Assembly: GCF_007559335.1 (NCBI RefSeq)
Contig: NZ_VMBG01000001.1
Span: 1,674,001 to 1,738,000 of the forward strand
Reading direction: 5' to 3'
From: Rariglobus hedericola
Lineage (GTDB): Bacteria; Verrucomicrobiota; Verrucomicrobiia; Opitutales; Opitutaceae
DNA length: 64,000 bases
Made by a program: the position numbers and the translations under genes. This document shows, piece by piece, positions 1-64,000 of this stretch (its first letter is position 1; every line of letters begins with the position of its first letter). Below the pieces are notes generated by a model that had not been told where the DNA came from, searched no databases, and saw only the letters and a program-made list of their open reading frames with translations.

Positions 1-929
1 TCGATCACCCAGGACGCCGGGATGAGTTTGCGCAGAAGCTTCAGCGTGCGACCGCCCAGCGCCTCGGCCCAGTAATCCTGCAACAGGTGGTGATGAAAAA
101 GCGCGAGCCCGAGTTTCTCCTCCTGGTAGGGGCGCATCGGCGGCACGATGGCCACCTCGCCCGCGGCCCACGCCTCAAAAAAGTAGTGCGCCGTCGGGAT
201 GTTCGCCAAATCGAACAGCTCAAAAAAACGGTAGATGATGTCGATCTTCTCGGGGTTGCCTTCGACGTCGAAGCACAGTGACGAGCCGAGCGGAAACACG
301 TCGTCGGGTTCGAGGCAGAACACCCGCCGGCCTTGCAGCTGGAGCTGCTCTGCGAGCCAGCGCATTTCGGGCCGGTAGGTCGCCGCCTCGTCCGAGACCA
401 CTATGGCGATGAGCGGATTGCGGATGTCGGGCCGGAGCGCGACCAGCGATTCATAGAAACCCTGGATCATCGCATCACCCGCCCCCACGACGTCACCAGC
501 GGATGAATACAACCGGTTGAGGAAAGCGGTCAGCCCGATGCCGCCGGGAACGGAATCGAGTTCGGTCATCACAAAACCCTCATCCGTGAGCAAAAGATCC
601 GGACGCAGGACGGTCGGATAAACGCCGCGGTTCTTGGGATCACGCGCATGGGCGACGAGATGGGCGGGTTTACCGCGATCAAGATAATCAGCCACCCACG
701 GGGCGAGCAGCGGTTTGTTGCGCAGGAGATTTTTCCCGGCGGCCGAGCGCAGATAAAGTGTTTCGAGCGCCTGATGATATTCGATGCAGGCCGCTCCGAT
801 GGCTTCCAACTCCGACGCCTGCTCCGGCGTCAGCGCCCACGCCTCGGGCGACAGCTGCCACGACTTGTCCTCAAACAACGACGTGGCGGCAAAGGCGGCT
901 TTAAGATCGGTGTAAGCGAGATCAGGCAT
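1..929 (-). CDS. Conserved protein of unknown function, 3' end outside window
   Basis: An open frame of about 309 codons starts at ATG 929-927 and runs off the left edge, so the C-terminus is missing. It begins MPDLAYTDLKAAFAATSLFE and has no signal peptide or membrane segment. Around residues 108-140 it carries RPDLLLTDEGF followed by ELDSVPGGIGLT. This Arg-Pro-Asp ... Glu ... Pro-Gly-Gly pattern resembles the N-terminal part of circularly permuted ATP-grasp ligases (glutathionylspermidine-synthase-like), but that is only a motif impression. Codon use matches the neighbours. The coding call is firm; the function is unknown. Confidence 0.75.
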   Translation of the reverse strand, partial: MPDLAYTDLKAAFAATSLFEDKSWQLSPEAWALTPEQASELEAIGAACIEYHQALETLYLRSAAGKNLLRNKPLLAPWVADYLDRGKPAHLVAHARDPKNRGVYPTVLRPDLLLTDEGFVMTELDSVPGGIGLTAFLNRLYSSAGDVVGAGDAMIQGFYESLVALRPDIRNPLIAIVVSDEAATYRPEMRWLAEQLQLQGRRVFCLEPDDVFPLGSSLCFDVEGNPEKIDIIYRFFELFDLANIPTAHYFFEAWAAGEVAIVPPMRPYQEEKLGLALFHHHLLQDYWAEALGGRTLKLLRKLIPASWVI

Positions 930-1052
930 GGCGGCGCGAACTATCGAATTACAAACGGCCAATGTCCAACGACCAAAACAAATTAATCACCAGAAGCCCT
1001 TGAGCATACCCGCCGCGGTCAGGCACTGCACTTGCTCCACGCCCTCAACCCT

Positions 1053-2132
1053 ATGTCGATTCTTGGAAAACTGGCCGGCTCCTCTATCGTCCTTTTGATC
1101 AGCGTTCTTTCGGAAACCACCCTGCTTTCCGACACAGTCAAAGTCTACGATCTCTCCCTCAGCGGGCAGGTTCATCGCTCCGGATTTTATGGTCTGGCTG
1201 GTGAGGTCAGCGCCCCCTCTTCGGTCGATGGCTACAAAGTCGTCGCCCAAGGTAAACTCACGCTGAGTGAAGACGTCGTGGTGAGCGTAAGCGTGAGCCC
1301 CACCGGCATTTTTCTGTTACAGCTTCCCCCGACCCAAGACCGTCATTGGGCGGTTTCCCTGATGGAAGGTGACCACGTGATGGCGGGACCGGTCAGCGTT
1401 GAAGTGTCTCAACCCGGCGTAGGCTTGGACTGGAACCTCGCTTCAAAGCCTTCGGCCACCAACGCCCCGACGGACGTTGAACGTGACGCCAAACTCAACC
1501 GCGCCGTCGCCAAGGCAATCGTGGAAATAGCTCCGTCTTTTGCATCGAACATCGCGGCGAAGAATAAGCGGGAAACTCCGATGCCGCGCCCGGCACATAT
1601 CAAAATACTCGAAGCGGGAGATCCTCCCCAACTTGAGCCCAAGCGACTGGCGCGCGACGTCGACCGCTTGGAAGACGAACGCCTGATCAGCCTCGCCGAG
1701 AAACTCCAAACAAAGGAATGGTCGGATCGGATCGTTCAAAAAATCGGCAAGCCCGCCCTAACCATAAACCTCTATGGCTATAACGGAGCCCATTTTGATG
1801 AAGCGATCGATCTTCAGGTATATTGGATGGAAGATAAAAGCCGCGCATTTTTATCCCTACGTGTCGCCAAACTGGATTCGGCAACCTTGGAAGCGGACAA
1901 AAACAGCCGGGCCAGATTTCTTCTGCGTGATAATTCACGCGCTGTCCCGCCGGCTCGCACGGAGCGCATCGCCGGCTATAACGCCGTATATTTAACCTGG
2001 ATCTCCAATTGCTGCGTGCTCGCCGTGTGGAAAGATTACCACGTGACGATCAACCTCGCCTCAGCCGACGCCGCGTTGATCTCGCAGGAATCCTTAACCG
2101 GATTTCTGACGCTGATTCTGGAAGGAATATGA
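1053..2132 (+). CDS. Exported hypothetical protein
   Basis: A 359-residue protein. ATG 1053 is preferred over an in-frame TTG at 1032 because it places a signal-peptide-like segment (MSILGKLAGSSIVLLISVLS) at the N-terminus. The rest is soluble, with no further membrane segment and no motif I recognise. The region around residues 20-130 looks beta-rich and may be an extracytoplasmic sandwich domain. The C-terminal third has regular aromatic/hydrophobic spacing. It is convergent with prfB, whose stop lies about 50 bp downstream. Periplasmic or surface location is inferred from the N-terminus only. Confidence 0.7.
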   Translation: MSILGKLAGSSIVLLISVLSETTLLSDTVKVYDLSLSGQVHRSGFYGLAGEVSAPSSVDGYKVVAQGKLTLSEDVVVSVSVSPTGIFLLQLPPTQDRHWAVSLMEGDHVMAGPVSVEVSQPGVGLDWNLASKPSATNAPTDVERDAKLNRAVAKAIVEIAPSFASNIAAKNKRETPMPRPAHIKILEAGDPPQLEPKRLARDVDRLEDERLISLAEKLQTKEWSDRIVQKIGKPALTINLYGYNGAHFDEAIDLQVYWMEDKSRAFLSLRVAKLDSATLEADKNSRARFLLRDNSRAVPPARTERIAGYNAVYLTWISNCCVLAVWKDYHVTINLASADAALISQESLTGFLTLILEGI

Positions 2133-2180
2133 CCAACCACGTCGTGGTCCGGCGCATCGCCGGACCACGCACGCACAGGA

Positions 2181-3327
2181 TCACTCCTCGTCGATCTGGA
2201 TGTCTTTGTTGCGATGGCGCGGACAACCGGCGCGGAGCCATCCCGTGATGAAGCGGTCGATGTCGCCATCAAGCACCCCCTGCGTGTCGGAGGTCGAGAC
2301 GCCGGTGCGCAGGTCCTTCACCATCTGGTAAGGCTGCAACACGTAGCTGCGGATCTGGGCGCCGAAACCGATTTCGCCCTTGTCGCCGTAGAACTTGTCC
2401 ATCTCGGCGCGCTGCTCGTCCTGACGTTTTTCGTAGAGACGCGCTTTCAAGACGTTCATCGCAGTCGCCTTGTTCTTGATCTGCGAACGTTCGTTTTGGC
2501 AGACCACCACGGTATTCGTCGGTATGTGCGTGATACGCACGGCGGAGTCGGTCGTGTTAACGCCCTGACCGCCCTTGCCGGATGAACGATACACGTCGAT
2601 GCGCAGCTCGTCTTCGGGGATCTCGATTTTGATGTCGTCGGTCACCTCGGCGATCACGTCCACCGCGCAAAACGAGGTATGGCGGCGTGCGTTGGAATCG
2701 AACGGTGAGATGCGCACGAGGCGGTGAACACCACGCTCGGCCTTGCAGTAACCGTAGGCGTTTTCGCCTTTGATCAGGATGGTCGCCTTGGCGATGCCGG
2801 CGGTGTCGCCCGGCTGCACGTCCATGAGCTCGGCTTGGAAACCGCGGCGTTCGGCCCAGCGGTTATACATGCGATAAAGGATGTCGGCCCAGTCGTTGGA
2901 CTCGGTGCCACCCGCGCCTGCCTGGATGGAGAAGATCGCGTTGTTGCGATCGAACTGGCCGTTCAGGAACGCGCCGATTTCGATCTTGTCGATCTCGGGC
3001 ACCATGGCCTCAACCTGCGAGGTTAGCTCGGCGCCGAACTCGTCCTTCTCTTCCGGAGAACCGGCGTCGATCAGCTCGAGCATGACATCGAGGTCGGCCA
3101 CGCGTTTGCTGAAATCAACCACGGGCAGGACGGAACGTTTTAAGGCGTTCACCTTGCCGATGTGTTTTTGGGCACGCTCGTTGTTATCCCAGAACGTGGG
3201 ATCGCCCATCTGCGCCTCGAGGGCCTCTATTTCGCGAAGCTTTTGTTCGCAGTCAAAGAAACCTCCATAGATGCCCTGCGCGCTTCTTTATGTTTTCGAT
3301 GTGGTTGAACGTTTCGGGTGAGACCAT
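2181..3327 (-). CDS. prfB: Peptide chain release factor 2, made by programmed +1 frameshift
   Basis: RF2 recognises UGA and UAA codons and triggers peptidyl-tRNA hydrolysis in the ribosome. The zero frame starts at ATG 3327 and reads 24 codons ([15 protein letters not shown]...WRFL) to an in-frame TGA at 3255-3253. Skipping one base gives D-C-E-Q-K-L and a product of about 381 residues. The diagnostic tripeptide SPF falls near residues 207-209 and GGQ near 252-254, almost the same positions as in E. coli RF2. The frame after the shift continues without a break to the stop at 2181. The usual autoregulation applies: low RF2 favours frameshifting. Confidence 0.96.
3252..3266 (-). promoter_or_regulatory. 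prfB programmed +1 frameshift site
   Basis: On the minus strand the bases read GGAGGTTTCTTTGAC. This is an internal Shine-Dalgarno-like GGAGG, then the slippery codon CTT, the in-frame stop TGA and a following C. This is the classical RF2 recoding signal. The spacing from the SD-like element to CTT is short, as needed for +1 slippage. Confidence 0.93.
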
Positions 3328-3382
3328 GACTTAAAAAAATGAAGGGTTATGACCGCAACGCACGGCGGGCGGCGCAAGGACG

Positions 3383-3413
3383 AAAAAGGCCGCCCGCGGG
3401 AATGCAGGCGGCC
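3383..3413 (-). terminator. Rho-independent terminator after the DUF4870 gene
   Basis: A perfect 7-bp stem, GGCCGCC (3388-3394) with GGCGGCC (3407-3413), is followed on the minus strand by five U residues (A 3383-3387). It lies downstream of the gene ending at 3440 and upstream of prfB, so it separates the two minus-strand units. Confidence 0.75.
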
Positions 3414-3439
3414 GATAACGTAAACAATCAAGGCTTCGC

Positions 3440-3823
3440 TCAGACAAACGTGCCGGCAAACCACTTCTGGAAATGCTCACCAATCACCGGAACCGGCTTC
3501 TGCTGACCGGAGGCGGCGGCGATCAGGCCGATCAGCGCGAACACCAGAAAACCGATGCCGACGACCGGAATCAGAACCACATTGAGGAGTTGGATCAAGG
3601 GGATGAACGCGATGATCATCAGCCCGATCCAGACCGCGAAGCCTGCAACGATCAGGCCGAGGACCTGGCGAAGGTGAAACGCACCGAGGGCGGTTTTTTT
3701 GCCGTTGTGCATCACAATCGCGACGATGAAGCCGATAATGGTGATGTAGCTGAGGATGGCGACCGTGCGGTCTTCTTGGACGACAGCGGTCTCGGGAGTG
3801 ACGGTGAAGGGAGAGTTCGACAT
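3440..3823 (-). CDS. DUF4870-family small membrane protein
   Basis: A 127-residue protein with three predicted membrane helices, at about residues 21-38, 54-75 and 78-104. Between the first two is the amphipathic GAFHLRQVLGL stretch, whose H-x-R-Q core is typical of DUF4870/Tic20-like small membrane proteins. ATG 3823 was chosen because the hydrophilic start MSNSPFTVTPETAVVQEDRT matches the family. A longer in-frame extension to 3973 has unlikely composition. The gene is monocistronic, with its own terminator. The molecular function of the family is unknown. Confidence 0.8.
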   Translation of the reverse strand: MSNSPFTVTPETAVVQEDRTVAILSYITIIGFIVAIVMHNGKKTALGAFHLRQVLGLIVAGFAVWIGLMIIAFIPLIQLLNVVLIPVVGIGFLVFALIGLIAAASGQQKPVPVIGEHFQKWFAGTFV

Positions 3824-4049
3824 AAAAAGGATGTAGGTTGAGGGACCAAGGGTCCGACAACCGGTTGCGTATCCGTTGGCCGAATCAGCGTCAACGGGAC
3901 AAAAACACCCCATGGTTCGGGCCCCAGAGGTTTCAGGTGAATACCTCAATTTCGTTAAACCGCCTAAAGTCATCTCCCTGTGATCCGTAGGGGGCAGGTG
4001 TTCACCGAAATCGGCCCGTTTACCTTAAACTGAAAATCAAAATCAGAAA

Positions 4050-4895
4050 ATGACTACTGCTACGCCTCCCGTCCCGGATCTCAGCATGCTGGTGCAGCTC
4101 GCCGACTCGATGTCGGTTTCCGCCCAAGTTCTCGCCCGCATGAACCAGCTCATGCTGTCCCCCATGTCCACCTTGGTGGATATAGCCCAGGTGTTACGCA
4201 CCGATCCGTCGCTGGCGGCCCGGGTGGTGCGCATCGCCAACAGCGCTTTTTTCGCCACCAAGACGCGCGCCAGCAGCCTCGAGGAAGCATTGCAACGCGT
4301 AGGCCTCCGCGAAGTTTACCGCATCGTCGGCACGGCGGCACTGGGACGGCTCACGCCCGTCAACCTCCGCGCCTACGGCATCAGCGGTGATACGTTTCTC
4401 AAAGCCGCGCTTTTTTCCGCGACCTCCAGCCAGTTGCTCGCCGTGCGCGCAGGCATGGATGGATCTTCCGCTTATCTCGCCGGACTGATGCGGCCGCTGG
4501 GTGTGCTCGTGCTGAATCACTACGGTGAAACTCATTTCAACCACGTCGATGAACTCGCCTGCGATGCCGCGCCTTCCCTGGAGAGTTGGGAGCGCGACCA
4601 CTTTGGATTCAATCACTCCGAGGTATCCGCCCAGATCATCGATCACTGGGGATTTTCCGAACACTTGGTCCACAGCGTCGGGGCCTACTCCCGCCGCGAC
4701 GATGCGGATCCGCTTTCCATCGTGTTGCATGCCGCGGGCGCGCTGGCTGTAAGCAGTCACGCAACGCTGCATCCACGCGACCACGACATCGGCCTCGAGC
4801 GCAACTGGCTCGCCAAGGTCGGCATCCCCTCCTCCGCCCTGCCTGAGATCAGCCTGAAAGCCCTGCGCGCCGCGCGTTCGATCGGGGCCAACTGA
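4050..4895 (+). CDS. HDOD domain protein (first of a tandem pair)
   Basis: A 281-residue soluble protein made almost entirely of one HDOD domain, a catalytically inactive relative of HD phosphohydrolases found in bacterial signalling. Typical elements are the N-terminal LVQLADSMSVSAQVLARMN, DPSLAARVVRIANSAFF near residues 52-68, and an LEEALQRVGL segment. No receiver, GGDEF, EAL or kinase domain is attached, so the input and output are unknown. The next HDOD gene begins 8 bp after its stop, which indicates co-transcription. Two short palindromes lie upstream (3935-3946 and 3997-4006). Confidence 0.85.
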   Translation: MTTATPPVPDLSMLVQLADSMSVSAQVLARMNQLMLSPMSTLVDIAQVLRTDPSLAARVVRIANSAFFATKTRASSLEEALQRVGLREVYRIVGTAALGRLTPVNLRAYGISGDTFLKAALFSATSSQLLAVRAGMDGSSAYLAGLMRPLGVLVLNHYGETHFNHVDELACDAAPSLESWERDHFGFNHSEVSAQIIDHWGFSEHLVHSVGAYSRRDDADPLSIVLHAAGALAVSSHATLHPRDHDIGLERNWLAKVGIPSSALPEISLKALRAARSIGAN

Positions 4896-4903
4896 GACCC
4901 GCC

Positions 4904-5773
4904 ATGCATCTCGCTGAAGCCTCCCCGATTCATCTGGATTTATTCAAGGCGGCCGCGCGCCTGCCCGCGTCGGCGCAAATCTTCGAACGCATCAACGCCG
5001 CGTTGCGAAACCCTGATGTGCGCAGTCACGAGATCATCGATATCCTGAGCCAGGATCCCGCCACCGCGTTGCGCGTGCTACGGCTGGCCAACAGCGTGCA
5101 GTTCGTGCGCGGCGAACCTTTTGCCAGCCTGGAGCGAGCCGTCGATTGGATCGGCATCACCCATGTTTACCACCTGCTCGCGGTCACCGTGTCGGCCAAT
5201 CTGTTTTGCAAAAGCCTGCCGCACTACGACGTCACGAGCGATCAACTGTGGCGCAACGCCGTCGCCACCGGCACCGCGATGCATCTCATCGCCGAGGCCG
5301 GCGGCGCGGATCCGCGTCGCGCCTACTCGGTCGGGTTGTTTCGCCCCGTGGGCCGGATGCTGTTTCAACAACTCGCCACGCAGCGCGAGTTGCCACTGCC
5401 CAAGCGCATGCTCCGCGACAACGGCGAGACGCTCGCCTGGGAAAAGTCCTGCTTTGAAGTGCACAACGCCGAAGCCGTCGCCTATCTGTTTGAAATCTGG
5501 GGACTGAACCGGTCGATGGGCGAAATCATCGGGCACCACTACGAGCCGCTGGAGGCGAGCCACTCGCCCGAAGCGTCCGGCACCGCTCTGCTGCATGTGG
5601 CCTGTTGGATGGCACGCGAAGCCGGCTACGGGCTCTCGATCGAATCCAACGCCTGGAACATCAATCCCGCCGTGCTCCAGCAAGCCTGCCTGCCGTCATT
5701 TAATCTGGCGCCCTATGTTAAGCGCACCAAAGAAATCACCGCGCGGCTGACCGTCACGCCGTCGAATAATTAA
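4904..5773 (+). CDS. HDOD domain protein (second of a tandem pair)
   Basis: A 289-residue soluble HDOD protein that is clearly paralogous to its upstream neighbour. The shared pattern includes LFKAAARLPASAQIFERIN at the start, then DPATALRVLRLANSVQF, then LERAVDWIGI. The gene starts 8 bp after the previous stop, so the two are probably one transcript. Divergence between the copies is considerable, which suggests an old duplication and possibly a heterodimer. It is convergent with cysH (stop at 5811). No accessory domain is seen. Confidence 0.85.
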   Translation: MHLAEASPIHLDLFKAAARLPASAQIFERINAALRNPDVRSHEIIDILSQDPATALRVLRLANSVQFVRGEPFASLERAVDWIGITHVYHLLAVTVSANLFCKSLPHYDVTSDQLWRNAVATGTAMHLIAEAGGADPRRAYSVGLFRPVGRMLFQQLATQRELPLPKRMLRDNGETLAWEKSCFEVHNAEAVAYLFEIWGLNRSMGEIIGHHYEPLEASHSPEASGTALLHVACWMAREAGYGLSIESNAWNINPAVLQQACLPSFNLAPYVKRTKEITARLTVTPSNN

Positions 5774-5810
5774 CCGAGCGCGTCCGCCAACTGCCGCCGC
5801 CGCATCCGTC

Positions 5811-6536
5811 TCAGATCTGAAAATCGCCGCGACCGCTGCTTTCGTGCAGGCCGCACTCGCGTTTCAAACCGCCGAAACGCGTCTGCTCTTCGGTCATGCC
5901 GGCTTCGAGTTTCGACGTGCTGTGCCAGTCGCCGACGGACACATAGCCTTCTTCCCAAAGCGGATGATAATTGAGTCCGTTTTCCATGAGGTAACGGTGG
6001 ATCGTGCGGTTGTCCCAATCGATGATCGGATGAACCTTGGTGATCTTGTTTTGATGCTGCACGACCGGCAGCTGTCCGCGCGTGCTCGCCTGCGAACGAC
6101 GCAGACCGGCAAGCCAGGCCGTGGCGCCGAGTTCGCGCACGGCGCGGTCCATCGGCTCGACTTTGTTGAGGTGATTGTAGCGCTTCAGGCCTTCGAGTCC
6201 CTGCTCCCACTGTTTGCCATGGAGCGCCTCTTGATGAGCGGCAGTCTGGAGAGCGGCGTAGGTTTTGAGATTGAGATCAAGCTTCTTGGTAAGATCCGCC
6301 GCGAACCGATACGTTTCAGGAAACAGGTAACCCGTATCGATGAAGATGACCGGGACTTTCGGGACGATGCGCGTGACCAGATGCAACATCACCGCCGCCT
6401 GAATACCGAAGCTCGTGGTGAGCACGAGGCCGTCGCCGTAAGTATCCACCGCCCACTGCACCCGCTCTTGCGCCGTCGCTTTTTCGAGGTCCACCGCGCG
6501 GTCGGAAAGCGCGGGATTAACGGCGGTGGCGTTCAT
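5811..6536 (-). CDS. cysH: Phosphoadenosine phosphosulfate (PAPS) reductase
   Basis: A 241-residue enzyme that reduces PAPS to sulfite in assimilatory sulfate reduction, using thioredoxin or glutaredoxin. Family features are the P-loop-like [14 protein letters not shown] near residues 40-53, the [16 protein letters not shown] block, [16 protein letters not shown], and the C-terminal ECGLH motif with the catalytic Cys near residue 228. The paired-cysteine motif of the iron-sulfur APS reductases is absent, so PAPS is the expected substrate. No other sulfur gene is adjacent. An unusual hairpin lies just upstream (6593-6627). Confidence 0.93.
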
Positions 6537-6592
6537 TTGAATAACGAAGAGATACTTAGTTTATGTCCAAAGTAAAGATTTGAGCCATGATT

Positions 6593-6627
6593 GGGTTTAA
6601 CCTGCTTTGATAAAGCAGGTTAAATCC
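6593..6627. repeat. Perfect hairpin between valS and cysH
   Basis: A 13-bp perfect inverted repeat, TTTAACCTGCTTT (6596-6608) with AAAGCAGGTTAAA (6612-6624), has a 3-base loop. It extends by a G:T and two G:C pairs to 6593/6627. It sits after valS and before cysH on the minus strand, but neither side has a clear T-tract. It may stop valS transcription, protect its 3' end, or regulate cysH. Confidence 0.6.
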
Positions 6628-6650
6628 ACGCAAAAACGAGGATTTGCTAC

Positions 6651-9437
6651 TTACAGGGCGTTGAGCAAGCGCGTGATCTCGTCGCGTTTCATCTTTTGAT
6701 CGGCGAGTTGTTTGCGCGCTCCTTCGAGCACGGCCGGCGGGGCTTTGCTGGTGAACGCTTCATTCGACAGACGTGCTTCGGTGCCGGCGATGTGCTTGGT
6801 GACGGCATCGAGTTCCTTGGTGAGACGCGTGCGCTCGGCAGCCGGATCGACTTTCACGCCGGTATCCAGATAGAGCGTGCCGAGAGGAGTCACGATGGCG
6901 GGCAACGCAACCTCTTCGGTCGTGCGTGAAATCTCAGCCGCACCGACGAGGCGCGTGAGTTTGGCGGCGGCTTTCTCTAGCACCAGCCACTCGGACTGGC
7001 CTGATAGGGCGAGGAATTTCACGTCGCGTTTTTGAGCGACGGACTGGTCGGCCTTTAGCTGGCGGGCAAACGTGGCGACCTGCTTCAACTGGTCCACGCG
7101 GGTGGAGGCGTCGGCATCGATCTGGACGCCGCGCGCGTTGAGCGTAGCGATCAGACCGTCGGCGGTCTCGATACGCGTGTCCTGCACGAAGGTTTTTCCG
7201 GCCGGCGCGTAACCGAGCAGCGACCAGAGTTCCTCCGTGATGAACGGCGCGAACGGCTCGAACATCAGTAAGAACTCGCGGATGACGAGGTCCTGCATGG
7301 CGAGCGCGTGATCCTTCGCGGCCGGGTCTTGCACGCGGGTCTTGGCGACCTCGACATACCAGTCACAAAAGTCGTTCCAGAAAAACGAATACAAGCGCTG
7401 GGTCGCACCGGCGAATTCAAAGCCGGTGAAGCCGCGTTCGACGGTTTTCATCGTATCGGTCAGCGCAGCGAGGAGCGCATGGTCGTCGTCATCGAGCTTC
7501 GAGGCGTCGATGCGGGCGAGAATCGCTTCGAGCGAGGAGTTGTCGCTCATCGGTCCGCTCATCTGGCGGAAACGGCAGGCATTCCAGATCTTGTTGCAGA
7601 AGTTTTTTCCGCTCTCGATGCGGTCCTCGTCGAACTTCACGTCCTGGCCGAGCGGCGCGATTTGCAGCAGTCCGAAGCGCAGACCGTCGGCACCGTATTT
7701 CTGAATGAGGTCGAGCGGATCAGGCGAGTTGCCGAGCGTCTTCGACATCTTGCGGCCCTGCTTGTCGCGCACGATACCGTTGAAGTAAACGTGCTTGAAC
7801 GGAATGCGTTCCTCGGCGGGCGCGCCGGGCTTCGCGAATTCGAGGCCGGCCATGATCATGCGGGCGACCCAGAAGAAAATGATGTCCGCGCCCGTCGCGA
7901 GCGTGGTCGTCGGGTAAAACTGTGCGAAGTTCGCCTTGGCCTGTTCCTCGGCGTTGGGCCAGCCGAGCGTGGCGAAAGGCCAGAGCCAGGAGGATGCCCA
8001 CGTATCGAGAACATCGTCTTCCTGCGTCCAGTTTTCGGGGTCGGCGGGACCTTCGAGCGAAACGTGGATGATCTTCGGATCGCGCAGATCGGCCTCGGTG
8101 AGTTTCTCGCGGTCGATGCCCTTCGCATACCACACGGGAATGCGGTGACCCCACCAGAGTTGGCGGCTGATGCACCAGTCCTGGATGTTATCGAGCCAGT
8201 TGAGGTAAACCTTCGTCCAACGCTCGGGGTGCATCTGGATCAAGCCGTCGCGCACGACCTGCTTGGCTTCTTCGACGCGCGGATAACGCAGCCACCACTG
8301 CTGGGTGAGACGCGGCTCGATGGGCACGCCAGCGCGCTGCGAGTAACCGACGTTGTTCTCGTAAGGCTTCGCCTCGATGAGATTGCCGCGCTCGGTGAGG
8401 ATTTCGGCGGCTTTTTTGCGCGCGGCGAAACGATCCATGCCGGCCAGTTCGGGGCCGGCGAACTCGTTCATCGTGCCGTCGGCATTGAGCGCATCGATGA
8501 CCGGCAGCTTGTGGCGCTGGCCGATTTCGAAGTCCACTTTATCGTGGGCGGGCGTGACTTTGAGCGCACCGGCGGCGAAGGCCGGATCCACCGCAGCATC
8601 GGCGATGATCGGGATCTGCACGCGGTTGCCGAGCGGGCGCCAGACGAATTTGCCGACGAGATGCTGATAGCGTTCGTCATCGGGATGCACGGCCACGGCG
8701 ACGTCGGCCGCAATGGTCTCGGGGCGCGTGGTTTCGAGGACGAGGTGCGTGAGCGGGATCACGTTGCCCTCGGCGTCCTTGGTCGTGGTCGGCTCGACGA
8801 GTTCGTAGCGGAGTTGATAAATGAAGCCCTTGGTCGGACGCATCTCGACCTCTTCATCCGACAAAGCGGTGAGCGAAACCGGGCACCAGTTGACCATGCG
8901 TTTGCCGCGGTAAATATGCGCACGGCCCTCCGAATCGGTGCTGTTAAAAAGCTTCACGAAGGACGTGAGCACGGCCTTCGAATAGCCGGGATCCATCGTG
9001 AAATGCGTGCGGTCCCAATCACACGAGCAACCGAGTTCGCGGAGCTGCTTGAGAATGTGGTCACCCTTCTCGTCGCGCCAGGTCCACACGCGTTTGAGGA
9101 ACTCCTCGCGACCGAGATCGCGACGGCCCTTGCCCTCGGTTTTCTTGAGGTGCTTCTCGACCATCGTCTGCGTGGCGATGCCCGCGTGGTCGGTGCCGGG
9201 AATCCAGCACGCGGCCTTGCCTTCAAGACGGGCGCGGCGGATGAGCGCGTCTTGCAACGTGTTGTTCAGCACGTGGCCCATGTGCAGGATGCCGGTGACG
9301 TTCGGCGGAGGGATGACGATCGAGTAAGTCTCCTGTCCGGGCTCGGCACGACCGGCGAAGCACTTGGCTTCCTGCCAGGCGGCATACCACTTCGTCTCAA
9401 CATCGCGCGCTTCGTAGCTCTTGGTGATCTCGGCCAT
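6651..9437 (-). CDS. valS: Valyl-tRNA synthetase
   Basis: A 928-residue class I aminoacyl-tRNA synthetase that charges tRNA-Val. The HIGH-type signature appears as HMGH at residues 52-55 (after PPPNVTGIL) and the KMSKT signature at 563-567. Between them lie the editing domain and the tryptophan-rich GTDHAGIAT and WCISRQLWWGHRIPVW blocks. The last 70 or so residues (VDPAAERTRLTKELDAVTKHI...) form the coiled-coil arm typical of bacterial ValRS. Length is normal. It is divergent from glnD across 155 bp. Confidence 0.97.
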   Translation of the reverse strand: MAEITKSYEARDVETKWYAAWQEAKCFAGRAEPGQETYSIVIPPPNVTGILHMGHVLNNTLQDALIRRARLEGKAACWIPGTDHAGIATQTMVEKHLKKTEGKGRRDLGREEFLKRVWTWRDEKGDHILKQLRELGCSCDWDRTHFTMDPGYSKAVLTSFVKLFNSTDSEGRAHIYRGKRMVNWCPVSLTALSDEEVEMRPTKGFIYQLRYELVEPTTTKDAEGNVIPLTHLVLETTRPETIAADVAVAVHPDDERYQHLVGKFVWRPLGNRVQIPIIADAAVDPAFAAGALKVTPAHDKVDFEIGQRHKLPVIDALNADGTMNEFAGPELAGMDRFAARKKAAEILTERGNLIEAKPYENNVGYSQRAGVPIEPRLTQQWWLRYPRVEEAKQVVRDGLIQMHPERWTKVYLNWLDNIQDWCISRQLWWGHRIPVWYAKGIDREKLTEADLRDPKIIHVSLEGPADPENWTQEDDVLDTWASSWLWPFATLGWPNAEEQAKANFAQFYPTTTLATGADIIFFWVARMIMAGLEFAKPGAPAEERIPFKHVYFNGIVRDKQGRKMSKTLGNSPDPLDLIQKYGADGLRFGLLQIAPLGQDVKFDEDRIESGKNFCNKIWNACRFRQMSGPMSDNSSLEAILARIDASKLDDDDHALLAALTDTMKTVERGFTGFEFAGATQRLYSFFWNDFCDWYVEVAKTRVQDPAAKDHALAMQDLVIREFLLMFEPFAPFITEELWSLLGYAPAGKTFVQDTRIETADGLIATLNARGVQIDADASTRVDQLKQVATFARQLKADQSVAQKRDVKFLALSGQSEWLVLEKAAAKLTRLVGAAEISRTTEEVALPAIVTPLGTLYLDTGVKVDPAAERTRLTKELDAVTKHIAGTEARLSNEAFTSKAPPAVLEGARKQLADQKMKRDEITRLLNAL

Positions 9438-9592
9438 GATTAAAAATTAAGCCTTCCAGCCAACCGTCCGCCGGCGCGGCTGGCAAGCATCGGGATTAGG
9501 CCCCGCGGTGGCACGAACGTTGCAAGCGGGCGGCCTCACGCGCGGCTTGCCAACCAACCGCCCTCCAACTGATTCTCGCACCTTTACCACCT

Positions 9593-12397
9593 GTGATCGG
9601 CCGCATCCAAAAACACGCCCGCGAACGCCTGAACTTCGTCGGCGAGGTCCCCACCGCCAAACGCCTTTTGGCCTGCAAGACCTTCTTGCGACTCGAAAGC
9701 GCCATGATCCGCATGCGCCACGACGCCGGTGAGTCGGGCCTGGCCATCACCCGCGCACGCAGCGCGATGATCGATGTGATGCTGTCGCACCTGTTCAATT
9801 ACGCGATCGCTTCGTGGGAGCGAAAAAACGGCCACCTTTACACGCCCGTCGCACTGCTAGCACTCGGCGGTTACGGGCGCTGCGAACTGAGCCCGCTCAG
9901 CGATATCGACATCATGTTTCTCTTTCCTTCCAAGATGAAGGAAGCGGCCATCAAGCCCCTCCAGGAACACCTCACCAACGAGATTCTCTACATCTTGTGG
10001 GACTGCGGGCTGAAGGTCGGACATTCCACGCGCACAATCGACGAGGTCTTCATCGAGGCGCGCAAAGATATCCAAAACAAAACCGCACTCCTTGAGGCGC
10101 GACTCATCGCTGGCTCGGAATCGCTGTTCGATGGTTTTGCGCATACCTATAAGGCCTACTACACCGTCGAGGATCCGAAGGCCTACATCTCCGCCCGCCT
10201 CGAAGACCAAAAAAACCGCCGCAATAAACACGGCGATTCCGTCTTCCTCCAGGAGCCCGACATCAAGAACGGCGTGGGCGGTCTGCGCGATTATCAGAAC
10301 ACATTGTGGATGGCCCGCGTGAAGCTCGGCATCTCTGAAATCAAGGAACTGGGCGCGCAAAACTACCTTCGTCACAACGAACTCCGCGACTTCCAGCGCG
10401 CCTACGAATTTCTCCATCGCGTTCGCAACGAACTGCACCTCCAGAAAAAACGCCCGACCGACGTCCTCGATCTCGAAGCCCAGCCGCGCATCGCCCTCGG
10501 CCTCGGCTACACGAACCGCGACATGCTCGGCCGCGTCGAGCAGTTCATGCGCGATTATTACCGCGCCGCCCAGACCATCTATCGCATCTCCAAACTGGTC
10601 GAAAACCGCCTCGCCCTGACGCTAGAAAAACCCAGCCGCTTCCTTTCTTTCCGCGAGGTCGTGCGCTCCCGCCGCCACGAACGCGTGAAACGCATCGACG
10701 GCTTCGTGTTGCGCAACCGCGAGCTCAGCTCTGAGACGCCCAACGTCTTCCGTGAAGATCCTGCCCGCCTCATCCGCGTCTTCCGCCACTGCCAGAGTCT
10801 GGACGCGCAGATGGATTTCGCCCTGCAAACCCTGGTTCGCGAATGCCTGCCGCTCATCACCCGCCGCGTCTCGGAATCGATCGATGCCAACACGAGTTTC
10901 AAGGCCATCCTCGATGAGGCCGGCAACGTCCACCCCACGCTCGCGCTCATGCACGAGCTCGGCGTGCTCGGACGGTTCATCCCCGAATTCGACGGCCTGA
11001 CCTGCCTCGTGCAGCACGAATATTACCACCGTTACACGGCGGATATTCATACGCTGAACGCCATCCGCGAACTGGATAATATTTTCACGCAGGCCGAGCC
11101 GATCACACTCAAATACCGCGAAGCCCTGCACGAGACGCCTGAGCCCACGTTGCTTTACTTAATCTTGCTGCTCCACGACATCGGCAAGGCCAAGGGCATC
11201 CAGGGGCACGCCGAAAGCGGCGTGGTCATCGCCCAACCCATCCTCAAACGGCTCAACGTCAGTCCTGAAAATAGTGAGTTGGTTATCTTCGTAATCAAAA
11301 ATCATCTCATCATGGCACGCTTTTGGCAGAAGCGGGATGTAGATGATCCCAACACAGCCGCTGCTTTCGCCGAGATGGTCATGGATGCCGACAAACTCCG
11401 GCACCTCTACGTCCACACGTTCTGCGATGCGCGCGGCACTGCCGCAGGACTCTGGAACGGCTACAAAGACGCCCTGCACACCAGCCTCTTCCGTGCCACC
11501 CTCGATCAACTGATCCACGGCGCCGCCCTCGTTACCCACAATTCGCAACGCCTGCAAATGACCTACCAGGACCTCGTCTCGAAAACCATTCCCGGCATCA
11601 GCCAGGACGAGATTACCGCCCACTTTAATCTGCTGCCCGAACGGTATTTCATCCACACCGATCCGGCCGAGATCTCGCTGCACATCAGCATGGTCAACCG
11701 CCTGCTGAAATCCATCACGCAGGCCGATTCCGTCGGCACCTTGCGCCCCGTGATCGAGTGGAAAGACGACCTCAACCGCTCCCTCACCGTCGTCAACGTC
11801 GTCACCTGGGACCGCGCCGGTTTGTTCTACAAGCTCGCCGGCGCCTTCAGCGTCGCCGGCCTCTCCATTCTCGGCGCCAAGGTCATTTCACGCTCCGACC
11901 ACATCGCGATCGACACGTTCTACGTCGTCGAGCCCGGCCGCGGCATCGTGCAAAGCACCAAGGCCCAGGAAATCTTCGCCCGCACCGTCGAGGAAGCACT
12001 CGTCACCAACAAAGACCTTTATCCGGATATCGTCGCACAGGCCCGCAAGCACGCCCCGCCGCGCTACACCCAGCCCTCCGGCGGCGAGATCCTCCACGCC
12101 TCCTTCCCGCCCACGGTCGAGGTTTACCACGAGCTCTCGATGCAACGCACCATCGTCGAGGTGCAGGCCCGCGACGAGATCGGCCTCCTCTTCCGTCTGG
12201 CCAAAACCATCAGCGATCACGGCTTCGACATCACCTTCGCCCGCATCGGCACCGAACGCGGCATCGCCATCGATACGTTCTATATCGAGAATGCCGCCCC
12301 CGAATCCACCGAGGAAAACGCCCGCCTGCACGTTCTACGCGACGCACTCTCCGCCATCATCACGCCGGCGGATAACGCCGCCGCTGCCGCGATCTGA
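9593..12397 (+). CDS. glnD: [Protein-PII] uridylyltransferase / uridylyl-removing enzyme
   Basis: A 934-residue bifunctional nitrogen sensor that uridylylates PII at low glutamine and removes UMP at high glutamine. The nucleotidyltransferase signature ALGGYGRCELSPLSDIDI lies near residues 90-107, with metal-binding Asp104 and Asp106. The HD domain has LLHDIGKAKG with His528-Asp529. Two C-terminal ACT domains (about 728-800 and 850-920) should bind glutamine. The start is GTG 9593; no in-frame ATG gives the complete N-terminus. No glnB, amtB or glnA is adjacent, so its PII partner is elsewhere. The following kinase gene starts 41 bp downstream. Confidence 0.95.
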   Translation: MIGRIQKHARERLNFVGEVPTAKRLLACKTFLRLESAMIRMRHDAGESGLAITRARSAMIDVMLSHLFNYAIASWERKNGHLYTPVALLALGGYGRCELSPLSDIDIMFLFPSKMKEAAIKPLQEHLTNEILYILWDCGLKVGHSTRTIDEVFIEARKDIQNKTALLEARLIAGSESLFDGFAHTYKAYYTVEDPKAYISARLEDQKNRRNKHGDSVFLQEPDIKNGVGGLRDYQNTLWMARVKLGISEIKELGAQNYLRHNELRDFQRAYEFLHRVRNELHLQKKRPTDVLDLEAQPRIALGLGYTNRDMLGRVEQFMRDYYRAAQTIYRISKLVENRLALTLEKPSRFLSFREVVRSRRHERVKRIDGFVLRNRELSSETPNVFREDPARLIRVFRHCQSLDAQMDFALQTLVRECLPLITRRVSESIDANTSFKAILDEAGNVHPTLALMHELGVLGRFIPEFDGLTCLVQHEYYHRYTADIHTLNAIRELDNIFTQAEPITLKYREALHETPEPTLLYLILLLHDIGKAKGIQGHAESGVVIAQPILKRLNVSPENSELVIFVIKNHLIMARFWQKRDVDDPNTAAAFAEMVMDADKLRHLYVHTFCDARGTAAGLWNGYKDALHTSLFRATLDQLIHGAALVTHNSQRLQMTYQDLVSKTIPGISQDEITAHFNLLPERYFIHTDPAEISLHISMVNRLLKSITQADSVGTLRPVIEWKDDLNRSLTVVNVVTWDRAGLFYKLAGAFSVAGLSILGAKVISRSDHIAIDTFYVVEPGRGIVQSTKAQEIFARTVEEALVTNKDLYPDIVAQARKHAPPRYTQPSGGEILHASFPPTVEVYHELSMQRTIVEVQARDEIGLLFRLAKTISDHGFDITFARIGTERGIAIDTFYIENAAPESTEENARLHVLRDALSAIITPADNAAAAAI

Positions 12398-12438
12398 GTT
12401 TGCCCGCGGGGCTTCGCGCCCGATAATGACGCCACAAC

Positions 12439-14148
12439 ATGGACGTCGAATCTGATCCACGCACCGACCGCGCGCTCTATCGCATCAGCAGCCTCGCCGG
12501 TCGCATCGACGATCCTCACGTCGCGCTCAAAACGATCCTGGCCGTTTGCATCGAGACGCTCGGTGCTTCCTCGGGATCGGTTTCGTTGCTCAATCCCGAC
12601 ACCGGCAAACTCGAGATCGACGTCCACCAAGGTCTCTTCAAAACCACCGACGAGGTCAGCCTTCGCCTGGGTCAGGGTATCACCGGCTGGGTCGCCTTTC
12701 ATGGCCGCCCGCAGCTCGTGACCGATGTCACCGCCGACTCCCGCTACATTTCCATCCGCAAGGAAGTCCGCAGCGAAATGGCCGCACCCATGGTCGAGGC
12801 CGGCGGACAAATCATCGGCGTCATCAACGTCGATAGCGACCGGCTCGGCGGGTTCAATGATACCGATCTGGCCTTCCTGATCCGGCTCTGCGAAGAAGCC
12901 ACCGCGGTCATGCAACGCCTCTGGCAGTTGCGCCATCTCCGCGGCAAGGCCCGCCAGCTCGAATCGCTCATCACCATCGGTCAGCGCCTCGTCGGCAAAC
13001 TTGAGCAACAGGAGCTCTTCGACACCATCACGCGTGACGCCCACGGCATCACCAACACGCGCGCGTGCGCCTTTTATCTGTTCGATTCGACGCGCCAGAT
13101 TCTGCGCATGCTGTCGCTCACGCACAACGGCATCATCACCAACACGCCCGAGGAGGATTTCCCCATCGCGTCGTGTCTGGTCGCCTCGGCCATCCACACG
13201 CGCAAGCAGATCGAGTTCCTCAACATCCAATCGCCCGAGTTCCTCGATGTCGTGGACCTGCCGCGCGATCCCTCGCTGCGTTCCCTGCTCGCCGCGCCCG
13301 TCCTCTACGAAAACGAGGTCATCGGCGTCCTCGCGGTCTTCACCGATCACGTCCACCGCTTCAACAACGACGAGAAACGCCTCCTCGCCGCTCTCGCCTC
13401 GCTCGGTGCCGTCGCGCTGCAAAACTCGCGCCTCTACTCCCGCGTTTTCCAAAGCGAAGAATCCCTCCGCAAAAACGAACAGCTCACCACGCTCGGCCTG
13501 CTCGCCGCGGAGATCGCCCACGAGATCCGCAATCCGCTCACGGTGATCAAGCTGCTCTTCGGCTATCTGGATCTGGATTTCCCGGCAGATGATCCCCGCC
13601 GCACCGACGTGCGCGTCATCAGCGAAAAACTCGATCAGCTCGAAGCCATCGTCTCCCGCGTGCTCAACTTCGCCAAAGCCCCGTCGAGCCTGCATTCGCG
13701 CTGGGGCCTGGCCGACATGGTGGGCGACACGATCGTGCTCATCCGTCTCAAACTCGCGCAGAGCAAGATCCAGCTCCGCTTCGAACCGCCGAACCGTCCG
13801 CTCGTCGTCGATGTTCACAAAGGCCAGATTCAACAGGTGTTGCTCAACCTGTTGATCAACTCCACGCAGGCCATGAACGACGGCGGCACCATCACCGTGC
13901 GTTGCTTCACCGAAAAACGCGGCGAATCCGACTTTGCGCTCATCGACCTGACGGACACCGGCCGCGGCATCCCCGAGGAATTGCGCGCGCATATCTTTGA
14001 TTCGTTCCTCTCCGGACGCACCGACGGCACCGGTCTCGGTCTCGCCATCGCCAAGCGCATCATGCTGTCACACCACGGTGACATTACGTTGCTTGATTCC
14101 GGTCCCGGCGGCACCACGATGCGCATCGCTCTGCCGCTCGTCAGTTAA
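12439..14148 (+). CDS. Cytosolic sensor histidine kinase with two GAF domains
   Basis: A 569-residue kinase without membrane segments. Residues about 25-155 and 185-320 are GAF domains, suggesting a small-molecule or redox ligand. The H-box reads AAEIAHEIRNPL with phospho-accepting His361. The ATPase domain has N-box NLLINSTQAMNDGG, G1 DTGRGIPEE and G2 GTGLGLAIAKRI. The HEIRNPL form is a HisKA type, like NtrB-family kinases. It lies 41 bp after glnD, so co-transcription with a nitrogen sensor is possible, but no cognate regulator is adjacent. The nearest regulator, at 16586-17290, is of the NarL class, which usually pairs with HisKA_3 kinases. Confidence 0.9.
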   Translation: MDVESDPRTDRALYRISSLAGRIDDPHVALKTILAVCIETLGASSGSVSLLNPDTGKLEIDVHQGLFKTTDEVSLRLGQGITGWVAFHGRPQLVTDVTADSRYISIRKEVRSEMAAPMVEAGGQIIGVINVDSDRLGGFNDTDLAFLIRLCEEATAVMQRLWQLRHLRGKARQLESLITIGQRLVGKLEQQELFDTITRDAHGITNTRACAFYLFDSTRQILRMLSLTHNGIITNTPEEDFPIASCLVASAIHTRKQIEFLNIQSPEFLDVVDLPRDPSLRSLLAAPVLYENEVIGVLAVFTDHVHRFNNDEKRLLAALASLGAVALQNSRLYSRVFQSEESLRKNEQLTTLGLLAAEIAHEIRNPLTVIKLLFGYLDLDFPADDPRRTDVRVISEKLDQLEAIVSRVLNFAKAPSSLHSRWGLADMVGDTIVLIRLKLAQSKIQLRFEPPNRPLVVDVHKGQIQQVLLNLLINSTQAMNDGGTITVRCFTEKRGESDFALIDLTDTGRGIPEELRAHIFDSFLSGRTDGTGLGLAIAKRIMLSHHGDITLLDSGPGGTTMRIALPLVS

Positions 14149-14168
14149 ACATCAGCCCGTTCCCGCCC

Positions 14169-14345
14169 ATGTCCGCCGCACCGGAAAAACGTCCCGTGAT
14201 GATCGTCGCCATAATCGCCCTGCTTCTGGCCGGCGTCGTGGTGCTGTGTATTTTTCGACTGCCGCTTCCCCTGCGCCTCGCCGTCGCTGGAACGGATCTG
14301 ATCGCGGCCGCCATCCTCTTTGCCGCCTCCCGGCAAAATCGTTAA
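14169..14345 (+). CDS. Small two-helix membrane protein, 58 residues
   Basis: A short open frame from ATG 14169 to TAA 14345. After a polar MSAAPEKRP start it has a strongly hydrophobic first helix (MIVAIIALLLAGVVVLCIF) and a second around LAVAGTDLIAAAILFAA, ending SRQNR. It sits 20 bp after the kinase stop and 7 bp before the TonB receptor start, so it fits tightly into the same run of genes. I do not recognise a family. The positions and hydrophobic pattern make it likely to be real, but there is no homology evidence. Confidence 0.55.
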   Translation: MSAAPEKRPVMIVAIIALLLAGVVVLCIFRLPLPLRLAVAGTDLIAAAILFAASRQNR

Positions 14346-14352
14346 TTCCGCC

Positions 14353-16569
14353 ATGTCCGTCCGTCCATTCCTGCGCCTTCTCCCCGCAGCCTTGGTTGCG
14401 TTCACCGCGCTGCATGCCGACGAACCCGTGGTGCTTGATCCCGTCGAGGTCACCGGCTCCGTGCCTGGCTATCTGCGGCTTGACTCGCCCACGACGGTCA
14501 CGAGCCACACCGGCTCTTTTCTTAAAACCACCGGCGTCTCTACCTACGCGGATCTCGCACCGCTCGTTCCCGGCTTGTTCATCTCCGAACAATCCGTCGC
14601 CAACTCCAGCCTCTACCTGCGCGGCATCGGCACCGATAACGGCGACCCTCGCACGACCCAGCGAGTCGCCGTTTTTCAGGACAATGTTCTGCTCGCCAAC
14701 AACGCGGGGCTCAACGTCGCGCTCTTTGATCTGGATCGCGTGGACATCCTCAAGGGCCCGCAACCCGCAGTCTTTGGACGCGGCACACAGATTGGTGCCG
14801 TCTCGTTTGTCACCAACAAGGCCCGCAACGAAACCTCCACCGAGCTCACCGCCGGCGTCGGTAGTTTCAACGCTCGCACCGTCTCCGGCTACACCAACCT
14901 GCCCGTCATCACGGACAAGCTCTTCGTCCGCGCCGCCTTCACTATCGATCAAGCCGACGGTTACGTGGACAACCTCGCCGACGGCTCCGATCTTCAGGGA
15001 CGCGATACCGTCGCCTTCCGTGGCAGTCTCCGCTGGCAACCCTCCGCCGAAACGACGGCCGATCTCATCGTCAACGTGCAGCACGACACGCCCCCCGGCA
15101 TCGCGTTTAAGAGCATGAGTCCCCTGCTCTCCGACGGTAATCCTTACACCGCGGCCAACCTCAATCGCGGTCGTGCACTCGGCGCGGACCGCACCGTTTT
15201 CGGCCTTACCGGCATTATCTCCCATCAACTCAACGAAGCCTGGACCCTCACATCCACCACCGGCTGGCGTGATGTCGATGCCGCTGAAGAATTCGACGCC
15301 GACGGCTCTCCGCTCTTCCTGCTCGAAGCCGGTGAATACACCCAAGCCCATCAATTCAGCCATGACGTGCGCCTCAGTTACGATGCCGATGAACGTTTTA
15401 AAAGCTCCATCGGCGCGGGTGTGTTCTGGCAAAAAGCCTCCCAACGCCTGCCCCTCAGCAGCGACCTCAATCAATTGTTTCAAGCCTTGGCCGGCGTCGC
15501 GCCTCCATTTCCGCTTCCCACCAATTACCAGGAGGAGTTCACCAACTACGGAGAGAGCAAGGCGGCCGATCTTTTTGGTGACGCCAGCTACAAGCTCACC
15601 TCCAAGTTCACCGTCGGAGCCAGCCTGCGTCTCACCCACGAAAAGCTCACCTCCGGCTACGAATCGATCAATACACCCACGCCCACCTTGTTCCCTCTGC
15701 CGATTTTGCCCACCGCCGGTGGTGGCAACAGTTTGTTTGCCCCCACCACGCTTCGGCAGACCAGCGAAAGCTACAACTCCTGGACCGGCGCCCTCAACGG
15801 CAGCTACGAAATCACCAAGCAACACACCGCCTATGCCAGCGTCGGCAAAGGCCGCCGTCCGCCCAGCCTCACCTACAGCCAGGATCCCGCCTTTAATCTG
15901 ATCGAGCTGAAAGAAGAAGTGGTCTGGAACTATGAAGCCGGCCTCAAAGGCACGCTGGCCAACCAGCGCATCGCCTACGACGTCGCGGTGTTCCAATACT
16001 ACTACTCCAATTTTCAAACCCAAAACAGTCTGGCCCCGCCGCCCGCACCCACGGTTGCCACCGATGGCGGACGCGCCCGCGGCCAGGGTTTCGAGACGTC
16101 GCTCCAAGGCACCGTCAACGATCACCTCACGTTGTTTGGTTCCTACGGTTTCACTGACGCTCAGTTTTCCGCCCTCGATGAAGACGGCCAGCCGCAAACC
16201 TACGCCGGCAACTCCTTCCGACTCACCTCACGCCACGTGATCGCCTTGGGCGGAACCGTGAGCCTGCCCGTGGATGCCGTCGGCACGTTCTTCGTGACCC
16301 CGTCGTGGGAATATAAATCCGAGCACTTCTTCGAGGATAACAACCAGAAGTCCGGCGGCACCCTTCGCCAGGGCGGCTTTGGGCTGATGAATCTACGCGT
16401 AGGCTACCGCACGCCCGACAACCGCTGGGAAGTCGTCCTGTGGGCGCGCAATCTCCTCGACCACGATTACCTGATCGACGCCGGCAACATCGCCGCCGAC
16501 TTCGGTTTCCCCACCTCCGTCCGCGGCGCCCCCCGCACGCTAGGCCTGAACATCACCGCGCGCTTCTGA
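14353..16569 (+). CDS. TonB-dependent outer-membrane receptor
   Basis: A 738-residue outer-membrane receptor. ATG 14353 gives the signal peptide MSVRPFLRLLPAALVAFTALHA. The TonB-box region (VVLDPVEVTGS) follows directly, then a plug domain with LYLRGIGTDNGDPRTTQRVAVFQD and VDILKGPQPAVFGRGTQIGA. The remaining 550 or so residues are alternating beta-strands ending in GLNITARF with the expected terminal Phe. It imports a siderophore, cobalamin or similar substrate using TonB energy. No siderophore or vitamin genes are adjacent, so the ligand cannot be assigned. An in-frame TTG at 14320 was rejected because it would bury the signal peptide. Confidence 0.93.
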   Translation: MSVRPFLRLLPAALVAFTALHADEPVVLDPVEVTGSVPGYLRLDSPTTVTSHTGSFLKTTGVSTYADLAPLVPGLFISEQSVANSSLYLRGIGTDNGDPRTTQRVAVFQDNVLLANNAGLNVALFDLDRVDILKGPQPAVFGRGTQIGAVSFVTNKARNETSTELTAGVGSFNARTVSGYTNLPVITDKLFVRAAFTIDQADGYVDNLADGSDLQGRDTVAFRGSLRWQPSAETTADLIVNVQHDTPPGIAFKSMSPLLSDGNPYTAANLNRGRALGADRTVFGLTGIISHQLNEAWTLTSTTGWRDVDAAEEFDADGSPLFLLEAGEYTQAHQFSHDVRLSYDADERFKSSIGAGVFWQKASQRLPLSSDLNQLFQALAGVAPPFPLPTNYQEEFTNYGESKAADLFGDASYKLTSKFTVGASLRLTHEKLTSGYESINTPTPTLFPLPILPTAGGGNSLFAPTTLRQTSESYNSWTGALNGSYEITKQHTAYASVGKGRRPPSLTYSQDPAFNLIELKEEVVWNYEAGLKGTLANQRIAYDVAVFQYYYSNFQTQNSLAPPPAPTVATDGGRARGQGFETSLQGTVNDHLTLFGSYGFTDAQFSALDEDGQPQTYAGNSFRLTSRHVIALGGTVSLPVDAVGTFFVTPSWEYKSEHFFEDNNQKSGGTLRQGGFGLMNLRVGYRTPDNRWEVVLWARNLLDHDYLIDAGNIAADFGFPTSVRGAPRTLGLNITARF

Positions 16570-16585
16570 GTAGAAACGGCCCCCT

Positions 16586-17290
16586 TCAGATCGAAGGCAT
16601 GAACGACGACGTCGATGAACCGTCGCGCTCGATACGTTGATTGGTCCAGACCACCGCCAGCTCCACCATTTGCGCGAAGGTATGCACATCCAGCTTCATG
16701 CGGATATTCTCCCGATGAGCCTCGATCGTCTTCACGCTTAATCCCAGTTGCGCCGCAATCCGCCGCGGGCTGCAGCCTTCTCCGATCAGGCGAAACACGT
16801 GCAATTCACGATCGGTAAAACTATCAATGCCCGTCCCTTCGCGCTCGGGCTCTGCGCTAAACGCCCGTCGCGCGAGCGCCGACGCCAACACGCGGCTCAC
16901 GTAGATTTGACCGGCCACCACCATGCGCAGCGCCACCATCATTTCTGCGGTGGTCTCCCGTTTCATCAAAAACCCGCTGGCCCCCGCACGGATCGCCCGC
17001 TCCGCATACACTTCTTCCTCGTGATTCGAGAACACCAGAATGGGCATTGTAGAACGGCGCGCACGCAGCTCCTCGATGAACGGCAGACCGTCGCTTCCAT
17101 CCGCCATCATCAAATCCAGGATGACCACATCGACCGCATCACTCTTCAGTTGTTTGCGCGCCTCATCATACGTGGCCACCTGCCCGACCACGGAAAACCC
17201 GACTTGCGAGTTCAACAAGCTGACCAGCCCGTCGCGAATAACCGGAAAATCCTCGACGATAAAAATTTTAAGCGGGGCAATTTCAAACAT
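16586..17290 (-). CDS. NarL/LuxR-type response regulator
   Basis: A 234-residue two-domain regulator. The receiver domain (residues 8-125) has the acidic pair in IVEDFPVIRDG, phospho-accepting Asp59 in VVILDLMMADG, and the conserved Lys in GASGFLMKRE. Residues about 160-225 form a LuxR helix-turn-helix (FTDRELHVFRLIGEG, then GLSVKTIEAHRENIRMKL). It is transcribed alone and convergent with the TonB receptor gene. No HisKA_3 kinase is in the window, so the partner is unknown. Confidence 0.92.
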   Translation of the reverse strand: MFEIAPLKIFIVEDFPVIRDGLVSLLNSQVGFSVVGQVATYDEARKQLKSDAVDVVILDLMMADGSDGLPFIEELRARRSTMPILVFSNHEEEVYAERAIRAGASGFLMKRETTAEMMVALRMVVAGQIYVSRVLASALARRAFSAEPEREGTGIDSFTDRELHVFRLIGEGCSPRRIAAQLGLSVKTIEAHRENIRMKLDVHTFAQMVELAVVWTNQRIERDGSSTSSFMPSI

Positions 17291-17392
17291 GGCTCAAACG
17301 CAAAGGCGTGGCCCTTGAGCTAAGGAGCCCAACAGAACATGCAAGCCGCCAGACGCCCAGCGCAGCGAATCATTCACGACGTCCGCATTCCA

Positions 17393-18010
17393 TCAGTCTT
17401 CCAGCTCTACGTTCCAGTAGGCCAGATCGAGGAAATCCTTCCAGCGCTCGCGCTCCTTATTGCCGAGCACCAATGAAATCACCGGACGCCACTTGGGTCG
17501 CACCGGCTTGCGGATGAGCCGCATGTTGGCCTGGTGCGGCAGGCGGTTCGCTTTTCTCGAGTTACACTTAATGCAGGAGCACACGATGTTCTCCCACGTC
17601 GTTTTCCCGCCGAAATCACGTGGAATCACGTGATCGAGATTCAGGTCTTCGCGCTCAAAACTATGTCCGCAATACTGGCAGGTCTCCTTGTCGCGCTCGA
17701 AGACATTGTTGCGCGTAAGCTTCAGCTCCTTGCACGGCAGCCGGTCGAAATACGCCAGCAGGATCACCCGCGGCAACCGGATCGTCGTCCGCGGCGTGTG
17801 CACCTGATCCATGGCTTCGAGCGGCGGATTGCTCTGCGAAAAATCCACCCAGTCCATGAGATTGAAGACGCGGAAGTCATCATCGTGGTGATGAACAACG
17901 CTCGCGTGACCTCTCGACAACAAACCAAAGGCGCGTTTTGCGCCGATCACATTCACCGCCTGCCACAGGCGATTGAGAACCAGAACCGGTTGGTCTAGCA
18001 CAGCCTCCAT
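17393..18010 (-). CDS. HNH endonuclease family protein
   Basis: A 205-residue protein with a zinc-finger HNH domain near residues 107-152. CQYCG (Cys111, Cys114) is followed by LDHVIPRDFGG (Asp126-His127), then WENIVCSCIKCNSRK with Asn141 and the second cysteine pair Cys146/Cys149. The N-terminal 100 residues (VLVLNRLWQAVNVIGAKRAFGLL) are the conserved extension seen in chromosomal HNH proteins. No restriction methylase, toxin partner or phage gene is near, so it is probably a house-keeping nuclease of unknown target. Confidence 0.88.
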   Translation of the reverse strand: MEAVLDQPVLVLNRLWQAVNVIGAKRAFGLLSRGHASVVHHHDDDFRVFNLMDWVDFSQSNPPLEAMDQVHTPRTTIRLPRVILLAYFDRLPCKELKLTRNNVFERDKETCQYCGHSFEREDLNLDHVIPRDFGGKTTWENIVCSCIKCNSRKANRLPHQANMRLIRKPVRPKWRPVISLVLGNKERERWKDFLDLAYWNVELED

Positions 18011-18084
18011 ATGGGCTCTGACGAGTAGTTGCCGCGTGGAGACGTGTCAAGGACCGCGCCCGTAAACTTCGTGTGACGGGGAAA

Positions 18085-18160
18085 AGTTGAGAGATGAGAG
18101 TTGAGAGATGAGAGCTCCGATCAGCTCCGATCCCTCAACTCTCATCCCTCAATCTCAACT
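18085..18160. repeat. Tandem and inverted repeat of GTTGAGAGATGAGAG type
   Basis: Two tandem copies of a 15-bp unit (GTTGAGAGATGAGAG) are followed, after a CTCCGATCAGCTCCGATC spacer that itself holds a direct repeat, by an imperfect inverted copy (CCTCAACTCTCATCCCTCAATCTCAACT). Folded, it forms an imperfect stem of nearly 30 bp. It lies between the end of the DEAD helicase gene and the start of the HNH gene on the minus strand, so it may act as a terminator or be an interspersed repeat. Confidence 0.6.
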
Positions 18161-18165
18161 ATGCC

Positions 18166-20046
18166 TCACTCCGCCGCCCGATCCGCATCCGTCGCCAGCG
18201 CGGGCTCCAGCGCGATGTTCTTCACGCGGATGCCCTTCATTTTTTGCATGATCAATTCGACGTGCTCGCTGGTTACATCGACCAGCGTGTGACGCTGGTG
18301 AATGTCCATCGCGCCGACGACATTGGCGGGCAGACGCGTGACACCCGCCACCTTGCCGACGATGTCGGCCGGCGTGATGAGCTGCTTGCGACCCACATTA
18401 AAGAACAACGTGGTCATGTTCGGCTCACGACCCGTGCGGGCTGCGCGCTGAAACTTCTGCTTCGACGGACGCACCGCGGCGGGTTCTTCGTTTTCAAACA
18501 ACGCCTTCTCCTTTTCGGAGGGCTCGACTGATACGGGAGCATCCTCGGCCTGCTTGTGCGGGGCATTCTGAAACGCCGGACGGTCTTCTTGGGCGGCAGG
18601 CGGAGCGATCTTGGGCTTGTTCGCAACCTTGGCAAAAGCGGCCGGAGCCGGACGCGGCGCCTCAGGCACGTAAGCCGGTGCCGGCGTATGCGCGGCCGGT
18701 TTTGTCGCTATCGCCTTCACGCCAGCTTTGGCGGGTGCCGGGGCAGCATCGGGTTTTTCGCCGCCATGCATCATGTGCAACAGCGCGGAAACCACATCGG
18801 TGCTCGGATAACCCTGCTCCATCAAGCGATCGATAAAGCGGTCCTGCTTGATGAACTTGGCCGCTTCGAGCACGCCGCGCACCTTTTCAAAAAACACGTT
18901 CTCACGCGCCTCTTCGACTTGGTCGAGCGACGGCACATTCTCACGACGGATCTTCAATTTTCCGTAGCGGATCATGTTCTGCAAACCATAGAGCTCGCGG
19001 CCGGCGACGAACGTGAAGGCCTTGCCTTCGCGACCGGCGCGACCCGTGCGGCCCACGCGATGCGTGTAATCCTCGGCGTCATTCGGCAGGTCGAAGTTAA
19101 ACACCACTTCAAGGTCATCGACGTCGAGACCGCGCGCAGCGACATCCGTCGCCACGAGGAACTCGAAACCGCGGCGCTTGAACTTGTCCATCACGCGCGT
19201 GCGGGTCGACTGCGTGATGTCGCCATGCAGACGGTCGGTCGCATAACCGCGCGCGTGCAAGTGTTCGTCGAGCTCATCCACCATGACCTTGGTGGAACAG
19301 AAAATGATGCCGTAGCGGAAATCATGCAGATCGATCAGGCGCGTGAGCACGTCGATCTTGTAGCGGCGATCCACCTCGAAATAGACCTGATCCACCTTCG
19401 GCGCATTCTGCGCGAGCGCGGCGATCTTGACCCACTCCGGATTCGGCAGGAAGCGATTGATCATCGCCTGAATCGCTGGAGGCATCGTGGCCGAGAAGAA
19501 CAGCGACTGGCGCGTGGCCGGTGTCTCGGAAAGGATCTTCTCGATGTCATCGCGGAAGCCCATGTCCAACATGCGATCGCACTCGTCCAAGATGATCATC
19601 TTGAGGTTATCGAGACGCAGCGTGCCGCGCTCCATGTGGTCCATCACGCGACCGGGCGTGCCAATCACGATCTGAGCACCGCCCTCAAGGGCACGGATCT
19701 GGCGGTCATACGGCTGGCCGCCGAAAATCGGCACCTCGCGCACGCCGGTTTTGAAGAACGCGAGTTTAGCGATTTCCTCGGCCACCTGAACGGCGAGTTC
19801 GCGCGTCGGGCAAAGGATCAAGACCTGCACGGCCTTCTTCTTCGCATCCACCTTCTCGACGGCGGGAATGCCGAACGCGGCGGTTTTACCCGAACCGGTG
19901 GCCGACTGGCCGACCACGTCTTTGCCCGAGAGCAACAGCGGAATAACGGCGGTTTGGATCGGCGAAGCCTCTTCAAACCCCATCTTGTCCACGGCCTTCA
20001 ATACCTCGGCGGACAGCCCGAGCTCGGCAAATTTCAGTTTTTCCAT
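18166..20046 (-). CDS. deaD: DEAD-box RNA helicase with DbpA-type RNA-binding domain (DeaD/CsdA-like)
   Basis: A 626-residue ATP-dependent RNA helicase, probably for ribosome assembly and cold adaptation. The Q-motif (FEEASPIQTAVIP) and motif I SATGSGKT (48-55) are intact, followed by PTRELA and motif II as DECD (154-157) instead of DEAD. HRVGRTGRAGREGKA marks motif VI. Residues about 420-540 are a Pro/Ala-rich linker. The C-terminal 70 or so residues (RKQLITPADIVGKVAGVTRLPANVVG) match the DbpA RNA-binding fold. It is divergent from a second DEAD helicase across 86 bp. Confidence 0.94.
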   Translation of the reverse strand: MEKLKFAELGLSAEVLKAVDKMGFEEASPIQTAVIPLLLSGKDVVGQSATGSGKTAAFGIPAVEKVDAKKKAVQVLILCPTRELAVQVAEEIAKLAFFKTGVREVPIFGGQPYDRQIRALEGGAQIVIGTPGRVMDHMERGTLRLDNLKMIILDECDRMLDMGFRDDIEKILSETPATRQSLFFSATMPPAIQAMINRFLPNPEWVKIAALAQNAPKVDQVYFEVDRRYKIDVLTRLIDLHDFRYGIIFCSTKVMVDELDEHLHARGYATDRLHGDITQSTRTRVMDKFKRRGFEFLVATDVAARGLDVDDLEVVFNFDLPNDAEDYTHRVGRTGRAGREGKAFTFVAGRELYGLQNMIRYGKLKIRRENVPSLDQVEEARENVFFEKVRGVLEAAKFIKQDRFIDRLMEQGYPSTDVVSALLHMMHGGEKPDAAPAPAKAGVKAIATKPAAHTPAPAYVPEAPRPAPAAFAKVANKPKIAPPAAQEDRPAFQNAPHKQAEDAPVSVEPSEKEKALFENEEPAAVRPSKQKFQRAARTGREPNMTTLFFNVGRKQLITPADIVGKVAGVTRLPANVVGAMDIHQRHTLVDVTSEHVELIMQKMKGIRVKNIALEPALATDADRAAE

Positions 20047-20132
20047 GCGACACCTTATGCAGCCCCGCCGCGAAATGAGAGCCTAAAGATTTCCCCTCGC
20101 CATCGTCGGTGTTCCCCCCGCCAATCTGCGCC

Positions 20133-21473
20133 ATGCCTTTTTCCAAACTCGGTCTCTACTCCAGCCTCGTGCGCGGCGCGCAAGCCTTGGGCTATACCGA
20201 GCCCACGCCGATCCAGGCGCAGGCCATCCCCGTTGTGCTCTCCGGGCGTGATTTGATCGCTTCCGCGCAGACCGGCACCGGAAAAACCGCCGCATTCGCC
20301 CTCCCCATTCTCAACCGCCTCGGCCCCCACCGCGCCACCGGCCCCCGCGTGCTCGTGCTCGAACCCACCCGCGAACTCGCCGCGCAGGTCGATGAATCGT
20401 TCCACGCCCTCGGTAAATTCACCGATTTCAAATCCGTCGTGCTCCACGGCGGCGTCACCCTCGGACCTCAGCGCAACGCCCTGCGCGCCGGCGTCGATGT
20501 GATCGTCGCCACCACCGGCCGTCTCCGTGAGTTCCTCGACGGCACGCTCATCAACCTCTCGTCCATCGAGGTGCTCGTCCTCGATGAAGTGGACCGCATG
20601 TTGGACATGGGTTTCATCGAAGACGTCAAAGCCATCGTGAAACTCTGCCCTGCCACGCGGCAGACGCTCCTCTTCTCCGCCACGATTCCGCCGAAGCTCG
20701 AAGAGGTCGCCAAGTTCGCCTTGCGCAACGCCCACCGCATCGAGATCGCCCGCACGCGCCCCGTGACCGAGTCGGTCAACCACGTGATCCACCCGGTCTC
20801 CGAAAACCAAAAGCTCGACCTGCTCTACACGCTGCTCAAGCGCGACGATTTCAAGAGCGTGATCGTCTTCACCCGCACGCGCAAAGGCGCCGACCGCGTC
20901 GCCCACCAGCTGCGCCTCGAAAACCAGGCCTGCGTCGTCATCCATGCCGAACGCACGCAAGGCCAGCGCGTGGATGCCCTGGATAAATTCAAGACCGGGC
21001 GCTGCGGCGTGCTCGTCGCCACCGACATCGCCGCGCGCGGCATCGACGTCGCCGGCGTGTCGCATGTCATCAATTTCGACGTGCCGCTCCACGCCGAGGA
21101 TTATGTCCACCGCATCGGCCGCACGGGTCGCGCCGCCGCCACGGGTGATGCCGTGACGCTCGTCACTCCGCAGGAAGCCAACGAGATCGTCGCCATCGAG
21201 AAACTCATCGGCCAGTCCATCCCGGTCGTGCCCGTGGAAGGTTTTGCTTACGAAGGCGGAGCCGCCCCGCGCGTCGATCCGGCCAACTCGCTCGCCAACT
21301 CACCGAAGCGCGCCGGACACCAGCAATCCCTCGGCAAGGGCGGCAAACAAAAGGGCGACGCCGGCAACAATCAGGATAAGACCTACAAGGGCAAAGCCTT
21401 CGGCGGCGGTCATCCGACTTGGCACTCGAAGGGCAAACCCGGTGCCCACTGGCGCGACCGCAAGGGCCGTTAA
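20133..21473 (+). CDS. rhlE: DEAD-box RNA helicase, RhlE-like
   Basis: A 446-residue helicase core with a short basic tail. The Q-motif is YTEPTPIQAQAIP, motif I AQTGTGKT (45-52), motif Ia PTRELA, motif II DEVD (151-154) and motif VI HRIGRTGRAAATGDA. The last 60 residues are rich in Lys, Gly and Gln (GKGGKQKGDAGNNQDKTYKG), a typical RhlE-type RNA-binding tail. ATG 20133 was chosen over GTG 20109 because the helicase family starts at the F-x-x-L-G-L segment. The gene symbol is by family resemblance. The intergenic gap to the divergent deaD is only 86 bp. Confidence 0.9.
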   Translation: MPFSKLGLYSSLVRGAQALGYTEPTPIQAQAIPVVLSGRDLIASAQTGTGKTAAFALPILNRLGPHRATGPRVLVLEPTRELAAQVDESFHALGKFTDFKSVVLHGGVTLGPQRNALRAGVDVIVATTGRLREFLDGTLINLSSIEVLVLDEVDRMLDMGFIEDVKAIVKLCPATRQTLLFSATIPPKLEEVAKFALRNAHRIEIARTRPVTESVNHVIHPVSENQKLDLLYTLLKRDDFKSVIVFTRTRKGADRVAHQLRLENQACVVIHAERTQGQRVDALDKFKTGRCGVLVATDIAARGIDVAGVSHVINFDVPLHAEDYVHRIGRTGRAAATGDAVTLVTPQEANEIVAIEKLIGQSIPVVPVEGFAYEGGAAPRVDPANSLANSPKRAGHQQSLGKGGKQKGDAGNNQDKTYKGKAFGGGHPTWHSKGKPGAHWRDRKGR

Positions 21474-21498
21474 GACCCGCGGAATTTAGACAGAATTA

Positions 21499-21539
21499 AC
21501 AGGATGGAAGCAGGATGTCGGAGCCAGCGTTCATCCTGT
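21499..21539. repeat. ACAGGATG inverted repeat between convergent genes
   Basis: ACAGGATG (21499-21506) and CATCCTGT (21532-21539) form an 8-bp inverted repeat, with a further CAGGATG copy at 21511-21517. The preceding AGACAGAATTAACAGGATG resembles the ACAGAATTAACAGGATT-type interspersed repeats I recall from Verrucomicrobiota and Planctomycetota genomes. It lies between the converging rhlE-like and purM genes and could serve as a bidirectional terminator. Confidence 0.5.
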
Positions 21540-21552
21540 CCCAAACTCCGCC

Positions 21553-22659
21553 TCAGCGCACCTGCAGCGTGCTGCCGTCGTATTCGAGACCGAGCGACGG
21601 AATCACCACAGCCTTGCGGTCGCCGTCTTTCTTCACGGTGCCGGCGTGCCACGCGGTGTAGCCCGAGGCCTTGGCGGCGGCGAGGGTTGCGTCGAGCGCG
21701 TCGGGTGACACGTAGGCGGCGAAACCGATGCCTTGGTTAAAGGTCGCATACGCCTCGCGCAGCGTGATCGGACCGGCTTCACGGAGGAACTTGAAGAGCG
21801 CCGGCTCTTCGCCGGGGTTCGTAATCTCGTAAACAAACGGCTCGTCGAGACGCATCAGCTTGCGCCAACCGTGGCCGGTGACGTGCGAGACGTAGTTGAG
21901 TTTGATGCCGGCCTTTTGGCAGGCCGCGACGAACTTCACGTAGATGACCGACGGCGCGAGTAACGCTTCGCCGTAGGTGCGTGAATCGCCGTGGCCGATC
22001 GGCGTTTGATAACCTTGCGGCAGTTTCGAAGCGATCAGACGGCAGAGCGACAGGCCGTTGGTCTGCACGCCGGACGAGGCAAGGAACACGATGGCGTCGC
22101 CGTCTTTCACGTCGCCGGTAATGCGCTGGGACTTCGGCTCAACTTTGCCAATCGCGGAACCGGCGAGCACGATGGCGTCGGCATTGACGATGCCGCGGAG
22201 CGTGGGCGTTTCGCCACCGCCCCAGACAGCGCCGGCTTGGCGGCAGCCTTCGGCCCAGCCCTCGACGAGCGCTTCCATGCGCTTCGCGTCCGTGAACCAT
22301 GCGGACTCGCCGACCGCCGCATGCATGGCGACCGAGATCGGCAGGGCGCCGCAGGTCACCAGGTCATTGACGATGGTCGCGACGGTATCGATGGAGATCT
22401 CGCTGTAAAAATTCTTGCCCGTCTGCGCATAGACGGCGTCAGCCACGAGGTTCTTGGTGCCGAGACCTTCCTCGACGTGGGCGAGGAAGTGGGTGTCGGC
22501 CTCCATGAGGTAGCAGCTTTCGCCGCGCGTGTTGGCAGGCTCGGCGTAACCGTGCGAAGCGAGGAGCGGCGCGGTGGTCTTGGCTGCCTTCTGGCAGGCG
22601 CGCTTGAAGGCGTCGAGTTGGTCGTAGTTAACGCCGGAGGATTCGTAGCTGAGGGACAT
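21553..22659 (-). CDS. purM: Phosphoribosylformylglycinamidine cyclo-ligase (AIR synthetase)
   Basis: A 368-residue enzyme that closes the imidazole ring in de novo purine synthesis, making AIR from FGAM with ATP. The N-terminus YESSGVNYDQLDAFK matches the family's SY-x-x-x-GV start. The glycine-rich segments AGAVWGGGETPTLRG and FLASSGVQTNGLSLCR mark the PurM/SelD fold. HVTGHGWRKLMRL in the C-terminal half matches the conserved HITGGG region. It starts 38 bp after purF in the same direction, so the two form a purine operon. Confidence 0.93.
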   Translation of the reverse strand: MSLSYESSGVNYDQLDAFKRACQKAAKTTAPLLASHGYAEPANTRGESCYLMEADTHFLAHVEEGLGTKNLVADAVYAQTGKNFYSEISIDTVATIVNDLVTCGALPISVAMHAAVGESAWFTDAKRMEALVEGWAEGCRQAGAVWGGGETPTLRGIVNADAIVLAGSAIGKVEPKSQRITGDVKDGDAIVFLASSGVQTNGLSLCRLIASKLPQGYQTPIGHGDSRTYGEALLAPSVIYVKFVAACQKAGIKLNYVSHVTGHGWRKLMRLDEPFVYEITNPGEEPALFKFLREAGPITLREAYATFNQGIGFAAYVSPDALDATLAAAKASGYTAWHAGTVKKDGDRKAVVIPSLGLEYDGSTLQVR

Positions 22660-22697
22660 GCAGAAGTGGACTCGTGGTTGTCAGGAATGGAAGACGC

Positions 22698-24605
22698 TCA
22701 GTAGCTGCGTCCGTCGCCTTTTTCGAAGTAGTTCAGGTAGGCCTGATTCACGACGCGAAAGCCGCCGGGGGTCGGATACTTGCCGGTGAAATACCAGTCG
22801 CCCGTGTGGTTCGGCACGGCGGCGTGCAGGTTTTCGATGGTCTGGAAGATCACCTCAAACTCACCCTTCCATTCGATGTTCTTCGGGCGCACCAGCTCGG
22901 TGATCTTAGCGGAAATCTGCTCGGGGGTGAACGGCTCGTAGATCTTGCGGACGTGGTTCACGCACTCGCCCTTCGCGACGGCCTGGCGACAGAGCTCGTA
23001 AACTTCCTGGAGGATGTGGCCTTGGCCGCTTTCCTTGAGGAGCGCGACGGTTGCCTCGAAGGCGACGAATTTGCCGAGCTCCGACATGTCGATGCCGTAG
23101 CAATCGGGGAAACGGATCTGCGGCGCGGTCGAGACGATCACGATCTTCTTCGGGTTGAGCCGCGAGAGGATGCGCAGAATCGAGCGACGCAGCGTGGTGC
23201 CGCGCACGATAGAGTCGTCCACGCACACGAGGTGATCCTTGGGCTTCACCGAGCCGTAGGTGATGTCGTAAACGTGGCTCGCGAGCTGGTTGCGCATGCC
23301 TTCCTGTCCGATGAAGGTGCGGATTTTGATGTCCTTCGACACGACCTTCTCACCGCGCGGCCAGTTGTGCAGAATGAGGTCGTCGATGAGTTCATCGGTG
23401 AGCGTGCCGGCCTTGGCGGCTTCACGCAGAGCGGTCTTCACCTCGATACGGCGCTTCTCACGCAGACCGTGCATCAGGCCATAGAAGGCGACTTCGGCCG
23501 TGTTCGGCACGAAGCTGAATACGGTGTTTTCCCAGTCGTGATTGACGGCTTTGAGGACCTGCTCGGTGAGGCGGCTGCCGAGGAGCTTACGCTCCTTGTA
23601 GATCTCAATGTCGTTACCGCGGGAGAAATAAATGCGCTCGAAGGAGCACGAGGTGCGCGGGAGCGGCGGGGTGAACGGCGCGGTGCTGATGGCGCCGTTG
23701 CGCTTCATCACGATCACGTTGCCGGGCGGGACTTCCTTCGGCTCTTCCAGCGTGAGATCGAACACTGTCATGAGCGGCGCGCGCTCGGAGGCGAAGGCGA
23801 TGACTTCGTCGTTCTGGAAATACCAGCAGGGGCGGATGCCCGACGGGTCGCGGGCGACGAAGGCGTCGCCGTTGCCGATGAGTCCGCAGAGGGTGTAACC
23901 GCCGTCCCACTTCGTCGCGGAGCGGGTGATGACGCGCGTCAGGTCGAGTTCGTCGCTGATCTTGCGCGAGGTCTCTTCGGGCGTGAGGCCTTCGCTGCGG
24001 AATTTGCGGAAGAGCTCGTCGTGTTCCTCGTCGAGGAAGAAGCCGATTTTTTCGAGCATCGCCTGGGTGTCGGTGGCGAAGATCGGGTGCTGGCCCATGG
24101 CGATGAGCGAGCGGTTGAGCTCCTCGGTGTTCGTCATGTTGAAGTTGCCGCACAGCGCGAGATTGCGCGTGGGCCAGGGCGAGCGGCGGAAAAACGGATG
24201 GCAGGACGAGATGTTGTAGCCGCCGCTGGTGCCGTAGCGCAGATGGCCCATGAGGAGCTCGCCACCGAAGTCGAAGTGCTTCTTCACCGTGTCGGCGAAC
24301 TCGGGATGGATGATCCCCTCGGCGACTTTCTCGTTATACTGCCCGAGGAGGGTTTTGAAAATCTTGTCGAGCGGGTTGGTCTTCACGCAACGCTCGCGGA
24401 ACATGAACGGATCGCCCGCGGCGATGTCGCTCTTCACGCAGGCCACACCGGCGCCGTCCTGGCCGCGATTGTGTTGCTTCTCCATGAGGAGAAACAGCTT
24501 CGTGAAGCCCCACAGCGGCGTGCCGTATTTTTCCTGGTAGTAGGAAAGCGGCTTCAGCAGCCGGACCATCGCAATACCGCATTCGTGGGTGATCTTGTCG
24601 CTCAT
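22698..24605 (-). CDS. purF: Amidophosphoribosyltransferase
   Basis: A 635-residue enzyme for the first committed step of purine synthesis, moving glutamine amide nitrogen to PRPP. The mature catalytic Cys follows an unusually long N-terminal stretch (MSDKITHECGIA, Cys9), so processing or tolerance of an eight-residue extension is expected. The glutaminase part has EKQHNRGQDGAG and HLRYGTSG. The phosphoribosyltransferase part has the PRPP loop VCVDDSIVRGTT near residues 459-470. It is about 130 residues longer than E. coli PurF, as in the long PurF group. First gene of purF-purM. Confidence 0.9.
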   Translation of the reverse strand: MSDKITHECGIAMVRLLKPLSYYQEKYGTPLWGFTKLFLLMEKQHNRGQDGAGVACVKSDIAAGDPFMFRERCVKTNPLDKIFKTLLGQYNEKVAEGIIHPEFADTVKKHFDFGGELLMGHLRYGTSGGYNISSCHPFFRRSPWPTRNLALCGNFNMTNTEELNRSLIAMGQHPIFATDTQAMLEKIGFFLDEEHDELFRKFRSEGLTPEETSRKISDELDLTRVITRSATKWDGGYTLCGLIGNGDAFVARDPSGIRPCWYFQNDEVIAFASERAPLMTVFDLTLEEPKEVPPGNVIVMKRNGAISTAPFTPPLPRTSCSFERIYFSRGNDIEIYKERKLLGSRLTEQVLKAVNHDWENTVFSFVPNTAEVAFYGLMHGLREKRRIEVKTALREAAKAGTLTDELIDDLILHNWPRGEKVVSKDIKIRTFIGQEGMRNQLASHVYDITYGSVKPKDHLVCVDDSIVRGTTLRRSILRILSRLNPKKIVIVSTAPQIRFPDCYGIDMSELGKFVAFEATVALLKESGQGHILQEVYELCRQAVAKGECVNHVRKIYEPFTPEQISAKITELVRPKNIEWKGEFEVIFQTIENLHAAVPNHTGDWYFTGKYPTPGGFRVVNQAYLNYFEKGDGRSY

Positions 24606-24759
24606 GTGTGGGAACAGAAATCCGTGGTCGTAACCACCTGCCGTTGGAAACGCTGGAAAGGGTTAAACATCGCGCACCTTAGCACAGAAACCAAATTCGT
24701 GCCGAAGAACCTGTCGCGCACTGCCATTTTCCCGCGTCAAAACCTCGCGGGTTGCGCGG

Positions 24760-24788
24760 TTGGCGGGAGTGGACGAATGCGTTATGTT
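24760..24788 (+). promoter_or_regulatory. Candidate sigma-70 promoter
   Basis: TTGGCG (24760-24765) and TATGTT (24783-24788) are separated by 17 bp, each with four of six consensus bases. A transcript would start near 24795. No plus-strand protein gene follows for 2.4 kb, which makes it either a small-RNA promoter or chance. Confidence 0.35.
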
Positions 24789-24794
24789 CACGGC

Positions 24795-24846
24795 CGTTAA
24801 AAGAAAACCATGACGCCTTGAATCCCCGACCGGTCAAGGGGTTTTT
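24795..24846 (+). ncRNA. Candidate short RNA ending in a terminator hairpin
   Basis: From the predicted start near 24795 a transcript of about 50 bases would run to the hairpin CCTTGA (24816-24821) with TCAAGG (24834-24839), followed by GG and five T residues (24842-24846). It could be a small RNA, or a remnant leader encoding M-T-P-stop. The evidence is structural only: a promoter-like pair and a terminator in the right order, in an otherwise empty region antisense to the purF 5' side. Confidence 0.3.
24816..24846 (+). terminator. Hairpin with T-tract (plus strand)
   Basis: The stem CCTTGA/TCAAGG gains two further C:G pairs inside the loop and is followed by GGTTTTT. The T-tract is only on the plus strand, so it does not serve the minus-strand TPR gene. 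Confidence 0.5.
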
Positions 24847-24908
24847 GCCTGCCGCGTTAACGCCGTGCTTCTTGCAATACGCCGCACAGAAACGCGCGAT
24901 CGATTCGG

Positions 24909-25664
24909 CTAAACCTTGGCCACGTGGGCCTTGGCGACTTTAATCCACTCGCCGTTTAGCCGACGATAGTGACGATCACCGTGTTTGGCGTGGCTGATAA
25001 TTTCCCGAAACAGCCGGCCGGCTTCATCCGTGCGGCCGGTTTTGTTAAGCAGTTGCGCATATCGACTGCGCGCCTCTTCGCCCGAACCGACCGAAACGGC
25101 CTCTTCATACGTGCGTAGCGCCAAGGTCTCGTCCCCAAGCGCCTCATGGCAGCGAGCCGCCAGCAAAAACCGGGCGGGCGCCGCATGCCGCGACCGGAGT
25201 TCATCAAGGCGGGTGAGATCGGCCAGCGCTTCGTCATAGCGGCCGGCGGCAAAATAAACCTGCGCTCGTTCGTAGGTCAGGAGCGGGTCGTCTTTGAAGA
25301 CGCCCTGCAGACAGTCGTTGAGCGTATCAAGCGCCTCAGGAAAGCGTTTGGCCGAGGCCAACGCCTGGGCAAGCCGCGTGCGGTTTTGCGTGGTATTGGA
25401 AAACTCCAGTTGCTCCCGCATCTTCGAAATCGTGCGCGCCGAGGTCTGCGGAACCTTAAACGATGCACCGCCACGACGGCCACCGGTCTTCAGGCCGGGC
25501 AGGATTTCCATGCAGAAATAAATCGCCGATCCGAAAAATGGCAGAAACAGGATGAGCATGATCCAGAGGTAGCTCCGGTCGTTGCGGATCACGTGCACGA
25601 TACAAAAAATCTTAAGCGCGACTTCGAGCGCCGTGGGCAGGGAGTAGATGCCGAAAAATTCCAT
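24909..25664 (-). CDS. Membrane-anchored tetratricopeptide repeat protein
   Basis: A 251-residue protein. The first 58 residues resemble the PLDc_N domain: two membrane helices (about 8-24 and 32-52) around the HVIRNDRSYLWIMLILF turn, as in the N-terminus of cardiolipin synthases but without catalytic domains. Residues 90-230 hold TPR-like units (EALDTLNDCLQG, RYDEALADLTRLDEL, ALRTYEEAVSVGSGEEARSRYAQLL). It is probably an inner-membrane scaffold with a cytosolic TPR domain. The Xer gene ends 67 bp upstream in the same direction, so co-transcription is possible. Confidence 0.82.
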   Translation of the reverse strand: MEFFGIYSLPTALEVALKIFCIVHVIRNDRSYLWIMLILFLPFFGSAIYFCMEILPGLKTGGRRGGASFKVPQTSARTISKMREQLEFSNTTQNRTRLAQALASAKRFPEALDTLNDCLQGVFKDDPLLTYERAQVYFAAGRYDEALADLTRLDELRSRHAAPARFLLAARCHEALGDETLALRTYEEAVSVGSGEEARSRYAQLLNKTGRTDEAGRLFREIISHAKHGDRHYRRLNGEWIKVAKAHVAKV

Positions 25665-25731
25665 CGTCCCACCGCTACCAAGAGAACGGGATCACGCAAG
25701 GCCTTCCCGCGCAGCTTTCCCGCCTCGAAAA

Positions 25732-26730
25732 TCAGCGGCCGGTTTGGTTGCGCGGATGGAATTTCGCGTGCTGGTCGAGCAGACGTTTTTCCTCCACCGC
25801 GGTGTAGATCTGGGTCGTCGCGATATTAACGTGTCCGAGCATCTCTTGGATCGCACGCAGGTCCGCCCCGCCGCCGAGCAAATGCGTCGCAAAGGAATGC
25901 CGCAGCAAATGCGGTTTCACCGGTTTGGTGATGCCGGCCTGCTTCGCGTATTTTTTCACGAGCACCCACAACATCTGTCGCGAGATCGCCGTGCCGCGTT
26001 CACTCAGGAAGAGCTGGCTGCTCGTCTTCGGTTTCACGAAATGCGGACGCCCCGCCGTCAAATAAGCACCCAGCGCCTCGGACGCTTTACCGCCCACCGG
26101 CACCACGCGCTCCTTCGAGCCTTTGCCGAACACACGCAGGAAACCGGCTTCGAGATCGACTTGCTGGATGTTGAGTCCCGCGAGTTCCGACACGCGCAGT
26201 CCGCTCGAATAAAACAACTCCAGGATCGCCCGGTCGCGCAGCGCATGCGCATCGCCGCCGACCGGCGCGGACAACAGCGCATCGATCTCCGTCGTGTTGA
26301 GCGTGCCTGGCATTTTGCGCCGCAACTTCGGCCCTTGAAGCAACTCCGTAAAATCATCGGTCCTGACCCGCTCGCGCACGAGGTGACGGGCAAACATGCG
26401 GAGCGCGGAGAGTTTTCGAGCGAGGCTGGCCACGGAGTAGTCCGTGCTCTCCGCATCATCCGGCGCATTCGATGCCGGCTCGATCTTCAGGGAATACAAC
26501 CACGCCATCACGTGGTCCCCCGTCGCGGCCTTCCAACTTTTCACTCCGACGCGGGCGAGGTGCGCGGCGCACTGTCGCAGATCACTCTCGTAGGCTTCGA
26601 GCGTGCGGTCGGAGCGACCGCGTTCGAGCGTGAGCGAGTTGCCGAAATCGCGGATCGGATCATCGAGGTCGTCGGGCAATCCGCCGCCGGCCGCGTCGGG
26701 CGCATCAGGATGTGAAAAAGGGTCGGCCAC
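25732..26730 (-). CDS. xerC: Tyrosine recombinase of the XerC/XerD family
   Basis: A 332-residue site-specific recombinase, most likely for resolving chromosome dimers at dif. The N-terminal SAM-like core-binding domain is followed by the catalytic domain with YSSGLRVSELAGLN (first Arg), HLLRHSFATHLL (HxxR), the conserved LGHVNIATTQIYT, and the nucleophile Tyr about 26 residues from the end. GTG 26730 is proposed; TTG 26739 is an alternative, and no ATG lies near. XerC and XerD cannot be told apart from sequence alone, so the symbol is tentative. No phage or integron genes surround it. Confidence 0.85.
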   Translation of the reverse strand: MADPFSHPDAPDAAGGGLPDDLDDPIRDFGNSLTLERGRSDRTLEAYESDLRQCAAHLARVGVKSWKAATGDHVMAWLYSLKIEPASNAPDDAESTDYSVASLARKLSALRMFARHLVRERVRTDDFTELLQGPKLRRKMPGTLNTTEIDALLSAPVGGDAHALRDRAILELFYSSGLRVSELAGLNIQQVDLEAGFLRVFGKGSKERVVPVGGKASEALGAYLTAGRPHFVKPKTSSQLFLSERGTAISRQMLWVLVKKYAKQAGITKPVKPHLLRHSFATHLLGGGADLRAIQEMLGHVNIATTQIYTAVEEKRLLDQHAKFHPRNQTGR

Positions 26731-26737
26731 CGGACAC

Positions 26738-26766
26738 AAAAAAGACGCCGTCGGATGGACGGCGTC
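26738..26766 (-). terminator. Rho-independent terminator of infA
   Basis: A perfect 9-bp stem, GACGCCGTC (26744-26752) with GACGGCGTC (26758-26766), and a 5-base loop, followed on the minus strand by six U residues (A 26738-26743). It ends only 8 bp before the proposed Xer start codon. Confidence 0.9.
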
Positions 26767-26797
26767 GATTGAAATAAGCGGATGCTCCGGAGATCGC

Positions 26798-27067
26798 TCA
26801 GTAGCGACGCTTGCGGGCCTGGAACGGCTGGGCGTTCACGTCCTTCATGCGGTAGGTGATGCGCGCCTTCTCGAGATCATAGGGGCTCATCTCCATCTTC
26901 ACGCCGTCGCCGGCCGCGATCTTGATGAAGTTCTTGCGGAGCTTGCCGGAGATGTGCGCGAGCACGATGTGACCGTTGGACAACTGGACCTTGAACATCG
27001 TGCCGGGGAGGACGGTCACGACTTTACCTTCAACTTCGATGGACTTGCCGTCAGAGGATTCAGACAT
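26798..27067 (-). CDS. infA: Translation initiation factor IF-1
   Basis: An 89-residue S1-like OB-fold protein that binds the ribosomal A site during initiation. The recognisable core is [20 protein letters not shown], then [19 protein letters not shown] and [21 protein letters not shown]. It has about 15 more residues than E. coli IF-1, at both ends: an acidic start (MSESSDGKS) and a basic tail (FQARKRRY). ATG 27067 was chosen over an upstream in-frame start at 27082. A strong terminator follows, so it is probably monocistronic. Confidence 0.95.
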
Positions 27068-27213
27068 GGTTAACAGCGGCAACGAGGCCAGGGACAGGGA
27101 TGATCATGCGTTCAGGTCGGTGTATAAAAGCTACTTGTAAGGCATCTGCCCCCCTCGTAAGTCAAGGTTTTCCTCGGAAGGCCGGTTGCGGCTCACCACC
27201 CGTCCGCGCACCC

Positions 27214-27762
27214 ATGACACCTCCCAACTCCCAAGATTGCCCGTTTGAAAAACGTTTCCCGTCCCAGCTCGTGCGTGACGACACGTTCTTCATGAGCCTC
27301 GCCTACAACCAGGCGATCGACGCCTGGCGTCAGGACGAGGTGCCCATCGGCTGCGTGATCGAGCATGGCGGCGAGGTCATCGCCTTCTCCCATAATACGG
27401 TGGAGAGTTCGCAGGATCCAACCGCGCACGCCGAGATGCTCGCGATCACCCAGGCCGCCACGAAGCTTGGCAACTGGCGTCTCGAAAACTGCACACTCTA
27501 CGTGACCAAGGAGCCTTGCCCGATGTGCTCGGGCGCCACGCTCATGTCGCGGTTGAAACGCGTCTGCTACGCCGTCCCCGATCCCAAGATGGGCTGCCTC
27601 GGGGGCGCGACGGATTTGAACGCCCTGCCCCGCGTCAACCACACGCTCGATCTCACCGCGGGCGGCGTGCTCGAAGACGAATGCCGCACGTTGATCCAGG
27701 CGTTTTTCAAACTGAAGCGCGCGGTGGACAAAGACGGCACGCTGCCACCGACCGACGCATAA
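27214..27762 (+). CDS. tadA: tRNA-specific adenosine deaminase
   Basis: A 182-residue deaminase that converts A34 to inosine in tRNA-Arg(ACG). The zinc-binding motifs are THAE-type TAHAEM (His72, catalytic Glu74) and PCPMCSGA (Cys102, Cys105). The N-terminal 25 residues (MTPPNSQDCPFEKRFPSQL) extend beyond the usual start near FMSLAYNQA; a start at the internal ATG of FMSLAY is possible. The VPDPKMGCLGGATDLN loop is typical of TadA. It is divergent from infA. Confidence 0.93.
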   Translation: MTPPNSQDCPFEKRFPSQLVRDDTFFMSLAYNQAIDAWRQDEVPIGCVIEHGGEVIAFSHNTVESSQDPTAHAEMLAITQAATKLGNWRLENCTLYVTKEPCPMCSGATLMSRLKRVCYAVPDPKMGCLGGATDLNALPRVNHTLDLTAGGVLEDECRTLIQAFFKLKRAVDKDGTLPPTDA

Positions 27763-27858
27763 GCGTTTCGATTGGTCCTTAATCAGGACCCATCACAATG
27801 CGTCCGCAGGAGAGATGCCGCTTTCACGGCAAGGCGGCTGTCCGTTGAGTTGGCGGAC

Positions 27859-29313
27859 ATGTCACTGCCGATTATTATTCAGGGAGGAATGGGTGTGGGT
27901 GTCTCCAACTGGAAACTGGCCCTCGCCGTATCGCGACAAGGTCAGCTCGGCGTGGTTTCCGGCACGCTGCTCACCGTCGTGCTAGCGCGGCGCCTCCAGC
28001 AAGGCGATCCCGGCGGCGAGTTGCGGCGCGCACTCGCGAACTTCCCTTTTCCCGAGATGGCGGAACGCGTATTGGCCGCTTGGTTTGTCGAAGGAGGCAA
28101 AGCCGCCGACCGCCCCTTCAAGTCCGTCGAGATGCCCACGTATACCGCGACGGCGGCATTCATTGAGCTCACCGTGATAGCTAACTTCGTCGAGGTCTTC
28201 CTCTCGAAGGAAGGTCACACGGGCGTCGTCGGCATCAACCTGCTGGAAAAAATCCAGCTCCCCACTCTGCCGTCGTTGTTCGGCGCGATGCTCGCCGGTG
28301 TGGACTACGTGCTGATGGGCGCCGGCATCCCGCGCACGATTCCCGGCGTGCTCGACCAGTTTGCCGCGGGCGAAGCGGCCGAGATAAAAATCGACGTGTC
28401 CGACGCCGCCGGCGCGAACGAACCGGTGCTACGGTTTGATCCAGTCACATTTTGCGGCGGCACTGCGCCCGCCCTGAAGCGTCCGCGTTTTCTCGCGATC
28501 ATCAGCTCGGCCACACTGGCCACGACCCTCGCCCGCAAATCCACCGGCCGCGTAGATGGCTTTATCGTCGAGGGCGAATCCGCCGGCGGTCACAACGCCC
28601 CGCCGCGCGGCGCCCTGCAACTGACCGCTCAAGGTGAGCCAATCTATGGTCCTCGCGACACGGCCGATCTAGAAAAAATCCGCGCGCTCGGCCTGCCTTT
28701 CTGGCTGGCCGGCGCCCACGCGACTCCCGGCCAACTCGCAGCCGCCCTCGCCCAAGGCGCGACCGGCGTGCAAATCGGCACCGCCTTCGCTTTCTGTGAA
28801 GAATCCGGCATCATGACCGCGCTGAAGAAGCAGGTTCTTTCATTCAGTTTTCGCGGCACGACGCATCTCCACACCGATCCGTTCGCCTCGCCCACGGGAT
28901 TCCCGTTCAAAGTGCTCCAGCACTCCGACACGTTGTCCAACACCACGCGCTACGCCGGACGTCCGCGCGTATGCGATCTTGGATACCTGCGTGAAGCCTT
29001 CGCCAAACCCGACGGCACGATTGGCTATCGCTGCGGAGCCGAACCACTCGGAAATTATTTCCGCAAGGGTGGCGAAGCCTCGTCCGCCGTCGGCCGCAAA
29101 TGCCTCTGTAACGGCCTGCTCGCCACCGTCGGTCTCGGGCAAATCCAAGGCAACTATCGCGAGCCCGCCTTGATCACCGCGGGCGCCGACGTCGCCCACA
29201 TCTCGCGGTATGTGCCGGCGGGCGAAACTCTTTATCGCGCCGCCGACGTGCTCAACACCGTGCTTTCCCGACAAACTCAGAAGGTCTTGGAAAGCGTCAC
29301 CGAGCCGAAATAG
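27859..29313 (+). CDS. Nitronate monooxygenase family flavoprotein
   Basis: A 484-residue FMN-binding TIM-barrel protein. IIIQGGMGVGVSNWKLALAVSRQGQLGVVSG at the N-terminus is the typical phosphate/flavin entry motif, and GFIVEGESAGGHNAPPRG contains the conserved E-x-x-x-A-G-G-H. LAQGATGVQIGTAFAF closes the barrel. It is longer than classical nitronate monooxygenases, with about 140 extra C-terminal residues that contain several cysteines (KCLCNGL). Substrate is not predictable. ATG 27859 was chosen because the barrel starts immediately. Its 3' end overlaps the converging lpxR-like gene by 37 bp. Confidence 0.85.
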   Translation: MSLPIIIQGGMGVGVSNWKLALAVSRQGQLGVVSGTLLTVVLARRLQQGDPGGELRRALANFPFPEMAERVLAAWFVEGGKAADRPFKSVEMPTYTATAAFIELTVIANFVEVFLSKEGHTGVVGINLLEKIQLPTLPSLFGAMLAGVDYVLMGAGIPRTIPGVLDQFAAGEAAEIKIDVSDAAGANEPVLRFDPVTFCGGTAPALKRPRFLAIISSATLATTLARKSTGRVDGFIVEGESAGGHNAPPRGALQLTAQGEPIYGPRDTADLEKIRALGLPFWLAGAHATPGQLAAALAQGATGVQIGTAFAFCEESGIMTALKKQVLSFSFRGTTHLHTDPFASPTGFPFKVLQHSDTLSNTTRYAGRPRVCDLGYLREAFAKPDGTIGYRCGAEPLGNYFRKGGEASSAVGRKCLCNGLLATVGLGQIQGNYREPALITAGADVAHISRYVPAGETLYRAADVLNTVLSRQTQKVLESVTEPK

Positions 29314-30356
29314 CTCTTATCATCCTGCCCCTTGAATTCGATCGTGCGCACCGCTTCGGTATAGGTCAGCTGCCAGGTCCCGAGGATCACACCGATACCG
29401 TAGTAGGCGTCGCCGACGAAGTTCTTTTTGTCCACGCTCGGGCCATCGCGAAACGTATTTCCATCGAGGAAAATATCGCGGCCCACGGCACGGCCATCAC
29501 CGCCACCGAATACGAAAAGGCTCCAGTTGCGCTTCGCAGAGACGCGGGGATCATCGTCATTCACCGGCGCACTCACCGCGCCGCCGCCACGGATCAGATC
29601 CACGCCGAAATCGCTCGGCAGGTTCAGGCCGATACGCGCCATACCGCCGGCGTTGGCGTAGGTTTGCACGTTACCGAGACTGGCGCCGACGTGCGGCACA
29701 AAATCCACACCCAGCGTCTTGCCAAACGTGCGGCCGTAGAGGCGCCATTTACGCTCGAAAACCAAGTTCACGCCGGGCTCGTCCTTGAGCTGCGAATTCC
29801 AGCCGCGCGGCACGTCGTCGTTGATCCACTCGTGGACGATGCGTTGCGTGTCCTCCGCGTAAGAATGCGGACCGACGATGCCCAGCTGAATCGACACGGT
29901 GTCCATCACGCGGTCGGTCTTGCTCACAAAGCTAAACTCAAGGTAGGTCCAGCCCGCATAGGGACGGTCCGTCGGATCAGGAACAGCCAGATTGGTGTCC
30001 TGAGGCGTGTAGATATTCTGGCCGAGCGACACACCGATATTTTTCTGGCGGTCGGGCTTGTTCACGAAAGGCAGGGATTCGATGAAGCCCTTGCGCCAGC
30101 CTTCCTGGCCCCACTCGCTGAGATCGCCGCTGACCCACGACAACTTCACGCCATTGGTGTAGTGCTGGTCTTCGCCACCGAAGTAGTCGTTTTCAAAATA
30201 AATAGTGAACACCGGCGCATTGCGCGCCCGCTCCACTGGAATCGTCTGCTCCACCGGGGCAACCGGTTCGGGCTCGGTCTGGGCGTTCTGCGCGTGCGCG
30301 GAGGAGACCGAAAGGATAAATGAAGTTGTTAATATCGCTGGAAGAAGCGTTTTCAT
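29277..30356 (-). CDS. lpxR: LpxR-family outer-membrane lipid A deacylase (DUF2219)
   Basis: A 359-residue beta-barrel protein with a clear signal peptide (MKTLLPAILTTSFILSVSSAHA). The catalytic-region motif FENDYFGGEDQHYTNGVKLSW contains the Asn-Asp pair and a Ser as in Salmonella LpxR, and RIVHEWIND may supply the histidine. The chain ends VTLSKTF with terminal Phe, as expected for outer-membrane barrels. LpxR removes the 3'-acyloxyacyl chain of lipid A; DUF2219 members vary, so the activity is inferred. The 3' end overlaps the convergent nitronate monooxygenase gene. Confidence 0.82.
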   Translation of the reverse strand: MKTLLPAILTTSFILSVSSAHAQNAQTEPEPVAPVEQTIPVERARNAPVFTIYFENDYFGGEDQHYTNGVKLSWVSGDLSEWGQEGWRKGFIESLPFVNKPDRQKNIGVSLGQNIYTPQDTNLAVPDPTDRPYAGWTYLEFSFVSKTDRVMDTVSIQLGIVGPHSYAEDTQRIVHEWINDDVPRGWNSQLKDEPGVNLVFERKWRLYGRTFGKTLGVDFVPHVGASLGNVQTYANAGGMARIGLNLPSDFGVDLIRGGGAVSAPVNDDDPRVSAKRNWSLFVFGGGDGRAVGRDIFLDGNTFRDGPSVDKKNFVGDAYYGIGVILGTWQLTYTEAVRTIEFKGQDDKSYFGSVTLSKTF

Positions 30357-30493
30357 GCACCCGAAGAGTGCACTAAATCCCTGTTCAGTTCCGTAGAGCT
30401 AAACCCGATACGCAGCATAATACATTTTCCCTAGATCACCGGCCTTCTGGCCGACATAGTGCTAATTCGTCCCTCCACTTTTCCCGACACCAC

Positions 30494-31732
30494 ATGACAA
30501 CTCCCTCCCGTCCCAAGAAAGTCGCTCTTCTCACCGCAGGTGGCCTCGCGCCCTGCCTTAGCTCCGCCGTCGGCGGATTGATCGAGCGCTACACCGAGAT
30601 CGCGCCCGACATCGAGATCATCGCCTACCACGGCGGCTACAAAGGTCTCCTCCTCGGCGACAGCTACAAGATCGGCCCCGCCGAGCGCGCCGCCGCTCCT
30701 ATCCTTCACAAGCACGGCGGCAGCCCCATCGGCAACTCCCGCGTCAAACTCACCAACGTCAAAGACTGCGTGAAACGCGGCCTCGTTAAAGAAGGCCAGG
30801 ACCCGCAAAAAGTCGCCGCCGACCAGCTCATCAAAGACGGCGTGGACATCCTCCACACCATCGGTGGTGACGATACCAACACCGCCGCCGCCGACCTCGC
30901 CGCCTTCCTCGCTAAAAATAACTACGGCCTCACCGTCATCGGTCTGCCCAAGACGATCGACAACGACGTGTTCCCCATCCGCCAATCACTCGGCGCCTAC
31001 ACTGCCGCCGAACACGGCGCGCGTTACTTCCGCAACGTCGTCTCCGAGCACAACGCCAACCCTCGCATGCTCATCATCCACGAGGTCATGGGCCGTTCCT
31101 GCGGCTGGCTCACTGCCGCCACCGCCGTCGAATACCGCAAGCTCCTCGATCGCGAGGAATTCGTCCCCGGCCTCGGTCTCTCGCGCGAAAACCTCGAGGT
31201 CCACGCCATCTATCTCCCCGAGCTCGCCATCGACCTCAACGCCGAGGCCGCCCGCCTCAAGGCGATCATGGACAAGCATGACAACGTAAACATCTTCATC
31301 AGCGAAGGCGCCGGCGTGGAGTCCATCGTCGCCGAGATGCAGGCCAAGGGCCAGGAGGTCCCGCGCGACGCGTTCGGCCACGTGAAACTCGACGCCGTCA
31401 ACCCCGGCAAATGGTTCGGCGAACAATTCGCCAAACAACTCGGAGCCGAAAAAGTTCTCGTCCAAAAGTCCGGCTACTACGCCCGCGCCGCCGCCGCCAA
31501 CGCCGACGACCTGCGCCTCATCAAGAGCTGCACCGATCTCGCCGTCGAATGCGCCCTGCGTCGCGAGAGCGGCGTCATCGGCCACGATGAGGACCAGAAG
31601 AACGTGCTCCGCGCGATCGAGTTTCCCCGCATCAAGGGCGGCAAGCCGTTCGACACCACCCTGCCCTGGTTCGGCGATCTCCTGAAGCAGATCAACCAGC
31701 CGAAGGGCGAGGCTGTTCACGTGAAGCACTGA
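30494..31732 (+). CDS. pfp: PPi-dependent 6-phosphofructokinase
   Basis: A 412-residue phosphofructokinase. GGDDTNT (124-130) replaces the GGDGS of ATP enzymes, and PKTIDND (152-158) has the Lys that favours pyrophosphate, so diphosphate--fructose-6-phosphate phosphotransferase activity is expected. It is reversible and works in glycolysis or gluconeogenesis. EVMGRSCGWLTAATA and NIFISEGAG are further family blocks. It is divergent from lpxR, and its last 41 bp overlap the 3' end of the convergent sensor kinase gene. Phosphoryl donor is predicted from motifs only. Confidence 0.92.
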   Translation: MTTPSRPKKVALLTAGGLAPCLSSAVGGLIERYTEIAPDIEIIAYHGGYKGLLLGDSYKIGPAERAAAPILHKHGGSPIGNSRVKLTNVKDCVKRGLVKEGQDPQKVAADQLIKDGVDILHTIGGDDTNTAAADLAAFLAKNNYGLTVIGLPKTIDNDVFPIRQSLGAYTAAEHGARYFRNVVSEHNANPRMLIIHEVMGRSCGWLTAATAVEYRKLLDREEFVPGLGLSRENLEVHAIYLPELAIDLNAEAARLKAIMDKHDNVNIFISEGAGVESIVAEMQAKGQEVPRDAFGHVKLDAVNPGKWFGEQFAKQLGAEKVLVQKSGYYARAAAANADDLRLIKSCTDLAVECALRRESGVIGHDEDQKNVLRAIEFPRIKGGKPFDTTLPWFGDLLKQINQPKGEAVHVKH

Positions 31733-34436
31733 CCGACGCCGCGACCATCGCCATCAGTTCCTTTTGTGTGAACGGCTTCGCCAGCAGGCCGTTCACGCCG
31801 AGGGAATTCAGCTCCTTGGTCAGCTCCGCGGACAAGTGTCCGCTCACCACGACTACGCGCACGGTCGAACCGGCCTTGCGCAGCGTGCGAACCAGTTCCA
31901 CGCCCGTCATCACGGGCATGTTCTGGTCGGTCATGATCAGATCAAACGCGCCGTCCTTGCCATCGGAGCACAGCTCCCAGGCCTCTTCGCCATTTTGCGC
32001 ATAGGTCACGTTGTGCCCTTCGCGCGTAAGCAACCGGTTGATCGTTTCGGCCACGAAGATATTGTCGTCCACCAGCAGGATGTTCAGCCCGTTGCCGACG
32101 GAGCTCGAGACGGCCGCCACCGGCGATGGCGGACCCGATAAAAAGACCGGCGGCGGCGCATCGGGCACCGGAAAATAAACATGAAACGACGTGCCCTCAC
32201 CGGGCTGACTTTCGATCTCGATCCAGCCATTGAGGTTCTTCACGACGTTCCATACCACCGCCAGACCAAGCCCGGTGCCCTGCCCCGGTGATTTGGTTGT
32301 GTAGAACGGCTCGAAGACATGCGACCTCACCTCGGTCGTCATGCCCGCGCCGTTGTCAGAAACCGTCAGCCGCTGGCAGGCACGCATGAACGGCGCATAA
32401 GACGCCCCTTCGACCGGTGCCGCCGCCTGCACCATTGTAGTCGAAACCTCGATACGCGGAATCCAATCGGTGCCGGCGAAGGTCGGATATTTTTCGAGCA
32501 AGGTATCGCGCGCATTCAGCGTGAGATTAACCACGATCTGCGCCACTTGTGAGCGGTCCAGGAGCAGCGGCCCGAGCCCTGCGGCCAGTTTCATGTCGAG
32601 CGCGATACGACGGTCCACCGTGTGCCGCAAAAGCCCGATCGTGTCGTCCACCACCGGATTAAGCGCCATCAACTCACGTTTGCCGCTGGACCGGCGCCCG
32701 ACTGCCAGAATGCGTTGATTCAATTGCGCGGCCTGTTCGATCGCATCTTCGATGGAGCGCAAAGCCGCCAGCAAGTCAGGGTCGCCTTCGCGGTCGGCTC
32801 GCAGCATTTCCAAGCGGAGCAACATCGGCGTCAGCAGGTTGTTGAATTCATGCGCGACACCCGCCGCAAGCTGGCCCAGTGACTCGATTTTTTGCGTCTG
32901 CCGCAGTTGTTTCTCCAAGATTTCACGCTGGGTGATATCTTCACAATGCGAAGCCACGCCGATCACGCGGCCATCGTCATCCACCAGCGGCGTGTTATAC
33001 CAGTCGCACAGGATCACGCGGCCGTCCTTCGTGCAGTTTTCGTTGGTGTTGCGCCAGCCGCCGCGACGATTGATGACCGATTGCCAGACCTCGGCGACTT
33101 GCTCGCGGGCACTTTCGACCACGATGAAAGGCGTCGCGACCTTGCCCAGCATCTCGGCCGCCGTGAACCCAAAGATGCGCTCGGCCGAGGGATTCCACGC
33201 CGTCACGCGAAACTCCGTATCCCATTCGATCACCGCGAGCGGAGTCTGCATCACATGCAGCGCGAACCGGCGCTCTGATTTACGCAGCGCCTCCTCGGCC
33301 TTGAAGCGTTCGGTGAAGTCCACATTCAGACCGATGATACCCAGGACCTTGTCGGCCACTCGCACCGGCGCGATGATGCTGTGAAGGAGCCGGCTCTCAC
33401 CATCGACCATCTGGAAAACCTCCGACCGCACCACTTCGCCCGCAAACGCCCGGAGGTTTTTCTCCTCCCACATTTTCAGCGCTTCTGGAGTCAGCCCAAG
33501 ATCCGCCAGGCCTTTACCGACGCACTCGCCCCAATTCTCGCGTGAAGACGCGTTGGTCAGCACATACCGGTTCGTCAGATCCATCACCCAAACATCAAAC
33601 GGAATGCCATCGATCGCCGTGCGCAACCGCGCCTCACTCTCACGAAGCTGTTTTTCAATGCTGCGCCGCGCATCCACTTCCGTGCGCAACGCCCCGGTCG
33701 TCGCCGTCGCAAATCCCAAGATCAAAACCGGCACCGCCATCAGCCAGATCATGCGCTGCCGCCCGACGGAAATCGCCGCGATCCACTTCTCGGCGGGATA
33801 ATCAACGCCCAGCGCGCCCTCGATTTTTCCCTGCTCATCGAACAACGGCACTTGGGCGCTGACCCAGACGCCCCACTCGTCATGCACCGGCTCGTCGGAG
33901 AACGTGCGTTCACCCGCGAGGGCGCGCAGCATGTTTTCGTCAGCTTGCGGGTATTCCTTGCCGAGCGGCACGCGTTGTTCGCGCGGACCTTCAAACTTAC
34001 CATCACGATCGTAGTCCGTCTCGCTGGAGACGAAGAGCCTCACCACACCGTCAATTTTGCGAAACGTATAAACATCGCTGATCACCGGATTGACCGCTTT
34101 CCAACGCTTCGTGGCGGCGATCATCCGCTGGTAGTTGGTATCGTCCGGCGGCGTGTCCAGCGTCAGACCCGCATGGCCCATGCGCGTCATCTCCTGCGCA
34201 TAAGTCGGCGCCACTCCCTGCATGAAATCCTGGATGCGGCGGCTTTCGGATTGTCCGCCATTCTCGACCAAAAACCAGCCGGAGCATAGCAGCACTCCCA
34301 ACGCCGGCCACGCCATCCAAGGCAAGCATCCGTGCGGAGTGCGGCGGCGCAACCATGTTTCCAACAACCCGAAAAGAGTCAGGCATGCCAAAACGAAAAA
34401 GAGGTAGTCGCGGTTTTCCGCTATCCAGCCGGGCAT
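31692..34436 (-). CDS. Hybrid sensor histidine kinase with PAS domains and receiver
   Basis: A 914-residue membrane sensor. The N-terminus has two membrane helices (about 10-26 and 40-58), an extracytoplasmic domain of roughly 160 residues containing a Cache-like VPLFDEQGKIEGALGVDYPAEKW, and a further helix near residue 230. Two PAS regions follow (about 265-385 and 390-510). The H-box LAAGVAHEFNNLL has His529, the ATPase domain ends with GTGLGLAVVWNVV, and the C-terminal receiver has Asp837 in LIMTDQNMPVMTG. ATG 34436 is preferred over TTG 34466. No DNA-binding regulator is adjacent. Confidence 0.92.
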   Translation of the reverse strand: MPGWIAENRDYLFFVLACLTLFGLLETWLRRRTPHGCLPWMAWPALGVLLCSGWFLVENGGQSESRRIQDFMQGVAPTYAQEMTRMGHAGLTLDTPPDDTNYQRMIAATKRWKAVNPVISDVYTFRKIDGVVRLFVSSETDYDRDGKFEGPREQRVPLGKEYPQADENMLRALAGERTFSDEPVHDEWGVWVSAQVPLFDEQGKIEGALGVDYPAEKWIAAISVGRQRMIWLMAVPVLILGFATATTGALRTEVDARRSIEKQLRESEARLRTAIDGIPFDVWVMDLTNRYVLTNASSRENWGECVGKGLADLGLTPEALKMWEEKNLRAFAGEVVRSEVFQMVDGESRLLHSIIAPVRVADKVLGIIGLNVDFTERFKAEEALRKSERRFALHVMQTPLAVIEWDTEFRVTAWNPSAERIFGFTAAEMLGKVATPFIVVESAREQVAEVWQSVINRRGGWRNTNENCTKDGRVILCDWYNTPLVDDDGRVIGVASHCEDITQREILEKQLRQTQKIESLGQLAAGVAHEFNNLLTPMLLRLEMLRADREGDPDLLAALRSIEDAIEQAAQLNQRILAVGRRSSGKRELMALNPVVDDTIGLLRHTVDRRIALDMKLAAGLGPLLLDRSQVAQIVVNLTLNARDTLLEKYPTFAGTDWIPRIEVSTTMVQAAAPVEGASYAPFMRACQRLTVSDNGAGMTTEVRSHVFEPFYTTKSPGQGTGLGLAVVWNVVKNLNGWIEIESQPGEGTSFHVYFPVPDAPPPVFLSGPPSPVAAVSSSVGNGLNILLVDDNIFVAETINRLLTREGHNVTYAQNGEEAWELCSDGKDGAFDLIMTDQNMPVMTGVELVRTLRKAGSTVRVVVVSGHLSAELTKELNSLGVNGLLAKPFTQKELMAMVAASVSASREQPRPSAG

Positions 34437-34502
34437 AAGATAAAAGCAACCAGTCCGATGCTCCAATGCAAGAGCTAGCCTATCCCCACTTTATACCATT
34501 TT

Positions 34503-34931
34503 TCAGCCGTGAGTATCTTCTTCGATGACGGAAACTTTTCGGTCGGCACCAAAGATCACTTTGAAATACTCACGCTCACGGCGGGCAGGATAGTTCAAAT
34601 AATAAACCGGCGAAAAGTCCGGACTCAGATGATACCATCCGCGATAAAGCGGCTGGCCCAAATCGTTTTCCCAAGTCGTATAACTCCACACTTCCTGGGT
34701 GCCTTTGGCATCCGTCCGCGTCCACTTGCGGTCCGGCAAACCGAGGGCGAGCATCACGGCGTCTTCATCGAAGCCAATGGCCACACGGCCTTCCTTGACG
34801 AGCGCCTGCTGGTCCGGACTGAGCCGGGCAAACACTTCCGGTGATCGTTTGATGCGCGCATCCGGTGTCGCGCAGCCCGCAAAACCCAGGGTCATCGCCA
34901 ACAACGCCACCAACAGGCCGAAGGGTTTCAT
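34503..34931 (-). CDS. Lipoprotein, paralogue of the upstream gene
   Basis: A 142-residue protein with signal peptide and lipobox LGFAGC, giving Cys19 as the lipidated residue. The mature part has LVKEGRVAIGFDEDAVMLALGLPDRKWTR, a pattern like the SmpA/BamE fold (helical G-x-x-x-x-V-x-x-x-x-G-x-P). VWSYTTW and FKVIFGADRKVSVIEE follow. It starts 25 bp after its paralogue ends, in the same direction, so they form an operon. The role is unknown; outer-membrane attachment is likely. Confidence 0.82.
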   Translation of the reverse strand: MKPFGLLVALLAMTLGFAGCATPDARIKRSPEVFARLSPDQQALVKEGRVAIGFDEDAVMLALGLPDRKWTRTDAKGTQEVWSYTTWENDLGQPLYRGWYHLSPDFSPVYYLNYPARREREYFKVIFGADRKVSVIEEDTHG

Positions 34932-34956
34932 TTTTTATTAAAAGCGGACGGTTCGT

Positions 34957-35379
34957 TCAGCGCTCAGTCTGCTCGATCGCCGTCACACGTCCAGCTGTGA
35001 AAACCACCCGCATTTTTTCGTCGGGGAACTCGCGTCCCGACGTGTTGACGCCTGCGCCTACTCCCACGGGGCCGCCGCCCAAGCCCACGCCCAAACCAAG
35101 ACCGAAGCTCGGGCTCTTATCACGGTAAACCCATACTTCGGAATCACCCGAACTGCTCTTGCGAGTCAGCACGCGATCAGGCGCACCCAAGGCCAGCTTC
35201 ACTTGGTCAGGGTTAAACCCGACCTGCACTTCGCCCTTGCTGATCGCGGTGCGCACCTCGGCCGGATAACTGTCGTAGGCCCCCTGGTTTTTACTGATTC
35301 TCGACTGGGGCGAGGAGGAGCAACCCGCGCTCAACGTGATCAGCATGAGGGACAGACAAAACGGAAGAGGAGTTTTCAT
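34957..35379 (-). CDS. Lipoprotein, BamE-like fold
   Basis: A 140-residue lipoprotein with lipobox LSAGC (Cys20). The segment ISKGEVQVGFNPDQVKLALGAPDRVLTR aligns with its downstream paralogue and resembles SmpA/BamE-like domains. A Gly-rich stretch (FGLGLGVGLGGGPVGVGAG) near residues 92-110 is absent in the paralogue. VWVYRDK and MRVVFTAGRVTAIEQ finish the domain. First gene of a two-gene operon, divergent from rpiB. Confidence 0.82.
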   Translation of the reverse strand: MKTPLPFCLSLMLITLSAGCSSSPQSRISKNQGAYDSYPAEVRTAISKGEVQVGFNPDQVKLALGAPDRVLTRKSSSGDSEVWVYRDKSPSFGLGLGVGLGGGPVGVGAGVNTSGREFPDEKMRVVFTAGRVTAIEQTER

Positions 35380-35484
35380 GGGATAAGGTTAAAACCGGAC
35401 GTAAGCGTTTTGATTTGCTGCCAGCGGAAGCGCGCAGAATAACGACATTCCAGACATCGCCCCGCCTGTTGTAATATATTTTTC

Positions 35485-35925
35485 ATGAAGACCTATTCCA
35501 TCGCAATCGGTTCCGACCACGCCGGTTTCACTTATAAGGAAGCCATCAAAGCCGCGCTCCTCGCCGACGGCCACACCGTCCGCGATTTCGGCACTTACTC
35601 CGACGCGTCGTGCGATTATCCCGATTTCATCCGTCCCACCGCCGAGGCGGTCGCCCGTGGCGAATACCAGCGCGGCATCGTGCTCGGCGGCTCCGGCAAC
35701 GGCGAAGCCATCGTCGCCAACAAAGTGAAGGGCATCCGCTGCGGCCTGTGCTGGAACGAACAGGTCGCCATCTGGAACCGCTCGCACAACGACGGCAACG
35801 TCCTCTCCCTCGGCCAACGCACCGTCACCGAAGCCGAGGCCATCACGATCACGCGCACCTGGCTCGCCACCGAGTTCGAAGGCGGCCGCCACATCGCCCG
35901 TATCCAAAAAATCGAGACAGTTTAA
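35485..35925 (+). CDS. rpiB: Ribose-5-phosphate isomerase B
   Basis: A 146-residue RpiB/LacAB-type isomerase interconverting ribose-5-phosphate and ribulose-5-phosphate. IGSDHAGFTYKEAI (8-21) binds the phosphate. The active-site loop reads GGSGNGE (68-74), as in Mycobacterium tuberculosis RpiB, where a Glu replaces the catalytic Cys of the E. coli enzyme. SLGQR near residue 110 is conserved. The start codon lies only 5-9 bp after an AT-rich TAATATATT block, so the mRNA could be nearly leaderless. Confidence 0.93.
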   Translation: MKTYSIAIGSDHAGFTYKEAIKAALLADGHTVRDFGTYSDASCDYPDFIRPTAEAVARGEYQRGIVLGGSGNGEAIVANKVKGIRCGLCWNEQVAIWNRSHNDGNVLSLGQRTVTEAEAITITRTWLATEFEGGRHIARIQKIETV

Positions 35926-35934
35926 CTCCGCCTT

Positions 35935-35990
35935 TCTTTGTCCGTCCTCTGTCCTCAGTCTTCCGTTCTCCGTATTCCGTCCTCAGCCCC
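35935..35990. repeat. Low-complexity TCCGTCCTC-type repeat
   Basis: Degenerate tandem units (TCCGTCCTCTGTCCTCAGTC, then TTCCGTTCTCCGTATTCCGTCCTCAG) fill the short gap between rpiB and the DoxX gene. The pyrimidine-rich strand is the coding strand of both neighbours. Confidence 0.55.
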
Positions 35991-35999
35991 CCAACCACC

Positions 36000-36449
36000 A
36001 TGAGCATCAAAGCCCGTCTCGTCCGCACCAACGCCAGCCTCTGGTCCCCGCTTGTCCTCCGCCTCGTCGTCGGCGCGGTCATGGCCGGCCACGGTTCGCA
36101 AAAACTGTTCGGCTGGTTCGGCGGCAAGGGTTTCGAGGCCACCGTCAACGGCTTTTCTAGCATGGGCCTCAACCCCGCGCCCGTCATGGCTGGCCTCGCG
36201 GCAGGCGGTGAGTTCATCGGCGGCATCCTGCTTATTCTTGGCCTGTTCACCCGCCTGGCTGCGTTGAGCACCGTCGTGATCATGGCGGTGGCCATCTTCA
36301 CCGTGCACTCCAGCGCCTTCTTCCTGCCCGCCGGCATGGAATACGCGCTGACGCTCCTCGCCGCCGCCCTCGTCCTGCTTGAAACCGGCGGCGGCGCGCT
36401 TTCCGCCGATAGTAAAATCGGCGCGGGCGTCTCCACGATCAAAGCCTGA
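36000..36449 (+). CDS. DoxX family membrane protein
   Basis: A 149-residue four-helix membrane protein. The typical DoxX entry is LVLRLVVGAVMAGHGSQKLFGWFGG, followed by helices near residues 62-82, 88-105 and 110-128 (EFIGGILLILGLFTRLAAL, ALTLLAAALVLLETGGG). DoxX proteins take part in thiosulfate/quinone redox or oxidative-stress complexes, but most members are uncharacterised. ATG 36000 begins right after the low-complexity repeat. No partner gene (DoxD, SodA-type) is adjacent, so no function is assigned. Confidence 0.87.
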   Translation: MSIKARLVRTNASLWSPLVLRLVVGAVMAGHGSQKLFGWFGGKGFEATVNGFSSMGLNPAPVMAGLAAGGEFIGGILLILGLFTRLAALSTVVIMAVAIFTVHSSAFFLPAGMEYALTLLAAALVLLETGGGALSADSKIGAGVSTIKA

Positions 36450-36510
36450 TCCCCGCGCCGGGGCGGCGGTTTTCTCGATTCGTCATTAGACAATCGAGTT
36501 TCGCCGTTTC

Positions 36511-37512
36511 ATGGTCATGCCCAGCATGAACATGATTTACCGCCCCCTCGGCCGTTCCGGCCTGCAAGTCTCCGCGCTTTCTTTTGGTGCCTGGGTTACC
36601 TTCGGCAAACAAATCGGCGATCCCGTCGCCAAGAAGCTCCTGCACACCGCCTACGATGCGGGCGTCAATTTCTTCGACAACGCCGAGGCCTACGCCGACG
36701 GCAAGGCCGAGCTCGTCATGGGCGACATCCTCAAAAAAAGCGGATGGCGCCGCAGCAGCTACATCGTTTCGTCGAAGGCCTTTTTCGGCTGGGAAGACGA
36801 CAAGCCCAACCAGACCGGGCTCTCGCGCAAACACCTCGTCGAAGCCTGTCACGATGCGTTGAAGCGCCTGCAAGTTGACTACCTCGATCTTTACTACTGC
36901 CACCGCCCCGATCCCGCCACGCCGATCCTAGAAACCTGCCGCGCGATGCATGATCTCATCACGCAGGGCAAAGTCCTCTACTGGGGCACTAGCGAATGGT
37001 CCGCAGCCCAGCTCACCGAGGCCTTTGCCATCTGCGATCGTCTCGGCCTGCACGCGCCCGTCACCGAACAGCCCCAATACAACCTGTTCCACCGCGCCCG
37101 TCTCGAAAAGGAATACGCGCCCGTCTTCAAAGCCCGCGGCCTCGGCACCACCATCTGGTCTCCGTTGGCCAGCGGTCTGCTCACCGGCAAATATAACGAC
37201 GGCATTCCGAAAGACTCCCGCCTCGACACCAAGGGCATGGAATGGCTCCGCGACGGCGTCCTCGGGACCGGCTCCAAACAGAAACTCGCCGCCGTCAAAA
37301 AACTGGCCGCCGTCGCCAAGTCGCTCGACACCTCCCTCCCCCGTCTCGGCGTCGCCTGGTGCCTCGCCAACCCGCGCGTCAGCACCGTCATCCTCGGCGC
37401 CTCCCGTCCGGAGCAGCTGGTGGAAAACCTCGGTGCCCTCGACGTCCTTCCTCGCCTGACTCCCGCCATCCTCAAAAAAATCGACGCCATCTCGCGCCCC
37501 GTCGCCGCGTAA
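36511..37512 (+). CDS. Aldo/keto reductase, KCNAB-like subfamily
   Basis: A 333-residue NADPH-dependent oxidoreductase. The catalytic tetrad is Asp56, Tyr61 (DNAEAYADG), Lys89 (VSSKAFFGW) and His131 (YYCHRPDP). The opening YRPLGRSGLQVSALSFG and the NADP-binding STVILGASRPEQL near the C-terminus match the potassium-channel-beta-like group. Several ATGs lie close together (36511, 36517, 36526, 36532); the conserved part starts at MIYRPLG. Substrate unknown. It stands between DoxX and the GYF protein in a co-directional run. Confidence 0.9.
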   Translation: MVMPSMNMIYRPLGRSGLQVSALSFGAWVTFGKQIGDPVAKKLLHTAYDAGVNFFDNAEAYADGKAELVMGDILKKSGWRRSSYIVSSKAFFGWEDDKPNQTGLSRKHLVEACHDALKRLQVDYLDLYYCHRPDPATPILETCRAMHDLITQGKVLYWGTSEWSAAQLTEAFAICDRLGLHAPVTEQPQYNLFHRARLEKEYAPVFKARGLGTTIWSPLASGLLTGKYNDGIPKDSRLDTKGMEWLRDGVLGTGSKQKLAAVKKLAAVAKSLDTSLPRLGVAWCLANPRVSTVILGASRPEQLVENLGALDVLPRLTPAILKKIDAISRPVAA

Positions 37513-37550
37513 GCCGGCTTCGCTCTTTCTTACTACCCCTACCCCAACCA

Positions 37551-38069
37551 ATGGCCACGCCCCCTCGTTATTTCATGATGGAGGACGGTCAACGCACCGG
37601 CCCGCACAGTCTCGCGGTCCTGCTGCAAAAAGCGGAGATGCATGCCCTCACCGCCGACACCTTGATCGCCCCTGAAAACGAGCCTGGCATCATGCTCCCG
37701 TTGCGCGATTTTCAGGTGCTTTGCAGCGAGCTCCTGCCCGAGCGCGTGCATTACACGCTCGGCGCCCACGCCATTGACCGGGTCAACACCACGGAAATCC
37801 CCGCCGCGCTCTCGGTGCAGGAAATTCTCAGCGACAACCTCGCCCGCGAACGTGCCGTTGAAGGCCAATTGCTCAAATCCGCCCGCGCACGCACCAACAA
37901 CCGCCGTCGCGATTACGTGCTCCTCACCGTCGCCGGCAACGCCTTTGCCGCCCTCGCCTGGGTGTTGTTTCCCGGCACGCCCATGGTCGTCGTTTCCCTG
38001 CTCGGTTTTGTGGTGATCTACAATGTCAGCCTCGCGTGGGTGCTCTACGGCGTGATGGATCGTTACTAA
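37551..38069 (+). CDS. GYF_2-like domain membrane protein
   Basis: A 172-residue protein. Residues 6-55 (RYFMMEDGQRTGPHSLAVLLQKAEMHALTADTLI) fit a GYF_2 domain, a peptide-binding module common in Verrucomicrobiota membrane proteins. A basic linker (SARARTNNRRRD) precedes two C-terminal membrane helices at about 120-136 and 141-162. The start at ATG 37551 is the first in frame. It is 59 bp upstream of the E1 fusion gene. Partner unknown. Confidence 0.75.
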   Translation: MATPPRYFMMEDGQRTGPHSLAVLLQKAEMHALTADTLIAPENEPGIMLPLRDFQVLCSELLPERVHYTLGAHAIDRVNTTEIPAALSVQEILSDNLARERAVEGQLLKSARARTNNRRRDYVLLTVAGNAFAALAWVLFPGTPMVVVSLLGFVVIYNVSLAWVLYGVMDRY

Positions 38070-38128
38070 GCCCGCCAAATCTATCGCTTGCCGAGCCTGC
38101 GGACGCTCCCCACCGTCACGGCCTAGAC

Positions 38129-40165
38129 ATGGCCTTTCCCACACCTCCTGCCATCCTCTCCGAGCGCGACCTCAACGCCTCCGAGCTCAATTCTCCCGCC
38201 GCCCTCCTGCGTATCTATGCGTGGATGCACCTCGCCCGCACCGGCGACAACCGCATCCTCGACCTCTTTCGCCAGGGCTTGATCAAGGGCACCGTCACCG
38301 GCGGTCAGGGCAACGAGGCCATGATCATCCCCTTGATCCTGCTCGCCGACAAAGCCATCGACGCGGTCTCGTTCACCCACCGCGATTTCGGCGGACACCT
38401 GATCTGGAGCGATCATCTCTGCGAGCACCTGAACCAGTATTTTGCCAACGCCGACAGCCCGACGAAAGCCCGGGAGGGCAACGTCCACCACGGCGACGTC
38501 AAAAACCGCTCTCTGCCGATGATCTCCCATCTCGGCTCCATGTTGTCACACGTCCTCGGCGTAACCGACTCCCAACGCCGACACGGCAAACCCGCCGTCG
38601 GCTTCACTTTCTTCGGCGACGGTGGATCCAGCACCGGCGACATCCACGAGTCCCTCAACCTGGCGTCCGTCCTCTCGCTCCCGATCGTCTTCGTTATCGA
38701 GAACAACAAATACGCCTACTCGACCCCCGTCAGCGAGCAGTTCACCGCCGGCACCGAGCTCTACCAACGCGCCGCCGGCTACGGCATGGAGGGCTTCTCC
38801 ATCGACACCACGTCGGGCGACATGGTCGCGATCACCAACACGCTCGCCGCCGCCATCGAGAAGGTCCGCACCACGTCGCGCCCCGTCCTCATCGAAGCCC
38901 ATATCCTGCGTATGCGCGGACACGCCGCTTACGACACCTGCGACTACCTTGTCCCCGGTGAACTCGACGCGATCCTCGCACAAGATCCGCTCCCCAAGTT
39001 CCGAGCCAAACTCGTTGCCGACGGCCACACCGCCGCCGTCGATAAAATCGACGCCGACATCCACGCCTGGCTCGAAGCCTGTATCCAGGTTTCGCTACAC
39101 GTCCCCCGCCCCGTCGCCGACGCCTCCCTCCTCGCCGATGTCTTCGCCCCTGAAGCCCCCGCGATCCCGTGGAAGCCCGTCCCCGCCGCGACCGAACAGC
39201 TCACCTTCGCCCAAGCGATCACCACCGCCCTGCGCAAAGTCCTCTCCGAAGACCCGCGCTCCCTGATCCTCGGCCAGGACATCGGCACCTACGGCGGTGC
39301 CTTCAAGGTCACCGACGGTCTTCTGAAGGACTTCGGTCGCGCCCGCGTTTTCAACACGCCGCTCGCCGAAAGCGCCTGCACCGGCTGGGCCATCGGCCTC
39401 GCCATCAACGGACACCGCCCCATCGAGGAATTCCAATTCGCCGACTTCTCCACTGAAGCCGTCACCCAGATCACCCTCAACGCCGCGACCTACCACTTCC
39501 GCTCCGGCGCCGCCGTTCCGCTGGTCTTCCGTCTCCCCTGCGGCGGTGGCCTCACCATGGGCTCCTTTCACTCGCAGGAACTCGAGTCGCTCTTCCTCTC
39601 GATGCCTGGTCTCAAGGCGATTTATCCGAGCACACCGCAAGATGCCTTCAACGCCATCCTCGCCGCCTACGAAGACAACAACCCCGTTCTCATCTTCGAA
39701 CACAAGGGCCTCTACCGCCGCGGCAAACACCCCGTCACGTGGGACAAAAACTACCGCGACGTCTGGCAGCCCAAGCTCCTCCGCTCCGGCACCTACGCGA
39801 CGTTTGTCACCTACGGCGAGATGACCATCCCCGCCGCCGAAGCCTGCGCGTATTTCGAATCCGAATACGAAAAATCCTTCGACCTCTTCGACCTCCGCGG
39901 ACTCGCCCCGCTCAACCTCGAGGCCATCAAAGCCTCCCTCGAGCGCACTCACCGCCTGATCGTCCTCCACGAAGGCCGCCGCACCCACGGCTTCGGCGCA
40001 GAATTGGTCGCCCGCCTCACCGAAGAACACTTCTTCAGCCTGGAGGCTGCCCCCCTCCGCATCGCGTCCGCCGACATGCCCGTCCCCTTCGCCCCCGAGC
40101 TGGAACTCGCCTACCGCCCCACCCGCGAAAAACTCATCGAACAAATCGCCGCCTGGATCGGCTGA
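38129..40165 (+). CDS. 2-oxo acid dehydrogenase E1, alpha/beta fusion
   Basis: A 678-residue fusion of the two E1 subunits of a thiamine-diphosphate-dependent 2-oxo acid dehydrogenase (pyruvate or branched-chain type). The alpha part (1 to about 345) has the ThDP motif GDG...NN at residues 163-165 and 192-193, and TGGQGNEA. The beta part (about 355 to 678) has ILGQDIGTYGGAFKVTDGL, FNTPLAESACTGWAIGLA and FEHKGLYRR. No E2 or E3 gene is in the window. kdsC starts 8 bp after the stop, so the gene leads a long envelope operon. Substrate is unresolved. Confidence 0.9.
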   Translation: MAFPTPPAILSERDLNASELNSPAALLRIYAWMHLARTGDNRILDLFRQGLIKGTVTGGQGNEAMIIPLILLADKAIDAVSFTHRDFGGHLIWSDHLCEHLNQYFANADSPTKAREGNVHHGDVKNRSLPMISHLGSMLSHVLGVTDSQRRHGKPAVGFTFFGDGGSSTGDIHESLNLASVLSLPIVFVIENNKYAYSTPVSEQFTAGTELYQRAAGYGMEGFSIDTTSGDMVAITNTLAAAIEKVRTTSRPVLIEAHILRMRGHAAYDTCDYLVPGELDAILAQDPLPKFRAKLVADGHTAAVDKIDADIHAWLEACIQVSLHVPRPVADASLLADVFAPEAPAIPWKPVPAATEQLTFAQAITTALRKVLSEDPRSLILGQDIGTYGGAFKVTDGLLKDFGRARVFNTPLAESACTGWAIGLAINGHRPIEEFQFADFSTEAVTQITLNAATYHFRSGAAVPLVFRLPCGGGLTMGSFHSQELESLFLSMPGLKAIYPSTPQDAFNAILAAYEDNNPVLIFEHKGLYRRGKHPVTWDKNYRDVWQPKLLRSGTYATFVTYGEMTIPAAEACAYFESEYEKSFDLFDLRGLAPLNLEAIKASLERTHRLIVLHEGRRTHGFGAELVARLTEEHFFSLEAAPLRIASADMPVPFAPELELAYRPTREKLIEQIAAWIG

Positions 40166-40173
40166 TTCGCCAA

Positions 40174-40686
40174 ATGAAAGCCCTTATCCCTCCCGCCCGC
40201 TGGGCTGCCATCCGTCTCTTCGCCATGGATGTCGATGGCATTCTCACCGACGGCACCATCCACGTCTCCTCCGACGGCGTGGAAACCAAGACATTCTCCA
40301 TCCTCGACGGTATGGGTCTCGTCCAGCTTCGCAAAGCCGACGTCATCACCGCGTGGATCAGCGGACGCGCCTCGGGCGCCACCTCCGTCCGCGCCGAGGA
40401 GCTCAAGATTCCCCATCTCGTCCAAGGTCGCGTCGACAAAATCACCGCCCTCAAGGAACTCGCCGCCACGCTCAAACTCACCGCCGACCAGATCGTTTAC
40501 ATGGGTGACGACGACATCGACACCGCCGCCATTGCGTGGGCTGGCATCGGCGTGAGCGTCCCCGACGCCATGCCCTCGCCTTTCACCGCCGCCGATTACA
40601 TTACCCGCCGCCCCGCTGGAAAAGGCGCCGTGCGAGAAGTCTGTGAACATATCCTCGCCGCCCGTGGTCACACCCCTCACGCGTGA
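40174..40686 (+). CDS. kdsC: 3-deoxy-D-manno-octulosonate 8-phosphate phosphatase (KdsC)
   Basis: A 170-residue HAD-superfamily phosphatase without a cap domain, releasing Kdo from Kdo-8-phosphate for LPS core. The nucleophile motif is MDVDGILTDG (Asp19, Asp21), motif II is ISGR, and motif IV is YMGDDDID. Lys and the GKGAVREVCE tail are typical of KdsC. Position fits the function: lptC-like, lptA and lptB follow with overlapping ends. The stop overlaps the next GTG start (GTGA). Confidence 0.9.
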   Translation: MKALIPPARWAAIRLFAMDVDGILTDGTIHVSSDGVETKTFSILDGMGLVQLRKADVITAWISGRASGATSVRAEELKIPHLVQGRVDKITALKELAATLKLTADQIVYMGDDDIDTAAIAWAGIGVSVPDAMPSPFTAADYITRRPAGKGAVREVCEHILAARGHTPHA

Positions 40687-41132
40687 AACGCCTGCTCTTC
40701 CTTTTTCTGCTGCCCGCCCTCGCCCTTCCGGTCTGCGCCCAAAGCCTTACCTCCAAGGTAAAGACCAGCGCGCCCATTAAAGACTTCCGCCTGCCATCCT
40801 TCGACAAGAACGGCAAACGCTCCATATTTATGCGAGCCGGCGAAGCGCTTATTGTCAGCCCCACGCGCATCGACGTGAAGGACATGCAACTCACATCGTT
40901 CACCAAAGACGGCACCGGCGCCTTCGACACCGTCATCCTCGCCCCGTCCGCCACGTTTATCCCCGTCAAAGACAAAGAATTCGTGAGCGGCAACGAATCC
41001 GTGCGCCTCATTCGCGAAAACCTCGAGGTCACCGGCGAGCAGTGGTCCTACAACCATCCCGAGAAAAGAGTTTTGATCGGCAACAACGCCCGCGTCACGT
41101 TCCAGGACGAGCTTAAAGACATCATCAAATGA
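40683..41132 (+). CDS. lptC: LptC-like LPS transport/organic solvent tolerance protein
   Basis: A 149-residue exported protein with signal peptide MKRLLFLFLLPALALPVCA and GTG start 40683, overlapping kdsC by 4 bp. The mature part is beta-rich (ALIVSPTRIDVKDMQLTSF, SATFIPVKDKEFVSGNESVRL, VTGEQWSYNHPEKRVLIGNNARVTF), in the beta-jellyroll style of LptC/LptA. Context between kdsC and lptA supports LptC, but similarity is low, so the symbol is tentative. It may be a second LptA-like bridge protein. Confidence 0.7.
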   Translation: MKRLLFLFLLPALALPVCAQSLTSKVKTSAPIKDFRLPSFDKNGKRSIFMRAGEALIVSPTRIDVKDMQLTSFTKDGTGAFDTVILAPSATFIPVKDKEFVSGNESVRLIRENLEVTGEQWSYNHPEKRVLIGNNARVTFQDELKDIIK

Positions 41133-41704
41133 ACCTTATCCGCCGCATACTTTGCCTGTCTTCGCTCCCGCTGCTCCTCGCAACGGCCCGCGCCCAGACC
41201 CCGCCCGCCGCCATCATCCCCACGGTCATCACCAGCACCAAGATGGAGATGTGGAGCACCGACACCGAGACCCGCTCCGTCTTCCAGCAAAACGTCGTCG
41301 TCACAGGTAACAACATCAAGATCACCTGCGACAACCTCGACGTCACCGCCACCCGTCTCGACGACCCGAAGAACAAAGGCGCCACCGTCGGCACCTTGGA
41401 AAAATTCAAGACCCTCGTGGCCACTGGCAACGTCCACATCGTCCAAGGCGACCGCGAGGTCACCTGTGGCCGCGCCGAGGTCTTCCCAGCCGAAGACCGC
41501 GTCGTCCTCACCGAAAAACCCGTCGTGATCGACAGCTCGGGGCCCTACGTCGCCACCGGCACGCGCATCGTGCTCCTGCGTGGCGAACGCCGCCTCTTTG
41601 GCGACAACATCAAACTCCAGGGCCCGCCCATCCGCGACCTCGGTTTCGACAAGAACAAGCCCGTCCAAGCCCCCGCGCCCCTCCCCCGCCTCCCCAAGAC
41701 ATGA
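41129..41704 (+). CDS. lptA: LptA/OstA-like periplasmic LPS bridge protein
   Basis: A 191-residue periplasmic protein with signal peptide (MNLIRRILCLSSLPLLLATARA). The repeated beta-strand pattern KMEMWSTDTETRSVFQQNVVVTGNNIKITCDNLDVTA, TLVATGNVHIVQGDREVTCGRAEVF matches the OstA/LptA jellyroll, which carries LPS across the periplasm. The stop of the previous gene overlaps ATG 41129 (ATGA). The C-terminus is Pro-rich. lptB follows with another ATGA overlap. Confidence 0.87.
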   Translation: MNLIRRILCLSSLPLLLATARAQTPPAAIIPTVITSTKMEMWSTDTETRSVFQQNVVVTGNNIKITCDNLDVTATRLDDPKNKGATVGTLEKFKTLVATGNVHIVQGDREVTCGRAEVFPAEDRVVLTEKPVVIDSSGPYVATGTRIVLLRGERRLFGDNIKLQGPPIRDLGFDKNKPVQAPAPLPRLPKT

Positions 41705-42477
41705 GCGCCTCCGCCGAAACCGCCCCGTCGCCTGCCGCCGACCTGCAGTCCTCGCGCTCTGAAATTCAGGCTGTAGGACTGGTCAAAAACTATGGCGAAC
41801 GCGCCGTAGTCAACGGCATCGATCTCCGCGTGCACGCCGGTGAAATCGTCGGCCTGCTTGGCCCCAACGGTGCCGGCAAAACCACCACGTTCTACATGGT
41901 CGTGGGCCTCGTCCCCGCCACCCGTGGTCGTGTCCTCCTTGACGGACGTGACATCACTCATCTGCGCATGCACGAGCGCGCCCGCCTCGGTCTCGGTTAT
42001 CTCCCGCAAGAGCCTTCTACCTTCCGCAAGCTGACCGTTACCGAAAACATTCTCGCCATCGCCGAGGCGATTAAGATCCCTCGTCGCGAACGTGCCGGCA
42101 TCGTCAATTCGCACCTTGAGGAACTCCACCTCACGCATGTCGCGAAGCAGCCCGCTTACACGCTTTCCGGTGGCGAGCGCCGCCGCCTCGAAATCGCCCG
42201 CGCCCTCGTCACCAAGCCGAAGTTTCTGCTTCTCGACGAACCGTTCGCCGCCATCGATCCGATCTCGGTCTCCGAGGTCCAAAAAATCATCCTCCAGCTC
42301 AAAGCACGTGGCATCGGTGTCATCATCACCGACCACAACGTCCGCGAAACCCTCCGAATCGTCGATCGCGCCTACCTGATCCATCAAGGCCGCGTCCTCA
42401 GCGAAGGCACCGGCGCCTTCCTCATCAACGACCCGCAAGCCCGCGAATTCTACCTCGGCAAGGACTTCAACCTCTGA
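41701..42477 (+). CDS. lptB: LPS export ABC transporter ATPase
   Basis: A 258-residue ABC ATPase powering LPS extraction by LptFG. Walker A is GPNGAGKTT (54-62), the Q-loop LPQEPS, the signature LSGGE (155-159), Walker B FLLLDEP with Glu180, and the H-loop His in IITDHNVRE. It is about 15 residues longer than E. coli LptB because of a polar N-terminal extension. It overlaps lptA by 4 bp. The membrane partners lptF/lptG are not in the window. Confidence 0.96.
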   Translation: MSASAETAPSPAADLQSSRSEIQAVGLVKNYGERAVVNGIDLRVHAGEIVGLLGPNGAGKTTTFYMVVGLVPATRGRVLLDGRDITHLRMHERARLGLGYLPQEPSTFRKLTVTENILAIAEAIKIPRRERAGIVNSHLEELHLTHVAKQPAYTLSGGERRRLEIARALVTKPKFLLLDEPFAAIDPISVSEVQKIILQLKARGIGVIITDHNVRETLRIVDRAYLIHQGRVLSEGTGAFLINDPQAREFYLGKDFNL

Positions 42478-42493
42478 GCCAACTTTCTGAAAA

Positions 42494-43498
42494 ATGCAAA
42501 AAGCCATCCACGGCATCACGGTCGCACACTTTGAGGACACCTATCGCGAGAAGCTCAAACTCGAGCTCATCTCCGGCGCCGAGGGCGTTCACCGCCTCAT
42601 TCGTGAAGGCTCCATCAACCGCCCGTCGCTAGCGCTCACCGGCTTCTTCAAATATTTCGCTAATAAGCGCATTCAAGTTCTCGGCGCCGCCGAGATGACG
42701 TTCTTCAAAACCCTCCCTCCCGAGAAGCAGACCGCCATCCTCACCGAGATGGTCGATCGCAACGTTCCTTGCCTCGTCCTCACGCGCAATTTCCACCCCA
42801 CGCCCGCGATGGAGCAGATCTCCCGCGAACGGAAGCTGCCCATTTTCCGCACGCCGATGATCACCATGAACTGGGTGAATCTGGCCACGCTGTGCATCGA
42901 CAACGAGTTCGCCCCGTCCTCGACCGAACACGCCACCACCCTCGATGTGAAGGGCGTCGGCGTCATGCTGCGCGGCGACTCCGGCGTAGGCAAAAGCGAA
43001 TGCGCCCTCGCCCTCATCGAGCGCGGTCACTCCCTAGTCGCCGACGACCTCACCGTCATCAAGCTCCTTGACGAGCGTGATCTCATCGCCTCCAGCCGTC
43101 CGCTCAATCGCGGCTACATGGAGTGCCGCGGCATCGGCATCATCAACATCGCCGAAATGTTCGGCGTGAAGAGTGTGCGCGTGGAGCAACGCATCGACAT
43201 GGTCGTCTCCCTCAAGGAATGGACGCCCGACGCCATCGAGGAGCGCACCGGCCTCGAGGAAAACCACTACGAAATCCTCGGCATGAGCATCCCGCACGTG
43301 GAGCTCTATGTGCGCCCCGGCCGTGACATCGCCCGCCTCGTCGAAGTCGCCGCCCTGGTGCAAGCCCTCAAGAAAATCGGCCACGATCCCGCTAAGACTT
43401 TCAATGACCGCCTGATCGAATTCATGGCCAAACAATCCGAGGAAAAACCTCGCGTCATCAAACCCGTCGAACGCTCCCGCCCTCCGTTCGCGTCCTGA
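42494..43498 (+). CDS. hprK: HPr kinase/phosphorylase
   Basis: A 334-residue bifunctional enzyme that phosphorylates and dephosphorylates a Ser on HPr. Walker A is GDSGVGKS (161-168), and the family signature YMECRGIGIINIAEMFGVKSV follows near residue 215. The N-terminal domain shows LTRNFHPTPAMEQISRERKLPIFRTP. It starts 16 bp after lptB. In many bacteria rpoN and ptsN lie between lptB and hprK, but they are absent here. The EIIA-cyclase fusion at 49435-50793 could be downstream in the same phosphorelay. Confidence 0.95.
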   Translation: MQKAIHGITVAHFEDTYREKLKLELISGAEGVHRLIREGSINRPSLALTGFFKYFANKRIQVLGAAEMTFFKTLPPEKQTAILTEMVDRNVPCLVLTRNFHPTPAMEQISRERKLPIFRTPMITMNWVNLATLCIDNEFAPSSTEHATTLDVKGVGVMLRGDSGVGKSECALALIERGHSLVADDLTVIKLLDERDLIASSRPLNRGYMECRGIGIINIAEMFGVKSVRVEQRIDMVVSLKEWTPDAIEERTGLEENHYEILGMSIPHVELYVRPGRDIARLVEVAALVQALKKIGHDPAKTFNDRLIEFMAKQSEEKPRVIKPVERSRPPFAS

Positions 43499-43528
43499 TC
43501 GGCGGCTTCCGCTTCCGTCCCGATTATC

Positions 43529-43987
43529 ATGGCCGCCGACGCACTTCACCATCGGCCCGCCGGTCCGGAAGATGAAGAGATCGTGTTCATGCTCATGCGT
43601 GAATTCTACACGGAAGAACACTTGGTTTTCGACGAGCTGCTCACCCTCCGCGCTGTTCGTGAACTTATCGCCCAGCCGGCGCTCGGTCTGATTATCTTAC
43701 TCGAATCCGCCGGCACCGTGGCCGGCTACTTCACGCTCACGTTCGGCTTCAGCTTGGAATTTCACGGACGTTTCGCGCTCCTCGATGAACTCTATCTGAT
43801 TCCATCCGCCCGCGGCCGCGGATGGGGTAAACATTGCCTCACGTTGGCTGCCGACACCGCACGTGCCCGCGACGTCGCCACCCTGCGGCTCGAGGTCAAT
43901 CACGCCAACGCCCGCGCACGCTCCGTCTATCTCAAGGCCGGTTTTCAGGATAATCAGCGCGATATTTTCACGCAGTGGCTTCGCTAA
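43529..43987 (+). CDS. GNAT-family N-acetyltransferase
   Basis: A 152-residue single-domain acetyltransferase. The acetyl-CoA-binding motif A reads LYLIPSARGRGWGKHCLTLA, and motif B is VNHANARARSVYLKAGF. AADALHHRPAGPEDEEIVFMLMREFY starts the fold. The substrate is unknown: peptide N-termini, antibiotics and small amines are all possible. It is 30 bp after hprK and co-directional, so likely the next operon member. Confidence 0.88.
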   Translation: MAADALHHRPAGPEDEEIVFMLMREFYTEEHLVFDELLTLRAVRELIAQPALGLIILLESAGTVAGYFTLTFGFSLEFHGRFALLDELYLIPSARGRGWGKHCLTLAADTARARDVATLRLEVNHANARARSVYLKAGFQDNQRDIFTQWLR

Positions 43988-44012
43988 ATCCGCGCAGCGC
44001 CTTCGCGCCGTC

Positions 44013-44171
44013 ATGAAACTCCTGATCTTCGTCTGCTCCACGCTCCTGAGCTATGTCGGCTGGTATCTCGGCGACCCACTCGGGTTCATCTGGGCGTTTT
44101 TCATCAGCAGCTTTGGCGCACTCCTTGGCGTTTACGTCGGCTGGAAACTGGCTCGTCACTTCGGGCTCTGA
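44013..44171 (+). CDS. Small two-helix membrane protein, 52 residues
   Basis: A short frame from ATG 44013 to a stop at 44171. Two hydrophobic stretches (LLIFVCSTLLSYVGWYLG and WAFFISSFGALLGVYVGWKL) and a short basic end (ARHFGL) suggest a hairpin in the membrane. It starts 25 bp after the acetyltransferase stop. The Gly-x-x-x-Gly spacing resembles a small conserved membrane protein I have seen in Verrucomicrobiota, but no family is assigned. Confidence 0.65.
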   Translation: MKLLIFVCSTLLSYVGWYLGDPLGFIWAFFISSFGALLGVYVGWKLARHFGL

Positions 44172-44204
44172 TCAGAGTCCCGAAGCGACGCTTCAGGCAA
44201 TGGC

Positions 44205-45146
44205 TCAAGCCATCGCAAACGAGGAATCGACCAAATAAGTGCGCTCGGTCTGCTCGACGACGGCACCGATGTGTTCGACGTCAACGCTGTGCGCCACCGC
44301 ATGGGCATGAAGCTGGTTCCACGCGTCACGCACGTAGCTGTGGGTGCGGCCCGCATGTTCCTGCGCGGCATCCCGCACGCGGGCCCGCAAGGCATCGAGT
44401 TCGCGGGTGATAAGATCTTCGACCGCGGTGATCACGCGGGTGAACTCCGTTTGCGCGGCCACGGGCGGCAGGCTGGCGATCTGCGCCACGACGGCGGCAT
44501 ACGGCTCCTGCACAAGACGGGGCATCGGATCATTGAACACCGTTTTGCCCAAAAGTTTGTCGTGCTCTTCAGCGATGGCATTCGTGGCGACGATCTCGCC
44601 CTCGACCCTCAACGCCGCGGCGTGGGCATTGCTGATCGCCTCGTAGGTGCTGGGTGAAAACACCCCGCGCACGCGATCATAGCCCGCCGGCGCCATGTTA
44701 CGCGCTGAGCCCAGCGCCTGGATAAACATATGGGCATGCTCCGTAAAACGCATGAGCGATTGCTCCCAATCCACCGAAAAATGTCCCGCGGCCAGACCCA
44801 GGCGATACTCCTCGCAATGAGTGCGCAGCCACTTCTCAAGCAACTCCTCGGACCGCGTCCGCAGGTGGTCGCTCAGATTTTTGTTAATCGCCAGAGCCTT
44901 GTCCAAGGCTGTGAGATCCTCCGAAGTGTCGCGCGAAGCGACTTTGAAAGCCACGCGTGTTTCCTTCGGACGTAAGAATAAAAAAGGCGGTTGGGTTGCC
45001 TTCACCGTTTCGAGACGCACCGCTTGCTCACGACGACTATGCTCCAACTCGCGTGCGCTGTGCTCCAGATAAGCACCACGAACGAGCATATCCTCCAAAG
45101 CACCGGGGATTTTGTGCACTGCTTCAGCTAAGTTAAAGGAACGCAT
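44205..45146 (-). CDS. Helical protein of unknown function
   Basis: A 313-residue soluble protein with no signal peptide, membrane segment or familiar motif. The sequence is largely helical and charged (SARELEHSRREQAVRLETVK; ALAINKNLSDHLRTRSEELLEKWL), with Ala-rich helices near the C-terminus (ELDALRARVRDAAQEHAGR). It starts MRSFNLAEAVHKIPGALEDML. The gene is divergent from the sod gene across 250 bp that contain a 12-bp palindrome (45223-45234). The coding call is solid; the function is unknown. Confidence 0.75.
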   Translation of the reverse strand: MRSFNLAEAVHKIPGALEDMLVRGAYLEHSARELEHSRREQAVRLETVKATQPPFLFLRPKETRVAFKVASRDTSEDLTALDKALAINKNLSDHLRTRSEELLEKWLRTHCEEYRLGLAAGHFSVDWEQSLMRFTEHAHMFIQALGSARNMAPAGYDRVRGVFSPSTYEAISNAHAAALRVEGEIVATNAIAEEHDKLLGKTVFNDPMPRLVQEPYAAVVAQIASLPPVAAQTEFTRVITAVEDLITRELDALRARVRDAAQEHAGRTHSYVRDAWNQLHAHAVAHSVDVEHIGAVVEQTERTYLVDSSFAMA

Positions 45147-45222
45147 AACGGTCTTTTACAATTTCCTTACATAGCATTTAGCCTACCAACGCTAGGTAAT
45201 TTCCCCCAAAAGGCCTAAAATT

Positions 45223-45234
45223 GTCATTAATGAC
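45223..45234. promoter_or_regulatory. Perfect 12-bp palindrome between divergent genes
   Basis: GTCATTAATGAC is an exact palindrome that sits 77 bp from the helical protein's start and 163 bp from the sod start. It has the size of a dimeric-regulator operator. A looser CCTA...TAGG pair lies at about 45182-45195. Confidence 0.4.
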
Positions 45235-45396
45235 CAGTCGTCATAATGCAGGGTTATTGCACGCCGCTTCCTACATTAGTTTTAGTCAACGACCTACGGG
45301 AAATCCCCCAAAAAATCGTGCAAGGTTGACGATTTTGACCACGGCTCCCAAGTTGCTGCTCTTCTTTAGTCACATCATCTCAACCCGCGAATCATC

Positions 45397-46029
<633 letters not shown>

Positions 46030-46058
46030 GTCCGACGCCCGTCGCCTTAAAAAACAAC

Positions 46059-46090
46059 AAAGCCGCACCGGAATTCCGGTGCGGCTTTTT
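46059..46090. terminator. Bidirectional Rho-independent terminator
   Basis: A perfect 30-base palindrome, from AAAGCCGCACCGG through EcoRI-like GAATTC to CCGGTGCGGCTTT, with T residues to 46090 and A residues before it. It sits between the converging sodA and TolB-like genes and can stop both. Confidence 0.93.
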
Positions 46091-46107
46091 ATTGGAGCTC
46101 GTTCGTC

Positions 46108-47316
46108 TTAACGAATCCAGACGCTCGCCTGGGAGGTCTGCTTGAGCTGCGGAGGGCTCAGTCGGGTGGTCTTGCCGGTTTCCGTATCAAGAATGCAAAT
46201 ACTGCGGCTGTTGGCGGCGCGCTCGGTGTAAACCAAGTGGCGGCCGTCGGCCAGCCAAGCCGGCTCCACTGCGTCCACCGGCGCCTTGGAAACAACCTTC
46301 GTGGGCGAGCGGCCCGCCAAATCATAGACGGCGATCTGATAACCGCGACCGATGCGCGTGGTGAACGCGATCTTGTTGGGATCGCCCAGGCTCCAGTCCG
46401 GCTCCGCGCAGTAGCCGCTGATGTTCGTCGGCAGACGCTGACCGGTGCCGCCCGCGGCCGGCATGACGTAGAGCTGCGGACCACCTGCGGCATCCGAAGT
46501 GAAAACGATCCGCGAGCCGTCCGGCGACCACGCTGGCGAGGCCTCGACCGAACCCGTGCGTGTGCGACGCGCCACGCCGCGGCCCTGCGCATTGCTCACG
46601 TAAATCTCAGGATTGCCTTCGCCGGAGAGCACCATCGCAACCTGCGAACCATTCGGACTGAAACGCGCGCCACTGTTGGTTCCTTTGAAGCTCACGAAGG
46701 TCGAACGCTGCATGCTATTTAGATCGAGCAGGAAGATGTCAGGAAAGCCCGACTTGTAGAAACTGGTATAAAGAATCTTGCCGCCATCCGGCGACCAGCG
46801 AGGACGGATAGCCTGGGCGTTGTCCTTGGTGATCTGGCGCACTTCGCCAAAGAAAAGATCGCCGGTGAAAACCTCCGACTTGCCTGAGTATTCGCTGATA
46901 AAAGCGAGACGCGAAGCGAAGATACCCTTGAGCCCGCTGGTGGCGGTGACCGCCGCATCCGCCGCACGGAAGAAGGCGTTGCGCGTGCTAGTTCCTTGGG
47001 CGACTTGGTTCAATGCCACCGCGCCAGCTTTCGTGACCGTGACCTGAACCTGATTGGCCGCGACCGCGGTAAACTTGATGTCGAAGGTGCCGCCGCTGGC
47101 CACGCGACGGTAGCGACCGTGGGCATTGAAGGCGAGATTGGCCAGACCATCGAGTTCGGTCGTGGAACCCGACACCGTTACCGAAATGGTCTTAAGATCA
47201 GCACGGATAACCACGTCGCCGAGGTTTCGGCTGGTTTGCGCCACAAGTGAAACCGAGGTAAAAGCGATGCCGGCCGCCAGCACGCGAAGAAATTTGTTAA
47301 GGGAAAAAGGGGACAT
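46108..47316 (-). CDS. tolB: TolB-like periplasmic beta-propeller protein
   Basis: A 402-residue exported protein, with signal peptide from ATG 47316 (MSPFSLNKFLRVLAAGIAFTSVSLVAQ). After an N-terminal domain there are repeated PD40-type blades: IRPRWSPDGGKILYTSF, GARFSPNGSQVAMVLS, ASPAWSPDGSRIVFTSD, AEPDWSLGDPNKIAFTT. This is the TolB arrangement. No pal, tolQ, tolR or tolA is adjacent, so involvement in the Tol-Pal system is inferred from the fold only. Confidence 0.8.
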   Translation of the reverse strand: MSPFSLNKFLRVLAAGIAFTSVSLVAQTSRNLGDVVIRADLKTISVTVSGSTTELDGLANLAFNAHGRYRRVASGGTFDIKFTAVAANQVQVTVTKAGAVALNQVAQGTSTRNAFFRAADAAVTATSGLKGIFASRLAFISEYSGKSEVFTGDLFFGEVRQITKDNAQAIRPRWSPDGGKILYTSFYKSGFPDIFLLDLNSMQRSTFVSFKGTNSGARFSPNGSQVAMVLSGEGNPEIYVSNAQGRGVARRTRTGSVEASPAWSPDGSRIVFTSDAAGGPQLYVMPAAGGTGQRLPTNISGYCAEPDWSLGDPNKIAFTTRIGRGYQIAVYDLAGRSPTKVVSKAPVDAVEPAWLADGRHLVYTERAANSRSICILDTETGKTTRLSPPQLKQTSQASVWIR

Positions 47317-47405
47317 GATAATTGCAGGGGAGCAGGGCATTTCTATTTACACCCCCTCCCCCCTTAACAACGTAAAACCTCCCGCGTTCCCATTTTTCTC
47401 ATACC

Positions 47406-48491
47406 GTGACTCCCGAAGACATCAAAGAAGCCCTCAAGCAAGTAAAGTATCCCGGCTTCAGTCGCGACATCGTGTCGTTTGGACTGGTGCGCTCCGCCAC
47501 ACTTGATGGCGACACCGCCAAGGTTTCACTCACACTCACCACGTCCGACCCGAAAATCCCCCTGCACATCAAACAGGAGGTCGACAAGTGCCTGCGCGCC
47601 CTGCCGGGCGTTAAGGCCACCGTCATCGATCTGGCCGTCACGCCCGCACGCTCCGCCTCCGCACCCGGCGGCGGTAATCTCGGTGGCAACACCGCCGCGC
47701 CTAAAACCATCCAACACGCCGTCGCCATCGCCTCCGGCAAAGGCGGCGTCGGCAAGAGCACATTCGCCGTCAATCTCGCGTGCGCACTCGCCCAGTTGCT
47801 CACCGCCAAAGGCCGCCCGGGTCGCGTCGGCCTCATGGACTGCGATATCTACGGCCCGTCGGTTCCACTGATGATCGGCATCGAAGGTCGCCCCCAAGTC
47901 GAGGGCGACAGCCTCATCCCCATGGAGAATCACGGCGTGAAGGTCATGAGCATGGGCTTCCTCGTGGACGACAACACGCCCGTCGTCTGGCGCGGTCCGA
48001 TGATCATGAAGACCATCCAGCAGTTCGTCCAAAACGTGAAATGGGGCGAGTTGGACATTCTGCTCGTCGATCTCCCGCCCGGCACCGGCGACGCCCAACT
48101 CTCGCTTGTGCAGACGCTCCCGCTCGACGGCGCCGTGCTCGTCACGACTCCGCAACCCGCCGCCACCAACGTGGCTCGCAAGGGCGGTCTCATGTTCCAA
48201 AAGGTCAACGTGCCGCTCTTGGGCGTAGCCGAAAACATGAGCTACTTCCTCGATCCCGCCGGACAAAAGCACGCCATCTTCGGCGAAGGCGGCGGCCAGA
48301 AAACCGCCGACTCCCTCGGCACCGTGCTGCTTGGCCAAGTGCCACTCATCCCTGAAATCCGTGCAGGTGGCGATGCCGGCAAACCCATCGTGGTCACCAA
48401 TCCCGACAGCCCTGCCGCCTCAACTTTCCGGGAAATCGGCGAAGCCATTTTGCTCCAACTTTCCCGCAAGCCCATGCCCGCAACGAGCTAA
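47406..48491 (+). CDS. mrp: Mrp/ApbC-type iron-sulfur cluster carrier ATPase
   Basis: A 361-residue P-loop protein that loads Fe-S clusters onto apoproteins. Residues 1-80 are an MIP18 (DUF59) domain. The deviant Walker A motif is GKGGVGKS (111-118), followed by LMDCDIYGPSVPLM and DLPPGTGDAQLSL. The C-terminal region that in E. coli Mrp carries the bridging CxxC reads ENMSYFLDPAGQKHAIFG, without cysteines. GTG 47406 was used as start. It is divergent from the TolB-like gene across 89 bp. Confidence 0.9.
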   Translation: MTPEDIKEALKQVKYPGFSRDIVSFGLVRSATLDGDTAKVSLTLTTSDPKIPLHIKQEVDKCLRALPGVKATVIDLAVTPARSASAPGGGNLGGNTAAPKTIQHAVAIASGKGGVGKSTFAVNLACALAQLLTAKGRPGRVGLMDCDIYGPSVPLMIGIEGRPQVEGDSLIPMENHGVKVMSMGFLVDDNTPVVWRGPMIMKTIQQFVQNVKWGELDILLVDLPPGTGDAQLSLVQTLPLDGAVLVTTPQPAATNVARKGGLMFQKVNVPLLGVAENMSYFLDPAGQKHAIFGEGGGQKTADSLGTVLLGQVPLIPEIRAGGDAGKPIVVTNPDSPAASTFREIGEAILLQLSRKPMPATS

Positions 48492-48743
48492 CGGGCTTCA
48501 CTAAATTTGTAAGTAATAGGCAAGAAACCCGGTGGAGGTTGCAGGCATTGACAGACCCCGCCGTAAACTTAGCGTTTGTTCCAGACATGATGGAGATTTC
48601 GAAAAACGACACCTGCTTCTTTTTTCATTTCCCTTCCGCTTTGAGCCTCTCGTTTTCGCATCCATCCACCCAACCGAATCTCATTCGGTCACTGGAGAAA
48701 CCAACCGCCTAAGCAGCTTTGCTGTATCACCGCCGTGGTCGCC
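48492..48743. other. Intergenic region with a candidate promoter
   Basis: This 252-bp region holds TTGACA (48548-48553) and, 16 bp downstream, TAGCGT (48570-48575), a weak -10. The 11-base TTGACAGACCC is identical to that upstream of dnaG. No protein gene is seen. Confidence 0.35.
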
Positions 48744-49022
48744 ATGCATTCTTCCCATCCTCACGAGTCCGACAAATCTTCCCGTGAATTCGTGAAGCAA
48801 TCGAGCCTCTACCAGGAGTTCCTCGCGGAACGTGAAGAGATTCTCCGCCATAAATGGCTGGAATCAGAACGCCTGGGTCACGACATCGGCTTCGAACGCG
48901 CCTTGCTCGATTGGATCCGTAAACATCGCGAAAGCTGGCGCTCCGCCCGCCGCTCGCAACCCGCCTCATCCGCCGGCACGAACTCGCCTCACCCCAAAAA
49001 AGCGGTCGCCAGCCATCGCTAA
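48744..49022 (+). CDS. Small conserved protein with K/R-W-x-x-SE-x-x-G-x-D-I-G motif
   Basis: A 92-residue charged protein. The core EFLAEREEILRHKWLESERLG, then HDIGFERALLDWIRKHRESW, resembles the helix found in DUF4032-like and other proteins that carry H/K-W-x-x-S-E-x-x-G-x-D-x-G. The rest is a polar N-terminus and Ser/Ala-rich C-terminus. ATG 48744 is preferred over the GTG at 48735. A terminator follows at 49055-49081. Function unknown. Confidence 0.72.
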   Translation: MHSSHPHESDKSSREFVKQSSLYQEFLAEREEILRHKWLESERLGHDIGFERALLDWIRKHRESWRSARRSQPASSAGTNSPHPKKAVASHR

Positions 49023-49054
49023 TCCCACCTCGGTTCACGTTTCTCCCACGCTCC

Positions 49055-49081
49055 ACCCGACTTTTATCAGTCGGGTTTTTT
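49055..49081 (+). terminator. Rho-independent terminator (plus strand)
   Basis: A 7-bp stem, ACCCGAC (49055-49061) with GTCGGGT (49070-49076), and an 8-base loop, followed by six T residues. It ends the small conserved gene. Confidence 0.88.
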
Positions 49082-49122
49082 CATGCCTTGATTAAGCCTG
49101 CACGGGGAGAAATCAGGGCATG

Positions 49123-49152
49123 AAAAAAGCCGACCCTCGCGGACCGGCTTTT
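49123..49152 (-). terminator. Rho-independent terminator of rpmG
   Basis: AAAAGCCG (49125-49132) pairs with CGGCTTTT (49145-49152), and the minus-strand transcript continues into U residues (A 49123-49128). It lies 23 bp downstream of the rpmG stop. Confidence 0.75.
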
Positions 49153-49174
49153 GAAATTAGACGCGTAACTTACG

Positions 49175-49342
49175 TTACTTGATTTCCTTGTGAAGGGTGT
49201 GGCGCTTAAGGAAGGGGTTATACTTCTTCTTTTCGATGCGCTCGGTGACGGTCTTCTTGTTACGCTTGGTGAGGTAACGGGAAACGGGCTTACCCTCTTT
49301 ACGGGCCTCGGTGCATTCCAGGGTGACGGTTTCTTGTGCCAT
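49175..49342 (-). CDS. rpmG: 50S ribosomal protein L33
   Basis: A 55-residue protein from ATG 49342 to TAA 49175. The sequence [20 protein letters not shown] continues with [11 protein letters not shown] and ends [16 protein letters not shown], a clear L33. Only one cysteine (LEC) remains, so the zinc-ribbon C-x-x-C pairs of the C+ type are absent (C- form). It is too short to be found by length-based gene searches and is followed by its own terminator. secE and tRNA genes that often neighbour rpmG are not present. Confidence 0.95.
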
Positions 49343-49434
49343 GATGTTTAAATGTTGAAGGGTCAGACAAAAGCCTGCGCCCCGACCGGTGCAACCTCAA
49401 AGTTTACGCCCACGTAGCGTTACTTTCGACCGGC

Positions 49435-50793
49435 TCAGCCAGCCGCATCCATCTTCTTTTCCGTCAACGGCAGCATCACGCCACGGCGGAACAGGGTCAC
49501 CTGCCCCGTGCTCGACGACACGACGATCGAGATGCACTCCGTCGCCACCGAGATCGCCGCCGCCGCTGCATGCCGGCTACCCAGCCCGCTCGGCAGGACA
49601 TGGTCGCTGTCCGCCGCCTGGATCAGGCTGCCCGCCGAGGACACCACGCCGTCGCCACGAATAATGAACGCCCCGTCGATCGAGGAAAACTCCTTCACCG
49701 TCTCGTCCATGAACGGACTGAGGATATTGCGATCCTCCTCCTTGTATCCATAAAACGGATTCAAAACGAGCGGCTTGATCAGCTTCTCCACCTTGGCGGT
49801 GTCGCCCAGCACAAAAAGACAGCCCACCGGCTTTCCCTCGCGGCCTTCAACGGCCAGCTCGGTGGCGATGGCGATCACGCGCTCAAGCACCTCGGGCTTC
49901 ACGTCATCAGGCATCAGGTCGGCGTGGCCGGTGAGCAGCGTCTGAAATTCGCGCTCCACATCGACGATCACGACCGTGTCGAACTGGTTGCTGCCAGCGA
50001 TGCCGCCCACGCAACACACACGATCGCTGAACGAAATCATCTCGCGCGTCAGCGCCACAAACATCGCGCTGCGCAGTTGGGCGAGCCGGCGCTGTGAATA
50101 CGAACGCACCTGGATCACACCGGCGAAATATTTATCGTCCTCCTCGAGCTCCACGAGGTTGCGCGTCACCAGGATCGTTTTGCTCTTGGGGAACCACGCA
50201 CCCGGCTCGATGCCGCCGACAAAAACATCGCCAAAAACCATGATCGCACCGCAACCGGCACCCTTGGCGACCCGATCCGCTTCATGGATCATCAGGCGGT
50301 TGATGCGGTTTTGCTGGGCCTGCACCGGCTTCGCGAGAATGCCGCCGAATCCGGCGACCAACCGGTCAAACACATCATTCGTCGTCGCCTCCTGCATGAC
50401 CGCGCGGACGAGTTCCTCGTCTTTCAACAGACGGGCGATCGAGGCCAGTAATTGCAGATAATCCCGCGCCTTGTCATCGGCCAGCAACATGAAGATCAGG
50501 TGGATCTTCTCATCATCGACGGTGTTCTCGTTGTGGATGCCCTCACGACTGCGGCCAATGGCGAGCACATAGCGGCGGCTCATTTTCACCCGCACGTGCG
50601 GCAACGCCACGCCCGAGCCGAGGTAAGTCGTCATCGTGCTCTCGCGCTGGAGCAAACCGCGCAGCAAAGCATCCGGCTTGAGATCGGAAAACTTGCTCGC
50701 AGACACCGCCAGAAGCTCGGTGAGAGCTCCTTTCATATCCGTGCTCCGCAAATCAATGATGCGGCTGCGGGCGATGATCTTGTCGAGTTTCAT
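49435..50793 (-). CDS. PTS EIIA domain fused to a DacZ-like diadenylate cyclase
   Basis: A 452-residue fusion. Residues 1-150 form a fructose/nitrogen-type PTS EIIA domain with the phospho-acceptor His66 in GSGVALPHVRV. Residues about 155-310 are a middle domain, then a DisA_N (DUF147) diadenylate cyclase from about 310. The cyclase has VEGREGKPVGCLFVLGD, the DGA motif (Asp373) in SIDGAFIIRGDG, and GLGSRHAAAA (Arg407-His408-Ala409) in place of the common RHR. It should make c-di-AMP from two ATP, perhaps under control of EIIA phosphorylation. The gene is followed by rpmG. Confidence 0.85.
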   Translation of the reverse strand: MKLDKIIARSRIIDLRSTDMKGALTELLAVSASKFSDLKPDALLRGLLQRESTMTTYLGSGVALPHVRVKMSRRYVLAIGRSREGIHNENTVDDEKIHLIFMLLADDKARDYLQLLASIARLLKDEELVRAVMQEATTNDVFDRLVAGFGGILAKPVQAQQNRINRLMIHEADRVAKGAGCGAIMVFGDVFVGGIEPGAWFPKSKTILVTRNLVELEEDDKYFAGVIQVRSYSQRRLAQLRSAMFVALTREMISFSDRVCCVGGIAGSNQFDTVVIVDVEREFQTLLTGHADLMPDDVKPEVLERVIAIATELAVEGREGKPVGCLFVLGDTAKVEKLIKPLVLNPFYGYKEEDRNILSPFMDETVKEFSSIDGAFIIRGDGVVSSAGSLIQAADSDHVLPSGLGSRHAAAAAISVATECISIVVSSSTGQVTLFRRGVMLPLTEKKMDAAG

Positions 50794-50828
50794 GGGGGTT
50801 AGCCTCGATCAAGTCGCGAGGTTCGCGA

Positions 50829-51203
50829 TCACTTCTCCCACTCGAGCGCGCCCTTCTTCACTTCGTAGAACAGACCAAGGACGAGCACGCCGAAAAAGAA
50901 AAGGATCGGTCCGAGAATCGACAGGTTGTTGGCGAGGAAATCGCGATAGATGAACGCCCACGGAATCAGGAAAACCACCTCGATATCGAACAGGATGAAC
51001 AGCATCGCGGTGACGTAAAACTTCACCGAGAAACGCGTGTGCAGGAGCGGCTCGACCTTCACGCCGCATTCGTAGGCGGTGTCGGTGATGGCGGTGCGTT
51101 TTTTACTACGCTCACCGAGCAAGTGACTCACACCGACAATCAAAACGGCCAAGCCGGTTGCCAGAATGAGTTGAATGAGAAGCGGCAGATACGCGTCGGA
51201 CAT
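50829..51203 (-). CDS. nuoA: NADH-quinone oxidoreductase subunit A
   Basis: A 124-residue inner-membrane protein of complex I with three helices (about 8-30, 65-85 and 92-115). The conserved YECGVKVEPLLHTRFSVKFYVTAMLFILFDIEVVFLIPW segment is diagnostic of NuoA. The gene is alone: no nuoB or other nuo gene precedes or follows. It is 35 bp upstream of the EIIA-cyclase gene in the same direction and 54 bp after the DUF362-like gene stop (51258), so it may be part of a mixed operon. The rest of complex I must be elsewhere. Confidence 0.93.
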   Translation of the reverse strand: MSDAYLPLLIQLILATGLAVLIVGVSHLLGERSKKRTAITDTAYECGVKVEPLLHTRFSVKFYVTAMLFILFDIEVVFLIPWAFIYRDFLANNLSILGPILFFFGVLVLGLFYEVKKGALEWEK

Positions 51204-51257
51204 AATTAGGCTTTAGAAATGGGCCGATGAGCTCGGGTGAGACAAGGGCATTTTACA

Positions 51258-52310
51258 TCAATTCCCCACAGGCACGAACTTGGCGTCGCCCACTTTCCGC
51301 GATCCCACGCCGAGGATTGAAGCAAACTCGAGCGTGCGGATGTCATCCGACACCGGCTTAAAACCGTCGAGCACCCGGTAGCGGTTGATGCGTTCCAGCA
51401 TCAGGGCATCGAGCAACACCGGATCCGTGCCCAGCCACAAACGCGGTTCGGAAATCGTGTAAAGCGAGTTGAACCAGGGTCCGCCGATGAATTGATAACG
51501 CTCCAGACTCGCCAGCGTAAACATCCACGTGCCACGCAATTCAGGGATGGCGCTCATTTCCGCCACCGCTGCCGGCGCGCTCGCCGGACTGCGGAAAAAC
51601 CGCGCGGTATTCGATGCGTTCCACAATGTCGCGTTCACCAGCGCACCGTTTACACCCAGCACCGGGTGATCGGTGTAAACCGGCAGATTGATCCAAAAAT
51701 CAGCATCTACAAAAAGCGGCGTCGCCAGAAAGCTTTTACGATCCTGCTCCAACGTCGTCTCGGAATCGAAGTTCTCGACGCTTTTCTGCGCCAGAATCGG
51801 ATCGAAGCGCGAAGGCAACGGGCTGTCATAAAACCACACCGGATCGAAGTAACGTTCCGATTCGAGCACATAGACCGGATGCCCGTCGAAGGCAGACTTG
51901 CCTGTGACCAGCGACGGCAGATAGCCCGTAAACCGCAGCCGCTGCTGATTCAGGCCAACCAGAAAAATCTTATCCTTCGTGTAGCCCCGCCGCTCAAGCG
52001 CCGCGATCACCGCCTTGGTGAGCCCCAGCGGCGTGGCGAGCCCGGGACCGGAGTCGGCGTAAATTTTGAGGCCCACTTTGCCCTTCTCCCCCGGCACGAG
52101 TTTGTGCCCGACCGACACTTCAAAGCGTTCCATCAGCTGCTCGACCTGTCGTGCATAGACCGCATCGGAGAAGTCGCCCAATTTCGCCTCCCAGATCACC
52201 GGCGATACCGCCGGCGCCGCCGGAGCCGGAACCACGTCGGCGGCAAACAGCCGGACGGAGCCCGCGAGGAGCACCAGTGCACAATTAAACGCGAATCGAA
52301 AGTAGAGCAT
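51258..52310 (-). CDS. Exported DUF362-like protein
   Basis: A 350-residue protein with an N-terminal signal peptide (MLYFRFAFNCALVLLAGSVRLFA). The mature part has GLATPLGLTKAVIAALERRGYTKDKIFLVGLN and, near the C-terminus, WLGTDPVLLDALMLERINRY, a layout like DUF362 proteins, which have no known activity. Cysteines for a ferredoxin domain are lacking. It is first in a minus-strand run with nuoA and the EIIA-cyclase gene, divergent from dnaG. The family assignment is moderate. Confidence 0.68.
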   Translation of the reverse strand: MLYFRFAFNCALVLLAGSVRLFAADVVPAPAAPAVSPVIWEAKLGDFSDAVYARQVEQLMERFEVSVGHKLVPGEKGKVGLKIYADSGPGLATPLGLTKAVIAALERRGYTKDKIFLVGLNQQRLRFTGYLPSLVTGKSAFDGHPVYVLESERYFDPVWFYDSPLPSRFDPILAQKSVENFDSETTLEQDRKSFLATPLFVDADFWINLPVYTDHPVLGVNGALVNATLWNASNTARFFRSPASAPAAVAEMSAIPELRGTWMFTLASLERYQFIGGPWFNSLYTISEPRLWLGTDPVLLDALMLERINRYRVLDGFKPVSDDIRTLEFASILGVGSRKVGDAKFVPVGN

Positions 52311-52364
52311 GGGAAAAGGAGCGGCCGGCGATCAGGGCATCGCTAACAGTCCAGCCCGCAGTTC

Positions 52365-52391
52365 TTGACAGACCCGACATGGGGGTAAAAG
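52365..52391 (+). promoter_or_regulatory. Candidate promoter of dnaG
   Basis: TTGACA (52365-52370) is an exact -35 consensus. TAAAAG (52386-52391) is 15 bp downstream; AAAAGT (52387-52392) gives 16 bp. The -10 is weak. TTGACAGACCC is identical to the box at 48548-48558. Confidence 0.4.
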
Positions 52392-52433
52392 TGCAAACTT
52401 CGTCGCAGCTCCCTTCGCGACATCCGCCGATCC

Positions 52434-54305
52434 ATGCCCGTCATCAAACCCACCTGTCTCCGCGATCTGAAGCTTCGCGTGAACATCGTCGATGTCGTGG
52501 GCCGGGTCGCCACCTTGCGCAAAGCCGGGTCTCGCTTCAAAGGCCTCTGCCCCTTTCACAACGAAAAATCGCCGTCCTTCCACGTCGATCCCGACAAGGG
52601 TTTCTACAAGTGCTTCGGTTGCGGAAAAGCGGGAGACATCATCAGCTTCGTCCGCGAAACCGAGCAGCTCACCTTCACCGAGGCCATCGAAACTCTCGGT
52701 AAACGCTTCAACGTTCCCATCGAATACGAGGAAGGCTCCGGCGGACCCAGTCGCGAGGAACGTTCGCTGCGCCAGGAGATTTTCGACATCCACGAAACCG
52801 CCGCCGAGCACTTTCACCAAGTATTCAAATCCGCCACGCTCACCGGCGACTGGATGCGCGATTATTGGACCGAAAAACGCCACTTCACCCACGAGATCTC
52901 CGACGAATTTAAAATCGGTGCCGCCGAGCCTACCGGCTCCGAACTCGCCGCCGCGTTACTCAAAAAAAAGCACTCCGAGGAAGCCCTCCGCCAATGCGGT
53001 CTCTTCTTTGTGCGCGATGGCGCGATGCTTAGTCTCAACTCCTTCAAATCCCGTTTCCGCGGACGCCTGATGATTCCCATCCGCGACCATCAGGGCCGCG
53101 TCGTGGCTTTTACCGCGCGTCAAACCGATCTGACCCCCGAAGACGATCCCGCCCGCGAAGCCAAATACGTCAACTCGCCCGAGACGCCGATTTTCACCAA
53201 GGGTAATCTGCTCTTCAACCTCGACCGCGCTCGGAGCAATGTCGGCGAAGGCAAACCGTTCGTCCTCGTCGAGGGTCAGCTCGATGCCCTGCGCAGCTGG
53301 AGCGTCGGCCTCAAGACCGCCATCGCGCCCCAAGGCACGTCGATCACCGAGGGACAGCTCGTCTTGCTTCGTCGCTATCACACGCAGGTTGAATGCTTTT
53401 TCGACGGCGACAGCGCCGGCCAAAAAGCCGCCCTGCGCTTCCTTCCAATGGCACTCAAAGCCGGCCTCGAAGTGCGCTTTCTCGGCGGTGCTACCGACAC
53501 CAAGATCGATCCCGATTTGCTCTTCCTTGAAAAAGGTCTCGCCGGCTACGAGGAGGTCAAAAAATCCGCGCTGTCTTCGATGGCCTTTGCCTGCCGCGCC
53601 TTGTTGCCTTCACCCGAGACCGCCACTCCGGAGCAGAAGGCTCGTATCGCCACCGAGATTCACGCGCTCATCCTCAACGTCGAATCCGAGGTCGCCCGCT
53701 CCCAATTTCTCGCAGAAGCGGCCTCGATTCTCCGTCTGCCGCTTTCGGCCCTGCAAAAAGATTTTGATCACCAGCGCCTCCGCCATGACCGGCAGCAAAC
53801 GGCCCGCCCCGCCCAACTTTCGTCCGAAGAACCGCTTGAGGTGCCTGCTCCCAAAATCGACACCCGCGACACGCCGGAGCATCACCTGCTCATTCTCATT
53901 CTTCACTTCGAGCAGTTGGGCGCTCCGCTCGGTCGGACGTTGCCGCACGAATGGATCGATCTGACCCACCCCGCCGGCGTGCTGCTCAACCGCTTTCTGG
54001 CTGAATTCGAACAGGATGCCTGGCCGGGCCGGGATCACTTGGACGATTTGCTGGAAACCGCCGAAGAACGCACACTCGTTGCATCATTACTTTTTGAGAC
54101 ACCTCAAATTGATGACCCCGCAAAAGTTGCGAATTTCGGATTGGCTCAACTTCAGAGCCGCCGGCTCGAACCCCGCATTCGCCAGATAGAACTTGCCCTA
54201 GCCAATACCACTGCGGACAGTAACGTTGACGCAAATTCTCTATTTAAGGAACTCCTAGATATCAAACGCCAGCTGCGCGCGCCTTTGAGGCTGCCCGCGG
54301 CTTAA
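52434..54305 (+). CDS. dnaG: DNA primase
   Basis: A 623-residue primase that makes RNA primers for replication. The N-terminal zinc finger is CPFH...CFGC (Cys39, His42, Cys60, Cys63). The TOPRIM domain has [10 protein letters not shown] near residues 275-284 and [12 protein letters not shown] near 321-332. The DnaB-binding C-terminal domain is less conserved, as usual. ATG 52434. rpoD starts 25 bp after the stop, giving a dnaG-rpoD pair without rpsU. Confidence 0.95.
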
Positions 54306-54330
54306 TTTATTTTCCCCGATTCACGATACC

Positions 54331-56133
54331 ATGCCGCGCAAAGCCAAGTCCGCCGATACCGATTCCCACTCCGAAGCCGTCGAGGCCGCCATTGAACGCA
54401 TCCGCCCCGCGTCGGGCGATGCGTCCGCTCCGGGCGTTGATCTCCCGGCCGGTGGTATTAACGACAAGATCCGCAACCTCATCCGTCTCTCGAAGGAACA
54501 GGGTTACCTGACCTTCGACGACATCAACGAGGCCCTGCCCGACTCCGTGGAAAACCAGGAGGAAATCGATAACGTCCTCTCGATTCTGCAGAATCTTGAA
54601 ATCGAAATTCTCGAGCCCGATCAGGTCGAGGATTACAAGCAGCGCCAGGAAGAAGCCGAGGAAGAAGAGTCGCGCTCCTCGCAGCACGACATCCTCGACG
54701 ACCCGGTTCGCATGTATCTCAAGCAGATGGGCCAGGTCCCCCTGCTCACCCGCGAACAAGAAGTTGAAATCTCCAAGCGTATCGAAAACGCCGAGCTCAA
54801 GGCCCAGACCGCCCTCTTTGAAACCGCGATCATCGGCAAATACATCGCCATCCTCGGTGCAAAGCTCATCAACCGCGAAGAGCGTTTTGACCGCATCGTC
54901 ATCGACAAGAAAATCGAGAGCCGCGACGCCTATTTCAAAGGCCTGCCCAAGCTCGTCGAGCTCACCCAGAAAAACGAAGAGTCCGTCGCCGACTCGTGGG
55001 AAGAATACCTGAAGGCCCGCTCCGAGGCCGACCGCAAAAAGGTCCTCGCCAAGCACACCAAACGCGAAGCCACCCTGCGCGCGAATTTCTCCAAGTTTTA
55101 TTTCAAGCTGAAGGTTTACGAAGAGTGGCTCGAAGCCCTCCAACCCGTCCTCAGCGAAATCGAACAGCTCCACCACCAGCTCGACCGCGCCAAGCACCCG
55201 AAGACCAAGAAGGATGCCGCCATCGACACGAAGGCGATCCAGGCCCGCATCAAACAGATCGAGGCCGAACAGCGTATCGCGCCGGCCGACCTGCAGCGCG
55301 TCGTCACCCAGACCAACGTCCACGTCCGCGAAGCCCACAAGGCCAAGACCGAGATGGTCGAGGCCAACCTTCGTCTCGTGATCTCCATCGCGAAGAAATA
55401 CACGAACCGCGGCCTCTCGTTCCTCGACCTCATTCAAGAGGGCAACATGGGCCTCATGAAGGCCGTCGAGAAATTCGAATATCGCCGCGGCTACAAGTTC
55501 TCCACTTACGCCACGTGGTGGATCCGCCAGGCCATCACGCGCTCGATCGCCGACCAGGCCCGCACCATCCGTATTCCGGTGCACATGATCGAGACCTTGA
55601 ACAAGGTCATGCAGGTCCAGAAGCAGCTCCTCCAGGAATTCGGCCACGAGCCAACGCCCGAGGAAGTCGCCGACGAAATGAACCTGCCAGTCGAGCGCGT
55701 GCAGCAGATCATGAAGATGGCGCAGCAGCCCATCTCCCTGCAGTCGCCCGTGGGCGATGGCGACGACACGTCCTTCGGTGACTTCATCGAGGACAAATCC
55801 GCCGAGAATCCCTACGACATGACCGCCTACTCGCTCCTTCGCGAGAAGATCATCGACGTGCTCGATTCCCTCACTGATCGCGAACGTCGCGTGCTCTCGC
55901 TGCGCTTCGGTCTGGTGGACGGTTACAGCCGCACGCTCGAGGAAGTCGGCAAGCAGTTTAAGGTGACCCGCGAACGTATCCGTCAGATTGAGGCCAAGGC
56001 GCTCCGCAAGATGCGTCACCCGACGCGCATTCGCCAGCTGCACGGCTTCTTCGACGCCGAGCAGATCGACAACGCGCAGAACCTGCTCAAGCAGGTTCAG
56101 GCCAACAAGCCGGTCATCCCGCAGCACCCCTGA
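54331..56133 (+). CDS. rpoD: RNA polymerase sigma-70 factor
   Basis: A 600-residue primary sigma factor. Region 1.1 occupies about residues 43-90 ([22 protein letters not shown]), and region 1.2 has [21 protein letters not shown]. Regions 2.1-2.4 run about 342-420 ([37 protein letters not shown]), and region 4 about 513-563 ([37 protein letters not shown]). A 190-residue non-conserved region between 1.2 and 2 is somewhat helical. It follows dnaG closely and should be co-transcribed. Confidence 0.97.
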
Positions 56134-56139
56134 GTCGCC

Positions 56140-56526
56140 ATGCGACGCGCGCTCACCTTCGCGCTTTGCAGCGTCCTGCTCGGAGGCTGCGCGACCCGTG
56201 GCGGCAAATCAGCCGCCCCGGGTGGTGAGGCCAAAGGTGCGGAGCCCACGAAGGCATCCGTCACCGTTCCAGGCCCTGTCATGGTCGTCGGTCGCGTGAT
56301 CGCGATCGATTCACGCAGCCTCTCGGTGATCGTCGAACTCGCGCCTTATGCCGTGATGCCTGCGAGTTATAACGGCAGTATTTTGATCGCCCGCCGCGAT
56401 GATCTGCAACCGGTTGCCCGTCTCCAAGCTTCGGCCTATATCCGCGGGCGCACGCTTGGAACCCGTCTGTTGGCCGGTAATCCGCAAGTCGGTGACGAAG
56501 TGGTCTTCGCTCCCGTTGCTCCCTGA
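56140..56526 (+). CDS. Putative lipoprotein, unknown function
   Basis: A 128-residue protein with the signal MRRALTFALCSVLLGGC, where LLGGC is a good lipobox (Cys17). The mature part is Pro/Ala-rich at first, then has beta-like segments (VMVVGRVIAIDSRSLSVIVEL; LARLQASAYIRGRTLGTRLL-type spacing) ending GDEVVFAPVAP. It starts 6 bp after rpoD, so it is probably co-transcribed. I do not recognise a family. Confidence 0.75.
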   Translation: MRRALTFALCSVLLGGCATRGGKSAAPGGEAKGAEPTKASVTVPGPVMVVGRVIAIDSRSLSVIVELAPYAVMPASYNGSILIARRDDLQPVARLQASAYIRGRTLGTRLLAGNPQVGDEVVFAPVAP

Positions 56527-56604
56527 TTGCACCCTGAGTGAGTAGCGCGCAAAAGCGCTTTCCACCTTGCTTCAACGCCCTGTCAGCCTAACCCTGTTGG
56601 CAAT

Positions 56605-56856
56605 ATGAACAGTCTCTCCACCACCGTAGCCGCCGTCTTTGGTTTGGGCGGCATGGAACTCTTTCTCATCCTCGCCGTAGTGATGTTGCTCTTCGGCGCG
56701 AAGAAGCTTCCCGAGCTCGCCAAGGGCCTCGGCAAGTCGATCAAGGAGTTCAAAAAAGCGTCCAACGAAACGGACAACGAAGACGAAGACGGCGAGCCTT
56801 CTGTAAAAAAACCCGTTTCCAAACCGGAGACCACCAAGACACACGGCTCCAACTAA
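56605..56856 (+). CDS. tatA: Sec-independent protein translocase subunit TatA
   Basis: An 83-residue Tat pore subunit. One membrane helix ([27 protein letters not shown]) with the Phe-Gly hinge, then an amphipathic helix ([11 protein letters not shown]) and an acidic tail. Without TatB or TatC neighbours, TatA versus TatE cannot be told apart. It starts 79 bp after the lipoprotein and is followed by a strong terminator. Confidence 0.92.
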
Positions 56857-56880
56857 GCCGTCTCACCGATCTGACTTCAT

Positions 56881-56911
56881 AAAACGCGCCCTTTATCGGG
56901 CGCGTTTTTTT
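56881..56911 (+). terminator. Rho-independent terminator of tatA
   Basis: An 11-bp stem, AAAACGCGCCC (56881-56891) with GGGCGCGTTTT (56898-56908), and a 6-base loop, followed by T residues to 56911. It should end the dnaG-rpoD-lipoprotein-tatA run. Confidence 0.93.
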
Positions 56912-57008
56912 ATTGGCCACGTGCTGGTTGAGCCGCGAGTGCTTCTAATAAACGCACGATATGCGGTGGTCAACCGACGACGGCCTACATCCCTGCCAGC
57001 GAGTTAAC

Positions 57009-58349
57009 TCAACGCACCTTCGCGAGCAGTTCCTTCGCCGTCAGTCGACCGGTTGAGGCCGGCCTTTCGCTGCCGCCAAACGGAGGGTTCGTGCCCGCAA
57101 TCACCGGCTTTAACAACGGCTGAGGCACCGGCACGGCCGCTGTGGCCACAGTCGTATCCAAGGACGTGGTGGTCGTCAGCGGAGGCGGCAGACCATTGTT
57201 CGAACGACCGGCCATGGCAGCCTCCCGCGTATTGAGGTAAGCCATGCTGACTTCACGACTCGGGCACTCCATGATCACTTGGCGCAAATAAGCGCAAAAC
57301 TCATCGTGATTACCGCGCCACAGACGGCCGGCCAACCACTCCACCACGCCGGTCTTCATCGAACGCACGCGGTATTCGGGATAGATCGCAGTCAGGTCGA
57401 GCAGGAGTTTACGCGTAAGCGGCTCGATATCCGCCTTGCGATCGCGCAACGCCGGCAGTTTCACCACGACGGGAACCACAAACAACATCTCCTCGATAAA
57501 CGGAAGATCGAGATTTCGTCCCTGATCGTCGCACTCGGCCACGGTAAAAACGAAGCGCAAGGGCCGGTCACGATCACGACGGCGTTTGGCCAGACGAAGA
57601 AAATCGAGCAGCTGCGCCTGTTGCGACGCAGGTAGCAACTCAAGGTCCCTGATCAAAAATGTGCGGGGAATCCCGTCATTCAGTCGATCAAGCGACGCAG
57701 CCGTGGCCAAACCCTCGGATGTGATCTCATGATGACCCAGCACGCACAGGTAGCCACTCGGGTCACCGCACATGGACTGGTATTCACGGGCGATAAGCTC
57801 AAATTCAGAGCCAGGCTCCCCTCTCAAAATGATGCCCAGCGATTCCTGACGCGCCTGCCAAAGCTGGCTGACGACCGCTCGCATGGCGGGACTACGGGCA
57901 ACGATGTGCTGGGTGCGCTGGCCCGCGCCAGATTGTGCACCGGCTTGATCCGCGCCTTCATCCGCCGCCTCGGCCGCCGCCTCGATCTGCTGTGAATCGA
58001 TCAGCTTGTGAATGGCCGAAATCGCCTTCTTCGGGTTGATCGGCTGCAACAACACTTCGCTGATACCCAGAGGGAAAAGCGGAATGATTTGTTCAACATC
58101 GTCCTTGTTCGCGATGAGCAGGATGCGGGTATCCGGCGAGAGATACCGGACCGTTTTGATAAAGCCCGCCATGTCCGTATTCGCATCCAGGGTGATCGCG
58201 CACAGATCATAGAAACGCGTCACCAGCACCCGCTGAAACTCATCGCTGTCGTGACACGAGGTGACTTGAGCGTCGCCGTCGGTCAGCAAAAGCGAAAAGA
58301 GACTGCGCAGGCGCGCATCAGGAATACAGAGCAGGGCTTGGGAGCTCAT
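57009..58349 (-). CDS. Degenerate receiver plus AAA+ (NtrC-like) protein without sigma-54 contact
   Basis: A 446-residue protein. Residues 1-115 fold like a receiver (ALLCIPDARLRSLFSLLLTDG; LCAITLDANTDMAGFI with a possible phospho-Asp; LLQPINPKKAI with the conserved Lys). Residues about 150-385 resemble an NtrC AAA+ domain, but the Walker A is replaced by LRGEPGSEFEL and the GAFTGA loop is missing. ATP hydrolysis and sigma-54 activation are therefore unlikely. The C-terminal 70 residues are Pro/Thr-rich, ending LTAKELLAKVR, without a DNA-binding motif. Last gene of the Roadblock operon. Confidence 0.78.
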   Translation of the reverse strand: MSSQALLCIPDARLRSLFSLLLTDGDAQVTSCHDSDEFQRVLVTRFYDLCAITLDANTDMAGFIKTVRYLSPDTRILLIANKDDVEQIIPLFPLGISEVLLQPINPKKAISAIHKLIDSQQIEAAAEAADEGADQAGAQSGAGQRTQHIVARSPAMRAVVSQLWQARQESLGIILRGEPGSEFELIAREYQSMCGDPSGYLCVLGHHEITSEGLATAASLDRLNDGIPRTFLIRDLELLPASQQAQLLDFLRLAKRRRDRDRPLRFVFTVAECDDQGRNLDLPFIEEMLFVVPVVVKLPALRDRKADIEPLTRKLLLDLTAIYPEYRVRSMKTGVVEWLAGRLWRGNHDEFCAYLRQVIMECPSREVSMAYLNTREAAMAGRSNNGLPPPLTTTTSLDTTVATAAVPVPQPLLKPVIAGTNPPFGGSERPASTGRLTAKELLAKVR

Positions 58350-58400
58350 TCAGGCTTTCGAAAAATAAACACGGGGTGCGATGGCACCCCATGCGGAATA

Positions 58401-58946
58401 TCAATAAGCGCGGCCGCGGAACATGCGGACGGTTTTGTGGACCTCGGTTGCAGGCGCGGCAGCAGCAGGTGCAACCGGCTCAGGCGCAATCGCCGCCGGA
58501 GGGAACGGAGGGGCGGAAAACGGCGTGGCGGTGGAACCCGTGGGAACACGGGCCGCGACGGCGACGGGAGCAGCCGCAACCGGAGACTCAGGGCTGAACT
58601 CAGCCAGGGCGGCCGGAGTCAGGTGCTTCAGGGCCATGTTGGTGACCATGCGCGTCGAGGCGAAATTCGCGGTCTCGGCGGCCATGACCAGCAACACGGC
58701 TTGGTCGGTGCGACGGAAGAGAATCCACTTCTCCGAAAAACGGAGCAGGTAGTCGTCACATGGGAGGAAGTTTTCATCCATCGTCTCGTAGAGCGCGGTG
58801 ATGCGGCGCAGGGCGTCGGCAAACACCTCGGGGGAAAGGAAGGAGGGCATCCGGTTCAAGAACACCTGACCGGAAAGGCCGAAGAGGCACACGCCATCCA
58901 CGCCGGGAATATCCAAAACGTTATCAAAAACCTTATTAAGGACCAT
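58401..58946 (-). CDS. Roadblock/LC7-like protein with Pro/Ala tail
   Basis: A 181-residue protein. Residues 1-110 (MVLNKVFDNVLDIPGVDGVC; ALYETMDENFLPCDDYLLRF; ILFRRTDQAVLLVMAAETANFAS) fit a Roadblock/LC7 fold: helix, strand pair, helix, three strands, helix. These proteins bind small GTPases or act as scaffolds, as MglB does. Residues 120-165 are Ala/Pro-rich and flexible. ATG 58946 was chosen because the upstream extension to 59003 has no family-like sequence. It is 13 bp after its small partner and 51 bp before the receiver/AAA+ gene. Confidence 0.72.
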   Translation of the reverse strand: MVLNKVFDNVLDIPGVDGVCLFGLSGQVFLNRMPSFLSPEVFADALRRITALYETMDENFLPCDDYLLRFSEKWILFRRTDQAVLLVMAAETANFASTRMVTNMALKHLTPAALAEFSPESPVAAAPVAVAARVPTGSTATPFSAPPFPPAAIAPEPVAPAAAAPATEVHKTVRMFRGRAY

Positions 58947-58959
58947 GACGGGTAATAAA

Positions 58960-59286
58960 TTAGCTGATGTTGAGAATAACGCGCATCTGGGTGACGATCT
59001 CATTCACGCGGGCGCGGGAGTTTAGAATCACGCCGACCACCTCGTTATTGAGGGGGATGCAAACCACGGTGAGTGACTTGCCTTGGATTTGCGCCTCATG
59101 GAAGTGCTCGAGCCCGAAGGACTCGCCGATGAGCACTGCGATTTGTTGGAAGTAAACGATGACGTTGGCCAGGACATCGACTTCGTTGCCTTCCTGCTCG
59201 ATGACATCACCGGCCTCTGAACAGCGGACATACCCAATAACATTGGGAGCCTGCATGATTTGGTTAATAGCTAGATTGTTTCCCAT
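58960..59286 (-). CDS. Small Roadblock/LC7-like protein
   Basis: A 108-residue protein from ATG 59286 (MGNNLAINQIMQAPNVIGYV). The pattern NVIGYVRCSEAGDVIEQEG, then VIVYFQQIAVLIGESFG, then KSLTVVCIPLNNEVVGVILN, and RVNEIVTQMRVIL is a Roadblock/LC7 domain with a normal length. No GTPase gene is adjacent. It leads a three-gene operon, divergent from mreB. A possible extended -10 (TGGTATATT) lies 22 bp upstream. Confidence 0.72.
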   Translation of the reverse strand: MGNNLAINQIMQAPNVIGYVRCSEAGDVIEQEGNEVDVLANVIVYFQQIAVLIGESFGLEHFHEAQIQGKSLTVVCIPLNNEVVGVILNSRARVNEIVTQMRVILNIS

Positions 59287-59308
59287 AATGAGATGGTGTG
59301 TTCTGGGC

Positions 59309-59317
59309 AATATACCA
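59309..59317 (-). promoter_or_regulatory. Extended -10 element of the Roadblock operon
   Basis: On the minus strand TGGTATATT matches TGn-TATAnT closely, 22 bases before the start codon at 59286. There is no good -35, which is common with an extended -10. Confidence 0.4.
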
Positions 59318-59342
59318 CGTCGCGTGCCAGCTAGGCTCATTC

Positions 59343-59356
59343 AGGCCATTTGGCCT
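59343..59356. promoter_or_regulatory. Palindrome AGGCCA-TT-TGGCCT
   Basis: A perfect 6-2-6 palindrome about 30 bp upstream of the extended -10 of the Roadblock operon, in the place of an operator or activator site. Confidence 0.4.
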
Positions 59357-59383
59357 TGGTTTTGACCTGTTTCTCCTCTCAAA

Positions 59384-59405
59384 ACAAAATCTGTAGTGAT
59401 TTTGT
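59384..59405. promoter_or_regulatory. Inverted repeat ACAAAATC-N6-GATTTTGT
   Basis: A perfect 8-bp inverted repeat with a 6-base spacer, centred about 40 bp beyond the AGGCCA palindrome. AT-rich arms without a T-tract suggest a protein-binding site rather than a terminator. Confidence 0.4.
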
Positions 59406-59754
59406 GGCGACGCACTTTTCTGGTGTTTTCTGCGTCCCCCGATTCGACCTGCAAGTGATGTTATCACCCTAGAATTGGTAAAATTTTCGTAAACGACCCA
59501 CAGCTCAACGCAGTTCCCCCTCACCCGCCGCACCTAATGCCTGCATTTTGCTCAAAAGCGGACATGGGCGTCGTCCTGTGGTTTGAACTTAGGTTAAAAA
59601 CCAGCGCTCAAAAACCCCTTCCGGTGTCACGATCTTCCCTCGAACCCCGTCCATAAACAGATGTCTTTGAGGCAGACCGTTTTCACCTTTGACACTCACA
59701 AGCTTCGCTCGTTTGTAGTCTCAACGGCGCAGGCGTCGTCGTATCCTCACGCAC

Positions 59755-60771
59755 ATGGCATCGAATTTATTTGGCTACTTCTCCAACGACATCGGTATCG
59801 ACCTAGGCACCGCCAACACCCTCGTTTACGTGAAGGACAAGGGCATCATCCTGCGTGAGCCCAGCGTCGTCGCTCTCGATACGGTGACCCGCAAAGTCCG
59901 CGCGGTCGGCGAAGAAGCCAAAAAGATGCTCGGGCGCACCCCCGGCAACATCACCGCCATCCGTCCGATGAAAGACGGCGTCATCGCCGACTTCGACGTC
60001 ACGGAGGAGATGCTGCGCTATTTCATCCGCAAGGTGCACAATAACTCCCTGCGCGTCGCACCCCGCGTCGTCATCGCAATTCCCTCCGGCATCACCGAGG
60101 TCGAAAAACGCGCCGTCAAAGACTCCGCCACCCATGCCGGCGCACGCGACGTCATCACCATTCCCGAGCCCATGGCAGCCGCGATCGGCGTAGGCCTTCC
60201 GATCGACGAACCGGCCGCCAACATGATCGTCGACATCGGCGGCGGCACCACCGAGATCGCCATCATCTCCCTCTCCGGTATTGTATTCTCCAAATCGATA
60301 CGCGTCGCCGGCGACGAGCTCGACAGCTCCATCGTCAACTACATGAAGCGCGCCTACAATCTCCTCATCGGTGAACGCACCGCCGAGGAAATCAAGGTCC
60401 GCATCGGTTCCGCCTATCCGCTCGACGAAGAGCTCACCATGGAGGTCAAGGGCCGCGATTCCGTCGCCGGCCTTCCCAAGACCATCCACATCACCTCCCA
60501 GGAAATCCGCGAGGCGCTCAACGACCCGATCTCGGCCATCGTGGACGCCGTGCGCTCCACGCTCGAGCGCTGCCCGCCCGAACTTTCCGCCGACTTGGTG
60601 GATCGCGGTTTTGTCATGGCCGGCGGCGGTGCCCTTATCCGCGGCATCGACCGTCTCCTCAGCGACAAGACCGGCCTGCCGGTGATCATCGCCGACGACC
60701 CCCTTTCCGCCGTCGCCAATGGCACGGGTGCCGTCTTGAACGACCTCAACTGGGTGCTTCAGAACGTCTGA
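59755..60771 (+). CDS. mreB: Rod shape-determining protein MreB
   Basis: A 338-residue bacterial actin homologue that positions the lateral wall-synthesis machine. Actin-type nucleotide motifs: [13 protein letters not shown] (phosphate 1), [14 protein letters not shown] (phosphate 2) and [16 protein letters not shown] (adenosine). [12 protein letters not shown] is the amphipathic N-terminal tip that binds membrane. ATG 59755. The mreC, mreD and mrdA genes follow, in the classical order. Confidence 0.97.
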
Positions 60772-60850
60772 TCACGCCCGGTAGCCAAGAGCACCGGCCC
60801 GCGGCCCTCCATCGAATCACCGCAGGCGCGTCCAGCCTTCCGACTTTCCC

Positions 60851-61687
60851 GTGCTCCCCCCGCGTTTCGACCAAGCCAAACCGTTTCTCACCCTCGGCAT
60901 CGTATTGCTCGCGTGGTTGTTGATACCCACCGCGCTTAAACGTGTCGCCCGCACCAGTTTTTTCGAACTGCAGGCTCCCTTCGAAACAACCGCGTCCTAC
61001 GTCCGTGATTTGCAGGATTTCTGGTCGCTCAAAACCCGCCCGAAAAACGACTTGATCGAGGCAGGCCGCGATCTCGCCCGCCTGAACGCCGCATACGAGG
61101 TGCGCCTCCAGCAAGATTCCGCGCTGCGCAACGAACTCGAACGCCTTGAGCGTATTCTCAAGCTTCCCACGCCGTCCGGCTACCGCGCCGAACCCGCCCG
61201 CGTGGTGAAACGCGAATTTTCCTCGTGGTGGCAGCAACTCGTCATTCGCAAGGGCAGCAACCACGGCATCACCGTCGGTTCGCCGGTGATTTATGCCGGC
61301 GGCGTGGTCGGCCGGGTGCGCGAGGTGTTCACCTATACCTCCGTCGTTGAATTAATCAGCAGCCCAGGCGTGCGCATTGCCGCCACCGCCGAGGGCGACA
61401 TCCGCCCGATCAGCTATCAGGGCGCCGTGAACCCGTCCTACGGCCCCGCCGTCGGCTCCGTCGAATACGTGCCGCTCGATGTTTTCGTCACCGCCTCCAG
61501 CCCGCGCAAACTCGTCACTTCGGGCCTCGGTGGCGTTTTCCCTCCCAATCTCACGGTCGGCTACATCACCCGCGTGGAACCCAGCTCCGACGGACTCTTC
61601 AAATCCGGTGACGTGCGTCTCGATCCCGAGCTCTCCTCGCTCAACGAGGTAACCGTGCTCGTGCCGGAAGTCCTGCCCCCGCGTTGA
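60851..61687 (+). CDS. mreC: Rod shape-determining protein MreC
   Basis: A 278-residue bitopic membrane protein linking MreB to PBP2. One N-terminal helix (LTLGIVLLAWLLIPTAL, about 13-30), a coiled-coil region near 72-101 (LARLNAAYEVRLQQDSALRNELERLERIL), and two beta-barrel domains with GVVGRVREVFTYTSVVELISS and GVFPPNLTVGYI. GTG 60851 is the start (MLPPRFDQAK). It lies 79 bp after mreB and 4 bp before mreD. Confidence 0.93.
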   Translation: MLPPRFDQAKPFLTLGIVLLAWLLIPTALKRVARTSFFELQAPFETTASYVRDLQDFWSLKTRPKNDLIEAGRDLARLNAAYEVRLQQDSALRNELERLERILKLPTPSGYRAEPARVVKREFSSWWQQLVIRKGSNHGITVGSPVIYAGGVVGRVREVFTYTSVVELISSPGVRIAATAEGDIRPISYQGAVNPSYGPAVGSVEYVPLDVFVTASSPRKLVTSGLGGVFPPNLTVGYITRVEPSSDGLFKSGDVRLDPELSSLNEVTVLVPEVLPPR

Positions 61688-61691
61688 TCGC

Positions 61692-62216
61692 ATGAAACGC
61701 CGGGTGCTCATTCTCACCGTCGCCTCGCTGCTGCTCGCACTGCTGCTGGGCCAGCTCAACCATTACCTCGCGGTCTGGCAGATCCATGTCTGGTGCGGCG
61801 GATTGTTCGTGGCGTTCGCCGCTCTCCGGCTTGGCTACCGCACGGGGGCAACCGCCGCTTTCATTGCGGGCTTGATTCTCGATGCCGGTGAACCCGTGGC
61901 CTTCGGCACCCAAGCCTTCCTTTTTCTCGCCGCCCACGCCGTCATTTTCACTGTCCGCGCCCGGGCTCCGCGCGAAGAAACCATCGTCGGCGTCGTGGTC
62001 GCGCTCCTCGCCAACCTCGGACTCTTCCTCGCGTTGAGTTTCGTTCGCATTGATCCGGGACTGCATCCCGCGACCGCGTGGATGCGCGTGTTCGCCGATC
62101 TACTGGTATCCCAAATCGTGATCGCCGTGATCGCGCCGTGGTTCTTCGCCGTGCAAAACCGGCTCCTTGAGGCGACCGGCACCAACCTCCGCGATTTTTC
62201 GCGTCGCGCCCTCTGA
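61692..62216 (+). CDS. mreD: Rod shape-determining protein MreD
   Basis: A 174-residue integral membrane protein with about five helices (for example VLILTVASLLLALLLGQL; LFVAFAALRLGYRTG; FLFLAAHAVIF; VVVALLANLGLFLALSFV). Sequence is poorly conserved in this family, but size, topology and its place between mreC and mrdA identify it. Its stop is 3 bp before the next ATG. Confidence 0.85.
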   Translation: MKRRVLILTVASLLLALLLGQLNHYLAVWQIHVWCGGLFVAFAALRLGYRTGATAAFIAGLILDAGEPVAFGTQAFLFLAAHAVIFTVRARAPREETIVGVVVALLANLGLFLALSFVRIDPGLHPATAWMRVFADLLVSQIVIAVIAPWFFAVQNRLLEATGTNLRDFSRRAL

Positions 62217-62219
62217 GCC

Positions 62220-64000
62220 ATGCCCGATCTTGGTTCTGAACGCGGCAGTCTGGTCGAAACACACAAGGGCTATAACCCGCGGGTGATCGTCTTTTATCTG
62301 TTTATCACCGCCTTGCTGCTCATCTTGATCAGCGGACTCGCCTACCAGCAGCTCATCCGCAGCGACAGCTTCCACGAAAGCGAGCGCAAGCAGAACCAGC
62401 GCCGCGTCCTCGTCCCCGGCCCGCGGGGCAATATCTACGACCGCGACGGGCGTCCCTTGGTGGCCAACCGTCCGCGCTTCGCCGTCAACCTCTACCTCGG
62501 CGAGCTGCGTAAGGAATTTCGCACCGAGTATATCCGCATTCGCAAAGCGTATCGCGAAGCCGACGACAAAAACCTCCCCACGTCCACGCAGATGGAACGC
62601 ATCGCCCGTTTCACCGTCGTCAAACGCTACCTCGATCAAATCAACCGCACACTCGGTCGCGAAGAAAAACTCGATTCCGACGACCTCGAAAAACACTTCC
62701 GCCAGCAGCTCCTCCTGCCCTACCTCCTGGTCGATGATCTCGAACCCGGCGAATACGCGCGGCTCATCGAACAACTTCCGGTTACTTCGCCGCTCCAGGT
62801 TTACGCGTCCAGCATTCGTGATTATCCGTCCGGTTCCATCGCCGCGCAAACACTCGGCTACGTCACCGCCAACGACGCCATCGAAGCCGCCGAGGATTTC
62901 CCCGGAGCCGAGCTCACCACCTTCAAGATGAAGGGCACGTTGGGTCGCGAAGGTCTCGAATCGCGTTTCGATTCACTGCTGCAAGGCGAGACCGGCGGCG
63001 CCATCTACCGCGTCGATCCCGCCGGCTACCGCATCAACCCGCCGCTCTCCAAACGCCAGCCCGTCCACGGACACAATCTGCGCACGTCCATTGACGCCGA
63101 TTTCCAGACCGCCGCCGAAAAAGCCATGGCCGATACCGAGCTCGCCGGTGCCGCCGCCGCCATCGATATCCGCACGGGCGAGGTGCTCGTCCTCGCCAGC
63201 AAGCCCGACTACAACCTCAAGGACTTCATTCCGCGCCTCGGTTATGCCGCCGCCCGCGACATCACCGAGCGCGGAGCCTGGCTCAACCGAGCGACCCACG
63301 GCCTCTACCCGCCTGGGTCTTCGTTCAAGATTCTCACCGCCATCGCCGGTCTGCGCGCGCAAACCACTGATCCCGAAGTGCTGATCAACTGTCCCGGCTT
63401 CTACCAAGTCGGCGGCCGCCGTTTCCCCTGCCACGACGGCCACGCCCACGGCGAGATCAACCTTGCGACCGCCATCGAGAAAAGCTGCAACGTTTACTTC
63501 TACAAAGTCGGCCTCGACATGGGCGTCGAGGCGCTCGCCGCCGAAGCGAAGCGCCACGGTTTTGACAAACCCACCGGTATCGAAATTTCGGAGACACGCG
63601 GCATGTTGATCCCCGACCCCGCGTGGAAAAAGGAACGTCGCGACGAACGCTGGTTCCCCGGCGACACCGCCAACATGGCGATCGGCCAGGGCGACGTGCT
63701 GGTCACCCCGTTGCAGATGGCCGCCTTCACCGCATCGATCGCCCGCGATGAACTCACCACCACGCCCACGCTGCTCCACGAGGAAAATCGTCTCTCCCAA
63801 CACTCCGCCCGCAGCGGCCTGACCTCCGCGCAATACGCCGCACTCGTTGCCGGAATGGAAGCGTGCACCGTCACCGGCACTTCTAAAGTCCTCCAGGCCC
63901 CGTTCATGAAAATCCCCGGCCTGCGCATCGCAGGCAAGACCGGCACCGCGCAAAAACAGACTGCCAAGGGCACCATTAATTTCGCCTGGTTCATCTGCTT
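62220..64000 (+). CDS. mrdA: Penicillin-binding protein 2 (elongation transpeptidase), 3' end outside window
   Basis: At least 593 residues; the frame runs off the right edge. One N-terminal membrane helix (VIVFYLFITALLLILISGL) is followed by the pedestal PRGNIYDRDGRPLVANRP. The transpeptidase motifs are SxxK Ser367-Ser-Phe-Lys370 (PPGSSFKI), SxN Ser422-Cys-Asn424 and KTGT (573-576). An insertion of about 50 residues (YIRIRKAYREADDKNL...) follows the pedestal motif. It cross-links lateral-wall peptidoglycan with RodA, whose gene probably follows. Confidence 0.94.
   Translation, partial: MPDLGSERGSLVETHKGYNPRVIVFYLFITALLLILISGLAYQQLIRSDSFHESERKQNQRRVLVPGPRGNIYDRDGRPLVANRPRFAVNLYLGELRKEFRTEYIRIRKAYREADDKNLPTSTQMERIARFTVVKRYLDQINRTLGREEKLDSDDLEKHFRQQLLLPYLLVDDLEPGEYARLIEQLPVTSPLQVYASSIRDYPSGSIAAQTLGYVTANDAIEAAEDFPGAELTTFKMKGTLGREGLESRFDSLLQGETGGAIYRVDPAGYRINPPLSKRQPVHGHNLRTSIDADFQTAAEKAMADTELAGAAAAIDIRTGEVLVLASKPDYNLKDFIPRLGYAAARDITERGAWLNRATHGLYPPGSSFKILTAIAGLRAQTTDPEVLINCPGFYQVGGRRFPCHDGHAHGEINLATAIEKSCNVYFYKVGLDMGVEALAAEAKRHGFDKPTGIEISETRGMLIPDPAWKKERRDERWFPGDTANMAIGQGDVLVTPLQMAAFTASIARDELTTTPTLLHEENRLSQHSARSGLTSAQYAALVAGMEACTVTGTSKVLQAPFMKIPGLRIAGKTGTAQKQTAKGTINFAWFIC

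Follow-up and report, generated by a model that had tools for sequence, protein, structure and literature searches.

The known roles of Roadblock proteins are to regulate small GTPases and dynein and to act as scaffolds around them. In Rariglobus hedericola, a closely spaced set of three genes combines two small Roadblock-like proteins with a relative of the activator NtrC. The set and mreB diverge, and no gene for a small GTPase lies beside the set, which raises the question of what it is for. The original prediction, made on the 64,000 nucleotides here called the window (the whole stretch of DNA that was analysed), looked towards cell shape and polarity. The corresponding sets of relatives usually precede a gene for an ammonium transporter (Amt), and the set therefore looks like an accessory transport module rather than a cell-shape system.

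The gene set and its products

All three genes are located on the minus strand. P1 (58960-59286) is the first gene of the operon and encodes a predicted Roadblock-fold protein of 108 aa. P2 (58401-58946) encodes 181 aa, or 200 aa from an alternative upstream ATG, with a predicted Roadblock domain (approximately residues 1-118), a Pro/Ala-rich linker and the C-terminal peptide MFRGRAY. P3 (57009-58349, 446 aa) encodes a degenerate NtrC, in which a pseudo-receiver is followed by an AAA+ domain lacking the nucleotide site and the GAFTGA loop, a lid and a long tail. The open reading frames and the intergenic gaps (13 bp between P1 and P2, 51 bp between P2 and P3) are as originally described, and so is the back-to-back position of mreB (59755-60771, plus strand), which starts 468 bp from the set.

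Comparison with species of the same genus yielded low dN/dS values for P1 (0.02-0.09, three species), P2 (0.04-0.06, two species, the third being saturated) and P3 (0.06-0.16, three species), at a high dS of 0.8-2.0; the low values indicate purifying selection on all three genes and thus that they are real. P1 and P2 occur in an identical 9 of the 56 nearest genomes (8 of the 13 of the genus and one of the family). Close P3 orthologues are present in 8 of these 9, one of them truncated at a contig end, and in the ninth the contig stops inside P2, before P3. NtrC-type proteins in general are matched by P3 in 48 of the 56 genomes.

Curated models, the Roadblock model PF03259 among them, give no Roadblock match for P1 or P2 of the window. 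Within the families, PF03259 matches 6 of 16 P1 members (best E 1.5e-5) and 9 of 16 P2 members (best E 0.0045) at E <= 1, the window copies not being among them. Searches of PDB sequences with the initial P1 and P2 profiles gave nothing useful; a wider P2 profile retrieved a Roadblock protein at 0.0047, and a wider P1 profile reached 0.31 at best. As these matches are weak, the fold claim rests on structure models, in which both P1 and P2 are Roadblock-fold proteins, in agreement with the original prediction. The fold matches include Ragulator structures, among them the SLC38A9-RagA-RagC-Ragulator complex (6wj2). Comparison of the P1 and P2 profiles with each other was uninformative (probability 26), and a match of DUF2173 to P1 (E 0.11) was set aside. 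In the loci designated class I, the C-terminal peptide of P2 reads [FY]RGxxY at the very end of the protein, and no other ORF of at least 100 aa in the 39 census loci ends in this way.

A profile built from 15 P3 sequences matches NtrC1 (4l4u, E 1.5e-23) and NtrX (5m7n, E 2.6e-21, residues 2-359), and the alignment along receiver, AAA+ domain and lid indicates common ancestry with NtrC-type activators. The motif names used below are the usual ones for NtrC proteins and receivers. In contrast to NtrC1 and NtrX, P3 has lost the catalytic positions, as judged from a motif table that sets the 15 members against only 4 intact relatives. The Walker A motif GExGTGKE has become GExGxEFE (LRGEPGSEFEL in the window), with the last Gly replaced by Glu in 15/15 and the Lys replaced by Phe in 13, His in one and Leu in one. 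The Walker B Asp is missing, the GAFTGA loop deleted and the sensor II Arg absent in all 15 proteins, and the two arginine-finger positions are kept in 2 and 1 of the 15 (lost in 13/15 and 14/15). A search of Pfam at E <= 1 identified no DNA-binding domain in P3 of the window. Judged by these sequence features, P3 is an NtrC relative without catalytic motifs, and the strict replacement motif argues that the protein is maintained rather than decaying.

The loss of Walker A and of GAFTGA had been recognized correctly in the window, and an intact ATP site occurs in none of the 15 members. The description of P3 as an NtrC-like outline with a receiver holds for the outline, through the profile match; the receiver is itself degenerate. 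From the two roles that had been proposed, that of a scaffold is plausible for a protein without ATPase motifs, whereas that of a phospho-regulated partner finds no support in the receiver, in which the acidic pair and the Lys are both lost (0/15 each) and the phospho-Asp position is Asp in 7/15, Thr in 7/15, including the window, and Glu in 1/15 (the alignment near this position is uncertain by about 2 residues in Opitutaceae). The C-termini of P3 in seven loci (L069, L070, L071, L072, L073, L074 and L076) share a conserved stretch, HL[LI]E[ST].ADE, which is absent from the P3 proteins of Opitutaceae, where the tail varies by subgroup.

The absence of a GTPase gene from the set, as originally noted, extends to the relatives: in the 23 host genomes, including that of the window, no match to the Arf model PF00025 lies near the operon. 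Matches to PF00025, the one model used in this search, were obtained in 18 of the 23 hosts, all in ORFs of 364-899 aa, and since only such large ORFs match, no single-domain Arf-type protein is seen with this model in these hosts; large proteins of this kind may also account for the matches in control genomes. A conventional Roadblock regulator, acting as GAP or GEF on a GTPase encoded elsewhere as MglB does on MglA, is judged very unlikely, as the PF00025 matches in these 23 genomes are confined to large ORFs and none lies near the operon.

Gene neighborhoods in relatives

The P1-P2 pair is rare, with a P2 profile match in 21 of 372 genomes of the window's order. The P1 profile found 10 of 384 genomes of the class and 9 of 387 genomes of the phylum, all belonging to the window's order. 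Among named genomes, 28 loci were found, including Opitutaceae, Rariglobus, Coraliomargarita, Cerasicoccus and Puniceicoccaceae; outside the phylum, P1-P2 loci were located in Pseudothauera lacus and in a MAG of Thauera. The family and order names in this text follow the titles of these records. Pseudothauera lacus is the sole carrier among 300 genomes of its order, and the pair was likely acquired by horizontal transfer in these two organisms. Their P2 proteins end in a YRG tail, with no P3 or Amt seen in the loci (L127:7669-8444 and L128:628-1538). No P2 match was found on plasmids.

P1 directly precedes P2 in 38 of the 39 census loci, and P2 precedes P3 in 26. One locus, L124, duplicates L180, with identity across the 2.3 kb that were compared. 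It counts towards the 39 loci, the 26 rows of P2 before P3 and the 40 rows of tails, but does not enter the class I total of 33. For L107 and L110-L114 the family assignment follows from labels and context only. As the census loci are mutually related, these counts do not represent independent events. P3 is missing from three Amt-linked loci (L075, L181, L184) and from both Thauera-type loci, and since the pair persists there, P3 is not essential to it.

The next gene encodes Amt in 14 of the 16 Opitutales loci outside Opitutaceae, the exceptions being L070 and L180. Amt follows P3, or P2 in the three linked loci without P3; in one of these (L184:6375-8118) it has a broken frame, perhaps an assembly error. 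A P-II gene comes after Amt in four loci (L069, L071, L182, L183) and was not found beside the other 10 linked Amts. Pfam confirms the assignment for four sampled linked proteins (8.8e-127 to 1.9e-134), and PF00909 finds the linked Amt in 14 genomes. In a tree of 30 of the Amts found by PF00909, the 14 linked proteins form, with a support of 0.891, a clade that also takes in one Amt from the window's family without linkage to the set. The linked proteins also have a characteristic C-terminal tail, EHGNEAY[AP]DFxxYxD, present in 13 of 14 (the sole miss, L156, has a broken reading frame) versus none of 9 unlinked Amts of ordinary length, a comparison that leaves out the 7 Amts, among the 30, that exceed 700 aa. 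These long proteins (L158, L165-L168, L170, L171) are probably fused to a further domain.

Amt was found neither in the operon stretch of the window nor around the other 15 Opitutaceae-type loci, several of which are on short contigs, nor in the stretch around L070, L180 and the two Thauera-type loci. Of the five Amts encoded by the window genome, one (L160) was placed in the tree and four, all but one long protein, were scored; none of them was assigned to the linked clade. L160 falls outside this clade, with a tail, EHGNEAYPDFTQ, that is only partly like those of the linked Amts, and the three others that were scored have lower scores.

The original prediction offered, as an inference, a link to cell polarity, shape or motility for a set back to back with mreBCD-mrdA. 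Counting the window, 11 of 16 Opitutaceae-type loci have mreB as the divergent neighbor, as against none of the other census loci, the 16 Opitutales loci outside Opitutaceae among them. The neighborhood is therefore local to Opitutaceae and is not taken as part of the module, and a conserved tie to shape or polarity is not upheld; the synteny that had been suggested as a check reveals Amt, sometimes P-II, and sigma-54-type sites in relatives instead. A role with MreB could still apply within Opitutaceae, where the set might have been re-used beside mreB. The 11 divergent pairs are compatible with this, but mreB is not the divergent neighbor in five loci of the same type (L043-L047), among them long contigs of the same genus (L044, L045; L043, L046 and L047 are short), and together with the different neighborhoods in other families this makes the idea improbable. 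A MAG labelled Akkermansia muciniphila (L113) bears an Opitutaceae-type, mreB-linked operon, and its label is probably wrong.

Upstream of P1, a sigma-54-like -24/-12 element (TGGCACGCGACGTGGT, 59314-59329, minus strand) has its -12 GC replaced and differs by one mismatch from the pattern of relatives; the window, L040 and L041 keep TGGCACGCGAYGTGGT with the altered -12 GC. Of the 33 class I loci, 24 have the sigma-54-type pattern TGGC[AG][CT]N6TGC[GTA] between -300 and +150 relative to P1, a count that is not blind because the pattern was chosen after the first matches had been viewed; with the same pattern, shuffles gave 0.12 and control genes of the same loci 1/195. The site lies 11-51 bp before the start used in 21 of the 24 loci and at +12, +18 and +93 in the remaining three; the first possible start of each ORF was used, so that some true starts are further in. 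The pattern was not found in the other 9 class I loci or in any of the four class II loci described below. The window genome encodes an intact sigma-54 activator (L197, with GESGTGKE and GAFTGA) and matches the pattern exactly at or ahead of two amt genes (L199, L201).

In most loci sigma-54-type sites precede the operon, and P3 retains an NtrC outline with receiver and lid but no ATPase motifs, GAFTGA or recognised DNA-binding domain, so that it might act as an antagonist of transcription. As a dominant-negative form of NtrC, it would poison or titrate an intact activator of the sigma-54 type, and the Roadblock pair would switch it. AAA+ ring contacts, however, depend on the arginine fingers and the nucleotide site, which are mostly or wholly gone from P3, and the pair persists in five loci that lack P3. 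We therefore consider such an antagonist unlikely, and note that it is not exclusive of other readings.

Sharing an operon with Amt is no proof of physical contact with the transporter. The set could simply travel with the nitrogen regulon: it would be expressed together with Amt under sigma-54, do some other job in nitrogen starvation and never touch the transporter. Consistent with this, sigma-54-type sites are also present in loci without a following Amt (L070, L180, several Opitutaceae-type loci and L127), and both Opitutaceae and the Thauera-type loci retain the pair in the absence of Amt. Immediate adjacency to Amt in loci from four families, the C-terminal extension peculiar to the linked-Amt clade, and the position of a second class of the pair next to another membrane pump nevertheless make a mere passenger somewhat unlikely.

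We favor the reading, with a probability of roughly 0.5, that P1-P2-P3 is a GTPase-free Roadblock module of nitrogen (ammonium) physiology or transport. In this module, P1 and P2 would pair with each other, and the heterodimer would bind the cytosolic C-terminal tail of Amt so as to modulate its transport or to read it out; the [FY]RGxxY peptide of P2, on its flexible linker, would hold a further partner. P3 is presumably not capable of the usual ATP binding, of opening sigma-54 promoters or of accepting a phosphoryl group normally. It would connect the complex with nitrogen signalling, as a scaffold or decoy descended from NtrC. In the lineage of the window, beside mreB and without Amt, the set would probably still act in nitrogen-related transport, in trans; re-use beside mreB is the alternative.

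Pairs beside rhodopsins and other arrangements

In class II, P2 ends in xIWG and is located 28-51 bp before a microbial rhodopsin gene in 4/4 loci (L077, L186, L189 and the first pair in L185), suggesting membrane transport as a common theme. The pairs are at L185:3142-4779, L186:7157-8789, L189:7926-9686 and L077:7505-9123, and the rhodopsin of L077 is split across two frames. Elsewhere in the census, the rhodopsin profile matched nothing besides a second rhodopsin in L186. A lycopene cyclase gene follows the rhodopsin in L185 and L189, and L185 also has a beta-carotene dioxygenase gene. All three rhodopsins that are complete share RYIDW..TTPLML[VI]K, a motif by which they presumably resemble the DTK type. 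In two loci, a coiled-coil gene without clear family lies just upstream of the rhodopsin-linked pair (L185:2432-3124, L186:8803-9498). A candidate P3 counterpart of 357 aa in L077 reached a probability of 2 and is not claimed.

In a third arrangement, present in two genomes (L078:6539-8786, L202:380-2618), the gene after the P1-like one encodes a fusion of a P2-like domain with a membrane stretch and a domain of the sulfatase-modifying-factor (FGE-sulfatase-like) type; the fusion in L202, a locus outside the 39-locus census, was judged by its likeness to L078 and not by Pfam. No transporter role is evident for this arrangement. The gene after the fusion in L078 looks, by eye, like one for a phosphate-binding protein. 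In L190 (6347-8763), a short P2-like gene without P1 directly follows a gene for a sodium/proton-exchanger-type transporter.

Taking both classes together, GTPase-free Roadblock heterodimers might be dedicated cytosolic subunits of bacterial transporters, which we regard as possible rather than probable. Pairs with the [FY]RGxxY tail, mostly with a dead NtrC, would then serve Amt, and those with the xIWG tail the light-driven rhodopsin, and such subunits would be functionally parallel to Ragulator on a lysosomal amino-acid transporter.

Relation to known systems

Several of the components have well-characterized counterparts. In Myxococcus xanthus, MglB and MglC are Roadblock/RLC7 proteins of the polarity module; in contrast to these, P1 and P2 are encoded without MglA and, in relatives, with Amt or a rhodopsin, and P2 is extended by a linker and ends in a fixed peptide. 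The likeness to Ragulator/LAMTOR of the lysosomal membrane is an analogy only and would lie in the use of Roadblock heterodimers as a membrane-side scaffold, but neither a Rag GTPase nor a p18-type anchor is seen, and the neighboring membrane protein is Amt or rhodopsin. Operons of the amtB-glnK type serve ammonium uptake. The class I loci resemble them in combining, in one gene row, a sigma-54-type site, Amt and, in four loci, P-II; they differ in that the Roadblock pair and the dead NtrC precede Amt and that no P-II was found beside the other 10 linked Amts.

According to the sections consulted of a 2014 paper, 328 of 749 MglB homologues are uncoupled from a small GTPase, and no orphan MglB had yet been characterized (PMC4316618). 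The three passages on transporters in that text concern ABC proteins that were set aside, not neighbors of Roadblock genes (PMC4316618). Among the matches listed from the open-access literature (titles and beginnings of abstracts), none describes Roadblock genes with Amt or rhodopsin. The folds and the ancestors are known, and the combination is new relative to these matches.

P3, as a dead NtrC with a fixed P-loop replacement, would be a pseudoenzyme retained across several families, and the fixed C-terminal peptides of P2 are likewise conserved. With the pair next to Amt or rhodopsin and no small GTPase adjoining, 'orphan' Roadblock genes gain a testable job. For ammonium uptake this suggests that Roadblock proteins add a layer of control over Amt to that of P-II, and more generally it raises the possibility of Roadblock scaffolds on transporters in bacteria.
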